The translations under genes were made by a program, and so were the position numbers. Source: Chitinispirillales bacterium (lineage in GTDB: Bacteria > Fibrobacterota > Chitinivibrionia > Chitinivibrionales > Chitinispirillaceae). From it: DNA of 44,546 bases. The stretch covers positions 1 to 44,546 of the forward strand of contig JAITFI010000083.1 of assembly GCA_031281485.1 (NCBI GenBank), written 5' to 3'. Each line of letters begins with the position of its first letter. Positions within the stretch are counted from its first letter, which is position 1. Under the pieces are notes generated by a model. That model did not search any database. It saw only the letters and a list, made by a program, of their open reading frames with translations, and was not told where the DNA came from. This document shows positions 1 to 44,546 of the stretch, one piece after another.

Positions 1-165
1 AAAATCAACGTCAAAAGCGATGTTGACGTTGCCTTTGACGTTGACTGAAGTTCGGGGGTTTAGCCCCCGAACTATCTATGAAAGGGCGCGATTTATCGCG
101 CCCTTTCGTCTAAATATGAATTTGATTTTAAAGATTTTAATGATTTTAAAAGATTTTAAAGATAT
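1..165. repeat. Composite intergenic palindromic repeat (left edge)
   Basis: Two near-perfect hairpins sit side by side. The first is at 51-71, with arms TTCGGGGG and CCCCCGAA and a 5-nt loop. The second is at 80-107, with 13-nt arms GAAAGGGCGCGAT / ATCGCGCCCTTTC and a 2-nt loop. The second is followed by GTCTAAA and then an AT-rich run with repeated GATTTTAAA words (about 121-165). The same parts, in the opposite orientation, occur at 44266-44420, and a related copy lies near 29349-29456. Bases 1-50 contain repeated GTTGACGTT-like words. No gene is visible in this stretch. Confidence 0.8.
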
Positions 166-175
166 CGTATAAAAC

Positions 176-1609
176 TCACGGTACCGCATCAGGCACCTTA
201 TGTTTGACGACCGCCTTCTTCCACCTCCCCGACCTATACCAAAGCAAACTGATGCACATCGTAAAACTGAACCCTATCACGTACGAGACCCAAACGCCCT
301 TTATCCCCAAACTCGTGCGCGACAAAAGCGTCGCGAACGGTATTCTTATCCCCCAGACCGCTATCAGCGTGAAGATGAGCGTGGTGAACGTGTGCCCCGC
401 GCCGTTTATCACGCCGTTGGAGACGAACATCACCGCGAAGAACGATATGGCGGGGGCGGCTATCCTCAAGTAACTCCTGCCGATCTCTATCACCTCCGGG
501 TCAGGCTCCGACATGAACGGGGCCATAAGGATCTCCGGTATGGATAGGAATATTACGGCGAAAGATACTGTTATACAGGAGGTCATTATTATACCCCACT
601 TGAAGATGAGGGGGATTCTGTCGTAGCGCCCCGCCCCTATGTTCTGTCCGCTGATGGTGGAGACGGCGAGGCCTATCGACTGCGCCGGCAGAAAGGCCAC
701 CGCGTCTATGCGCCCGCCCACCCCGAAGGCCGCTATCGCCGCCGCGCCGAAGGAGTTCACTATGGAGGTGACGGCGGCTATCCCGAAAGATATCGACGTC
801 TGCTGTATAATGGACGGGAAGCCGATCTTAGCAATGAGTTTCGCGATTCCGGCGTCTATGGAGAAAAAGTTGACTCCGGTCGTGAGCGCGCCGCCTTTGC
901 GCCGCAGGTAGCCGACCAACAGCACCAGCCCGATTATCGGGCAGATGAGCGACGCCCACGCCGCGCCGTCCAACCCCATCTTGGGGAACGGGCCTATGCC
1001 GATGATCATCAGCGGGTCGAGTATGGCGTTGAGCGTCACGCCGACGAGCATGAAGTAGAGCGGCGTCTTGGTGTCCCCCACTCCGCGCAGGACGGAACTG
1101 ATGAGGAAGTGCATGAACATGACCGGCAGGCTCAGCAGCATGATTTTCAGGTACGACTCGGCAAGCGGGACGACCGTGTCGGGCGTTCCGAGGACGGCGA
1201 GTATCTTTTCGGCGGCGAGTATCCCGCCGACGGCGGAGACGACGCCGAGGATGATGGTGAGGCAGAACGACGTGCCGATGGTTTTGCTGAGCATGGCTTG
1301 GTTGCGCGCGCCGTAGAACTGCGAGACCAGCACCGTGGTGGCGATGGTGGCGCCGGCGGCGACGCCTATGAATATGAACATAACCGGGAAACTGACCGCC
1401 ACCGCGCCGATGGCCTCCTTGCCCACGTAGCGCCCTATCCAGATGGCGTCGACGAGGCTGTAACTCGTGCCGAGGAGGTTGGCGAGGAGCATGGGCACGG
1501 CGAGGCTGATGAGGTGCCGGGGGACGCTGCCCTCGGTCAAGTCCTTGCCGAATCTTTTGGGCTTCGGGGTCGCGTCCGCGTTTACGTTTGTGTTTGCGTT
1601 TTCGTCCAT
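176..1609 (-). CDS. MATE family efflux transporter
   Basis: This 477-aa protein has the length and about 12 hydrophobic segments of the MATE multidrug/Na+(H+)-coupled exporters. Its N-terminal half contains the typical start LANLLGTSYSLVDAIWIGRY, and the internal pseudo-repeat begins around residue 250 (IGFPSIIQQTSISFG), as expected from the two-bundle fold. It should sit in the inner membrane and export small organic compounds; the substrate cannot be read from sequence. The first about 30 residues are polar and Asn/Lys-rich, a cytoplasmic tail. The ATG at 1609 has only a weak upstream AAGGG. It stands alone, with no regulator beside it. Confidence 0.9.
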   Translation of the reverse strand: MDENANTNVNADATPKPKRFGKDLTEGSVPRHLISLAVPMLLANLLGTSYSLVDAIWIGRYVGKEAIGAVAVSFPVMFIFIGVAAGATIATTVLVSQFYGARNQAMLSKTIGTSFCLTIILGVVSAVGGILAAEKILAVLGTPDTVVPLAESYLKIMLLSLPVMFMHFLISSVLRGVGDTKTPLYFMLVGVTLNAILDPLMIIGIGPFPKMGLDGAAWASLICPIIGLVLLVGYLRRKGGALTTGVNFFSIDAGIAKLIAKIGFPSIIQQTSISFGIAAVTSIVNSFGAAAIAAFGVGGRIDAVAFLPAQSIGLAVSTISGQNIGAGRYDRIPLIFKWGIIMTSCITVSFAVIFLSIPEILMAPFMSEPDPEVIEIGRSYLRIAAPAISFFAVMFVSNGVINGAGHTFTTLIFTLIAVWGIRIPFATLLSRTSLGIKGVWVSYVIGFSFTMCISLLWYRSGRWKKAVVKHKVPDAVP

Positions 1610-1735
1610 TATATTTGGCAGCCCTTACGGCGATAGTGGCGCAAGACCGCTAAATCGCCGAGTTACCAAATATAATAAATGGCGGGAGTATTTAGCAAGT
1701 ATAACCGGTGAATTTCATTGTATAAACGCGCGGAC

Positions 1736-1803
1736 GGCCGTAGGTCGCCCCTACAGCCGGATTGCAGACGCGTCGACATTGCAGGGGCGAACTGTGTTCG
1801 CCC
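1736..1803. repeat. Pair of short interspersed palindromes
   Basis: Two imperfect hairpins lie 26 nt apart in the gap upstream of the MATE gene. At 1736-1758, GGC-GTAGG pairs with CCTAC-GCC. At 1785-1803, GGGCGAAC and GTTCGCCC flank a 3-nt loop. Such GGGGCGA...TCGCCC palindromes resemble widespread bacterial intergenic repeats, and a related one is at 33656-33676. Confidence 0.65.
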
Positions 1804-1827
1804 GTGTTTTCGGTTTGCGTGCGGAAA

Positions 1828-2007
1828 TCAACCGTAAAGATCAATGTTTTCGCCCTTGCCTATCTCGAGGCCCTTGACCGCGACTTCGAGACCGACTTTG
1901 AGCATCTTCTCGGCCAATTCGGTCATCTTGGCGCTGGGGTCTATGACAGCGCGGCTGACCGGGTCGGGCATTCGGGTTGACCCCAACGCCATAGATAGTA
2001 TGTCCAT
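1828..2007 (-). CDS. Small hypothetical protein (59 aa)
   Basis: The likely start is the ATG at 2007, which gives a 59-aa protein beginning MDILSMALGSTRMPD. It is preceded at good spacing by a strong ribosome site (GGGAGG), whereas the longer upstream reading into AT-rich DNA has none. The protein is predicted to be a short amphipathic helix (KMTELAEKMLKVGLEVAVKGLE) with a polar tail. It has no Cys, signal peptide or membrane segment. The N-terminal MDI and single helix loosely recall YjfB-type small motility-associated proteins, but the match is too weak for a name. It is monocistronic and divergent from the secreted protein at 2216. Confidence 0.55.
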   Translation of the reverse strand: MDILSMALGSTRMPDPVSRAVIDPSAKMTELAEKMLKVGLEVAVKGLEIGKGENIDLYG

Positions 2008-2156
2008 ACAGCCTCCCTTGTTTGTTGATTTTGCCTGATTTTGGGTAATCCTTTTACTTTTATCGGTTAATTCCGAGAAACCTTTAGCTATTTTATTAAT
2101 TTTGTATAGAAAAGAAAGATTTTTATTTTTTAAGATTTTATTTGCGTTAATCACTA

Positions 2157-2185
2157 TTGATAACTATATTATTAGGTTATGTAAT
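2157..2185 (+). promoter_or_regulatory. Candidate promoter for the Pro/Ala-rich secreted protein
   Basis: TTGATA (2157-2162) and TGTAAT (2180-2185) are separated by 17 nt in an AT-rich stretch, leaving a leader of about 25 nt before the ATG at 2216. This is sigma70-like by inspection only; the promoter consensus of this organism is unknown. Confidence 0.35.
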
Positions 2186-2215
2186 TGATTCACACTCTAA
2201 AGAAAGGATTTGTTT

Positions 2216-3079
2216 ATGAACAAAGTACTTGCCTCAGCCGTCGTCACGGCCGCAGTTCTTGTCTCACAGGCGTTCGCCGACACCATCACCAAGAATGACG
2301 GTCAAATCTTGGACAAAGTCACCGTCACAAAGATCGGCATCCGTGAAATCGAGTATACGACCGATAAGAGAAAAAAGGTGGTCTACGCCGTCAACAAAGC
2401 GGATGTGGCACAAATCAAGTTCAAAGACGGCTCGATTGAGGCGTTCCCGGTCAAAGAAAGACGCGGCGGCAAATATGGGAAGCCTCATTGGGGCAAAGGG
2501 CCGGGCCCCGGAGGGGAATTCAAGGGCCGCCCGGAGTTTGCCGATTATCCCGAACGCGACGCTCCGATCCCGCCTCAAGGCCACGCGGTAACGCCGCCGC
2601 CTCCACCGCCGCAACCTCAAGGCCACGCGGTAACGCCGCCGCCACCACCGCCGCAGCCTCAAGGAGGCCACGCGGTAACACCGCAGCCGCAAGGTCACGC
2701 GGTAACGCCGCCGCCGGCTCCAGCTCCGGCTCCGGCACAACCGGCGGCGCAGCCCGCTAAGACGCAACCGGTAGCGGCCCCGGCTCCGCAACCGGCTCCG
2801 GCGGCTCCGGCACAACCGGCGGCGCAGCCCGCCAAGACGCAACCGGCAGCGGCCCCGGCTCCGCAACCGGCTCCGGCGGCTCAACCGGCGGCTCCGGCCC
2901 AACCGGCGGCGCAACCCGCAAAGACGCAACCGGCGGCAACTCCGGCTCCGCAACCGGCTCCGGCGGCTCCGGCCCAACCGGCGGCGCAGCCCGCAAAGAC
3001 GCAACCGGCGGCGGCTCCGGCTCAACCGGCTCCGGCTCAACCGGCTCCGGCTCAGCCGGCAGCGCAGCCCGCTAAGTAA
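2216..3079 (+). CDS. Secreted protein with small N-terminal domain and long Pro/Ala/Gln repeat tail
   Basis: The ATG at 2216 (287 aa) is favoured over a TTG six bases upstream because AGAAAGGA sits 7 nt before it. Residues 1-22 form a signal peptide ending AFA. Residues about 23-85 (DTITKNDGQILDKVTVTKI...) resemble the small beta-rich 'nucleic-acid-independent' secreted domain common in Bacteroidetes and Fibrobacteres, typically written DxIxxxDGxxxxxKVxxI. Residues about 120-165 carry repeats of QPQGHAVTPPPPPP, and the rest is repeated APAQPAAQPAKTQP units, an extended, wall-spanning or adhesive-looking tail. No anchor or sorting motif follows. A function cannot be named. A hairpin terminator lies just downstream. 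Confidence 0.8.
   Translation: MNKVLASAVVTAAVLVSQAFADTITKNDGQILDKVTVTKIGIREIEYTTDKRKKVVYAVNKADVAQIKFKDGSIEAFPVKERRGGKYGKPHWGKGPGPGGEFKGRPEFADYPERDAPIPPQGHAVTPPPPPPQPQGHAVTPPPPPPQPQGGHAVTPQPQGHAVTPPPAPAPAPAQPAAQPAKTQPVAAPAPQPAPAAPAQPAAQPAKTQPAAAPAPQPAPAAQPAAPAQPAAQPAKTQPAATPAPQPAPAAPAQPAAQPAKTQPAAAPAQPAPAQPAPAQPAAQPAK
2575..3066 (+). repeat. In-gene low-complexity repeats coding Pro/Ala-rich tail
   Basis: Two tandem families lie inside the gene at 2216. About 2575-2710 has repeats of CAAGG(C/T)CACGCGGTAAC with Pro-rich linkers. About 2730-3066 has at least four copies of CCGGCGGCGCAGCCCGC(T/C/A)AAGACGCAACC. Copies are nearly identical at DNA level, so the tail is likely to vary in length between strains and to be vulnerable to assembly collapse. 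Confidence 0.8.
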
Positions 3080-3088
3080 AACGCGGAG

Positions 3089-3125
3089 GATAACGCTCCG
3101 AAACTATGGGCGTTATCTTCTTTTG
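3089..3125. terminator. Hairpin terminator, probably bidirectional
   Basis: GATAACGC (3089-3096) pairs with GCGTTATC (3110-3117) around a 13-nt loop, followed by TTCTTTT. It lies 10 nt after the stop of the secreted protein and 41 nt beyond the 3' end of the converging FmdB gene, so it may serve both. Confidence 0.55.
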
Positions 3126-3165
3126 GATTTTGCGATTGTTGTAAGATTTATCGAGGAAATTGACA

Positions 3166-3465
3166 TCAATCTTTCGGCGGCGGGGACGACGAAGCCCCGC
3201 CGCTTTTTGTTTCCCCGGAAGAAGCGCCCGAAGACGGCGGCGCGGCCCCGTCCGATTTAGCGGCTTTCTTGTAGGACTCCGATCGGTAATCCGTGCTATA
3301 GAATCCACTGCCTTTAAAGATAAACCCGGCCCCCGGCGAAAAACGCCTCTTGGCCTCCCCGCCGCAACCCTCTTTTGGGCAAATCGCTACGGGAGGAGCG
3401 GTTATGCTCTGAAACTCGTCGAATATATTCCCGCACTTCAAACATTCGTACTCGTATGTCGGCAT
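3166..3465 (-). CDS. FmdB-type zinc ribbon protein
   Basis: This 99-aa protein starts MPTYEYECLKCGNIFDEFQS, the hallmark of the FmdB putative regulatory family. Its Cys pairs ECLKC and CPKEGC form a zinc ribbon in the first about 45 residues. The linker (KGSGFYSTDYRS) is also typical of the family, and the tail is Ser/Gly/Pro-rich. Family members are cytoplasmic, often linked to amide or sulfur metabolism by neighbourhood, but have no proven biochemistry. It lies about 40 nt downstream of the PBP1A gene on the same strand, so the two may be co-transcribed. Confidence 0.9.
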   Translation of the reverse strand: MPTYEYECLKCGNIFDEFQSITAPPVAICPKEGCGGEAKRRFSPGAGFIFKGSGFYSTDYRSESYKKAAKSDGAAPPSSGASSGETKSGGASSSPPPKD

Positions 3466-3504
3466 GTTAATTGAGATCCTTGCTTTGTGTAAAATCTTTT
3501 AAAG

Positions 3505-5898
3505 TCAAAACATAAACGACGGCTTCTTGGCCGGCTGACTACCACCGCTGCCGTTACCGCCTGTATTCGTACCGCCCCCTCCCCCTGCCCCGCCGCCCGC
3601 CGCGCCGCGCCTTGACGGGCCGAAGATGTCCATCTCGTCGCCGCTGCGCAGACCCCTCGCTATTCCGTGCACGTTGCAGGAGTCTACCATAGTCTCGTAC
3701 TTGAAGTACTCCACTTTCTGCTTGGGGCACGAGTTCTTGGCCAATCCGAAGGACTGCGCGCAAATCATCAGGGCTTTTATACCCATGGGGCGCGAGAACT
3801 CCTGTCTCGGGAGGTCTTTGTGGAGCTCCTTCATGGCGTCCACCCAGACGGGGACCGCGGCGGCGGAGCCGGTCACGCCGTGGCCCATCGACCTCCGCTC
3901 GTCTATGCCGGTCCACACGCCGGTGGTTATCTGCGGGGTGAAGCCTATGAACCACGCGTCGGAGTACTCGTTGGTCGTGCCGGTCTTGCCGCCCGCCGAC
4001 CTGCGGAAGCCGAGGCCCGGTATGGACGCCGCCGTGCCGCAGCATACCACGCTGCCGAGCATCGACGTCATCAAAAAGGCGGTCGGCGGCGATATGACCT
4101 GATGCTCCTTGACCATCGTTTTCTCCAAAATCCTACCGTTTTTGTCGGTTATCCTATTTATGAAGTATGGCTCGGCCCGTATGCCGCGGTTGGGGAAGGC
4201 CGAGTAGGCGGAGATGATCTCCATTGGAATCACTTCGCAGGAACCTATGGCCAGCGACGGAACCGGGCTGAGCTTCTGCTTTATGCCCATCTGAGCGGCG
4301 TAATCGACGACAATCTGACCGCCGACACGGGTAAATACTTGTATGGCTACGAGGTTATTGGACTTCGCGAGCGCGTCGCGGACGCTCATCGGCCCGAGGA
4401 ACTTGCGATCATAGTTTTCGGGGCGCCACTCGCCGTCCGGCGTTACGAGGGTGATCGGCTGGTCCAATATCACGGTGGCTGGATTGATGCCGTTGTCCAT
4501 GGCGGCGGTGTAGACGAAGGGTTTGAAGAGCGATCCGGGCTGCCGCCTCGCCTGCGTGGCGCGGTTGAACTTGCTCTCTTGGAAGTCGCGGCCGCCTACC
4601 AGCGTAAGGATGGCGCCGGTGGCCGATTCGAGAGAGACCACCGCTATCTGCGCCTTCCGGTATTTGAGGGTGTCGTGCAGAAGCGCGTATTCGGCGGCGT
4701 TTGCGGCGTAGATCGAGTCGAAGTTGTCTATGTAGGTTTGGCGCGGAATGCCCAATTTGCGTTCTGCGCCGAAACCGTCTATGAACATGCGGTTGAGCCG
4801 CTTTTGCAACGAGACTACCGCGCGCGTGGCGCTCTTCTCGGTGGAGTCCTGAGCGGCCGGGTCGAGCGTGGTGTAAATGTTGAGCCCGCCGTTGTAGAGC
4901 AACTCGTCGCCGTATTTGTCGGAGACGTACTTGCGGACCATCTCCATGAAGTACGGCGCCACTGGCGGGCGGTATATCTTGGGATTGGCGACCACAGGTT
5001 CGTCGGCGACCGCTTTGTATGCGTCGGAACTGATGAACTTGGCGGCGACCATCGCCTTCAACACGGAGTTGCGGCGAGCGGTGGTACGCTCGACGTTGTC
5101 GGGCTTGTCGGGCCTGTGGTGCTCCGGCAGCTGGATGGTTCCGGCGAGCACCGCGCACTCGTTCAGGTTGAGATCGGCCACATTCTTGCTGTAATAGTGT
5201 TCGGCGGCGGCCTGCATCCCGTAGACGCCGGCGCCGAGGTAGACTTGGTTGAGGTAGAGCTCCATTATCTCGCGCTTGGTATAGCTGCGCTCGAGCTGCA
5301 CGGCGGTGAGCACCTCGCGTATTTTACGTATGAACGTCTTGTCGGAGGAGAGGTAGAGGTTGCGGGCGAGCTGCTGGGTGATGGTGGAGGCGCCTTGAGC
5401 CTTCTTCCCGCGGGCGAGGTTGACGAACACCGCGCTGATATTGCGCACCATGTCGATCCCCCAGTGGCCGTAGAATTTGCGGTCTTCGGTGGCTATGACG
5501 GCGTTCTGAAGCTCGACGGGGATCTTATCCAAAGGCACCCAGAAGCGCCTCTCCACGCTGAACTCGTGGATGGGCTTGCCATCCTTGTCGAGCACCTTGG
5601 AGACTACCGACTGCTCTATATTTTGGAGCTGCGTGTGCATCGGGAGCGTCTCGTAGAGCCGGTAGATGAAGATGGCGCAGGCCGCGAGGCCGAAAGCGAC
5701 CGCCGGAACAATAATCAGTATTAATATGAATATGGGGAGGCCTTTGATCTTTGCCGGCGCGGACGCGGGCGCCTGTACGGGCGCTGGCTCCGGCGCGGAC
5801 GCCGGAGGGCTTTCGGAGGGGCCGGTGGCTATGAAACCAAAGTTTTTAGAGCCGTTGCTGTTGTTTTTTTTATGTTTTGGCATAGTATCAATAATCAT
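3505..5898 (-). CDS. Penicillin-binding protein 1A (bifunctional transglycosylase/transpeptidase)
   Basis: This 797-aa class A PBP polymerises and cross-links peptidoglycan in the periplasm. A polar, Pro-rich cytoplasmic tail precedes one membrane segment (about 52-78). The GT51 domain shows EDRKFYGHWGID and GASTITQQLARNLYL, including the catalytic Glu. The transpeptidase domain shows the active-site Ser in PGSLFK, then SNN and KTGTTNEYSDAWFIGFTP. All key motifs are intact, so it should be active. The C-terminus is Gly-rich (GGAGGGGGTNTGGNGSGG), which is unusual. The ATG at 5898 is chosen because AAGGG lies 9 nt upstream; the in-frame ATG at 5883 has no ribosome site. The stop codon lies inside an AT-rich repeat word (see findings). 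Confidence 0.95.
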   Translation of the reverse strand: MIIDTMPKHKKNNSNGSKNFGFIATGPSESPPASAPEPAPVQAPASAPAKIKGLPIFILILIIVPAVAFGLAACAIFIYRLYETLPMHTQLQNIEQSVVSKVLDKDGKPIHEFSVERRFWVPLDKIPVELQNAVIATEDRKFYGHWGIDMVRNISAVFVNLARGKKAQGASTITQQLARNLYLSSDKTFIRKIREVLTAVQLERSYTKREIMELYLNQVYLGAGVYGMQAAAEHYYSKNVADLNLNECAVLAGTIQLPEHHRPDKPDNVERTTARRNSVLKAMVAAKFISSDAYKAVADEPVVANPKIYRPPVAPYFMEMVRKYVSDKYGDELLYNGGLNIYTTLDPAAQDSTEKSATRAVVSLQKRLNRMFIDGFGAERKLGIPRQTYIDNFDSIYAANAAEYALLHDTLKYRKAQIAVVSLESATGAILTLVGGRDFQESKFNRATQARRQPGSLFKPFVYTAAMDNGINPATVILDQPITLVTPDGEWRPENYDRKFLGPMSVRDALAKSNNLVAIQVFTRVGGQIVVDYAAQMGIKQKLSPVPSLAIGSCEVIPMEIISAYSAFPNRGIRAEPYFINRITDKNGRILEKTMVKEHQVISPPTAFLMTSMLGSVVCCGTAASIPGLGFRRSAGGKTGTTNEYSDAWFIGFTPQITTGVWTGIDERRSMGHGVTGSAAAVPVWVDAMKELHKDLPRQEFSRPMGIKALMICAQSFGLAKNSCPKQKVEYFKYETMVDSCNVHGIARGLRSGDEMDIFGPSRRGAAGGGAGGGGGTNTGGNGSGGSQPAKKPSFMF

Positions 5899-5903
5899 AA
5901 CAG

Positions 5904-5942
5904 AAAGCCCTTAATGACGTAATATCCGTCAAAAAGGGCTTT
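5904..5942 (-). promoter_or_regulatory. Long hairpin between tRNA-Ala and PBP1A, containing the PBP1A ribosome site
   Basis: AAAGCCCTT (5904-5912) pairs with AAGGGCTTT (5934-5942), and inside it GACG pairs with CGTC. Read on the minus strand it follows the tRNA gene and ends 6 nt before the PBP1A ATG. It could terminate the tRNA transcript. Its 3' arm also contains the only AAGGG usable as a ribosome site for PBP1A. Confidence 0.6.
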
Positions 5943-5959
5943 ATTTTGATATAAAATAG

Positions 5960-6032
5960 TGGAGCTGAGGGGGATCGAACCCCTGGCCTCGACATTGCGA
6001 ACGTCGCGCTCTCCCAGCTGAGCTACAGCCCC
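5960..6032 (-). tRNA. tRNA-Ala (anticodon CGC)
   Basis: A full cloverleaf folds from this 73-nt stretch on the minus strand. The 7-bp acceptor stem includes a G3-U70 wobble pair, the classic alanine identity element. The D-arm has GCTC/GAGC. The anticodon stem CGACG/TGTCG carries the loop TTCGCAA, so the anticodon is CGC, reading GCG. The T-arm AGGGG-TTCGATC-CCCCT is regular. The discriminator base is A. The CCA end is not encoded (next bases CTAT), so it must be added enzymatically. Confidence 0.97.
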
Positions 6033-6144
6033 GGTTTCTGTCACGATCAAATCCGTGAATCAATAAAATAATATACGGAACGGCGCGGCGCAAACATTTT
6101 TTGCAGATTTTTTATCCGGCAGCTATAATTAGATTTTAATATTT

Positions 6145-6172
6145 TTGACTATACGCCATTGTATTATATTAT
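6145..6172 (+). promoter_or_regulatory. Candidate sigma70-type promoter
   Basis: TTGACT (6145-6150) and TATTAT (6167-6172) are 16 nt apart, about 65 nt before the ATG at 6238. The same TTGACT-16-TATATT layout is seen before hisH, which supports both calls slightly. Confidence 0.45.
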
Positions 6173-6237
6173 TTTTAGAAATTCCGGTATCAGGTACGTT
6201 TAATAAAAATACCTGTTTTGATAAGGATGACAAAAAA

Positions 6238-6468
6238 ATGTCTTACATCGGCATCGGCTACTCCGGCGAGAAGAAGGATTTCCTGACCGACCTTGTCAGA
6301 GCGAACAAGGCTTGGCTGAAGGGCGACAGGAACCCGCGCTTCTTCGGGGACTCGTTTCTCGTGATGTACGACTCCAACACCGCCCGCGAGTTCGCCAAGA
6401 AGTGCCTGAACGCCGACAGCGACGGCGGTATCGTCGTTTACCACATGGAACGTTCGATCAAGGGATAA
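6238..6468 (+). CDS. Small hypothetical protein (76 aa)
   Basis: The ATG at 6238 is chosen because AAGGA lies 10 nt upstream and a promoter-like pair sits about 65 nt before it; the open frame continues further up through AT-rich DNA. The 76-aa product begins MSYIGIGYSGEKKDFLTDLV and is a compact soluble alpha/beta-looking protein (NPRFFGDSFLVMYDS, GGIVVYHMERSIKG). It has no Cys, signal or membrane segment. I do not recognise the family. It is only 3 nt from the next gene, so it is very likely co-translated with the toroid-like protein and may act with it. Confidence 0.7.
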   Translation: MSYIGIGYSGEKKDFLTDLVRANKAWLKGDRNPRFFGDSFLVMYDSNTAREFAKKCLNADSDGGIVVYHMERSIKG

Positions 6469-6471
6469 TAA

Positions 6472-8508
6472 ATGCTGCAATTCTCCGAAAAACTCGAACC
6501 TGTAAAGATACTGCAACTGCTCTCCAAGAGCTTGCCATACTACCTCGATTCATGGCACGACATAGACGAGCGCAAGGGGCTTTTCGGCAGCGTGGAGCCA
6601 AAGGGGTTCAACATGCGCGCCGCGGGGCTGTCGTCGCCTGTCATAGAGTACGTGGTACGGCCGCACATAAATATCCTTTGCGTTCTCAGCGGCTACGTCT
6701 ACCTTAATCAGTACGGGATAGCCGGTCAGGTAATCGGGCGGTTCGACCTCATAGACAGGTTGCACAAGGGGCTTGCGTGGGTCTGCGCCTGCCACGTTAC
6801 CGGCGACACGGACGTGGCGGCTTTCCTAGAGCGTATGCGGTGGGGAGAGAATTGGCACAGCGGTTTGTGGGCCTCCATGCTCGGCGTGATCGCGGTGCTT
6901 GCCGAGCCGGTGCTTGAAGAGGGCGAGCAGGCGCGCATCCGCGAGATTATCGCCCACGAAGCCGACCGCTTTATCGGCGTCACCCCGCCGTCCGGCGGCG
7001 GCAACGACTCCCGCGCCGACGACAACGCCCAAGACGCCATGCTCTTGGCTTGGGCGATAAACCTATGCCCGAACCACCCGCACAACCCGGAGTGGGAGGA
7101 GGCGCTTAAGACTTGGGCGGTGAACATAGGCTCGAGCGTCCACGACGGCGCCGACCACAGCGAGTACTTCGGCGCGTCCGTGGCGAAGGCGGTGACCACC
7201 TGCAACCTACATCCCGACTTCACGGCGGAGGAGCACGGCTTTTTCCACCCGAACGCCCTCTCTTACGGTACTTGGATCGCCCTCGCCACGGCCGCCTACG
7301 CTTTCCAACGGCGCAACCCGCCGCCGTACCTCTCTCGCAAAAGCCACCAGCAGGTCTTCGACATACTCGTGCGCTTCTGCCTGCCGAGCGGTATGCTCTT
7401 CGCGCCCGGCGGGCACGACATGCCGCTGTTTATACCGCGCCCTATGGCCCTCGCCTGGGGTCACTGGAGCGGCGACCCGCGCGCCCCGCACATGACCGGC
7501 AAGCTCTTGGCGTGGATGGACGAACTGAGCGAGGCCAACACAAGCGAGCGCGTACCGTGGGTCTTGGGCTTCGACCCGACGCACGACGGTTGGGAATTGC
7601 TCTTACAGAGCCAAGTCGGCGCGGAGCTAACGATAATGGCCTGCATGCCATTCCCCAAGGAGCAGCGGACATTCTCCGCCGGCCAGTTGGAAAACGCCAT
7701 TGACACAAGGCAAATATACCCGTATATCGAGCTTTGCTACAGGAGAAACGTACGCTCCACCCGCAGCGTGGCGTGGAAAGCCATAGGCGGCCACCCGCTG
7801 ATAGGCCTCCACCTGCACTCCGGCCCGGAACTCTTGGCGACGTTCAAAGCCGCGCTCTTAGGAGTGCCGTCGGTGAGCGACCCCATCAAGTCCGCCCACA
7901 CCCTCTTCCACAACGACCGCTACCTACGCGACGGGTTCGACACAAGCGGGCGCATCGCCTACCTCAACGCGGAGGGTCGCAAGATACTAACCCGCGATAT
8001 CCGCGTCCTCACATGGGGCGAGGAGGGCGTCGTGGTACTTGACCAAATAAACGCCAACGCCGACCTGACGGTAAACGAGCAGTACCTCTCCCCCGTCTAC
8101 ATCGTAAACGACCGCTGGACGGCCGGGACGATAGACTTAGTGAGCGGTTCCTTCAAAGACACGATCCTCTTTGAGCAACGCAAATACAGGGAACTCCCCT
8201 GCCCCGCCTTCTGGGCGAACATAAACAACCAGCTGCTCTACCAATTCGTATGGGGGCGCAACAAGGGTTTGTACTACCTGCCCGGCGGTGAGCGCAACGC
8301 GCCGCCCTACTGGAAAAACTGCCGCTTGGACATGCTTGCCACGCACGTGGACGCGGCGCCGGTAAAACGCGGCGAGGCGGTGTACAAATCGGGCTTCTAC
8401 ATCGGCGGCGGCAAGGGGCCGAAGCTGTTCAAGACCACGGGAACGCCCGGAGAGTTCTTTAAGGGGCTTGTGGTCATGGACGGGAAAATCACCGTGGGGT
8501 TGGATTGA
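6472..8508 (+). CDS. Alpha/alpha-toroid, heparinase II/III-like protein of unknown activity
   Basis: This 678-aa cytoplasmic-looking protein has no signal peptide. Residues about 1-370 are rich in helical repeats with conserved aromatic/Asn/Asp blocks: ENWHSGLWASML, RADDNAQDAMLLAWAINLCP, and LHPDFTAEEHGFFHPNALSY. This pattern is what I know from (alpha/alpha)-toroid proteins related to heparinase II/III-type polysaccharide lyases. Residues about 400-660 look beta-rich, as in the lyase C-terminal sandwich. No catalytic residues can be assigned with confidence, so lyase activity is a guess, and lack of a signal peptide would mean oligosaccharide substrates in the cytoplasm. AAGGGA lies just before the ATG. 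It overlaps the next gene by 4 nt. Confidence 0.7.
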   Translation: MLQFSEKLEPVKILQLLSKSLPYYLDSWHDIDERKGLFGSVEPKGFNMRAAGLSSPVIEYVVRPHINILCVLSGYVYLNQYGIAGQVIGRFDLIDRLHKGLAWVCACHVTGDTDVAAFLERMRWGENWHSGLWASMLGVIAVLAEPVLEEGEQARIREIIAHEADRFIGVTPPSGGGNDSRADDNAQDAMLLAWAINLCPNHPHNPEWEEALKTWAVNIGSSVHDGADHSEYFGASVAKAVTTCNLHPDFTAEEHGFFHPNALSYGTWIALATAAYAFQRRNPPPYLSRKSHQQVFDILVRFCLPSGMLFAPGGHDMPLFIPRPMALAWGHWSGDPRAPHMTGKLLAWMDELSEANTSERVPWVLGFDPTHDGWELLLQSQVGAELTIMACMPFPKEQRTFSAGQLENAIDTRQIYPYIELCYRRNVRSTRSVAWKAIGGHPLIGLHLHSGPELLATFKAALLGVPSVSDPIKSAHTLFHNDRYLRDGFDTSGRIAYLNAEGRKILTRDIRVLTWGEEGVVVLDQINANADLTVNEQYLSPVYIVNDRWTAGTIDLVSGSFKDTILFEQRKYRELPCPAFWANINNQLLYQFVWGRNKGLYYLPGGERNAPPYWKNCRLDMLATHVDAAPVKRGEAVYKSGFYIGGGKGPKLFKTTGTPGEFFKGLVVMDGKITVGLD

Positions 8509-9125
8509 AATACCGCGTCCCGGATATTATTGACAACTACAGAAAGCTATGCGTATACTGCGACTCCATTTGGAACCGCGCGAAAGAGGCCTATCCGAAT
8601 GAAATCGCCTGCCGGAAAGGGTGCGGGATATGCTGCGAACTGCAATCCGTCAATCAAATAGAGGCTTACGCCATCCGTTCCTACATCGTCAATAATAAAA
8701 ATCTTTTTGAGGATAGATGTATTGATAATGATAATATGAATGTCGATACCGATGATACCAATATCGATACTAATGACAATACTGACGCCTGCCCGTTCTT
8801 ACATCAACAATCTTGTACAATCTACCCCGCCCGACCGATAATTTGCCGTACGCACGGTCTGATACTGCGCTCGTCCGAATTTCCGCTGTCGAAACAGGCC
8901 GCAAGCTGCCCGTACAATTTCCCGTCCGTCCATCCGGACGACTTCCCGCCGGAACTTGCGGCGGACGCGGACGTCATAACAAAGAACCTCGTCAACCTGA
9001 ATCTGGCGTTTTGCATGGCGAGCGGAATCGACGCCAAAGATGGGGCGGAAAGCGCGGAGAGCCGGGTGCGGCTGCGTGATTTGGCGAACGCTCCGACCTC
9101 TAATTTCCGCAACAAGACGCTCTGA
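8505..9125 (+). CDS. YkgJ-family cysteine-cluster protein
   Basis: This 206-aa protein carries the YkgJ/CxxCxxCC-type signature. CRKGCGICC is near residue 33, followed by CPFLHQQSCTIYPARPIICR near residues 88-107. Such proteins are thought to bind zinc or an iron-sulfur cluster; their function is not established. An acidic Asn/Asp-rich insert (about 66-85, DNDNMNVDTDDTN) is unusual. The start is a TTG overlapping the previous stop (TTGA), with GTGGGG upstream, so it is translationally coupled to the toroid-like protein. Its last 26 nt overlap tail-to-tail with the FISUMP gene on the other strand. Confidence 0.8.
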   Translation: MKYRVPDIIDNYRKLCVYCDSIWNRAKEAYPNEIACRKGCGICCELQSVNQIEAYAIRSYIVNNKNLFEDRCIDNDNMNVDTDDTNIDTNDNTDACPFLHQQSCTIYPARPIICRTHGLILRSSEFPLSKQAASCPYNFPSVHPDDFPPELAADADVITKNLVNLNLAFCMASGIDAKDGAESAESRVRLRDLANAPTSNFRNKTL

Positions 9126-9759
9126 GCCCCATTACGCACCGCACGGATAAGGCGTTCTCATTGCCGTCGCTATGATCCTCGTACACGTAGCCGTAGGCGG
9201 AGCATATTCGCACGTAGTTTCCGGAGCCGTAAGGTGACGACCCGGTCCACCAATAGCCGCACTCCCCGGCATCTTTGGCGCGATTGAGATCGCCTTCGTG
9301 GTTGTCGTGGTACCGCATGCCGCCGGGCAGGGCGGCGAATCCGTATTCGTCGGCACCGTTGCAGTCCTTGCCGCCGCAGCCGCTCCAACCGATATTCGCT
9401 TTCAGCTTTTCACCCGCCGCCCCCGCGCCGCCCGCCGTCGTCAGCAGCTCTCTCCAATCCCCCGCCTCCGGTATCCTCCAGCCTGGGGGGCAGACCGTAC
9501 GCGCCGTTCTGAAATCGTACAATCTGCCGTACTTTTCGCAATTTGATTCTTTATCGCCGTAGCACCAAGAACCGCTTTTCGGCTTATAATTCAGATTCTC
9601 AGCCATCCAAATCCGATCGCCGATCTTCACCGTCTTGTACTTTTGACCGTCTCTTCTGTCGTTAAGCGTCCACGGCTGCGCCGCCGCCGGAGCGGCCGAC
9701 ACGGCGACCAACGCCGCCGCAATCAAAAGCGCCCGTTCGATACCATTACCCATATTCAT
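9100..9759 (-). CDS. Secreted FISUMP-domain protein (Fibrobacter major paralogous domain)
   Basis: The ATG at 9759 (219 aa) has GAAAGGG 7 nt upstream; an upstream in-frame start lacks one. A signal peptide covers about residues 1-28 (ending PAAAQP). The remainder is a single FISUMP domain: DGQKYKTVKIGDRIWMAENL, then YGRLYDF, CPPGWRIPEAGDWRELL, LPGGMRY and GYWWTGS, ending SVRCVMGL. It has the usual conserved Cys and Trp residues and a C-type-lectin-like/formylglycine-enzyme-like fold. This domain is massively expanded in Fibrobacter and is thought to be extracellular; its ligand is unknown. It is the strongest taxonomic clue in the window. The very C-terminus (RASCCGN) has an extra Cys pair. 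Confidence 0.92.
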   Translation of the reverse strand: MNMGNGIERALLIAAALVAVSAAPAAAQPWTLNDRRDGQKYKTVKIGDRIWMAENLNYKPKSGSWCYGDKESNCEKYGRLYDFRTARTVCPPGWRIPEAGDWRELLTTAGGAGAAGEKLKANIGWSGCGGKDCNGADEYGFAALPGGMRYHDNHEGDLNRAKDAGECGYWWTGSSPYGSGNYVRICSAYGYVYEDHSDGNENALSVRCVMGLRASCCGN

Positions 9760-9979
9760 AAAAACGCCCTTTCGGCAACCGGAGATTTGACGCGCTGTTG
9801 TCAATACCCTCTTCTATAGAATATACATAATGGCGTTCCCGCCATCCTGCCCGCCTAAAAAACTTTTTTCTTGACTCCGCCCACGCCATATATTATCTTT
9901 ATAGACCCGGATAAAGCCGGCCCGCCGCCCAAAGCCTCGGCGCCGTCCTTATCAAATCGGCCAATATAACACAAAAAAA

Positions 9980-9994
9980 GCCCTAACCGAGGGC
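9980..9994 (+). promoter_or_regulatory. Small hairpin in the rpmE leader
   Basis: GCCCT (9980-9984) pairs with AGGGC (9990-9994), immediately before the GGAGG ribosome site (9997-10001) of rpmE and after a run of seven A. It is a possible translational control element. It is short, so it may be fortuitous. Confidence 0.35.
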
Positions 9995-10008
9995 GCGGAG
10001 GTATCAAA

Positions 10009-10224
10009 ATGAAGGAGAAGATCCACCCGAAATACGAGGCGGCAACGTTCACCTGCTCTTGCGGCAACGTCATCGAGACGCGGGCGACCATAGGCAGCAC
10101 GCATATCGATATATGCAACAACTGCCACCCCTATTACACGGGCAAGCAGAAGCTCATCGACAGCGCCGGACGCGTCGACAAGTTCCGCAAACGCTACGGG
10201 CAGACCGCTCCGGCGGAGGCGTGA
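10009..10224 (+). CDS. rpmE: 50S ribosomal protein L31
   Basis: This 71-aa protein is clearly L31: [40 protein letters not shown], then [19 protein letters not shown]. The Cys residues in TCSCGN and CNNC make this the zinc-binding (C+) form. It binds the large subunit at the bridge to the 30S head. GGAGG is well placed before the ATG. It heads a cluster with a DUF1385 membrane protein, prfA and prmC, an arrangement common in bacteria. Confidence 0.98.
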
Positions 10225-10243
10225 GGTTTTTTTCAGCCCGTCT

Positions 10244-11287
10244 ATGCGCTCCATCAGGCAGATACTAACCGCGGCCCTCGCCGCTCCTTTGGCGGCCCTT
10301 GCCGCCGACAGGAAGGACACCGTCGGCGGGCAGGCGCTCGTCGAGGGGGTGATGATGCGCAGCAAGGAGAAGGTGGCGTGGGCGGTGCGGCGCCCCGACG
10401 GGGAGACGGTCGTCGAGTCGTTCCCGTTCATCTCCGTCACCAAGCGTATCGCCGTCTGCAAAACACCCGTCGTACGCGGGGTGATAAACCTCTTCGAGTC
10501 GCTCAGCTGGGGGTACAAAGCCCTGTCGCGGTCGGTGGACATCTCTGCCGCTGAGGTCGACGCGTCGGACAAGCCCTCGGATTCGCCCGCCGGCGCCCCA
10601 AAACCCTCCTTTGCCGACCGCGTCTTGATGACCCTGTCCACGCTCGTCGCCTTCGCCATCTCCATCGGTCTCTTCATGTACGCGCCTATGTGGACGGCCT
10701 CGCGCGTACATTTCATAAACGAGCCGACGGCGCTGTTCAACCTCTTAGGCGGGAAAATATCGATCAACGTTCTCCAGTCGCTCCTCTTCAACCTCTTCGC
10801 GGGGACGATACGCATCGCGCTGTTCCTCATGTACATGTCGCTGATAAGCCTGTGGAGCGAGATGCGGCGCGTGTTCGAGTACCACGGGGCGGAGCACAAG
10901 ACCATCTTCGCCTACGAGGACGGGAAGGAACTGACCATCGAGAACGTAGAACCGTACACCACGCTCCACCCGCGCTGCGGCACGAGTTTTCTCATACTCG
11001 TCGCTATATGCAGCATACTCCTATTCTCCGTTATAGATACCCTGTATATACATTATATATACGATTTCCGCAACAACCTGCCCTATCGTTTCGCGGTGCA
11101 CCTCGCGCTGATCCCGCTTGTGGCCGGCGTCTCCTACGAGTTCCTGAAGCTCTCGGCGCGGTTTCAGCATTGGCCCGTTGTCGGCCTGCTGGTAAAACCG
11201 GGCCTGTGGCTTCAGCGCATCACCACGCGCAAGCCCGACGGTTCGCAGATAGAGGTCGCCGTTAAAGCGCTGGAGGCGGCGCTGTGA
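10244..11287 (+). CDS. DUF1385 family membrane protein (YqhQ-like)
   Basis: This 347-aa protein contains the family signatures GGQALVEGVMMRS (about residues 28-40), VRGVINLFESLSWGYKAL, EYHGAEHKTIFAYE and HPRCGTSFLILV. It has about four to five membrane segments between residues 120 and 320. The His/Glu-rich EYHGAEHK motif suggests a metal site or catalysis, but the function is unknown. The family is very often found next to prfA, as here. Its stop overlaps the GTG start of prfA. An upstream Ala-rich segment (AALAAPLAALAA) could be a first membrane helix or signal. Confidence 0.9.
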   Translation: MRSIRQILTAALAAPLAALAADRKDTVGGQALVEGVMMRSKEKVAWAVRRPDGETVVESFPFISVTKRIAVCKTPVVRGVINLFESLSWGYKALSRSVDISAAEVDASDKPSDSPAGAPKPSFADRVLMTLSTLVAFAISIGLFMYAPMWTASRVHFINEPTALFNLLGGKISINVLQSLLFNLFAGTIRIALFLMYMSLISLWSEMRRVFEYHGAEHKTIFAYEDGKELTIENVEPYTTLHPRCGTSFLILVAICSILLFSVIDTLYIHYIYDFRNNLPYRFAVHLALIPLVAGVSYEFLKLSARFQHWPVVGLLVKPGLWLQRITTRKPDGSQIEVAVKALEAAL

Positions 11288-12360
11288 TAGCTGCCAAGGT
11301 GGAGGGCATTCTGTGGAGGCACCGCGAACTTGAAGAGAAGATGGCCTCGCCGGAGGTCGCCGCCGACCCGTCGCTCTTGGAGAAGATCGGGCGCGAGTAC
11401 AACGGCATAGCCCGCAACCTGCCTGTGTTCAAACGTTACTTGGAACTTGTAAAAGACATAGCCTCGGCCCGCCAGATAATAGCCGACGGAAGCGACGCCG
11501 ATCTCGCCGCCCTCGCCGCCGAGGAGCTCGCCGATTTAGAGAAGGAGTTCCCAAATTGCGAGGAGCGTGTAAAGATGCTGCTCGTCCCGCGAGACCCCAA
11601 GGACATGAAAAACGCCGTCTTGGAGATCCGGGCCGGCACCGGCGGGACGGAGGCCGGAATCTTCGCCGCCGACCTGTACCGGATGTTCACCCACTTCTTC
11701 GAGAGGAAGGGATGGGAGACGGAGGTGCTCTCGTCGAGCTACGGCGACATGAACGCGATCAAGGAGATAATAGTGAACGTGCGCGGCGAGAACGCCTACG
11801 GCGCGCTCAAATACGAGTCCGGCGTCCACCGCGTGCAGCGCGTCCCGCTGACGGAGGCGCAGGGCCGGGTCCACACCTCGGCGGCGTCGGTGGCGGTCTT
11901 CCCGGAGGCCGACGAGTTCGAGGTGCAGATAAACCCGAACGACCTGCGAATAGATTTATATTGTTCAAGCGGCCCGGGCGGACAATCGGTCAACACGACG
12001 TACTCGGCGGTACGGATAATGCACGTGCCAACGGGGTTGATAGTTACTTGTCAGGATGAGAAATCTCAGCATAAAAATAAAGCGAAAGCGATGAAGGTGC
12101 TGCAAACGAGGCTATATGAATTGGAATTGGCGAAGGTGGAGGCGGAAGAGTCGGCGGCGAGGAAGAGCATGGTCAGCACCGGCGACAGAAGCGCGAAAAT
12201 CCGCACATACAATTTCCCGCAGAACCGCGTGACGGATCATCGGATAAATTTGACGCTTTATAATTTGGACAAATTTATAAACGGGGATATGGACGAGATG
12301 GTGGAGGCGCTGGCCATTGCGGATTTGAACGAGCGGGTTAAGAACAGCAGCGAGGGGTGA
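11284..12360 (+). CDS. prfA: Peptide chain release factor 1
   Basis: This 358-aa protein reads UAA/UAG stop codons and triggers peptide release. The GGQ motif is present in SSGPGGQSVNTTYSAVRI (about residue 231). The codon-recognition region reads RVQRVPLTEAQGRVHTSAAS, so the tripeptide is P-L-T where P-A-T or P-V-T is commoner; RF2 would have S-P-F. The start is GTG overlapping the previous stop (GTGA), so translation is coupled. prmC, which methylates the GGQ glutamine, follows directly. Base composition drops towards AT from about 12050 into prmC. Confidence 0.97.
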   Translation: MIAAKVEGILWRHRELEEKMASPEVAADPSLLEKIGREYNGIARNLPVFKRYLELVKDIASARQIIADGSDADLAALAAEELADLEKEFPNCEERVKMLLVPRDPKDMKNAVLEIRAGTGGTEAGIFAADLYRMFTHFFERKGWETEVLSSSYGDMNAIKEIIVNVRGENAYGALKYESGVHRVQRVPLTEAQGRVHTSAASVAVFPEADEFEVQINPNDLRIDLYCSSGPGGQSVNTTYSAVRIMHVPTGLIVTCQDEKSQHKNKAKAMKVLQTRLYELELAKVEAEESAARKSMVSTGDRSAKIRTYNFPQNRVTDHRINLTLYNLDKFINGDMDEMVEALAIADLNERVKNSSEG

Positions 12361-13217
12361 TGACTATCTCCGAATTGTTAATTGACATCCGCAAACGTCT
12401 ATTGCAAGCATTCGGCGATTCCACGCTTGCCGATAACGAGGCAGTATTGATCATTGAACAATCACTGGGTATCACTAAAAAGCGGATATATTTAGATAGT
12501 TCTATCAGTATTGATACTAACGATGTTGATCATATCTATACCATAGTGGAACGACGGCTACGCGGCGAACCGTTGCAGTATATCTTCGGTAAAGCATATT
12601 TTTATGACCGTGAATTCTCCGTCAACCGCGATGTATTGATACCGAGACCGGACACGGAGACGCTTGTAGATACCGTTATCAACACAGAAAACAAATCTCC
12701 CGCAATGTTTATTGACATCGGCACCGGAAGCGGTATTTTAGCCGCCGTATTAACGGCGCATCACCCTGATTGGACCGCCGTAGCGATTGATATATCATTT
12801 AAAGCGTTGCAAACGGCTTCGCGTAATCTTTTCGGGGATGATGATAAATCAATCAATAATAATATCTATCTGATCTGCGGCGACATATTAGGCGCAATTA
12901 GACCCGGAAAACGCTTTGACTTTATCGTGAGCAATCCGCCCTATATATCATCACCGCAAATGAAAACGCTCGACAGGAGCGTCGCTGATTACGAACCTTC
13001 AATCGCCCTTTACGGCGGGGAAGACGGGTTAGATTATTATAGGATGATTTCCGCCCGCGCCAAAATGTATCTTAAAGATACGGGGCGGATCTACCTCGAA
13101 ATCGGGTTCGACCAGGGCGTCAGCGTCCCGAACATCCTGCGCGGCGACGGGTGGAAAGATGTCGCGGTTGTAAAGGATTTGGCGGGGCGGGACAGGGTCG
13201 CGGTTGCTACTAACTGA
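12360..13217 (+). CDS. prmC: Release factor glutamine methyltransferase
   Basis: This 285-aa SAM-dependent enzyme methylates the Gln of the GGQ motif of release factors. The N-terminal helical domain includes RRLRGEPLQYIFGKAYFYDR. The Rossmann domain shows the SAM-binding DIGTGSGILAAVL and the catalytic IVSNPPYI motif, with RPDTETLVD before them. The ATG at 12360 overlaps the prfA stop (TGATG); a GTG one codon earlier is possible. The first two-thirds of the gene is markedly more AT-rich than its neighbours, with many GAT and ATA codons, while the last about 150 bp returns to GC-rich. Confidence 0.95.
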   Translation: MTISELLIDIRKRLLQAFGDSTLADNEAVLIIEQSLGITKKRIYLDSSISIDTNDVDHIYTIVERRLRGEPLQYIFGKAYFYDREFSVNRDVLIPRPDTETLVDTVINTENKSPAMFIDIGTGSGILAAVLTAHHPDWTAVAIDISFKALQTASRNLFGDDDKSINNNIYLICGDILGAIRPGKRFDFIVSNPPYISSPQMKTLDRSVADYEPSIALYGGEDGLDYYRMISARAKMYLKDTGRIYLEIGFDQGVSVPNILRGDGWKDVAVVKDLAGRDRVAVATN

Positions 13218-13324
13218 AGACGGGGCCGACCACCGACACAGCGGCCAACCCCGCACGGCTACACTACCTACCACTTCCAACTACCTCACACCCACGACCG
13301 CAGACACGCAACTTTTTCTCTCTG

Positions 13325-13828
13325 CTAAAACCTGAACATCACCGCCACTGATATAATTAGTTGATTCCACAGCCTCTTAGCCCTATCGCCGCGGGTCTCG
13401 GGGACATCGACGGGATTTTCGGGCTTGATCTTCTCGACGATCTCGTAGGCGATTTTGAATCCGTTTTCAATCGTCTTTACGTTTCTTTCTCTGCGGTAAT
13501 AGCCTTCTATATGCAAAATATTGTATACGGTGTCCAGACGGTCCAGCATTTTTTTATCTAATTGGGCTATATGGTACAGATAAAAGTCTATCGTGGCGTG
13601 TTTCTTCTTCTTGGGTATCTCCACCCCTTTCAGCGTGAGCCACGCGTCGAGAGCGACCAGCACCCCCAAATACGCGATTCCGCAGGCGGAACGGACGTAC
13701 TTTACGTCCTTGTACCATCCGTGGTCCTGCTTTTCCGTCTTCCGCAGCGTCTCCTTGGCGTTGTCCATGTAGCGGATAGCCTCGGCGTAATGCTCCGACA
13801 TAAAGGCGTTTTGCTCCTCATTCGTCAT
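13325..13828 (-). CDS. DUF5618-like helical protein
   Basis: This 167-aa protein starts at the ATG at 13828, preceded by GGGAGG; the frame remains open upstream but without a ribosome site. It has the pattern of DUF5618 (HEPN-like small helical proteins mostly from Bacteroidetes): YAEAIRYMDNAKETLRKT, then KDVKYVRSACGIAYLGVLVALDAWL, DKKMLDRLDTVYNILHIEGYY and NGFKIAYEIVEKI. It is all-helical, soluble and basic. In other genomes such proteins are often found near DNA-invertase or toxin-antitoxin-like loci; the role is unknown. Here it is a single gene. The family call is from memory of the pattern. Confidence 0.7.
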   Translation of the reverse strand: MTNEEQNAFMSEHYAEAIRYMDNAKETLRKTEKQDHGWYKDVKYVRSACGIAYLGVLVALDAWLTLKGVEIPKKKKHATIDFYLYHIAQLDKKMLDRLDTVYNILHIEGYYRRERNVKTIENGFKIAYEIVEKIKPENPVDVPETRGDRAKRLWNQLIISVAVMFRF

Positions 13829-13954
13829 TTTTACCCTCCCGCATTGATGTTTGTCTTTTTTCTTAACCCGTTGATACACAACGAATTCCGATACGTACGC
13901 GTTCAAACGGATATGGTAACACGAGAATAATGCATTAAATAAGGTACAACGAAA

Positions 13955-14014
13955 GCGGCTGAGAGAGAGACGGCCGTACCGCAACGTAGCGCGGGCCGAA
14001 GAGAGAGAAGCCGC
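13955..14014. repeat. 60-nt inverted repeat with GA-rich internal loop
   Basis: The outer arms GCGGCT (13955-13960) and AGCCGC (14009-14014) enclose two purine runs, GAGAGAGAGA and GAAGAGAGAG. Inside these lie a second stem CGGCC / GGCCG and a small CGC / GCG stem. It is in the 276-nt gap between the DUF5618-like gene and lpxK, about 127 nt upstream of the former and 91 nt upstream of the latter. No poly-T follows, so it does not look like a terminator. Confidence 0.6.
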
Positions 14015-14104
14015 ATCATTAATATAACATTTTTTCCGCTGAATGTCAATACTAAATATATATTTTTCCTATATAGAGGCATTTTGGCTTAGGTGTTGAC
14101 CTTA

Positions 14105-15241
14105 ATGATCATTAAACTTGGCCTTTTTATGAGTACAGACGGTAAAAAAAACTCTTTCGACTCTCCCCTACCCGCCAAACTGTCCAACGGCATTACGGCG
14201 AAGCTCCTGTCGTACGCCTACTCCGCCGTAATCACCGCCCGAAACTCCGCCTACGACTCCCTCCCCTCCCTCTCCCGCCGTTTAGACTTTCCGGTGATAA
14301 GCGTAGGCGGCATCCGCGCCGGCGGAACCGGCAAGACGCCGGTCACGCGGTTAATAGCCCGCCATCTCATAGACAACCACAACATCAACGTAGCCATCTT
14401 GTCCCGCGGTTACGGGCGTTCGTCCAAGAAAAACGTCGTCGTCAAGCCGGGCGAACCCGCCGACTGGCGGCTGACCGGCGACGAGCCCTGTATGCTGCAC
14501 AATAATCTCCCGGAGTCATGGCTGGGCATAGGCGCCGACCGGACGGCGTTGGCGCGGATGTTGTCGCCGTTACTGCCCGACCGCTCCGTCTTCCTCCTCG
14601 ACGACGGCTTCCAGCGCCGCCAGACCCGCCGCGACCTCGATATCGTCTGCCTGAGCGAGGGCGTGTTCGACGACCGGCTGATGCCCGCCGGTTATCTGCG
14701 GGAACCGGTGTCGGCGTTAATCCGGGCGGATATCGTGCTCGTAATCGGCGCTCAGGAGCGTGCCGACAAGCTGAAAGAGGTTAGGGGTCGTGTCGACGAG
14801 TACCTGTCAACGGCGTTAAAATCAACAAAAAACCTTCCGGTTACCGCCGTCCTGCTCCGATATCCCGACGTCTGGGTGAACGCCCGCAGCGGGGAGACGG
14901 CTCCGAGGCCGCCGATGGAGTCGCCGGCCGTCGTTACCGGCATTGCCCGCCCGGAGCGCTTTTTGGCGGAACTTCCGGGGTTTTCCGTCATCCCGTCCGG
15001 GGTATATAAATTTCCGGATCATTATAATTTTAAAAGAAATGATATTGCGCGTATCCATAATATATATTTATATGGTGTGGCCACCACGGAGAAGGATGCG
15101 GTGCGGCTTCTGTCGCCGGCGTTTTCGGGTGTCCGGGATCTCTGGTATCTCAGGGAGGGCTTGCGGTTCGCGGACGAGGAGTCGGGGGCGCGGGTACTGT
15201 CGAGGGCGGCCGGGGTTGCGGGGATGCGCGTTGCGAAATAA
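14105..15241 (+). CDS. lpxK: Tetraacyldisaccharide 4'-kinase
   Basis: This membrane-associated kinase phosphorylates the lipid A disaccharide at the 4' position. The Walker A loop is VGGIRAGGTGKTPVTRLIA (about residue 65). The family motifs ILSRGYGR, GDEP and FLLDDGFQRRQTRRDLDIV follow in order. The C-terminal region (FPDHYNFKRNDI, VATTEKDAVRL) is also typical. The start is uncertain: ATG 14105 is listed, with GTG 14093 and ATG 14129 also possible. Its presence indicates a lipid-A-containing outer membrane. Two SH3 proteins follow on the same strand and may share its transcript. Confidence 0.93.
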   Translation: MIIKLGLFMSTDGKKNSFDSPLPAKLSNGITAKLLSYAYSAVITARNSAYDSLPSLSRRLDFPVISVGGIRAGGTGKTPVTRLIARHLIDNHNINVAILSRGYGRSSKKNVVVKPGEPADWRLTGDEPCMLHNNLPESWLGIGADRTALARMLSPLLPDRSVFLLDDGFQRRQTRRDLDIVCLSEGVFDDRLMPAGYLREPVSALIRADIVLVIGAQERADKLKEVRGRVDEYLSTALKSTKNLPVTAVLLRYPDVWVNARSGETAPRPPMESPAVVTGIARPERFLAELPGFSVIPSGVYKFPDHYNFKRNDIARIHNIYLYGVATTEKDAVRLLSPAFSGVRDLWYLREGLRFADEESGARVLSRAAGVAGMRVAK

Positions 15242-15247
15242 ACTGTT

Positions 15248-15265
15248 TTATTATAGTTATAATAA
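15248..15265. promoter_or_regulatory. Perfect 8+8 palindrome upstream of SH3 genes
   Basis: TTATTATA-GT-TATAATAA lies between lpxK and the SH3 protein at 15287. The right arm contains TATAAT, which could be a -10 box about 22 nt before the start, so the palindrome could be an operator over a promoter. No convincing -35 box is seen. Confidence 0.35.
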
Positions 15266-15286
15266 CACTAAAAGAGGAGTAGTTCC

Positions 15287-15733
15287 ATGAAACTTGCCCG
15301 GTTACTTGGCCTTGCAGTTATTTTTACGGGGGTGTTCTTCGCCGCGTTCGCCGAAGATGCCGCGGATATGGGGGGGGAACCCCAATACGTGGAGGTGAAG
15401 AAGGCTTTCCAAAATGTTTACGCGAAGCTTGACCCTAAGTCCGAAATTATAAGGCAGGTTAAGAAGGGCGAGTACCTTGAGCTCCTCCGCAAGGGCGTGA
15501 ACGGGGTTTGGTACGAGGTGAAAGTCGACGGCAGGATCGGCTATTTGGAGGCGAAGGCCGGCAAGGTGGTAAACAGAAAAGGCGCGCCGGTGATCACGCT
15601 CCTGCTCTATATCGTCCTGCTTTTGGGTTGCGCGGGCGGCGTGGCGCTCTATATAAAGAAGCAGCAGATCGCCCCATCGGCGTCCGGCGTCGGCGATATT
15701 GACGACGACCTTGACGACGACGACCTGCGCTGA
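15287..15733 (+). CDS. Exported single-SH3 protein with C-terminal membrane anchor
   Basis: This 148-aa protein has a signal peptide (about 1-22, ending AFA). A bacterial SH3-like domain covers about 35-88 (QNVYAKLDPKSEIIRQVKKG, GVWYEVKVDGRIGYLEA). One membrane helix lies at about 100-123, followed by a short, very acidic cytoplasmic tail (DIDDDLDDDDLR). GAGGAG precedes the ATG. The topology puts the SH3 domain in the periplasm, where such domains commonly bind wall peptides. It is 15 nt upstream of a much larger SH3 protein with the same membrane topology, so the two probably form a pair. Confidence 0.8.
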   Translation: MKLARLLGLAVIFTGVFFAAFAEDAADMGGEPQYVEVKKAFQNVYAKLDPKSEIIRQVKKGEYLELLRKGVNGVWYEVKVDGRIGYLEAKAGKVVNRKGAPVITLLLYIVLLLGCAGGVALYIKKQQIAPSASGVGDIDDDLDDDDLR

Positions 15734-15748
15734 GGTCTCGGAGGCACA

Positions 15749-17386
15749 ATGAGTAAGAGGGTGTGGGTTCTCGTCTGTACGACATTGCTGTTCCTCTGCG
15801 CGTGGGGCGCCGGGGCCGAGCAGTTGGAGATAACCGGCGACGTGCGTATGCGCGCCGAACCGGACAAATCCGCCGAGGGCATAAGCATTGTGCCCAAGGG
15901 CTCTATGGTCCCGTTTATAGACCGGCAAGATAATTGGTACAAAATAGAGTACAACGGCGAACAAGGCTGGATATTCAGCAAATACGCCCGCCAGCGCGCC
16001 AACGCCGGAGATATCTTCACCAAACAAGACGTGTCGATGCTGCCGCCCGTCCCCGTCGGCGGCGACGGGGAACCGGATCAGTTAGCGCGGATAATAGCCG
16101 ACGGCACCCCCATCCTTGAATACATAGGCGAAGACGCGCCCGTCCTCTACACGGCGCGGAGCGGCGAGGCGTTCCCCCTGATCGGCGAGGGCGAGGCGTG
16201 GTGCAAAATCGTCTACAAAGATACCACAGGCTGGGTCAAAAAGAGCGGCGTGGAAATATCAGACTCCAAACCGTCCAAAAAATACGCGCAAGTCAAACAG
16301 GACAACACGCTCATCCGCTATTACTTAGACCCGCAAGCACCGTACCTCTACAAGGCGCGTAAAGGCGACTGGTTCGTCTTAGTCGACGTGGGCAAGAGCG
16401 GCACGTGGTGCAAGGTCATTTACAAAGATACCACCGGCTGGATCTTAGTATCCGATGTGGATATATTAACCACCGAACCCACCAAAGCCAACATCGTCGT
16501 CGAAGAGGCCAAGACCCTCGTCTTCGGACTGCTCGCTTTAGGGATAGTGGTATTGATAGTCTCTGTCATAGTGACGCTGCGCCACATAAAGACCGAGCGT
16601 ATGCGCAACATCTACGTGCAGAAAAACGCCCTCATTCTGGCCAAAGAGAGCAAACACGTCCAGTACATGCTCACAAACGCAACCGCGACAATGGAGCATT
16701 GCTTCGCAGAGATCGGCTTCAACGTAAGCGTGGCCAAAGACTCTGTAACCGCCCGCAACCACATAGAGAACAATATGCCGGACCTCATCTTGGTCGACTG
16801 GGACTTTGAGACGGCTATCTTCGCCAAAATCGACAACCTCTTCGTGCGCCTGATGCCGCAGAACATGCCGCACTTCCTATTCTACAACGTGCCCGACCCG
16901 ACATCGGTGCCGCCGGGTAAGGCGTTGCGCAACGTCAACTTCTTGGGACTGTCAATCGTAGACCGCGACATATTCAAGGTAGTGACGCCGCTCTTGATCC
17001 ACAAAGGCGATGCCGGATCAGCCAATGATATGCAGAAAGGCCTCCAACGTTGCGCCTTAGAGGGCGAGATCGCCGGCGGAAACCTGCTCGAAGTATTGCA
17101 ATTCATCGAAATCGGCAGCAAAACAGGCTGCCTGATGGTCGAGACGAGAGGTCCGTTCGGATTAGTGTACTTCAGCGACGGACGGATAATCTACGCCGCG
17201 GCAAAGGGGCCGGACGGCGGGCCCATATACGGGGTGGAGGGCGTGTACGAGATACTCAACCAGCCGATGGGAAAATTCCGCTTCATAACGAACAAACAGC
17301 CTAAGGTGGCGAACCTTAATCTGCCTACGTTGTCGGTGCTTATGGAATGGACTAAAGAGAAGGATGAGGCGCATAAAAGCCGTTGA
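15749..17386 (+). CDS. SH3-repeat / TM / receiver-like / DUF4388 protein
   Basis: This 545-aa protein has a signal peptide (about 1-23). Three SH3-like repeats lie at about 26-78, 125-172 and 185-235; the last two share CKIVYKDTTGW and CKVIYKDTTGW. One membrane helix follows at about 252-275. The cytoplasmic part begins with a receiver-like domain (about 290-415): the phospho-acceptor Asp appears kept in DLILVDWDF, but the acidic pair at the first strand is missing (NALILAKES). A DUF4388/PATAN-type domain (about 430-540) then shows ALEGEIAGGNLLEVLQFIEI, KTGCLMVE and VYFSDGRIIYA. This looks like transmembrane sensing of the wall with an internal signalling output. GGAGG is near the ATG. Confidence 0.8.
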   Translation: MSKRVWVLVCTTLLFLCAWGAGAEQLEITGDVRMRAEPDKSAEGISIVPKGSMVPFIDRQDNWYKIEYNGEQGWIFSKYARQRANAGDIFTKQDVSMLPPVPVGGDGEPDQLARIIADGTPILEYIGEDAPVLYTARSGEAFPLIGEGEAWCKIVYKDTTGWVKKSGVEISDSKPSKKYAQVKQDNTLIRYYLDPQAPYLYKARKGDWFVLVDVGKSGTWCKVIYKDTTGWILVSDVDILTTEPTKANIVVEEAKTLVFGLLALGIVVLIVSVIVTLRHIKTERMRNIYVQKNALILAKESKHVQYMLTNATATMEHCFAEIGFNVSVAKDSVTARNHIENNMPDLILVDWDFETAIFAKIDNLFVRLMPQNMPHFLFYNVPDPTSVPPGKALRNVNFLGLSIVDRDIFKVVTPLLIHKGDAGSANDMQKGLQRCALEGEIAGGNLLEVLQFIEIGSKTGCLMVETRGPFGLVYFSDGRIIYAAAKGPDGGPIYGVEGVYEILNQPMGKFRFITNKQPKVANLNLPTLSVLMEWTKEKDEAHKSR

Positions 17387-17404
17387 CTTTTAATCTTACA
17401 AATC

Positions 17405-17818
17405 CTAATTCAGACAATGTTCTATATATTCTTGTAGAATCAAGCAAGAGGCTATTCGATCTGATAAAGATTTGTCTCTACGCGCTTTCTTCTTACGATA
17501 CATCATTAGTTCCGCCGCTTTTTTTGAGGTGAAGCTCTCGTCGATGAAATGAATTGGGAGGTTAACCCGTTGCTCTATGGCGGTCGCGAATTCGCGTACT
17601 TCTCTACTCATGGCGGTCTCTTCGTCGTCTATGCTAAGGGGGAGGCCGAATACTATTGCGGCGGGATTTTCTTGGGAGATGATTTTTGTCAATTCGTCAA
17701 TATAATTAGGGTGCGACTTTCTGTCTACTATACCGATGCTCCGCGCCAGCGTTCCTTCATCGTCCGACACGGCGATTCCGATACGGCGGCGTCCGTAATC
17801 GATGCCCATCAACTTCAT
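17405..17818 (-). CDS. ruvX: RuvX/YqgF-family Holliday junction resolvase-like nuclease
   Basis: This 137-aa protein has the RNase H-fold motifs of RuvX: MGIDYGRRRIGIAVSD with the first catalytic Asp, IVFGLPLSIDDEETAMSREV, and FIDESFTSKKA with the Glu; the last Asp lies in the KKARRDKSLSDRIASCLIL helix. It is implicated in resolving Holliday junctions and in 16S rRNA 5' processing. Its ATG overlaps the stop of the lipoprotein gene (ATGA). The last codons and stop lie inside a copy of an intergenic repeat word (TCTGAATTAGGATT), also found at 44452-44500. Confidence 0.95.
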   Translation of the reverse strand: MKLMGIDYGRRRIGIAVSDDEGTLARSIGIVDRKSHPNYIDELTKIISQENPAAIVFGLPLSIDDEETAMSREVREFATAIEQRVNLPIHFIDESFTSKKAAELMMYRKKKARRDKSLSDRIASCLILQEYIEHCLN

Positions 17819-18396
17819 CTAACCCGTACCTTCTTAACCATTCCCAAAAAGTCCTCTATGACCTCGTCAAAATAGTAATCTTCGTGCGCGTACATCGCCA
17901 ATTCCGTGTATTGCTTGCCGCCGCCGTGGATGGTTCCCAAGATCAGGCAGCGGCGGCGGATGCCGTTTTCCAATGAGTAGGAGAGGGAGAGGCGGAAAGC
18001 CTCTTTGCCGTCTATCTCGGCGGGGGCAAGCTCCTCCACCAGCAGATCGAAGACTCCTGGGGTGACGCGGAGGTTGTTCATCACCACCTCGGCAATCTCG
18101 TAGGTTTGCATTCCGGCACTAATCGAGAGATCCGCGTACGGCATTTGCACGGGCAGCTTTTGCCCGGTTGTGATTCTGATCACGTCCATGTACGGGCCGT
18201 GGCGGGTCAGTACCAATTGCCGAGCCGCCGCCTTGTCGTCGTAGAAGAGCCAGCTTGACGGGAGGCCCGCCGTTTGCGGGTGCTTTCGGTGCGCCGTATC
18301 GACCGGCTTCCAAGAGGCGGCGCGCCGCCCGACGCAGCCTGCCGCCAGCGTTATCATTATCAACACGGCGATAATTCTCATAACCGGCTTAATCAT
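17815..18396 (-). CDS. Predicted lipoprotein of unknown function
   Basis: The ATG at 18396, with GGGGTGG upstream and an ATGA overlap with the protease gene, gives 193 aa. The N-terminus MIKPVMRIIAVLIMITLAAGC is a lipoprotein signal with lipobox LAAGC. The mature part is a mixed alpha/beta domain with GPYMDVIRITTGQ, MQTYEIAEVVMNNLR and AFRLSLSYSLENGIRRRCLILG, resembling many small envelope lipoproteins that I cannot place in a named family. Its position between an M48 protease and ruvX in a coupled operon suggests an envelope-maintenance role, which is inference. Confidence 0.8.
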   Translation of the reverse strand: MIKPVMRIIAVLIMITLAAGCVGRRAASWKPVDTAHRKHPQTAGLPSSWLFYDDKAAARQLVLTRHGPYMDVIRITTGQKLPVQMPYADLSISAGMQTYEIAEVVMNNLRVTPGVFDLLVEELAPAEIDGKEAFRLSLSYSLENGIRRRCLILGTIHGGGKQYTELAMYAHEDYYFDEVIEDFLGMVKKVRVR

Positions 18397-19640
18397 TTGC
18401 CACCCCGCTTCTCGCATTGACGCAGCAACTCCCGCGCCATCTTGATATCCGCCGCGCCCGCCGCCGTCTCGCAGTAGCCTCGCAGGTACCCGAGCGCCAA
18501 ATCCATGCGGCCTATCGAGTGGTAGGTGAAACCTATCGCCCTCAGCGCCGCGGGATTACCGGGACTGCACGCGAGAGCCTTCTCGTACCACTCTATCGCC
18601 GCGACGCTCCTCGGCGAGAGCTGGCGCTCCATGTCCCCGCGCTTTATAAGCGCCGCCACGTCGCAACTGTCTACGGCAAGCAGCCTGTCCAAGAGCGGCT
18701 CCGCAAGCTCCGGCCTGCCGGCGGCTTGGTTCATCATAACTTCGTGCAGTATAACGGAACCGAGCTTGACGTTGAAGTACCCGCGCTCAATATCGTCCTC
18801 CACGGCGCGTACAGTCTGACCGCCGCTCATATCGGCGCCGCTCGCTTGACTTTTACGTTTGTCAAGGTTACCGTACTCGGCGCCAACGTAGCCTTCCTTT
18901 ATAGAATTGATAAATCCCCTGAAATCCGCCGGCGGCTCATATCCGGCGGCGGCCATCCTGACGACCGCCACACTGTCCGCCTGAAGCTCAATCCGCTCGT
19001 TGTATCCGGCTATCGCCGCGCCCAACGCGTCGCCAACCACAGTTCCGGCCACCCCGTCGCTCAAAATCAGCGATTCGGGATTTCGCCGCGATTCCTCCAA
19101 AACAAACTCGCGCGCCTGCCGCTTCATCTCCAGCAAATTCTTTTCGGTGTGATCCAAAACGACGTGCCCAAGCTCGTGGGCAAGCACCGCGGCCACCTGC
19201 GTCTCGTTTACCATACGGGCCAAAAGCCCGGTGCAAACGAAAACCGTCCCGTTGGGGGCGGCGAACGCGTTGAAAACGTTGCTGCGCAACACACGCACAC
19301 GCAACCTGTAGCGCCTGCGCTCATCGGGTAAAGCCAGCTTCTCGAGTATCTCGCTCAGATAGTCGGTCAAATCCCTCTCGTCAACAATGAGATTTTGGTA
19401 GAGGAAACGCTGCTCCATGCCCTCGGATTGGGCTATGAGGCTTGGTATATGCACGCCCTCCGAGGAGTCGCCCGGCTCGACGGCGTGAGTATCGCAAGGT
19501 ATTGTCAGTATCAGAAGCGAAAGTATCAACAACGATATCAAGCCATTCACAAAAGCAGTGTAAACATATACGGCGGCGGTTATTCCGACGCGGCGGTTAC
19601 GCGAATCGTTGCGGTCTGATACTTTTTTCTCGTTTGTCAT
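18393..19640 (-). CDS. M48-family metalloprotease with TPR repeats
   Basis: This 415-aa protein has one N-terminal hydrophobic segment (about 31-50, signal or anchor). The protease domain shows the zinc motif AAVLAHELGHVVLDHTE (about residues 150-166) and the downstream Glu ligand in ELQADSVAVVRMAAAGYE. The C-terminal about 130 residues form TPR-like helices (ALIKRGDMERQLSPRS, AIEWYEKALACSPGNPAALR). This arrangement resembles BepA, which monitors outer-membrane protein assembly, so a periplasmic quality-control role is plausible. It is coupled by ATGA overlaps at both ends. Confidence 0.9.
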   Translation of the reverse strand: MTNEKKVSDRNDSRNRRVGITAAVYVYTAFVNGLISLLILSLLILTIPCDTHAVEPGDSSEGVHIPSLIAQSEGMEQRFLYQNLIVDERDLTDYLSEILEKLALPDERRRYRLRVRVLRSNVFNAFAAPNGTVFVCTGLLARMVNETQVAAVLAHELGHVVLDHTEKNLLEMKRQAREFVLEESRRNPESLILSDGVAGTVVGDALGAAIAGYNERIELQADSVAVVRMAAAGYEPPADFRGFINSIKEGYVGAEYGNLDKRKSQASGADMSGGQTVRAVEDDIERGYFNVKLGSVILHEVMMNQAAGRPELAEPLLDRLLAVDSCDVAALIKRGDMERQLSPRSVAAIEWYEKALACSPGNPAALRAIGFTYHSIGRMDLALGYLRGYCETAAGAADIKMARELLRQCEKRGGK

Positions 19641-20428
19641 TCAAACAGAGCCCCCACGATACCCGCCGAATACTTGTCAGCCCTAAGATCGACCGTGCCG
19701 GTGACGGCTATGTCCTTGTACCATAGCACGCGCCCGTCGCGCCCCACGAGAATGGCCGCAATGTAGGTTCTGCCTCGGTCAGGCACCGGCACCGCGCCTT
19801 TAAGCCGCATCTGCCTAAAATTGCGATTCTCCTGAAAACCGTAGACGTACACAAATCCGTCGACGCCGTAGAGGTTGCAGAGCGAATCCGCGGAACCGAT
19901 CGAGTATTTAACGGTATCGACCAGCGTTGACGAGTAAAACGCCCCGATCTTCGCGCTATCCGAAGCGGCGTTCATCGCCGTGACGTACATCGACCTGTCG
20001 CCGTAGAAGCGGCTCCTGAAAGCCATGCAGTGGTAGCGCATCTTTGTCTTGAGGTTAAAGATTTCCCGCGTCATGGCGGCGTCGGGAACTACGGTCGGGT
20101 CGTAGCCCATCCCGGTAAGCGCAAGCGCCGCGGAGATCACCGCGCGGCGGGAGGCGAGCTTGCTCCAATCGTCGCGGTACTCGAATATGCCGCCGGAGGA
20201 GACATCGTACAAAAACACCTCGGCTCCGAGGATGCCGAGGCGTTGCGGGATCAAGTCGGAATCGGAATCCGATTCACCGGGCGCCGCCGCGGCGGCGCCG
20301 TTTGATTTTGCTTCAGCGGGAATTTCTTCCGCCGGATCAGGGGCTGCAAACTCCGGCGTCGACGCGTACCCGACCGCGAAAGCGGCCAGCAACATCAACA
20401 CCGGAACTGTCGTATTTATCATTTTCAT
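19637..20428 (-). CDS. Hypothetical secreted protein (263 aa)
   Basis: The N-terminus has a signal peptide (MKMINTTVPVLMLLAAFAVG) followed by a Pro/Ala/Ser-rich linker to about residue 58. The mature domain (LGILGAEVFLYDVSSGGIFEY, VISAALALTGMGYDP, ADSLCNLYGVDGFVYVYGF, YIAAILVGRDGRVLWYKDI) resembles the general shape of envelope proteins that assemble a small alpha/beta domain like that of CsgG or GNA1162-type lipoproteins, but I cannot assign a family. It begins 19 nt after the giant TPR gene and overlaps the M48 gene by 4 nt, so it is part of that operon. Confidence 0.8.
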   Translation of the reverse strand: MKMINTTVPVLMLLAAFAVGYASTPEFAAPDPAEEIPAEAKSNGAAAAAPGESDSDSDLIPQRLGILGAEVFLYDVSSGGIFEYRDDWSKLASRRAVISAALALTGMGYDPTVVPDAAMTREIFNLKTKMRYHCMAFRSRFYGDRSMYVTAMNAASDSAKIGAFYSSTLVDTVKYSIGSADSLCNLYGVDGFVYVYGFQENRNFRQMRLKGAVPVPDRGRTYIAAILVGRDGRVLWYKDIAVTGTVDLRADKYSAGIVGALFE

Positions 20429-20447
20429 ATAAGCATATTCCCAAAAA

Positions 20448-23400
20448 CTACTTCAGCAATCTAATCTCGTCCAGAACCGCCTTGTTATTCGGATCAAGCA
20501 ACTTAGCCCTATTCAGGTGCTGTATCTGCAAATCTTTCTGCTTTGTGGCCTTGTAGACCCTCGAGAGGCCGAGTTCCGCCGAGGCCATCTTGGGATCTAT
20601 CGTCAGCGCCTTCTTGTAGTACGTCTCCGCCCTATCGTACTCGGCAAGCAGGAAGTGCGCTTCGGCGCGTCCGGCGCAGGCGGGGGCGTAGTTGTTGTCG
20701 GCGAACAAGACCAGCTTGTAAGTCTCTATGGCGTCGCTGTACTTCTTCTGCATTCTCTGGATTCCGGCCAAGGCCATAAGCCCGTCGCGGTTGGTCGGGT
20801 CGCTCTTCTTCACCGCGTTGGCTACGACCAAAGCCTCGTCAAGTTTCCCGGCCTCAAGCAAATCGCCGCAGAGCATCAGGCGGTACTTGTTGTCATTTGT
20901 TATTTTCACAAGCTCCTTGATATCCGCCAAAGCCTCTTCCTTTTTGCCCTCTCTCTTGTACATCTTGTAGAGGCGCTCGCGAACATCGGGATCGTCGCCC
21001 TTCAAGTTCTTCGCCTTGGCCAATAATTCCGTCGTCTTCTGCGGGCGGTTGGTGGCCTCGTAGGCGTCGGCCAGCAAGATCAGCGCCTTCACGTCTTTAT
21101 CATTTGTCGTAAGGAACATCTCCAAGTTTGTAATGGCTTCTGAGTACTGTTTCTTTTCGCACAGCAACTCGCCGATGCGGCGGGTCACGGTGAGGTCCTG
21201 CGGCTTCAGCTTGAAGTACATTTTATAGGCGGCGAGCTCCATATCGGACTTGCCGAGCCTTCCGCTCACCAGCGCGAGCTGCTGCCAGACATCAACGTCG
21301 TTGTCCACCAGTTTTGACGCGGCGTTCAGATTCTCAGCCGCCTGCGGGTAGGTCTCCTTCTTCTGCGCGTAGATCATGCCGAGGCGCACGAAGTTGCGCG
21401 GATCTCTCGGGAACGCCTTGGTGTTGGCGTTGTACGCCTTGACAGCCTGATCCTGATCGCTCTTCTCTATAAGAGACGCGCGCTTGTAGGAGGCGTCTTG
21501 ATCTACCACGCCCGGCAGAGCAATGTACGCCGCGTAGGCGTCCGCGGCCTTGGCCGGCTGGTTATCCTTTTCGTAGGAGACGGCGAGCGGCTTGAGAATA
21601 TCCTTAAGAACGACGGCCGTCACGCCCTTGACCTTGCGCATCTTCTCGTAGACCTCCGCCGCCTTCTTGTAGTTCTCGGCCTGATAGTAGGAGTCGCCGA
21701 GTTTCGTGAGGAACTGGAGGTTCTGCGCGTCGGCCTTCTTCACCAGCTCGAAGTACTTGACGGCGTTCTTGTACTGCTTCTTGCCGTACTCGTAGTTACC
21801 CACGGCGAGGGCAATCTCCTCGTCGGCGGGGTTCTTATCCAAATACTTTTTGTAGTTGCCCATCGCCTGATCTACATTTCCCTGCTTCGTCTGTATGGCG
21901 CCCAACTCTTTGTACTCCTTGACGGCGTTCTGATTCATCATCAGCACCTGCTCGTAGGCGACAGTGGCGCTCTTGAGGTCGCCGCCCTTCGTCAGGCACT
22001 CGGCGTAGATGGAGAGCAGCGATGTATTCTGCTTGTCTATGTCTAGCGCACCCTTGTACATCTTGGCGGCGTCGGCATATTTTCCCTGCCTGATGTAGAT
22101 ATCGCCCATGGCGGCGTAGGTTATGGCGTCAACCTCCTTGGCCGCGATGGCGGCGTTGCCGACCGTCAGCATCTCGCTGTCATTCTTCTTTTGGGTGAGA
22201 ACGGATATGTACTCTTTATATATCCCCGTTACCGCCGGATCGAGTTTACGCGCCTCGCGGAAAGCGTTCAGCGCCCCGTCATAATCCTTATCTTCGTAGA
22301 GCAAAAGCCCTAGGTTCTTATACGCGTCGGCCATGTTCGGCTTTTGGGCGATATACTTCTTAAGATGGCCGACGGCCTCCTTCTTCTTACCGTCCGCCAT
22401 GGCGATATCGTAAAGACTCTTGAAGACGGCGGGGTCTTTCGGCGTGAGCTCCGCGAGTTCGTTTAAGTGCGCGTATGCGCGGGCGTTGTCGTTGTTCGCC
22501 CTATAGTAGGTAACGAGGCGCTGGCGCGCTTCCACGTTCTTCTTGTCGGACGCCACTATTTTACGGTCAAGCTCGGAAAGGGAGGCCTTCTCCTCCTTTG
22601 CGCCCTCGGTATCGCCCGACTTTTCAAGCGACTCTATGATGCTGAGACGGATGGAGACGTTGTCCGGCTTCAGAGACTTCGCCTTTTTGTACTGGGCGGC
22701 GGCCTCCTTGGGTTTATTTATATTGGTGTAGCCGGTTGCGAGCAGCATACAGACCTCGTAATCATCCGGCTTTGCGGCGGCGACTTTCTCCAAGTTGGCC
22801 ACGCCGGCGGCGTACTGCTTGCGCTCGATCTGTATCGCGCCCACCCGCTTGCTGGCCGCAATGTCGTCGGGTTTCAGAACCAAATACTTAGAGTAGGCGG
22901 CAAACTCCCCGTCGACGTTCTTCTGTTTGCCGTAAACGTCGCCCAGAGTCTTCCATATCACGGGAATGGTATCGACAAGCGTTGAGGCGGTACGCAAGTT
23001 ATTCACCGCCAGCGTTTGCATATTGTTGTCCTTAGCGTAGATCAGCCCCAGCCTCATGAAGTTGCGGTAGTCCCTCGGATACGACTTGGTGTTGGCCTCG
23101 TACCTCTTCATAGCGGCGCTCATGTCGGTCTCCTCGCGCAGGTAGGCCCCGAAGTAGGAGGCGTCGGCGTCTCTGATGTTCGGTATCTGCGTGTAGGCGT
23201 TGTAGGCGTCGGCGGCCTTGCTCTTGTCGCCGCTCTTCTCGTAGCACTCGGCGAGGGGGCGCAACGTGTTCGCCAGCATCGCGGAGGGCGGATTCGACCC
23301 CCTCACCTTCTCAAAGTTGGCGACGGCATTCTTGCAATCGCCTATTTTATTGTAAGAATCGCCCAACGCGAACAAAACGGCGGTGGTTATCAGTTTTGCG

Positions 23401-24884
23401 TCCGTCGCCTTGCTGAGGTAGGAGATGGCCTCCTTGTACTGCTTGTTGCCGTACTCGTAGAGGCCGACTTTTATGGTGATCTCGTTGTCTGACGGCACCT
23501 TGGCCAAATACTTTTTATAGCTGTCCATGCCCTCCTTGACCTTGCCGGATTTCGTCACCAAGTCGCCCAGCACCTTGTACTCCGCGGAGGCGTTGGGGTT
23601 GAGAACAACCAACTGCTCGTAGGAGACGGTCGCGTTGCGGATATCGCCCATAGCCGCCTGCACCTCAGCGAGTTTGACCAAGACGTCCAAGTTCTGCTTG
23701 TCGAGCACCATCGCGGCCTGATACATCTTTATAGCGTTCGTGTTTTCGTTGCGCTTCCTGTACATGTCCCCCGCCGCCGCGTAAATCATCGCGTTGACCT
23801 CTTTAAGGGCGATTGCCTTTTGAACGGCCTTAAGCGCCTCTTCCTCCTGCTTCTTATCCAGCAGAAGCGTGACATAGTTCTTGTATATGCCCTTGATATT
23901 GGGATCGCGCCGCAGGGCCCTGCGGTACTCGTGGAGCGCCCCGTCGAAGTCTTTAGCCTCGTAGAGCAGGTCGGCGAGCTGCTTGAGGGCGGAGGCGTCG
24001 CTGGAATCCAAAAGCACGAAGTTCTTCAGATACATGGCGCCGTCTTTCTTGTTGCCCTCCTTGAGCGACGCCTCGTAGAGGTTCTTGAACGGCTTAGGGT
24101 CGTTCGGCGTGAGCAACGCGAGTTCCTTGTAGAGCTTTAGGGCCGTCTGGTTGTCGCCCTTGCCCGAGTAGTACTCGGCGTTTCTCTGGCGGGACTTCAC
24201 ATCCTTTGGATCGAGCGCTATGATCTGGGCGTCGGCGGCGGCGAGTTTGTCCTTGTCCTTACCATTTTCGTAGCACACGACGAGGCGCTTCCAATACTCA
24301 ATGTCTTTGCCCTTTTTGGCGGCCACGTACTCAATGTGCGGCGCGGCGGCGGCGTATGATTTGGCGTCGTAGAGGATGTCGGCCAAGATGATCCTGGATT
24401 CAAGCGAGTTCGGGTCTATGGCGATAGCCGACTCGGCGGCGTCGCGCGCCCTCTCCTTGTCGTTGATCTTTATAGCGGATTTGGCGATACCTTCCGCGGC
24501 GGCGGCGCTCCGCTCCAGCAAGAAACTTTTCTGGTAGTACCCGATGGCCGCCTTATAATCGCCACCCTTAAACTCGAAATTACCGAAAGCGAAGTAGACC
24601 CCCGGATGGCTCGGATTGGCCTTCAGGGCGCTCTCAAAGCAGTTTCTGGCCTTGGTTTTGGCGTCAGCGTCCGACTTAGCCTCGTCGTAGGCGCGTCCGA
24701 GCATTATCCAAACGTCCGGCGTCCGCGCGTCCGCTGCTATCCCCTCGCCGTACTTAACGGCGCCGGCGAAATCGCCGGCGTCCATGAGTTTCTTCATGGC
24801 ATCATCGCCGAAAACACCGAAAAAAAACGCCGAGGCAAGCACAACCGCAACCGCAACGCATCTGTTTTTCATCACGAACGCCAT
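20448..24884 (-). CDS. Giant exported TPR-repeat protein
   Basis: This 1478-aa protein starts at the ATG at 24884, 8 nt after GGAGG. A signal peptide covers about residues 1-26. The rest is an almost unbroken array of TPR and TPR-like 34-residue units (for example PGVYFAFGNFEFKGGDYKAA and YEKALTIDP-type helices). The array contains a long internal duplication: residues about 227-780 correspond in order to about 782-1335, with parallel blocks such as KDVKSRQR / KNVEARQR and SYPRDYRNFMRLGLIYA / AFPRDPRNFVRLGMIYA. It is likely periplasmic or surface-facing and a scaffold for protein-protein contacts. It is first in an operon with an M48-TPR protease, a lipoprotein and ruvX. Confidence 0.9.
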   Translation of the reverse strand: MAFVMKNRCVAVAVVLASAFFFGVFGDDAMKKLMDAGDFAGAVKYGEGIAADARTPDVWIMLGRAYDEAKSDADAKTKARNCFESALKANPSHPGVYFAFGNFEFKGGDYKAAIGYYQKSFLLERSAAAAEGIAKSAIKINDKERARDAAESAIAIDPNSLESRIILADILYDAKSYAAAAPHIEYVAAKKGKDIEYWKRLVVCYENGKDKDKLAAADAQIIALDPKDVKSRQRNAEYYSGKGDNQTALKLYKELALLTPNDPKPFKNLYEASLKEGNKKDGAMYLKNFVLLDSSDASALKQLADLLYEAKDFDGALHEYRRALRRDPNIKGIYKNYVTLLLDKKQEEEALKAVQKAIALKEVNAMIYAAAGDMYRKRNENTNAIKMYQAAMVLDKQNLDVLVKLAEVQAAMGDIRNATVSYEQLVVLNPNASAEYKVLGDLVTKSGKVKEGMDSYKKYLAKVPSDNEITIKVGLYEYGNKQYKEAISYLSKATDAKLITTAVLFALGDSYNKIGDCKNAVANFEKVRGSNPPSAMLANTLRPLAECYEKSGDKSKAADAYNAYTQIPNIRDADASYFGAYLREETDMSAAMKRYEANTKSYPRDYRNFMRLGLIYAKDNNMQTLAVNNLRTASTLVDTIPVIWKTLGDVYGKQKNVDGEFAAYSKYLVLKPDDIAASKRVGAIQIERKQYAAGVANLEKVAAAKPDDYEVCMLLATGYTNINKPKEAAAQYKKAKSLKPDNVSIRLSIIESLEKSGDTEGAKEEKASLSELDRKIVASDKKNVEARQRLVTYYRANNDNARAYAHLNELAELTPKDPAVFKSLYDIAMADGKKKEAVGHLKKYIAQKPNMADAYKNLGLLLYEDKDYDGALNAFREARKLDPAVTGIYKEYISVLTQKKNDSEMLTVGNAAIAAKEVDAITYAAMGDIYIRQGKYADAAKMYKGALDIDKQNTSLLSIYAECLTKGGDLKSATVAYEQVLMMNQNAVKEYKELGAIQTKQGNVDQAMGNYKKYLDKNPADEEIALAVGNYEYGKKQYKNAVKYFELVKKADAQNLQFLTKLGDSYYQAENYKKAAEVYEKMRKVKGVTAVVLKDILKPLAVSYEKDNQPAKAADAYAAYIALPGVVDQDASYKRASLIEKSDQDQAVKAYNANTKAFPRDPRNFVRLGMIYAQKKETYPQAAENLNAASKLVDNDVDVWQQLALVSGRLGKSDMELAAYKMYFKLKPQDLTVTRRIGELLCEKKQYSEAITNLEMFLTTNDKDVKALILLADAYEATNRPQKTTELLAKAKNLKGDDPDVRERLYKMYKREGKKEEALADIKELVKITNDNKYRLMLCGDLLEAGKLDEALVVANAVKKSDPTNRDGLMALAGIQRMQKKYSDAIETYKLVLFADNNYAPACAGRAEAHFLLAEYDRAETYYKKALTIDPKMASAELGLSRVYKATKQKDLQIQHLNRAKLLDPNNKAVLDEIRLLK

Positions 24885-25090
24885 GAAACGGCCTCCTTAA
24901 TTAAATAAACGTTTATTATTTATAATGAAATATAGAACAAAACAGTGACCGCCTGAACCGGCACCCATGGACCGTCATCGCCCAAATCCGAATCTCCAAA
25001 GTAAGAACTAACCTATATAAATATATTTAAGGAACGCCGGAAAGTCAAAATTTAGTGAAAAAAACTTATACTATTTTGACTTTGATTTTA

Positions 25091-25118
25091 TTGACTTTCC
25101 CCCAAGCGCCAATATATT
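25091..25118 (+). promoter_or_regulatory. Candidate promoter of hisHF, giving a very short leader
   Basis: TTGACT (25091-25096) and TATATT (25113-25118) are 16 nt apart. The -10 box ends only 9 nt before the hisH ATG and no ribosome site is visible, so the mRNA may be leaderless. A second TATACT lies at about 25069-25074, upstream. Confidence 0.4.
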
Positions 25119-25127
25119 TTATAAACT

Positions 25128-25739
25128 ATGACCAAAATCGCCGTAATAGACTACAAAGCCGGAAACGCCCCAAGCGTAATGCATGCCGTATCACGCCTCA
25201 AACACGAGGCGGTTTTCGCCCGCGCCCCCGAAGACATAAGCGGCGCGACGCACATCATCCTGCCGGGAGTAGGCAGCGCCGGGGCGACCATGCAATCCCT
25301 CGGCGAAATGGGGATGATCCCCGCCTTGGAAGAGGCCGTCCTGCGCGGAAAGACCCCCTTCCTCGGAATATGCGTGGGCCTGCAGGTACTCTTCGACCAC
25401 AGCGACGAGGACGACGTGGACTGCCTCGGCTGGCTCGGCGGCCGCGTCGTCAAATTCGACGGTTCAAAAGTCAGAGTCCCGCAGATGGGGTGGAATCAGG
25501 TAAAGTTCACGCAAAAAGCCCACGTCAACACCCAAGAAGACTACTTTTACTTCGTCAACTCATATCACGCAAAACCCGAAGACGAATCCGTAGTATGGGG
25601 CCGCGCAGACTACAACGGCGCGTTCACCGCCGCCGTTCATAAAGACAACATCTACGCCACCCAGTTTCACGCGGAAAAGAGCGGCGAAGCCGGTTTAGCG
25701 CTGCTCAACGGCTTCCTCAACCTGAAAGGCGGGGCGTGA
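25128..25739 (+). CDS. hisH: Imidazole glycerol phosphate synthase glutaminase subunit
   Basis: This 203-aa class I glutamine amidotransferase supplies ammonia to HisF. The catalytic triad is visible: the Cys in FLGICVGLQVLFDHS (about residue 82) and the His and Glu in TQFHAEKSGEAG (about 181 and 183). The oxyanion strand ILPGVGSAGATMQSL and YFVNSYHA are also typical. It lies 3 nt before hisF. No other his genes are in the window. In some organisms hisH-hisF-like pairs serve sugar amidation rather than histidine synthesis, so the pathway is not certain. Confidence 0.9.
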   Translation: MTKIAVIDYKAGNAPSVMHAVSRLKHEAVFARAPEDISGATHIILPGVGSAGATMQSLGEMGMIPALEEAVLRGKTPFLGICVGLQVLFDHSDEDDVDCLGWLGGRVVKFDGSKVRVPQMGWNQVKFTQKAHVNTQEDYFYFVNSYHAKPEDESVVWGRADYNGAFTAAVHKDNIYATQFHAEKSGEAGLALLNGFLNLKGGA

Positions 25740-25742
25740 CAC

Positions 25743-26531
25743 ATGCTGACCAAACGACTAATCGCGTGCTTCGACATCGTAAACGGTATGGTGACGAAAG
25801 CGGTGCGCTTCCAAGACAACATCCGCGTCGCGCCCGCCGGCGAACTCGCCAATACCATGTACGAAGAACAGATCGACGAACTGATCTTCTACGACATCAC
25901 CGCAAGCGCGGAAAAACGCAGCATCGACATCAAAACGGTAAAAGATGTCGCCGGCCGCGTCTTCATCCCGTTCACCGTCGGCGGCGGCCTCAAAGATTTA
26001 GACGACATGTACGAGGCCCTCAAAGCCGGAGCCGAAAAGGTGAGCGTCGACTCCATGGCCGTGCGGAACCCGCAAATCATAGCCGACGGCGCCAAAGCTT
26101 TCGGCTCGCAGTGCGTAGTCCTCTCCACCCAAGTGAAAAGAACCGCAGGAATGCCCAGCGGCTACGAGGTCTACATCGACGGCGCGAGAACGGCGACCGG
26201 CATGGACGCCGTCGAATGGATAAAACGCGGACAAGACTTGGGCGCCGGAGAAGTATGCCTCAACAGCATCGACAACGACGGAACGCTGGGCGGCTACGAC
26301 ATAGAACTAATGAAACTAGCCGGATCCGCCGTATCGCTCCCCCTGATAGCCTCCGGCGGAGCGGGAAAACCGGAACATCTGAAAACGGTCTTCACAGAAA
26401 CGGAAACCCAAGCGGCCATCATAAGCTCAATGCTCTACTCGCCCAGAATGGAGAGAAACTATCCGGTCAGAGAACTCAAAGAGTATCTGGCGGAAAACGG
26501 GGTGAACGTCAGGCCGATGAGGGAAGGGTGA
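25743..26531 (+). CDS. hisF: HisF-like cyclase subunit, with unusual active site
   Basis: This 262-aa TIM barrel matches HisF over its whole length. MLTKRLIACFDI keeps the first catalytic Asp (Asp11 of Thermotoga HisF). DITASAEKR, IPFTVGGG and SIDNDGT are also kept, along with the C-terminal ELKEYLAENGVNVR. At the position of the second catalytic Asp (Asp130, in AIDAKR of Thermotoga) this protein reads STQVKR, so Asp is replaced by Gln. The loop-1 GDP segment is replaced by VAPAGEL. It may be a lineage-specific functional variant or have a changed substrate. Close coupling with hisH argues for a working ammonia-channelling pair. Confidence 0.85.
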   Translation: MLTKRLIACFDIVNGMVTKAVRFQDNIRVAPAGELANTMYEEQIDELIFYDITASAEKRSIDIKTVKDVAGRVFIPFTVGGGLKDLDDMYEALKAGAEKVSVDSMAVRNPQIIADGAKAFGSQCVVLSTQVKRTAGMPSGYEVYIDGARTATGMDAVEWIKRGQDLGAGEVCLNSIDNDGTLGGYDIELMKLAGSAVSLPLIASGGAGKPEHLKTVFTETETQAAIISSMLYSPRMERNYPVRELKEYLAENGVNVRPMREG

Positions 26532-26546
26532 AGACCATATCCGCCA

Positions 26547-28058
26547 TTAAGGCACCACCACCCTTGCTTGTTCCGCAAAGCCGCTACCACTGACCTTTAC
26601 CAAGTAAAATCCGGTCGGCATCTTCGAGGCGTTGAACGAGTGCGAGTAGTTCGCACCGGCTACCGTCTGTATCTTTGCCGATGAGATTAAATTGCCTTTC
26701 AAGGAATACAGATTGATCGCAACCGCGCCGCTGTTTTTAGCGTTGAAACTTACGTTTAGCGCGGATTTGGATATCGCCGTTACTTTCAGCCCCATATTGC
26801 TTTTTGCGGTTGCCGTAGGTACGTAGTCAACAGGGGTCGGCGAGCCGCCGTACGTTCCGGTAAGGGTTGGAACTGACCAAGCGACGGTCGTATCCAAAAC
26901 AAAAGTAGATACGGTAGGTCTGTTAGCCTCTATCTTTGTATTCACATTTTGGCCCTTAAGGAATCTATTTACAAACGCGTTAACATTTGTCGTCTGCGAT
27001 GAGGCCGCCTGACAATGTTCATGCCCTCCCGCAAAATCAAAACCTATATAATCCGTAAGACCAAAGGCTTGCCACACTTTTCTTGCGGCTATTGTGGATT
27101 TGTAGCCGGACTCATCGCCAAGCCACTCATAAGGGGGATTGCCGAGTATAATCGTCGCTCTAGGAGCGATCATTGCTATGAGCTGGTGATGGTCGTACGG
27201 CAATTTGTCGGGATTCTGGCTCTTCATACTCTGAAGAAACCAAATGCCGCTGGTATTATCTATTTTTTCAATGTTTGTTCCGGTACGGGCGGTAAATGCC
27301 TTGGAGTATCTCCACGAATTAATGCCGCCGCCGCCGGATTCCTGCACAACGGTAAGGGTAACGCGCTCATCTAAAGCGCCGCCGAATAGTGCCATTTTGC
27401 CCGCATACGAGCAACCTTGCAAACCTATTTTACTTACGTCAACGCCTAACTGGTCTTTTACCAACACAATGCCGTCTATAAGGCGGCTTATGCCCCAAGA
27501 CCAAGCGGCGTATTTGCCTATTTTGCCATAAAGGTCGGGATATACCTTGTAAAACGGGTCATTTTTATTATGGGAATCACTACTCATGCTATAGGCTACA
27601 ACTTGATCATGCTTGAAAGGGATTTGCTTGCAGCCGCTTATGTTGCCGGCGTTGCCGTTCATGCCGATGGCCACGCAATTACCTGAACCTGATACCGTGG
27701 AAGTTAAGTTAATACTGCCGTCTTTTGTGGTTATTGTCACAGTGAGCGTACTGCCGCTATATGTTGCCCTAACCGTGGCAGTTGAAGGGGCCGGTTTGGG
27801 GCCTATTTCATATTGTTCAAGATCTTTCTTTACCTCGTTTCTGCGGCACGCCCACTCGGATTTATCCGTTATGCGGGTTCCGTCGTGCATTGCGAAAGGA
27901 TCGGGCAAGGCGGGATCCGCGGTTGCAAGGAGCCCCTTGTACGCGGCATTGCAGTTTTGTCCCACGTTTTCAACGTCAAAATTGTACTTTTGCGCCAAAA
28001 CCGGCACAGAAACAATTAATACGATGATTGATACGACGGCAAAGATTTGTTTTTTCAT
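26547..28058 (-). CDS. Secreted CE15-like glucuronoyl esterase with C-terminal sorting-type domain
   Basis: This 503-aa exported protein has a signal peptide (about 1-22, ending VLAQ). The alpha/beta-hydrolase domain shows CE15 features: AAWSWGISRLIDGIVLV, the nucleophile elbow GCSYAGKMAL (Ser about 217), VVQESGGGGI (Glu about 240), and GGHEHCQAA (His about 346). CE15 enzymes cleave the ester between lignin alcohols and glucuronoxylan. The usual GCSRNGK is GCSYAGK here, losing the Arg thought to help hold the oxyanion. Residues about 425-503 form a beta-sandwich tail (GAVAINLYSLKGNLISS, MPTGFYLVKVSGSG) like the T9SS/Por-type sorting domains. It is adjacent to another esterase. Confidence 0.88.
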   Translation of the reverse strand: MKKQIFAVVSIIVLIVSVPVLAQKYNFDVENVGQNCNAAYKGLLATADPALPDPFAMHDGTRITDKSEWACRRNEVKKDLEQYEIGPKPAPSTATVRATYSGSTLTVTITTKDGSINLTSTVSGSGNCVAIGMNGNAGNISGCKQIPFKHDQVVAYSMSSDSHNKNDPFYKVYPDLYGKIGKYAAWSWGISRLIDGIVLVKDQLGVDVSKIGLQGCSYAGKMALFGGALDERVTLTVVQESGGGGINSWRYSKAFTARTGTNIEKIDNTSGIWFLQSMKSQNPDKLPYDHHQLIAMIAPRATIILGNPPYEWLGDESGYKSTIAARKVWQAFGLTDYIGFDFAGGHEHCQAASSQTTNVNAFVNRFLKGQNVNTKIEANRPTVSTFVLDTTVAWSVPTLTGTYGGSPTPVDYVPTATAKSNMGLKVTAISKSALNVSFNAKNSGAVAINLYSLKGNLISSAKIQTVAGANYSHSFNASKMPTGFYLVKVSGSGFAEQARVVVP

Positions 28059-28108
28059 AAAGCCACCCTTTTTGCGGTTAATGATTATATTATTTATTTT
28101 TAAACGTT

Positions 28109-29194
28109 TTACCTTTTTGCGGGCGCTATCGACGTCGGCCCCTGATTGCTATAGTTCAATTCAAGCATCTTCTTCCCGTACTCCTCGCCCAGTTTCTTGT
28201 ATCCCTCGTAGCTGAAGTGCAGGTTATCGCCGCCCGACGTGCACCCCGCCGACGAGACCACGTGCGCAACGTTTTGGCCGTTTGGCAACTTGGCCGTCAT
28301 AGTTCTGGTGAGTCCCCTGATGAGTGTGGCGTTGTTTTGATTCGGTTTGTCGGCGGTAATCAATGGCTCGCCCGCGATGAACGGTATCGAATTCGGCGGA
28401 AGCCCCAAGTCTTCCAATAGGTTGTCATAGATACCGTTTACCTTTTGCGCCCAGTTGCCGCTGACCGCGCCCGATTCGCCCTGATGCATTATGATGCCCT
28501 TGATAACCCCGGTTTCCTGAGCCTTTTTAGCCAGAGTAACGAGGCGGTGGTAGGGATTGTTGTCATATAATGTGGCGATTGATTTCATGAAATCTTGCTG
28601 CGAATTGTAGTAGGAGTTCGCACCGCTCCCCTTCTCAAGCCCCTCTATAGCAGCCCCGGCGACGGCCACCGCTATGACCCCTATTTTTATATTTGTGTCC
28701 GCTATACCGGCGACCAATGTCCTGCCGAAGTAATCGGCAGGGCTTAAACCAAGAGTATTCCTCACAAGCGGCGGCACGGCCGTGTACCAGCTTCCTTGGG
28801 TTCGCTGTTCGGTTCCGCTGGCGAGCTTGTGGTTGCCGCTTACCGCCGCCATTACCCTGAAGCGCTTGTTCACATTTTGCTTGTACGACACCGGCAGCAC
28901 ATCGCTACCCCAAGCCAATGACCCGTTGTTCCAATTCTGCCCCTCCATATTGGACTGTCCGAAGGCTAAATAAACATGGAAGTTCTCCTTCTCGTTTGCG
29001 GCCGCCTGCGGCTGGGGCGGGGGTGCGACGGGCACCTCATCACCGTACAGCAGCGGTAAATTGACCGACACCTCGCGGGTAGGGTTTACATCCTTATCCG
29101 TGGAGCAACCGTTAAACACCGCGCCACAAACAAACAAAATCCCGACCGTCAAAAACACCGACGTCCTACGCAAAAACCGATTAAATAATTTCAT
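28109..29194 (-). CDS. Lipoprotein SGNH esterase (CE6/sialate O-acetylesterase-like)
   Basis: The ATG at 29194 has GGAGGG 6 nt upstream and gives 361 aa. The N-terminus is a lipoprotein signal with lipobox VFNGC. The SGNH-fold motifs are LAFGQSNMEGQNW (Ser about 79), GIIMHQGESGA, and the catalytic Asp-His in DNLHFSYEGYKKLGEEYG (about 322-325). CE6 enzymes remove acetyl groups from xylan; sialate acetylesterases share the fold. Beside a CE15-like esterase, xylan deacetylation is the better guess. The Ser/Pro-rich linker after the lipid anchor suggests display on a membrane surface. Confidence 0.88.
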   Translation of the reverse strand: MKLFNRFLRRTSVFLTVGILFVCGAVFNGCSTDKDVNPTREVSVNLPLLYGDEVPVAPPPQPQAAANEKENFHVYLAFGQSNMEGQNWNNGSLAWGSDVLPVSYKQNVNKRFRVMAAVSGNHKLASGTEQRTQGSWYTAVPPLVRNTLGLSPADYFGRTLVAGIADTNIKIGVIAVAVAGAAIEGLEKGSGANSYYNSQQDFMKSIATLYDNNPYHRLVTLAKKAQETGVIKGIIMHQGESGAVSGNWAQKVNGIYDNLLEDLGLPPNSIPFIAGEPLITADKPNQNNATLIRGLTRTMTAKLPNGQNVAHVVSSAGCTSGGDNLHFSYEGYKKLGEEYGKKMLELNYSNQGPTSIAPAKR

Positions 29195-29554
29195 AAAACC
29201 CTCCGCCAACTAATCTTAATTGTTAATTCGCCGCCGGAAACCCGCGCTTGACCGTTTACAGGCATACGGCCTCCTTTGGGTGTTACCTGCCTATTAATAT
29301 ATATTATGGACGGCTTGGTTGCCAAAAAATGATAGATTTGACTCAATTCTTTGATTTTCAAGTAAAACGCCTAAAGTCAAAATCTTTTAAAGTCAAGTTC
29401 TTTTTTTAGACGAAGCCTTCGGCTTCATAGGATATGCGGGGCTAAACCCCGCATATATAAAATCAAAACCGCCACGCCACACGGCTGAGCGGTGGGTTTG
29501 AATGACTTAATTTAACCGTAAATTATGGCATCGCAAATTGCGATACACGCCCTA
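29195..29554. repeat. 360-nt gene-free gap holding a palindromic repeat element
   Basis: No gene is visible. The middle (about 29349-29456) is a modular repeat. It starts with AT-rich words (TAAAGTCAAAATCTTTTAAAG), then a TTTTTTTAGACGAA border. Next is a hairpin GAAGCC-TTC-GGCTTC (29412-29426), then CATAGGATATGCGGGG and a hairpin (29432-29456) with arms ATATGCGGGG / CCCCGCATAT. The same border and second hairpin recur at 44350-44418. Confidence 0.75.
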
Positions 29555-30157
29555 CTACTGCGTAATATAATTTGTAAACATCACGCTCCGTATCTCACCC
29601 ATACCTTTCGGCAACGACGCGTTTACCATACGCCGCAAATCCTTGCATATCTTGTCACGTTCCGACGGGTCGGTAATCTCCCTAAGCGAGAGGCTCGACA
29701 TGTGCTTTATCAACATATCCTTGTATTTTGTGAATGCCCTTTTTCGCAGCTCGGCGCCCAGCTTATCGTTCTTTTCGTCGTACTCAAATATAACCGTCGC
29801 TTTGAGAAAACGATCCTCCGCCCCCGATATGTTCACAATGAACTCTATCGGTGTGTCTTCGGTGGTGACCCCTACCTTCGTCGCGGCCTGAGAGGCCAGC
29901 CTAAGCGAGTCTTCCTTCGCCTTTTGCGCGATCTCGTCCTCGTTAGCCGGCGGCTTGGGCACGAGCAAATATGTGACCGGGACGTAGATAATAAATAACA
30001 ACGACAGTATTATAAAAATTACAATGATAGTCTTTCTCCTTCCCACAATAAATCTTTTTCCTATTTTAGATGTTTTTACCACTACTGCACATCCACATAT
30101 TGTGCAAACAACAGCCTCGTCAACCAATTCAGTCCCACAACGTGTACAATATTTCAT
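29555..30157 (-). CDS. Zinc-ribbon / TM / FliL-like domain membrane protein
   Basis: This 200-aa protein begins with a zinc ribbon (MKYCTRCGTELVDEAVVCTICGC). It then has a Lys/Arg-rich stretch and one membrane helix (about 43-65, IIVIFIILSLLFIIYVPV). The C-terminal about 100 residues show the FliL pattern: NISGAEDRFLKATVIFEYD, LGAELRKRAFTKYKDMLIKHMSSLSLREITDP, KDLRRMVNASLP and, at the very end, SVMFTNYITQ, which matches the typical FliL ending. FliL supports flagellar stators, but no flagellar gene is in the window. GGAGG precedes the ATG. It may be co-transcribed with the gene at 30200. Confidence 0.75.
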   Translation of the reverse strand: MKYCTRCGTELVDEAVVCTICGCAVVVKTSKIGKRFIVGRRKTIIVIFIILSLLFIIYVPVTYLLVPKPPANEDEIAQKAKEDSLRLASQAATKVGVTTEDTPIEFIVNISGAEDRFLKATVIFEYDEKNDKLGAELRKRAFTKYKDMLIKHMSSLSLREITDPSERDKICKDLRRMVNASLPKGMGEIRSVMFTNYITQ

Positions 30158-30199
30158 TGCATTGTCCTCCTTATTGCAAAATATTTAGCGAAGACGCTT

Positions 30200-30793
30200 T
30201 TATGTCAACAGCGATTCGACTGTCTTTAAAATTTCTTGTTTTTTGTTCCAATGTTCACGCTTGATTGTAGCACACGCGCTCTCCCACGCACTATACTTAG
30301 ATTTAAATACGCTAGCTTTGTTGGCATCATCCACAGCACGAAAAATCACCAGCACAACACCAACCACTGCGAACACACCACCCACCAACAGCACACCAAT
30401 ACCGACACGATAACCGACATGATAGTGGCACATACATAAAAAGCCAATAATTAGCGGTATAATGCCATAAAATATGCTAAAACTGCTTAGCTTAAACGGC
30501 TGAGACGGCAAGTTACTCTCTGTGTGATATGCTTTCTCCAACCTAACCAATTCCGCATAATTCGGCATATTTTTATCACGTTGGAACGTTATTCTAACGT
30601 AATGGATCGTTGTTCCTGCATTTCTCACGGAATAAATACTGTCCCCTCTCCTCTCCAAATGGGAGGTACCGGAGGTCTGACTCAAAATTTCTTGTGGTAC
30701 ACCAATTAACACCCAACCGAAATTTTGCCACAAATCAATGGTATTCTCTGTCTCTGACGGCTCAACGGTGATAAATTTAGTTTCTTTTGCCAT
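30200..30793 (-). CDS. Hypothetical membrane protein (197 aa)
   Basis: The N-terminal about 100 residues are soluble and beta-rich (FGWVLIGVPQEILSQTSG, TTIHYVRITFQRDKNMP). Two membrane helices follow at about 107-125 and 129-150 (FSIFYGIIPLIIGFLCMC, GIGVLLVGGVFAVVGVVLVI). The C-terminal about 40 residues are basic and helical. It is not recognised. The N-terminal part loosely resembles proteins that convert unusual numbers of repeats into surface contacts, but this is too weak to use. The gap to the downstream zinc-ribbon/FliL-like gene is 42 nt on the same strand. The ribosome site (GATGAG) is weak. Confidence 0.65.
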   Translation of the reverse strand: MAKETKFITVEPSETENTIDLWQNFGWVLIGVPQEILSQTSGTSHLERRGDSIYSVRNAGTTIHYVRITFQRDKNMPNYAELVRLEKAYHTESNLPSQPFKLSSFSIFYGIIPLIIGFLCMCHYHVGYRVGIGVLLVGGVFAVVGVVLVIFRAVDDANKASVFKSKYSAWESACATIKREHWNKKQEILKTVESLLT

Positions 30794-31287
30794 TTTGATT
30801 TCTCATCATAATAACTGTTATAGGATCAGTTGCATCAACCATTTCCGCCATTGTATCCAAAATTATTGCGTAGCGCAGTAAGAACATCTTTTGAATAAGC
30901 ACCGCTACCACTCTTTTGGCTTGCACAGCAAGCGGCGCGGCAAGAATCAAAGTGCACACGATATATACTACTGTAGTAGTAGGATACAGAGTCTTAAGTG
31001 AGGCGACGTAAACCCTTGATTTACAACTAGTTACAACACTCGAAAAAAGTGGGGGGGGGGGGCATAGCGAAACCGCGCCGCTGTCATGCCGGTCGCGTGA
31101 GCGGTCGGGTCGGTCGTAGATGTCGGAACGGTCAAGGTCATAAATCCCCCGTAAAGGTCAAGGTCTGAACCGTCCCCCCCTGTCTCCGAGAGCGCGGTCG
31201 GTCGCGGTTCGTTGCGGACGGTTAATATTAATATAACATATAAGCGGGGTAGAGGAGTCAAAAAAATTAAAAAATATTTGACTTTTT
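30794..31287. other. 494-nt gap without a clear gene, holding a 12-G run
   Basis: Nothing convincing is coded here. A run of 12 G (31051-31062) is preceded by AAAAAAGT. Around it are CGGTC-rich words such as GGTCGGGTCGGTCG. The decamer GGTCAAGGTC occurs twice (about 31131-31140 and 31156-31165). The region is AT-rich at both ends. It lies between two minus-strand genes: the end of the ParA-M23 gene is downstream at 31288, and the 30200 gene is on the other side. Confidence 0.5.
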
Positions 31288-33204
31288 TTATTGCAGTATC
31301 GGCACCGAAGCCGGTGACGACAGTTGCTGCGACGGTGAGAGTTGCGGTTCATCGTCTGACCACCCCCCGTCTGTTATGCCACCTCCGAAGGCCATTTTGT
31401 AGAATAGGTATTTGGGGTCGGTTACCCTGTAATTTTTGCTCGCGAAGTTTATGTCGTGGCGCGACAGGCTCATTATGCCGTACATAACGTGCACGTGCGG
31501 GCCGCTCGTCCTTCCGGTCATCCCTATCGTCCCTATGGGCATGCCTTTTTTGACGGCGTCGCCCTCTTTCACAAAGCGGTTTTCCAAGTGCGAGAAGGAT
31601 ATCACCTCGTTGCCGAACATTACGGCCACCGTCCTGCCGCCGGCGGGTTCCGTTTTAAGCGCTGCTATGCCGTCGACGGGGCTGAGCACATCGCTGCCGT
31701 AAGCGGCGGCCACATCTATGGCGTAGTGCGGCTGCCCTCCGCCGGTTCCGCGCTCGCACCAGTCGCCGGTCACGTAGGGATAGGGGTCGTTGATCATGTC
31801 CATGAAGAATTTGTATGCCGGCGCGAGCGCTTTCTCCTGTTTATTCGTTATGGACATGGGCGGGTAGAACGTGAGCTTGGCGCCCTCCGGGATTCTGCTG
31901 TAGTCTACGATTTTAGGTTCGCCAATGGCGCGCGTCATGTTGTAGGCGTCTATTGTTTCGGTCAGGTACTGCGAGATCTCCTTCTGTGACGGCACCACGG
32001 CCCTGAATACGCTTATGGCGTACTTTGCCATGCGGGTCGCGTTGTCGCCCTTGCCGAAAGTGTGGACGAAGGTGGCGGCGCCGGCGCGTTCAACGATCTG
32101 CTGCGGCGCGACGGGGCGCGGCGCGGCGGCGTCGGGGATCGCGGGGTTGAGGGCGACTATAGCGGCCAGCGCCACGGCGGCGGCGGCTTTGAACGCGAAT
32201 ACCACCTTAGCCTCCAGCGCCGACGCGGAGATGTTTTCCCTATGTATCCCGTTGAGCACCTGTTGGACGTTTCGTGCCAGCAGGTCAAACGCCTTGGCGG
32301 CAGCGGGGTCGCCGCCGTGTTCGTGAACGCTCTTTCCGGCATCCTGCGCGTCCCTAATGGCCGCGGACTCCGGTATCTCCAAGTCAAACATGATAGACTG
32401 CGGCAGAAGGGCCATCCCGCTGTCATTGTGCACGGCGACCTGCTCGCAGAGCGAGTTGAGGAAGCTGCGGTTCAGGTTTATGGTACGCGCCTTACCGTCG
32501 GTGCGCTCGTCGCCGCCGCGGCCCACCTCGTTTTTCACTATGCGCAGACGCACGTGCGAGTTGTGCGAGATCAGGCTCTTGATGTGGGTAAGGTACTCCT
32601 TGAAGCTGTTGGTTGAGAGAGCGTCGAGCGTGACCGGGATAAGATTCAGGTCGCTGTTGACGTATAGGAACCGAGTCAGCCTATTCCAGACGGAGGGGGT
32701 GTCTACCACTATATACTTGTAGCGCTGTTTGACTATGCCCAAGTTGTGCAAAAAATTGCCGTACTGGTAGCCCGCCGGCGAGTTGAAGAGGCCGGAACCG
32801 GCCGGAACCACGTGCAGCATAGGCGTCGCGCGCGCGATGGCGTCTTCCACCGCCCCGCCGCCGAGTACTTTGCTGATAACCCTATCCTCCAGTTTGGAAA
32901 GGAAGCCGACTATATCGAACGATTCTAAGTACGCGGACAGGGGCGCGCCCTCTTCGAACCGGCGTTTGAAGAGGTCCCACGAGGTGTATTTGGGGGCGGC
33001 ATCCGAGCCTATGCCGAGGGCGATGCCGGCGCTGCCCTGCATGTCCAAATCTATGAGCAGGGTGGGCCCGTGCGAACTCAGGGTGGCCGCGAGATTTGAG
33101 GCGAGGGTAGATTTGCCGACGCCGCCCTTGATGTTGGCGACGTGGACAATACCGCCCCTGCCGGCATCCCAAAAGCCCGAAGGAGTCTCTAACTCTTGTG
33201 CCAT
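31288..33204 (-). CDS. ParA/MinD-like ATPase fused through a TM segment to a LysM-like region and M23 peptidase
   Basis: The ATG at 33204 has a GGGGTGGG ribosome site and gives 638 aa. Residues about 15-310 are a ParA/MinD ATPase with Walker A VANIKGGVGKSTLASNLAA, DLDMQGSAG and IVVDTPSVWN. A hydrophobic Ala-rich helix lies at about 333-352 (FAFKAAAAVALAAIVAL). Next comes a LysM-like stretch with a long insert (about 380-455, FVHTFGKGDNATRMAKYA to IPEGAKLTFYP). The M23 domain (about 485-610) keeps both zinc motifs: HYAID (about 492) and GPHVHVMYG (about 570). The predicted layout is ATPase inside, peptidase in the periplasm. I know of no characterised protein with this architecture. A pseudo-receiver gene precedes it by 19 nt. 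Confidence 0.9.
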   Translation of the reverse strand: MAQELETPSGFWDAGRGGIVHVANIKGGVGKSTLASNLAATLSSHGPTLLIDLDMQGSAGIALGIGSDAAPKYTSWDLFKRRFEEGAPLSAYLESFDIVGFLSKLEDRVISKVLGGGAVEDAIARATPMLHVVPAGSGLFNSPAGYQYGNFLHNLGIVKQRYKYIVVDTPSVWNRLTRFLYVNSDLNLIPVTLDALSTNSFKEYLTHIKSLISHNSHVRLRIVKNEVGRGGDERTDGKARTINLNRSFLNSLCEQVAVHNDSGMALLPQSIMFDLEIPESAAIRDAQDAGKSVHEHGGDPAAAKAFDLLARNVQQVLNGIHRENISASALEAKVVFAFKAAAAVALAAIVALNPAIPDAAAPRPVAPQQIVERAGAATFVHTFGKGDNATRMAKYAISVFRAVVPSQKEISQYLTETIDAYNMTRAIGEPKIVDYSRIPEGAKLTFYPPMSITNKQEKALAPAYKFFMDMINDPYPYVTGDWCERGTGGGQPHYAIDVAAAYGSDVLSPVDGIAALKTEPAGGRTVAVMFGNEVISFSHLENRFVKEGDAVKKGMPIGTIGMTGRTSGPHVHVMYGIMSLSRHDINFASKNYRVTDPKYLFYKMAFGGGITDGGWSDDEPQLSPSQQLSSPASVPILQ

Positions 33205-33223
33205 CCGCCCACCCCCGCAGGGT

Positions 33224-33571
33224 TTAGGTTGCGTCAACTGCCGCTTCTACGTCGGACGGAGCCGCCAAAACGCGGTCGCCCTCGTGGGGATGCCTCCCGG
33301 CAATGCCGGGCGTGTACTTTTCGTCAACATTGTAGAATACCGCCGGCACGGACGCGAGCCGTGAACCGGCGCCGAAATACTCGTATATGCAACGCCCCTT
33401 CTTCCATGTATCGGCGTTGATGTAGACCTCCTCGAAATCCGGCGCGCACAGCGCGTTCATGAAATCGTTCGACGACACGCAGACCGCGGCGTTGAGCTTT
33501 TTCTTGGAAAGCGCCTCTTTGATAGGCGCCGCGCGGTGGCGGCCGTCGTCCAAAACAAGAACCTTCTTCAT
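33224..33571 (-). CDS. Stand-alone degenerate receiver (pseudo-receiver) protein
   Basis: This 115-aa protein is the size of a response-regulator receiver and has its strand-helix rhythm: KKVLVLDDGRHRAAPIKEAL, then EEVYINADTWKKG, then VPAVFYNVDEKYTPG. The first acidic pair (DD, residues 8-9) is kept. At the usual phospho-acceptor place it reads Asn (VYIN), and the conserved Thr/Ser and Lys are not seen. It therefore probably signals without phosphorylation. GAAAGGG precedes the ATG by 7 nt. It is followed after 19 nt by the ParA-M23 gene, a separated version of the receiver-ATPase pairing seen in TadZ/CpaE. Confidence 0.75.
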   Translation of the reverse strand: MKKVLVLDDGRHRAAPIKEALSKKKLNAAVCVSSNDFMNALCAPDFEEVYINADTWKKGRCIYEYFGAGSRLASVPAVFYNVDEKYTPGIAGRHPHEGDRVLAAPSDVEAAVDAT

Positions 33572-33655
33572 GCTTTTACCCTTTCACAATATTGGCTTTT
33601 TTAATATATACGATTGATATGTATAAATATTGTATGGTATAAACCAATTAGTTCA

Positions 33656-33676
33656 GGGCGCGAAAAACTCGCGCCC
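33656..33676. repeat. Short interspersed palindrome
   Basis: GGGCGCGA (33656-33663) pairs with TCGCGCCC (33669-33676) around a 5-nt loop, and the sequence CCCCTACG follows. It resembles the palindromes at 1785-1803 and 80-107, and lies in the 143-nt gap between the pseudo-receiver and the TPR gene. Confidence 0.6.
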
Positions 33677-33714
33677 CTACGAATATCGTAGTATTGATGC
33701 CATACGAAATTCAA

Positions 33715-34383
33715 CTATTTTCCGGCATTGACCGATGCCAGCAGATTCTCGGCTTTCTGGTGGTATTGCGTGGCCAGCGTGTCGGCGATCAGATCCTTGC
33801 AGTAGCGGCTTGCCGCGTTTGCGTTATCTTTATTCAGAAGCGCCAACTTCCACCGTATGGCGGAGCGGCGGTGGGCGGCGGCCTTGTCGCGCAACGCCCT
33901 TTCGAGACACCTGATCGCAGCCGCATTGTCGCCCTTCTCCTCGTAGGCGGCGGCGAGGCCCTCCAGCGCCTGACCCTTGACGAACCCGCTCTCCGCGCCG
34001 CCCACGGCCGTTTCGAACCACGTTATCGCTTGATCTATATTGTTCTGCTGCAAGTAGATACTTCCGGCCATGAACGCGCTCATAGTGCCTTGGGGCGTAC
34101 CCTTGTATTTGCCCGCCGCCTGAGTGAACGACTCAAGCGCCCTATCGAATTGGTCGGCGTTGTAGTCTAAGATTCCTACGCCGAACAGCTCCTGCGCCTT
34201 CCGGATCTGCGACTCACGCAAGCCGTTGTAAACGAGGATACCGCCCACCGCGACCACTACGGCGACAAGAAAAACCGCCATCAGACTGCCGTTTTTGGAC
34301 ATAAAAGCCCTAAGCCTCACCACACCATCGACGAGCGGGTCCGCCCCCTCGGGTATACCGCCCCTTTTTTGATTGATATCCAA
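33715..34383 (-). CDS. Membrane-anchored TPR protein (YfgM-like topology)
   Basis: A TTG start at 34383 (222 aa) is preferred because GGGAGGG lies 8 nt upstream; longer frames run into leader DNA with no ribosome site. A cytoplasmic N-tail (DINQKRGGIPEGADPLVDGV) precedes one helix (about residues 36-54, LMAVFLVAVVVAVGGILVY). Then come TPR units: LFGVGILDYNADQFDRALES, SIYLQQNNIDQAITWFETAV, GLAAAYEEKGDNAAAIRCLE. The topology and size resemble YfgM, an ancillary translocon factor, but the sequence link is not established. It is divergent from the phosphatase gene at 34540, with 156 nt between. Confidence 0.8.
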   Translation of the reverse strand: MDINQKRGGIPEGADPLVDGVVRLRAFMSKNGSLMAVFLVAVVVAVGGILVYNGLRESQIRKAQELFGVGILDYNADQFDRALESFTQAAGKYKGTPQGTMSAFMAGSIYLQQNNIDQAITWFETAVGGAESGFVKGQALEGLAAAYEEKGDNAAAIRCLERALRDKAAAHRRSAIRWKLALLNKDNANAASRYCKDLIADTLATQYHQKAENLLASVNAGK

Positions 34384-34539
34384 AGCCAAAACCCTCCCAA
34401 ACAGACTGTTTTTGAGTAATTTCACGCCAGTGTGAAAAATATCCGCAAAAAGCATTGCGCAACCCTCTGCGAATAGAATATATTAAATAAAATACTAAAT
34501 GGCGCAGGTAAAAATCAAGCAAATAATACGGATATTATT

Positions 34540-36084
34540 ATGGACGAAAAAACAAACGACTCGGTGCCGCAACTTCACGATCAGGATTTGATCTCGCAAA
34601 ACGAGATGCTCAAGTCTCAGCTCATCAACTCCGCGCTGTTAAATGAGCTTGTGAAGGTGCTGCACTCCTGTACAGACATAGACGGGATAGTGAAGACCGT
34701 GCTCCTATCCTTTCAAGACCTCGTTGACTTCGACCGCGCCATACGCTTCACGATAAACACCGACGAGTTCCGCCTTGAACCGACGAATTGGGTGGGTGTG
34801 GACGACGAGACCGCCAAAAAACTCTTGATACCGCTCGGCTTCGACGGCGGGGATATCACCGACGCTATCTTTCTCAACAAACACATCTTCGTGGACGAAC
34901 CCGACCCGACCTGCGACATATTCAGCCGCGAGATGCAATCACGCTCCTATATAGTGGCGCCGCTTTTGAGGAAGCCTACCCGCAAATGCTACGAAATCAA
35001 TGATTGCAATAATAAGTCGTGCCGGTGCTACGGCAGCGTCAACCCTTACTGTTGGAGCGCCTCGCACATCTGCGGGGACAAACCGAATGTCTCCGAAGAC
35101 GATAAACGCCGCGACTGCGTCACATGCCCGGCTTTCAGCGCAAAGGGGGTATTCTGGCTCGACCGCAAAAACAACGGAACGCCCATAACCAGCGACGACA
35201 TCACCTTCCTCACAAACATCATAACGATCGCCGGGCTCGTCTTCGACAACTTCAACATGATGAACGCGCTCGACGAGGCGAACCACGGCCTCAAGAACGC
35301 CAATGAAAAACTGCTCAAGGCCAACTACGAACTGGAGATAGCCCAATCTAACATCCGCATTGACCTCGAACACGCCCGCTCCATCCAGCAAAAACTCCTG
35401 CCGCAGGACATAATGACCTTCGCCAAGCACTACGACATCGGAGCACGCTACCTTGCGGCAAACTCAGTGGGCGGCGACTACTACGACCTATTCAACATCT
35501 CGGACGATACTTACGGCATAATCGTCGCCGACGTCTCCGGGCACGGCGTGGCCTCCGCGCTCATCATGTCCATGTTCAAGGTCCTCCTGAAAATCTACTC
35601 GCGAAAAGAGACATCGCCGCAAAAAACACTGGAGCAGATAAACGAAATATTCATCTCCGAAGTAGCCACCGAGCACTTCGTCACCGTCTTCTACGCGGTC
35701 ATAAACATAAAGACGCAAAAGATACGCTACTCGTCGGCCGGACACTGCCCCATCCTCTACATACACAAACCGACCGGCGACTTCGTTATGCTTAAAACCG
35801 ACGGCCTCTTCGTGGGCGTCTTCCCCGACATGCTAATGAATGAGAAAGAGGCGGACTACACGTGCGGGGAGTACCGGATGGTACTCTACACCGACGGCCT
35901 GACGGAGGCGGTCAACACGAAATCCGAGATGTACGGAACGGAACGCCTGCAGAACATAGCGACGCAAACGCTGACCCTAAACCCCAGCGACGCCGTCCAA
36001 GCCATTCTTGAACATCAAAAAAAGTTCTGCGGAACACAACAACAAGAAGACGATATGACGTTGTTGGTTATTGATTTTAAATAA
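34540..36084 (+). CDS. GAF domain / SpoIIE-type PP2C phosphatase
   Basis: This 514-aa soluble signalling protein likely dephosphorylates a serine on an anti-sigma antagonist or similar partner. Residues about 35-250 form a GAF domain containing a Cys-rich insert (KCYEINDCNNKSCRCYG, PYCWSASHIC, CVTCPAF), the so-called two-CW pattern. A coiled coil follows (about 250-285, NEKLLKANYELEIAQSN). The SpoIIE domain (about 295-514) keeps metal-binding motifs: SVGGDYYDLF, VADVSGHGVASALIMSMFK, YTDGLTEAV and QQEDDMTLLVIDF, so it should be active. No target gene is next to it. The ribosome site is weak (GGATA). Confidence 0.92.
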   Translation: MDEKTNDSVPQLHDQDLISQNEMLKSQLINSALLNELVKVLHSCTDIDGIVKTVLLSFQDLVDFDRAIRFTINTDEFRLEPTNWVGVDDETAKKLLIPLGFDGGDITDAIFLNKHIFVDEPDPTCDIFSREMQSRSYIVAPLLRKPTRKCYEINDCNNKSCRCYGSVNPYCWSASHICGDKPNVSEDDKRRDCVTCPAFSAKGVFWLDRKNNGTPITSDDITFLTNIITIAGLVFDNFNMMNALDEANHGLKNANEKLLKANYELEIAQSNIRIDLEHARSIQQKLLPQDIMTFAKHYDIGARYLAANSVGGDYYDLFNISDDTYGIIVADVSGHGVASALIMSMFKVLLKIYSRKETSPQKTLEQINEIFISEVATEHFVTVFYAVINIKTQKIRYSSAGHCPILYIHKPTGDFVMLKTDGLFVGVFPDMLMNEKEADYTCGEYRMVLYTDGLTEAVNTKSEMYGTERLQNIATQTLTLNPSDAVQAILEHQKKFCGTQQQEDDMTLLVIDFK

Positions 36085-37806
36085 TCAGAACTCCACCTTA
36101 ACCGACACATTGACCACATGGAATAACTCCAGCGTGTTGTACTCGTACGACACGTCGAGCACCGTCTCCTTGCCCCACTTTGCCCCCGTGTCGAACTTGA
36201 AACCCGCGCCGCAGGTTATTTTCCACCAATCCGAGTTATCGTCGAGTATCTCCCTCTGCAAACCGACGCGCAGCGCAAGCATCCTGAAGAACTCGTACTC
36301 CACGCCGCCGGCCATAACCCACGGTTGATCGGCGTAGAGGGGAATCTGGCCGTCGGCGGTCAGAAACGCGTTGTAACCGGCCGAGTAACTTCCGCCCATG
36401 TGCAACGTGGGCGGGTTCGCCTCCGTGTACCGCACGCCCGTGGCCCTGTTCTTCCACTTGTTTATCGTGGGGACATCGCGGAAGAGCAGGCCGTACCTGA
36501 TATTCGACGACAGTTCCCACATTAAGCCCAGATCCAATCCAAAGCCGTAGGATTGGCCGTACGGAGAGTCCAACGAGAGTTTATTGACCGTGCTGCCCGC
36601 AATCTTGACGGCGGCGCCTAACGCGAACGGGCCCAACAGGTAATCTTGGTTTATCTTGTAACCGGCGGCGGTCACGAAATACACCTCCGTCATAGCGCCG
36701 TCACGGTCGGTCGTGAGGAGTATGGCCTGGCCGAAGCCGAGGTCGCGGAGCGCCTTGTTGACGTAGGAGACGGCCATAATGTCCAAGCCGGGGCGGTACT
36801 GGTAAGCGGCCACAGCCTCCCTGCCGCTAACCCAAGGCATACCGGCTGGATTGTAAAGAACGCCGTAAGCGTCGTCCGACACCGCCGTATAGGCGTTTGC
36901 GAGCGCCGCCGGACGGGCGAACACCGGTATCTGGTTCGCGGACGCCCAAATGCCGGAGAGCTTCTCGCCGCTGCCGTAGGCGCCGCCAATAGTCTCCACG
37001 TCGTCGCCGCGGTTACCGCCGGCCCCGTAGTTCACCATTGTGTAGAAAGTACCCGCGCCGAAAACCGACACCGACGTCCAAAGGAACTCAGAGAGATTAT
37101 CCACCGGAGGCCCGAAGTACGCGCCCACCCTGTCCAACTCCCTATTGTCGCCGTGTATGCGGTCAATGGCGGCCAAAAGAACCTCTTTTGCCGGAACGCC
37201 CAAAGCCCCCTCCAAACTTACGCTCGCGATGGGCTTCCCGCTTATAACGTTGAGCAGCACAAGGCGAACGGCGCAACGCGATCCGGTTATGTCTAACGTG
37301 CCTGATATCATCCTGCGGACGCCCAACGCCTTGCCGATCCCGATAACGCACCGCGGGTCGCGGCAACTGCCATTACCCAAGCGCGTGCCGGCAAGGGCGT
37401 TGTCTATATCGGCCGGACGGTAGATATCGTAAAGGCCAAGCTCCTCAAGCCTCTCAAGCATCAGGGCGGTCATGTCGAACGCCTCTTTGTCATGCCCGGT
37501 AGCCGACTCCAGCATCAGCACTCCAAGCCTGACCTTCTGCTGTCCGGCACCGGAACCGACAGACTCCGCCGCCGCTCTTTGATGTACGGGCGCCGCCGCC
37601 TCCGGTTCCTCGCCCTCAAGATCGGGCGCCATAACGGCTTGTTCCGGCTCCGCGACCAACTCCTCATCCGACACCTCCGCCTTGAGCGGCTGTGCCGGCT
37701 GCGCGTCGTCATGAACAGCCTCCTCCGCCGATTGCCCCCAAATGGGCAAGGCCAAAAGAACGCACGACAACAACACTGCTTTTAACATAAACGATATAGG
37801 TCTCAC
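36085..37806 (-). CDS. Exported CsgG-like N-domain fused to PorV/PorQ-like outer-membrane barrel
   Basis: This 573-aa protein has a signal peptide (about 1-25), an acidic/Pro/Ala-rich linker to about 90, and an alpha/beta domain at about 93-235 (VRLGVLMLESATGHDKEAFDM, LMLERLEELGLYDIYRP, GIGKALGVRRMISGTLDITG) that looks like the CsgG/TolB-N type. Residues about 285-573 follow the PorV/PorQ pattern: FARPAALANAYTAVSDDAYG, VLYNPAGMPWVSGREAVAAY and alternating strands ending in the aromatic FHVVNVSVKVEF. It is the last of three genes with gaps of 13 and 17 nt. PorV-type proteins act in type 9 secretion, but this link is only suggestive. Confidence 0.8.
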   Translation of the reverse strand: MRPISFMLKAVLLSCVLLALPIWGQSAEEAVHDDAQPAQPLKAEVSDEELVAEPEQAVMAPDLEGEEPEAAAPVHQRAAAESVGSGAGQQKVRLGVLMLESATGHDKEAFDMTALMLERLEELGLYDIYRPADIDNALAGTRLGNGSCRDPRCVIGIGKALGVRRMISGTLDITGSRCAVRLVLLNVISGKPIASVSLEGALGVPAKEVLLAAIDRIHGDNRELDRVGAYFGPPVDNLSEFLWTSVSVFGAGTFYTMVNYGAGGNRGDDVETIGGAYGSGEKLSGIWASANQIPVFARPAALANAYTAVSDDAYGVLYNPAGMPWVSGREAVAAYQYRPGLDIMAVSYVNKALRDLGFGQAILLTTDRDGAMTEVYFVTAAGYKINQDYLLGPFALGAAVKIAGSTVNKLSLDSPYGQSYGFGLDLGLMWELSSNIRYGLLFRDVPTINKWKNRATGVRYTEANPPTLHMGGSYSAGYNAFLTADGQIPLYADQPWVMAGGVEYEFFRMLALRVGLQREILDDNSDWWKITCGAGFKFDTGAKWGKETVLDVSYEYNTLELFHVVNVSVKVEF

Positions 37807-37819
37807 CTAAGCCTCCGCA

Positions 37820-40800
37820 TTACTTCATAAGAACCAACGGTTTCATGACGCGCTTCTGCTTGCCCTCCATGTCCGTCAATATCACCATTACATAGTATCT
37901 GCCATTCCTGCACATCGGTCTGGACCTATTACTATTGTAATAGTCCTCCGACCACACAATTTCGCTTACGGCGCCGCCGCTGCCGCTTGTTCTGCCGTTC
38001 CACCAGAAACGGTTCTCCCCGGTTTGAGCGCCCAGTTTCTCAACGCCCCAAACCATCTTACCGGCCGCGTTGTGGACGCGCACCTTCACGCTTTTCACGA
38101 AAGGGTCCGGCGCTTGGATGTTGACCTTTATGCATGTACCGGCCGTATCCCTGTTATTCGGGTACTCTTTCTTAGGCACAATGTAGGGTGAAAAAGGGTG
38201 CGGCGAAATGGAGAGCGAAAGAGACGTCTTGCTCGTTTTCAGTACCAGCGCGTAGCGCGCGGAAACGTAGATCGCCGACGCCTTCGATACCTGTCCGAAA
38301 AGCGCGGCCGCCTTTGATACTTTCCGCACTACGGAGGTTCTCTTGGCCTTGGCCTTGGTCAACGATTGTTCCGACGCCGCTGAGAGAGGCGACAACACCG
38401 TCGAGACGACGCCGCCAGTTATGCGCGTAGAGTCCGTAGGAACCCATTGCAAACTGTCGGGAAACCACTTCCCCACCCTGAACTCATAATCGCTGTTGCC
38501 CACCGCGTCCCTCAAATGCCGTGGAACGTCGAACTCCAACACGATATTGCCGCCTATGGCGCTCGTGTCCCTGACGGTCATATCGAAGGCGACCGTGTCG
38601 GCCATCGTATAGTTCTCAGTACCCCTATGGATATAGTTCTTCAGTTGCGGGACCGTTACCTCAAGAACCGTGCTCGTCCGCACGGTGTCAAAGATAACCC
38701 GCATACCCTTAAGCGTATTCGCGACGCTGCCGCTGCGACGCAGCAGGTAGTTGACGCGCTGTCCGGGAATCTCCGCCCCCGGTTCCGTGTATTCCAACCT
38801 CCGACCGCCCACGGTGGCGACAATCCCGGCCATCCCGACAAATCCCGGATTCGGCTTGAACAATCCGTAGCCGTCAATCGTTCCGGCGCTGTCCCTGCCG
38901 TTATTCGGGTAAATTCTCCACTCGCGCGGCAATACCGTAACCGGCGTCCCGCTCGTGTCAAACGCCTCCACGCGGAAACCGGCCGTCTCGGTATTCAATA
39001 TCGGCCCCGCGTCCCCGTTGCGCAGTATACTTATAGACTTGAGCGCCTTTCCGGTAACCCTGACAGGAAACAGAACGGTGTCATGAGGCGCCCCGGACTT
39101 CGTCTTGTAGCCATTCCTCGACGGAGTAAGCACCGCCTGCAAAATCAAGTACTGCTCGCCTCTTTCCGGAGACGGGGTAGTGTAAGAAAAGGTCGTCCCG
39201 GTACCTCGCGCGGTGTCTTCCCTTGCCACATCCGTTACCCAAGCGACTCTCCACACTTTCCACGACACCGTGCCGACGCTATCTATTATTATAGGTCCGA
39301 ACTGATCGCCGTAAAACGCCTTGAAAGTAAACACGGTCGGATACGACGACGACATGACGAGCGTGTCGCCGCCCGTAACCCCCGGCTCGACGACTACACG
39401 GCTGATAATCTTTTCGTTAGGCCTGACGTAGGTGCGGTACAACTGGTTGCTCGATCCGTAAATATCGCCGGTATTCGTGTACACACGGAAATAGTGGTAC
39501 AGATTGCAACCGTCGCGGACGTTCCTATTGATTTTAAACTCCTGCAGCATGCCGGCTTCCACATTCACCCCGATACTGTCGAAACGGGCGCTGCCCTCGC
39601 TCCTATAATAAAGTTCCACCCTATTAACCGACGGTCCGCTGACAGGACCCGCCGGCCAATTTATCTTGACAAAACCGGCGCTCGTGTCGATGTCGGCGAC
39701 GCTCCTTGCCGTGTAAGTAAACGGAAGAGACAGAGATTCCGTGCGCGGATCGCCGGAAGATACCGCAAACTTATGATAAGACAACTCCAAGCGACTTGTG
39801 TCGCTCGGGACGACCCCTACCACGTACTCCACATTACCCACGCCGTTGAGTTCGGCCACAACCCCAGGAGCGTTGGCAACGAAAGGAATCGTCCGGTTGA
39901 GAGGCGAAACCACCTTAACCACCCCGCCGCCGGCGTACCCCGCGACATTGAAACTAACTCTCCCATTCCCGCGCTCCATCGGGAAATTGTAGACTTCTCT
40001 GTTTGGGGCAAGGCTTCCGTTGCGTATGGCGATCGTTTGAATATCGCGTTCACGCGTAAAGAATCTCTCGGCGCCGGCTACGATCTTAATATTATTTCCG
40101 TCCGGAATGTTGCTCAACTCGCAAACATCTCTCTCCAAATTACCGGACACAACGATACGTCCCGACGCGATGACCCGCCCGTTGTCGTTGGCGTCGTAGA
40201 CGATCACATCAACCGGCACACCCTCGTCCGCCCCGGTAACGCTCGCCTTTATCGTGGCCAAAGCGTACAGAGTATCATCGGCATAAGGCTTGGCCAACGT
40301 GCCGCCCACGCCGCGAGTATTAAAATCACGGGCATTGCCGTTAGCGGAAAACCCGGCGGCCGACGCAATTACTTTATAATCTCTGTCTATGGGCAAACTT
40401 ACGGAGAATTTGCCGAAAACCGCGTCGCTTGTGACGGTGAACGTGTCCGGCCTCGCGGCGTCCGCAAATGTAACGCGCGCGGAAACGATCGGCGCCGCGC
40501 GGTAGTCATTTACGCTCGCGACCCAACGCTTGCCGGTAATTACGCCGCTGACGACCACCGCCCCCTCCTTGATGGTAATGTTCTGCGTCATAGCCCCTAC
40601 GACCGCGACGCTCCGGCTGAACATAGCGAAACCCGGCTTCTCCGCCGTAATCGTGTAAGTGCCGGAGTTGAGATAGAAAACGTACGCGCCGTTCTGCGGC
40701 GTGGACGCCAGCTCGTCCGCAATGGCGCCGTCGCGCAATATCCGCACCCGCGCCCCCATGACCGGCTGACCGTTCGAGTTTCTGACCACACCGGACAGGG

Positions 40801-42556
40801 CAAAGGGGCTTCTCGCCAAGTATGTGCTGCCGATATCCAAATTGTCGTCCAACCTCAAAGATACCCTCATCCGGGAAGACGTTTGGAAACCCGATTTTTC
40901 AACAGTCACGCTCCACTCTGCCGCCCGGCAAGAGATCGTAAAGGCGCCGCGGCTGTCGGTCACCGCGGAGACGGTGTCGCCCAGCTCGGAAACAGCGGTG
41001 ACCTTGGCGGCGCTTACCGCCGAACTGTCCGCCGCCGTGAGCACCCGACCATAAAGGACCGCCTCCGGGCGCGACATCGGTATATTCACACTGGTGGTTC
41101 TGCCACCCGATACGGTGACAGTCGTCGTGTACGTAAAATAACCCTCTTTAACGGCTGTTATACGGTATGTTCCGGCCGCGAAAGCCCTCTCTTGCAGACC
41201 GCCGCTGCCCGTGTAGAAGAGTAGCGGCGCCATTGTCGGTCCGCTCAGCACTTCCAATTTCAACTCCACGTAGCCGACCGCCAGCGTCGTGTCGCCTATC
41301 CTCTCCCGCGTCGCAATGCTTATGGCGCCCTCGTCCCTTCTGGTGTAATTGAACGGGGAAGCCGACAGGGTATCTGTGGAGTCGGTGAAGGCCGCGCCGC
41401 GGCTGTCGAGCGCGTAGACGCGCCACTTGTACAAACCGCCCGTCAGCGTACCCGCCGCGTCGAGCGTCACGTTCAACGCATCCGTTTGGCTACCGCGCGG
41501 CACCGTAGTCTCCCAAGCCAATAGGCCCATCTTGAAATCGCCCATGCCCTCCATACCGAAAGTCGCGGCGGTGCCCTCCCTCAAGATGTTCACCAAGTAC
41601 GACGTAGCGCGCGTGTCGAGATTATTCCACTTAAACGTTATCTGATCGTTATCTCTAAACGTGTTGCTCGGCGGCCTTGGAGACTGGGCTCTCGGAACCC
41701 TGAGCGTATTTTGGGCGTCTCCGCCGATTTTGAACCGCCCGGCCACCCCGTCAGTCATGTTCAACACCTCCCACGAGGTAAACTCGGGGCGGTTGCCGTA
41801 GTTATTCAGCACCATCCAAGAGTAGGTCGTGCCGAGCGCGAGCGGCGGCGGCGCGGAGGTAATCGTATTCGACGGATCGGGCGCGCCGTAAGTTATTTGC
41901 GTGTTCTGCGTTATGGCCTGCCAGATGATGTTAACATCGGTATTGAGTTTATTGTTCGAATTGATAAAAGGTTTGTCGGAGAGTATTATATGGTAGTACG
42001 GCACGCCCGGAACCGGCTTCCACCTAAAAACGGGCGCAAGCTCGGTCACCGTCTTCACAAACTCGCCGCCGACTATATTGGCCTTTGGTGATTCGATAGC
42101 GGGCGGATCCTCGCTTCTTACCATCAGGCGGAAGTAATCCGAATACAACGTGTCGCTTCCGTTCACGGACGCCACGATAATGTAATACACCCCCGGCCCC
42201 ATTCGACCGCCTTGACGGTTGGGGACAAAGCTTACGGACTTACTCCGAGAGGCCCCGTAAAAATTCGCCGACACGTTTGAATCTATCGCGGAAGCAAGCC
42301 TCGTATACCTCGCCAGATTCCCGCCGGAAGGCGTGGCGGAGTAGTATACTCCGGCGTCTCGCGGGTCGTCCGCAAGGGACTGCGCTCCGGCATCCTCCGA
42401 AAGCTGCACCCACTTGACACGAACGACGTTGTCCTGCGCTCTTACGCCGGCGGAGGAGGGGTCGGGCACAATCTTCAAACTTTGCTTCTGCGCCGCCGCG
42501 GCAAACGCAAAGCACGCGAGAACCGACAAGACAGCGGCTTCAATTTTCCTTAACAT
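37820..42556 (-). CDS. Giant secreted Ig/carboxypeptidase-regulatory repeat protein with FlgD-like C-terminus
   Basis: This 1578-aa protein has a signal peptide (about 1-22). Residues about 140-420 contain fibronectin III/Ig-like domains (PVFRWKPVPGVPYYHIILSD, ITFKWNNLDTRATSYLVNIL). Residues about 500-850 contain carboxypeptidase-regulatory-like repeats (LYGRVLTAADSSAVSAAKVT, FALSGVVRNSNGQPVMGARV, SGVITGKRWVASVNDYR). Residues about 980-1450 are more beta-sandwich modules. The C-terminus (VKSVKVRVHNAAGKMVWGVE, NRFWWNGR, NGRYYVMVILTD) is a FlgD-like Ig domain often found at the end of surface proteins. A large extracellular adhesin or machinery component is likely. It sits between two outer-membrane barrels in one operon. 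Confidence 0.85.
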   Translation of the reverse strand: MLRKIEAAVLSVLACFAFAAAAQKQSLKIVPDPSSAGVRAQDNVVRVKWVQLSEDAGAQSLADDPRDAGVYYSATPSGGNLARYTRLASAIDSNVSANFYGASRSKSVSFVPNRQGGRMGPGVYYIIVASVNGSDTLYSDYFRLMVRSEDPPAIESPKANIVGGEFVKTVTELAPVFRWKPVPGVPYYHIILSDKPFINSNNKLNTDVNIIWQAITQNTQITYGAPDPSNTITSAPPPLALGTTYSWMVLNNYGNRPEFTSWEVLNMTDGVAGRFKIGGDAQNTLRVPRAQSPRPPSNTFRDNDQITFKWNNLDTRATSYLVNILREGTAATFGMEGMGDFKMGLLAWETTVPRGSQTDALNVTLDAAGTLTGGLYKWRVYALDSRGAAFTDSTDTLSASPFNYTRRDEGAISIATRERIGDTTLAVGYVELKLEVLSGPTMAPLLFYTGSGGLQERAFAAGTYRITAVKEGYFTYTTTVTVSGGRTTSVNIPMSRPEAVLYGRVLTAADSSAVSAAKVTAVSELGDTVSAVTDSRGAFTISCRAAEWSVTVEKSGFQTSSRMRVSLRLDDNLDIGSTYLARSPFALSGVVRNSNGQPVMGARVRILRDGAIADELASTPQNGAYVFYLNSGTYTITAEKPGFAMFSRSVAVVGAMTQNITIKEGAVVVSGVITGKRWVASVNDYRAAPIVSARVTFADAARPDTFTVTSDAVFGKFSVSLPIDRDYKVIASAAGFSANGNARDFNTRGVGGTLAKPYADDTLYALATIKASVTGADEGVPVDVIVYDANDNGRVIASGRIVVSGNLERDVCELSNIPDGNNIKIVAGAERFFTRERDIQTIAIRNGSLAPNREVYNFPMERGNGRVSFNVAGYAGGGVVKVVSPLNRTIPFVANAPGVVAELNGVGNVEYVVGVVPSDTSRLELSYHKFAVSSGDPRTESLSLPFTYTARSVADIDTSAGFVKINWPAGPVSGPSVNRVELYYRSEGSARFDSIGVNVEAGMLQEFKINRNVRDGCNLYHYFRVYTNTGDIYGSSNQLYRTYVRPNEKIISRVVVEPGVTGGDTLVMSSSYPTVFTFKAFYGDQFGPIIIDSVGTVSWKVWRVAWVTDVAREDTARGTGTTFSYTTPSPERGEQYLILQAVLTPSRNGYKTKSGAPHDTVLFPVRVTGKALKSISILRNGDAGPILNTETAGFRVEAFDTSGTPVTVLPREWRIYPNNGRDSAGTIDGYGLFKPNPGFVGMAGIVATVGGRRLEYTEPGAEIPGQRVNYLLRRSGSVANTLKGMRVIFDTVRTSTVLEVTVPQLKNYIHRGTENYTMADTVAFDMTVRDTSAIGGNIVLEFDVPRHLRDAVGNSDYEFRVGKWFPDSLQWVPTDSTRITGGVVSTVLSPLSAASEQSLTKAKAKRTSVVRKVSKAAALFGQVSKASAIYVSARYALVLKTSKTSLSLSISPHPFSPYIVPKKEYPNNRDTAGTCIKVNIQAPDPFVKSVKVRVHNAAGKMVWGVEKLGAQTGENRFWWNGRTSGSGGAVSEIVWSEDYYNSNRSRPMCRNGRYYVMVILTDMEGKQKRVMKPLVLMK

Positions 42557-42573
42557 CTTTTATACTGATCCTT

Positions 42574-44073
42574 TCAAAAGTAATAATTGACCCCGCTCCG
42601 CAAAGCCGGCAACGGCAATATGTCGGCCTCTACGCGCAACTGCAACTTGGTACCGATGTTGAAACCGCCGTTGAGTATCGGCAGCAGCATGACCACATCC
42701 CCCACGCGTAAACTGCTAAGCGAACTGTTGTCACGAAGCACGTGCTTGTCGTTGCTGCGTATATCGAACCCGGCCAAGCCTACGCTCGCAAAAAACGACG
42801 GGTACGCGGCGCTCAACACTAAAATATGATCGACGAGTATGCCCACATCGACCTTAGTGCTCTTAAAATCAGAATGGGAATCAGCGGAACCGTTCAACGA
42901 ATCCACTTTCCTTAATATGTCCATCTCCATGGCCACCTCGCCGAATATCTTCGTGTAGGAGACGTTGAGCCTTTGCGGAATGATGTCGAACGAGAGCGTG
43001 TGGCCCTGCGGCATTTTCCACTTCCAAGAAGGTATATCGTAGTTAATGCGGTCCACCCCCCTTATGCTCGCGCTGTCTATGGTCAGTTCGCCCGTTTCTA
43101 TGATGGAGTCGAGAATTTGCGGCATGACGAAGCCGCCGCCGCCGGAACCAGTCGCCTTGACGCTGAGCCCGAAACGCGAATTAAGCGCGAACCTCTTCCA
43201 CTTTACGCCGATCGACGGCGACCATCCCTCGGCCTTGAAACGCCCCTGCGCAAACCCGTTGAACTTCTCAGACGAGAAATTGACGAACTCCGTGTCTATA
43301 GGCGCTCCGACGCCGCTGCCCATCTCTATACCCTTGACGTTGAAGTTCACGTGCCCCAAAAGGTCTATATCCGCCTTCAAACGAATATCCGCGGAAAACA
43401 AGTGGCGGTGCATATTGATCGCGAAGATCAAATCGTCGCTGTTCCCGACGCGGTACGCGTACCCGAAAGTCATGGTCTCCCAACCCATGCTGAAAGATAA
43501 CGGCAACCTCAGCGCGCCTTTTAAGGCGAGAAAACCGATGGTGTCCGGAGCGGTGGTACTGACGGTGTCTACCTTATATGTTATGGGCCGCGTTTCTTTT
43601 ATGATCGACGAACCGCCCAAAGCGGTGTTGAAGTTCATGTAGAAGTTCTGCGTGTAGGCGAAGGTCCCAACGCCTGAGAGCATCGGCACGTCCACCCGCA
43701 CCGAGTAGTTGGTATTCTGTTCCGTGCCGGCGGTCGGCTTGAACCTCTCGCCCTTCTTGAAGATTTTGCCGTTGCTGAAGATGTCGTCCATCGCCTCGGC
43801 GTCAAGGAAGTCGCTCAAACCGGCGGAATAACCCACCGGCAGGTTGAACCCCAAATACCCGACCGGATACTGGAAAGAAACGCTCGTCAAAGGACGCAGC
43901 AAATCGTAGTTGAAACCCATCGCCAAGCGCGCGTCGAACGACGGCACCCAAACGTGAAACGGAGTATCGAACGACGACCAAAAGTTAACGAGGGGGTCGT
44001 CGTCCGCCGCGCAGGGCCGCCCCACCGCAAACACCGCAACCACCGCCGCGGCCAAAATACCTATTCGTTTCAT
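42574..44073 (-). CDS. Predicted outer-membrane beta-barrel protein
   Basis: The ATG at 44073, 8 nt after GAGGG, gives 499 aa. A signal peptide covers about residues 1-23 (ending PCAADD). The rest is alternating hydrophobic/polar strands typical of outer-membrane barrels (YPVGYLGFNLPVGYSAGLSD, LPLSFSMGWETMTFGYAYRV, LRLKADIDLLGHVNFNVKGI-like strands), ending in the aromatic SGVNYYF, where the final Phe is the classic insertion signal. I do not recognise the family. It is the first gene of a three-gene minus-strand operon (17 nt before the giant secreted protein). Confidence 0.8.
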   Translation of the reverse strand: MKRIGILAAAVVAVFAVGRPCAADDDPLVNFWSSFDTPFHVWVPSFDARLAMGFNYDLLRPLTSVSFQYPVGYLGFNLPVGYSAGLSDFLDAEAMDDIFSNGKIFKKGERFKPTAGTEQNTNYSVRVDVPMLSGVGTFAYTQNFYMNFNTALGGSSIIKETRPITYKVDTVSTTAPDTIGFLALKGALRLPLSFSMGWETMTFGYAYRVGNSDDLIFAINMHRHLFSADIRLKADIDLLGHVNFNVKGIEMGSGVGAPIDTEFVNFSSEKFNGFAQGRFKAEGWSPSIGVKWKRFALNSRFGLSVKATGSGGGGFVMPQILDSIIETGELTIDSASIRGVDRINYDIPSWKWKMPQGHTLSFDIIPQRLNVSYTKIFGEVAMEMDILRKVDSLNGSADSHSDFKSTKVDVGILVDHILVLSAAYPSFFASVGLAGFDIRSNDKHVLRDNSSLSSLRVGDVVMLLPILNGGFNIGTKLQLRVEADILPLPALRSGVNYYF

Positions 44074-44546
44074 TATTAATACCCTCACCCAACCCCTAAT
44101 TTATTATATTTGAACGACCGCATATCCCGAATATTTGACATTCGGAATAGGAAAAATAGTTATTGCGCACAAATATTGTCAATGATTTTTGTTAATTTTT
44201 TATGTTTCTCTTTAACTCGTTGAAAAATATAGTAGTTACGACTTTGAAAATGGGGCTTTATTGAAAAGTTCGGGGGCTAAACTCATTAAATCAAATTCTT
44301 TAAATTCTTTTTTAGACGGAAGGGCGCTTAAATCAAATTCTTTTAAAATCATTTTTAGACGAAAGGGCGCGATAAATCGCGCCCTTTCATAGAATATGCG
44401 GGGCTAAACCCCGCATATGAAGTCAAAATCAACTTCAACGGCTTTTTTCTTTTTAATCCTATAATCCTTTAAATCCTACTAATCCTAGTTCAGACAGTCT
44501 TTTGATTTTATATATGCGGGGTTTGGCTTCGCCGAGATAAACAAGT
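44074..44546. repeat. 473-nt gene-free end region dense in palindromic and tandem repeats
   Basis: No gene is visible. At about 44269-44285 there is a half hairpin (TTCGGGGGCTAAAC) lacking its other arm. A 42-43-nt unit (TTAAATCAAATTC ... TTTTTAGACG(G/A)AAGGGCGC) occurs twice in tandem at 44286-44327 and 44328-44370; only the second continues into the full hairpin at 44361-44388. A second hairpin follows at 44394-44418. A run of AATCCT words lies at 44452-44489, then TTCAGACAGTC. The operon promoter at 44073 must lie in the first about 150 nt, which are AT-rich. Confidence 0.8.

Follow-up and report, generated by a model that had tools for sequence, protein, structure and literature searches.

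A close described counterpart to the protein considered here, in which a ParA-type ATPase, a transmembrane (TM) helix, a LysM-like module and an M23 peptidase follow one another in a single chain, is LmdC of Hyphomonas and Rhodospirillum, a bitopic M23 endopeptidase whose cytoplasmic tail mediates its recruitment by bactofilin (PMC10945521). Like the fusion, for which this topology is predicted, LmdC has a cytoplasmic N-terminus, one helix and a periplasmic M23 domain with intact zinc ligands, and its cytoplasmic part decides the site of the enzyme, a role for which the fusion would have a counterpart. However, the cytoplasmic tail of LmdC is a short beta-hairpin (about 38 aa in H. neptunium) and its periplasmic part contains coiled coils, whereas the fusion has a 300-aa ATPase and a LysM-like module; further, the bactofilin partner of LmdC is a separate protein encoded next door, whereas no bactofilin gene adjoins the fusion gene (bactofilin is encoded on other contigs, next to another M23 gene). 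The ParA/MinD/Soj proteins, in which ATP binding dimerises the domains, share with the fusion the fold, the deviant Walker A, the second Asp motif, the Walker B and the C-terminal ParA signature region, but the fusion adds a membrane helix and a wall enzyme and is without the canonical DNA-contact arginines. In the CpaE/TadZ proteins of the Tad pilus, a membrane-associated ATPase resembling ParA cooperates with a receiver-like domain (PMC13170226). There, the receiver and the ATPase form one chain bound by an amphipathic helix, whereas the receiver encoded next to the fusion is a separate ORF and the ATPase of the fusion is joined to a TM helix and a peptidase. FtsEX-EnvC resembles the fusion in that a cytoplasmic ATPase is linked across the membrane to a protein of LytM/M23 fold that acts on wall cleavage; however, its ATPase is of the ABC type and its subunits are separate, whereas the fusion is a single chain. 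The LytM domain of EnvC serves to activate amidases and has no hydrolase activity of its own. Lastly, the M23 DD-endopeptidases of the MepM/ShyA type have the M23 catalytic core in common with the fusion but are without an ATPase domain, and the order of TM helix, LysM-like module and M23 domain in the fusion is similar to that of MepM.

The window, i.e. the whole stretch of DNA that was analysed, comprises positions 1-44,546 (44,546 nt) of contig JAITFI010000083.1 of Chitinispirillales bacterium GCA_031281485.1. The fusion ORF begins with an ATG at 33204 and ends with a stop codon at 31288-31290 on the minus strand (coding part 31291-33204). The gene and its parts are as follows:

31288..33204, minus strand: fusion gene for ParA ATPase, TM helix, LysM-like module and M23 peptidase, 638 aa (Pfam and 27 co-linear proteins)
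32245..33156, minus strand: ParA/Soj-type ATPase domain, residues 17-320, predicted cytoplasmic (Pfam AAA_31, Foldseek)
33106..33129, minus strand: deviant Walker A KGGVGKST, residues 26-33, with the signature Lys26 and Lys31, invariant in 27/27
32149..32205, minus strand: predicted membrane helix, residues 334-352 (hydropathy, AlphaFold2 model, charge comparison)
31855..32070, minus strand: LysM-like beta-alpha-alpha-beta module, residues 379-450, predicted periplasmic (AlphaFold2 fold; weak Pfam LysM matches in 4/48 relatives)
31486..31731, minus strand: M23 peptidase core, residues 492-573, with H493, D497, H539, H570 and H572 (Pfam; 53/53 sequences)

A run of about 10 G is present in the intergenic region downstream of the gene (window about 31050-31062), with more C and T runs nearby.

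When 61 related genomes were searched by tblastn, the same architecture was found in an open frame, co-linear over the full length, in 27 genomes inclusive of that of the window. The relatives are 37-91% identical and their full-length alignment contains 91 invariant columns. Comparisons with congeners gave dN/dS values of 0.08-0.20 for the ParA domain, 0.10-0.13 for the LysM-like module, 0.05-0.11 for the M23 domain and 0.19-0.47 for the linker and TM segment. Due to the open frame in 27 genomes and these low values, the join is seen to be maintained as one reading frame, and the fusion is real and conserved, with its parts under purifying selection. The genome of the window is a draft in 107 contigs with 68% completeness, and such fragmentation could suggest that two genes were joined by an assembly error or a missed frameshift. 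However, as the frame is open in 27 genomes, several of them from unrelated assemblies, and purifying selection extends across the join, this explanation has next to no probability and was ruled out. Fusion-bearing assemblies recovered in a GTDB pattern scan, whose reach is limited to close relatives, include termite-gut Chitinispirillales, Fibrobacteria GUT77 and fen, digester and other MAGs. A tblastn search of plasmids with the fusion as query gave stand-alone ParA matches only, none covering 80% of the query.

The ATPase domain of the window protein matches AAA_31/ParA in Pfam (residues 19-214, E 1.3e-18), and in Foldseek the first half of the modelled protein matches Soj/ParA, McdA, MinD and FlhG (best 8e-13, prob 1.00), with a TM-score (target) of 0.76 against Soj/ParA, i.e. 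a ParA fold. Both signature lysines (K26, K31), the aspartates of the second Asp motif and the Walker B Asp (D52, D54 and D168) are invariant in all 27 full-length proteins, and therefore ATP use is likely to be under selection in the ATPase-bearing group. At the other end, Pfam Peptidase_M23 matches residues 492-573 (E 8.7e-15), with the motifs HYAID at 493-497 and HVH at 570-572. The five residues of the HxxxD...H...HxH set are retained in all 53 sequences of all types, and the C-terminal part matches ShyA, EnpA and the LytM domain of DipM (Foldseek, prob 1.00), i.e. a LytM fold. Based on these sequence features, the M23 domain is complete and is predicted to be a peptidoglycan endopeptidase.

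Between the two enzymes, residues 334-352 form the global hydropathy maximum of the window protein (mean Kyte-Doolittle 2.46), and residues 329-352 are modelled by AlphaFold2 as one helix. A hydrophobic segment is present at the same place in 27/27 full-length and 24/24 shorter, Fibrobacter-type proteins (described below), and it is the global maximum in 26/27 and 24/24 of them, respectively. The mean net charge on the ParA side versus the M23 side is 1.37 vs 0.00 in the full-length proteins and 3.38 vs 0.12 in the Fibrobacter type. Because one helix is present in 27/27 and the ParA side is on average more positive, the N-terminus is predicted to lie inside, with ParA cytoplasmic and M23 periplasmic, although the bias is modest in the ATPase-bearing group, where the positive charge is greater on the N-terminal side in 15 and equal in 8 of the 27 proteins. 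The AlphaFold2 model, based on 26 family members, has a mean pLDDT of 74 and a pTM of 0.48; such scores indicate confidently modelled separate domains of uncertain relative placement, as would be expected if the membrane splits the protein. For residues 379-446, the model gives the beta-alpha-alpha-beta order of a LysM fold (E379-382, H389-401, H407-424, E443-446; pLDDT mostly >80), and one relative (L098) reads VHVFNEGESLTQIARFAIGKYNSLVSTEAMVKEYLKNNGLSLESKIKAGDTLRLKLP in this part, which by eye is near the LysM core. However, no Pfam LysM match is found in the window protein, nor among the 26 full-length members that were aligned; only 4 of 48 isolated homologous segments are matched, weakly (best E 0.0021), and a profile search of this part against PDB sequences gave no meaningful match. 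The identity as LysM, and with it a putative role in wall binding, is plausible.

The earlier note on this DNA had described four parts in a single protein, viz. an intact KGGVGKST motif in the N-terminal third, a membrane-spanning hydrophobic helix at about 333-352, a LysM-like stretch and both zinc motifs of an M23 enzyme. The intact 638-aa ORF, the frameshift-free recurrence of the fusion in other genomes, and the ParA and M23/LytM folds given by AlphaFold2 and Foldseek for the whole protein all agree with that description, and the predicted span of the helix is nearly the same; for the LysM-like stretch, the fold is supported by the model whereas a Pfam match is lacking in the window protein. 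Neither of the two outcomes that the note had named as refuting its reading was observed: no frameshift occurs in the 27 genomes, and by hydropathy the helix is retained in every one of the 27 proteins.

The family extends well beyond these 27 genomes. In a profile search of 168 Fibrobacterota genomes, 152 contain a family match at E up to 1e-15, and 131 contain a homologue of the membrane-LysM-M23 core, i.e. the 152 minus 21 genomes with only a weak M23-type match. The Fibrobacter-type members, mostly 410-515 aa long, have the same TM-LysM-M23 core but a different-looking N-terminus. When this N-terminus was compared with the ParA domain by hhalign, a probability of 96.9% (E 1.9e-10) was obtained, versus 0.5% or less for reversed, shuffled and unrelated control profiles, and the alpha/beta order in a model of a Fibrobacter-type protein agrees with a degraded ParA domain. 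As the best 50 Foldseek matches listed for this model are to M23 proteins only, the identification of the N-terminus as a degraded ParA domain is based on the hhalign result with its controls and on this alpha/beta order. Walker A and Walker B are lost in all 24 sampled Fibrobacter-type proteins, with K31 and D168 retained in none. In a tree based on the C-terminal half, these 24 proteins lie on one side of a single branch (support 100/99) and therefore one loss of the ATPase residues suffices to account for them; the tree is midpoint-rooted and the direction of the change rests on the argument that the active ParA motif set is ancestral. Since the wall enzyme is kept while all of the ATPase residues are lost, ATP turnover is not needed in this clade. 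In another family (f13, represented by L097 from an incomplete MAG), the ATPase domain is gone and only a short cytoplasmic tail is left, with a receiver-like ORF still directly upstream.

The following genes adjoin the fusion gene in the window:

33224..33571, minus strand: pseudo-receiver of 115 aa, a degenerate response-regulator receiver, upstream of the fusion ORF at a distance of 19 bases (Response_reg; alignment A2)
33715..34455, minus strand: TPR protein of 246 aa (TPR_21), an upstream member of this conserved cluster (Pfam, neighbourhood comparison)
34540..36084, plus strand: SpoIIE-type phosphatase, divergent neighbour of conserved position (Pfam, neighbourhood comparison)

The conserved order is SpoIIE phosphatase (divergent), TPR gene, a histidine kinase gene in some genomes, receiver-like gene and fusion. 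The kinase (GAF-HisKA-HATPase or short) is found between the TPR and receiver genes in L060 (5463-7178), L061 (4329-5981) and L057 (9214-9909); none is present there in the window. Response_reg matches 14 of the 23 receiver homologues. As the phosphoacceptor position is often Asn, Glu or Ala instead of Asp while a motif around W56 and Y65-F66 (W-K-G...YF) is conserved, this protein is, judging from alignment A2, probably a pseudo-receiver in most species. It is encoded directly upstream of the fusion or of the Fibrobacter form in 43/61 genomes, and a partnership with the fusion is likely but not exclusive: the receiver and TPR genes persist without the fusion in G002, G010 and G019, and together with the kinase gene in G034, G037 and G039. 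That receiver and fusion always occur together is rejected by these cases; since the receiver is retained where the fusion is missing, it also serves another role, and some lineages do without the fusion gene. In Fibrobacter-type genomes, the degraded-ATPase form is followed directly downstream by a family of small putative lipoproteins with no Pfam match (L045 8164-8598; also L047, L048 and L049). The window also encodes a FliL-domain protein (29555-30157, minus strand; PF03748, E 1.7e-12) that has a zinc-ribbon at its N-terminus as well as a TM helix, and beside which no recognised flagellar genes are seen in the examined part of the window.

No parB is found beside the fusion gene, whose neighbours are the TPR, kinase and receiver genes. 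In the relatives examined (G041, G004), a canonical parA-parB cluster lies apart from the fusion and holds the chromosomal ParA role; there, the genes that come after parA-parB are one for an M23 protein whose N-terminus has a membrane helix and one for bactofilin (L127 626-3551, L129 317-3727). This neighbourhood is a possible hint as to how ParA and M23 came together. MreB, bactofilin and FtsX (the latter in 58/61 genomes) are near-universal in the genomes compared and hence uninformative.

The architecture, the complete active sites, the conservation and the loss of the ATPase residues in a single clade are seen in the sequences, together with a predicted topology. From these we infer a mechanism, with dimerisation driven by ATP, binding of a partner, localisation, activity of the enzyme and its role in the cell, which we put forward tentatively and at somewhat below even chance: a bitopic wall endopeptidase that a cytoplasmic, ATP-dependent ParA dimer switch recruits to, or clusters at, a growth or shape-determining site. 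ATP binding would dimerise the ParA domains under the membrane, and the dimers would bring together or cluster the attached LysM-M23 domains in the periplasm. In the ATP-bound state, these domains would dock the LysM-M23 enzyme on a cytoplasmic landmark, with the product of the adjacent upstream gene, the pseudo-receiver, as the likeliest partner. The LysM-like module would anchor the enzyme to the wall, where its M23 domain would cleave stem-peptide cross-links and so serve local growth or the control of shape. A pseudo-ATPase scaffold would replace the ATP-dependent switch in Fibrobacter; as the ATPase is dead in that clade (24/24) and absent in one family, ATP-driven positioning is not needed everywhere. 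The wider reading, which we regard as possible with slightly greater reserve, is that of a transmembrane machine in one chain, inherited from an ancestor of most Fibrobacterota: the ParA/MinD cycle would directly dictate where or when the endopeptidase cuts, and the Fibrobacter form would work on a dead ATPase.

ATP dimerisation may instead act as an on/off switch, rearranging the outer LysM-M23 part and activating the enzyme in the way that FtsEX acts through EnvC, but within one chain. The short linkers around the single helix, the strict selection on the ATPase residues and the open and closed forms of M23 enzymes such as ShyA, to which the structure was matched, all fit such a switch. However, proteins with a dead or missing ATPase have kept the same M23 active site, and FtsX in 58 of the same 61 genomes already provides ATP-coupled control of hydrolases; we consider this explanation unlikely, if worth keeping in view. 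It is rather unlikely, too, that the ParA domain serves chiefly as a scaffold on which partners, for example the pseudo-receiver, dock, with nucleotide turnover secondary, as the catalytic ATPase residues are all invariant in the 27 full-length proteins. A docking contribution is nevertheless favoured due to the dead-ATPase clade, where the degraded domain identified by hhalign is retained on the membrane-LysM-M23 core and the pseudo-receiver still adjoins the gene.

A membrane-held ParA domain could also bind chromosomal DNA and couple wall cutting to chromosome position, since its nearest fold and sequence matches, Soj/ParA, bind DNA as ATP dimers. In C. crescentus ParA, however, R221 and R224 contact the DNA (PMC7229837). 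At this site the fusion reads IPES, and the canonical ParA of the fusion-bearing G041 keeps RNVKLSEAPSSGK. The equivalent of R221 is Glu279 in 26 of the 27 full-length proteins and that of R224 (position 282) is variable and without Arg or Lys, though DNA-contact residues of this kind differ among ParA relatives. This replacement would fit a membrane-based, MinD-like use better than nucleoid riding, and nucleoid binding is disfavoured as improbable. The earlier note had also considered appendage insertion. That the enzyme opens the wall for a flagellum or pilus would be in line with the placing of flagella by FlhG and of Tad pili by CpaE, both relatives of ParA/MinD. However, FlhA is present and the fusion absent in G010, G013, G029, G034 and G037 (96-100% complete), and conversely the fusion-family protein is present without FlhA in G031 (96% complete) and in Fibrobacter genomes. 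The gene does not co-occur with FlhA, which disfavours this role for flagella, and appendage insertion as a whole has a very low probability. What stands of the earlier reading is an intact, predicted-bitopic ParA-TM-M23 protein conserved across the phylum. Its proposal that the ATPase may place the wall enzyme is complicated by the loss of the ATPase residues in the Fibrobacter-type clade and by the lack of conservation of the nucleoid-binding residues of canonical ParA.

The earlier note knew of no described example of such a protein, and no description of a ParA-M23 fusion was found in the open-access journal literature searched. The fusion is apparently undescribed; its parts are of known families, and LmdC is a precedent for the control of a bitopic M23 enzyme from the cytoplasm. 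Of central interest, and still open, is how wall hydrolases are controlled by landmarks on the cytoplasmic side of the membrane. In known cases, one protein does the positioning and another the hydrolysis, whereas here a positioning-type ATPase is welded to a hydrolase, with both catalytic sets retained in one large group and the ATPase residues lost in another. There is a real chance that this represents a new type of transmembrane coupling, and the Chitinispirillales (live ATPase), Fibrobacter (dead ATPase) and the relatives without the gene provide a natural comparison. In the Fibrobacterota, where no MinC was found beyond sub-threshold or partial matches, the fusion is a candidate envelope-patterning factor.
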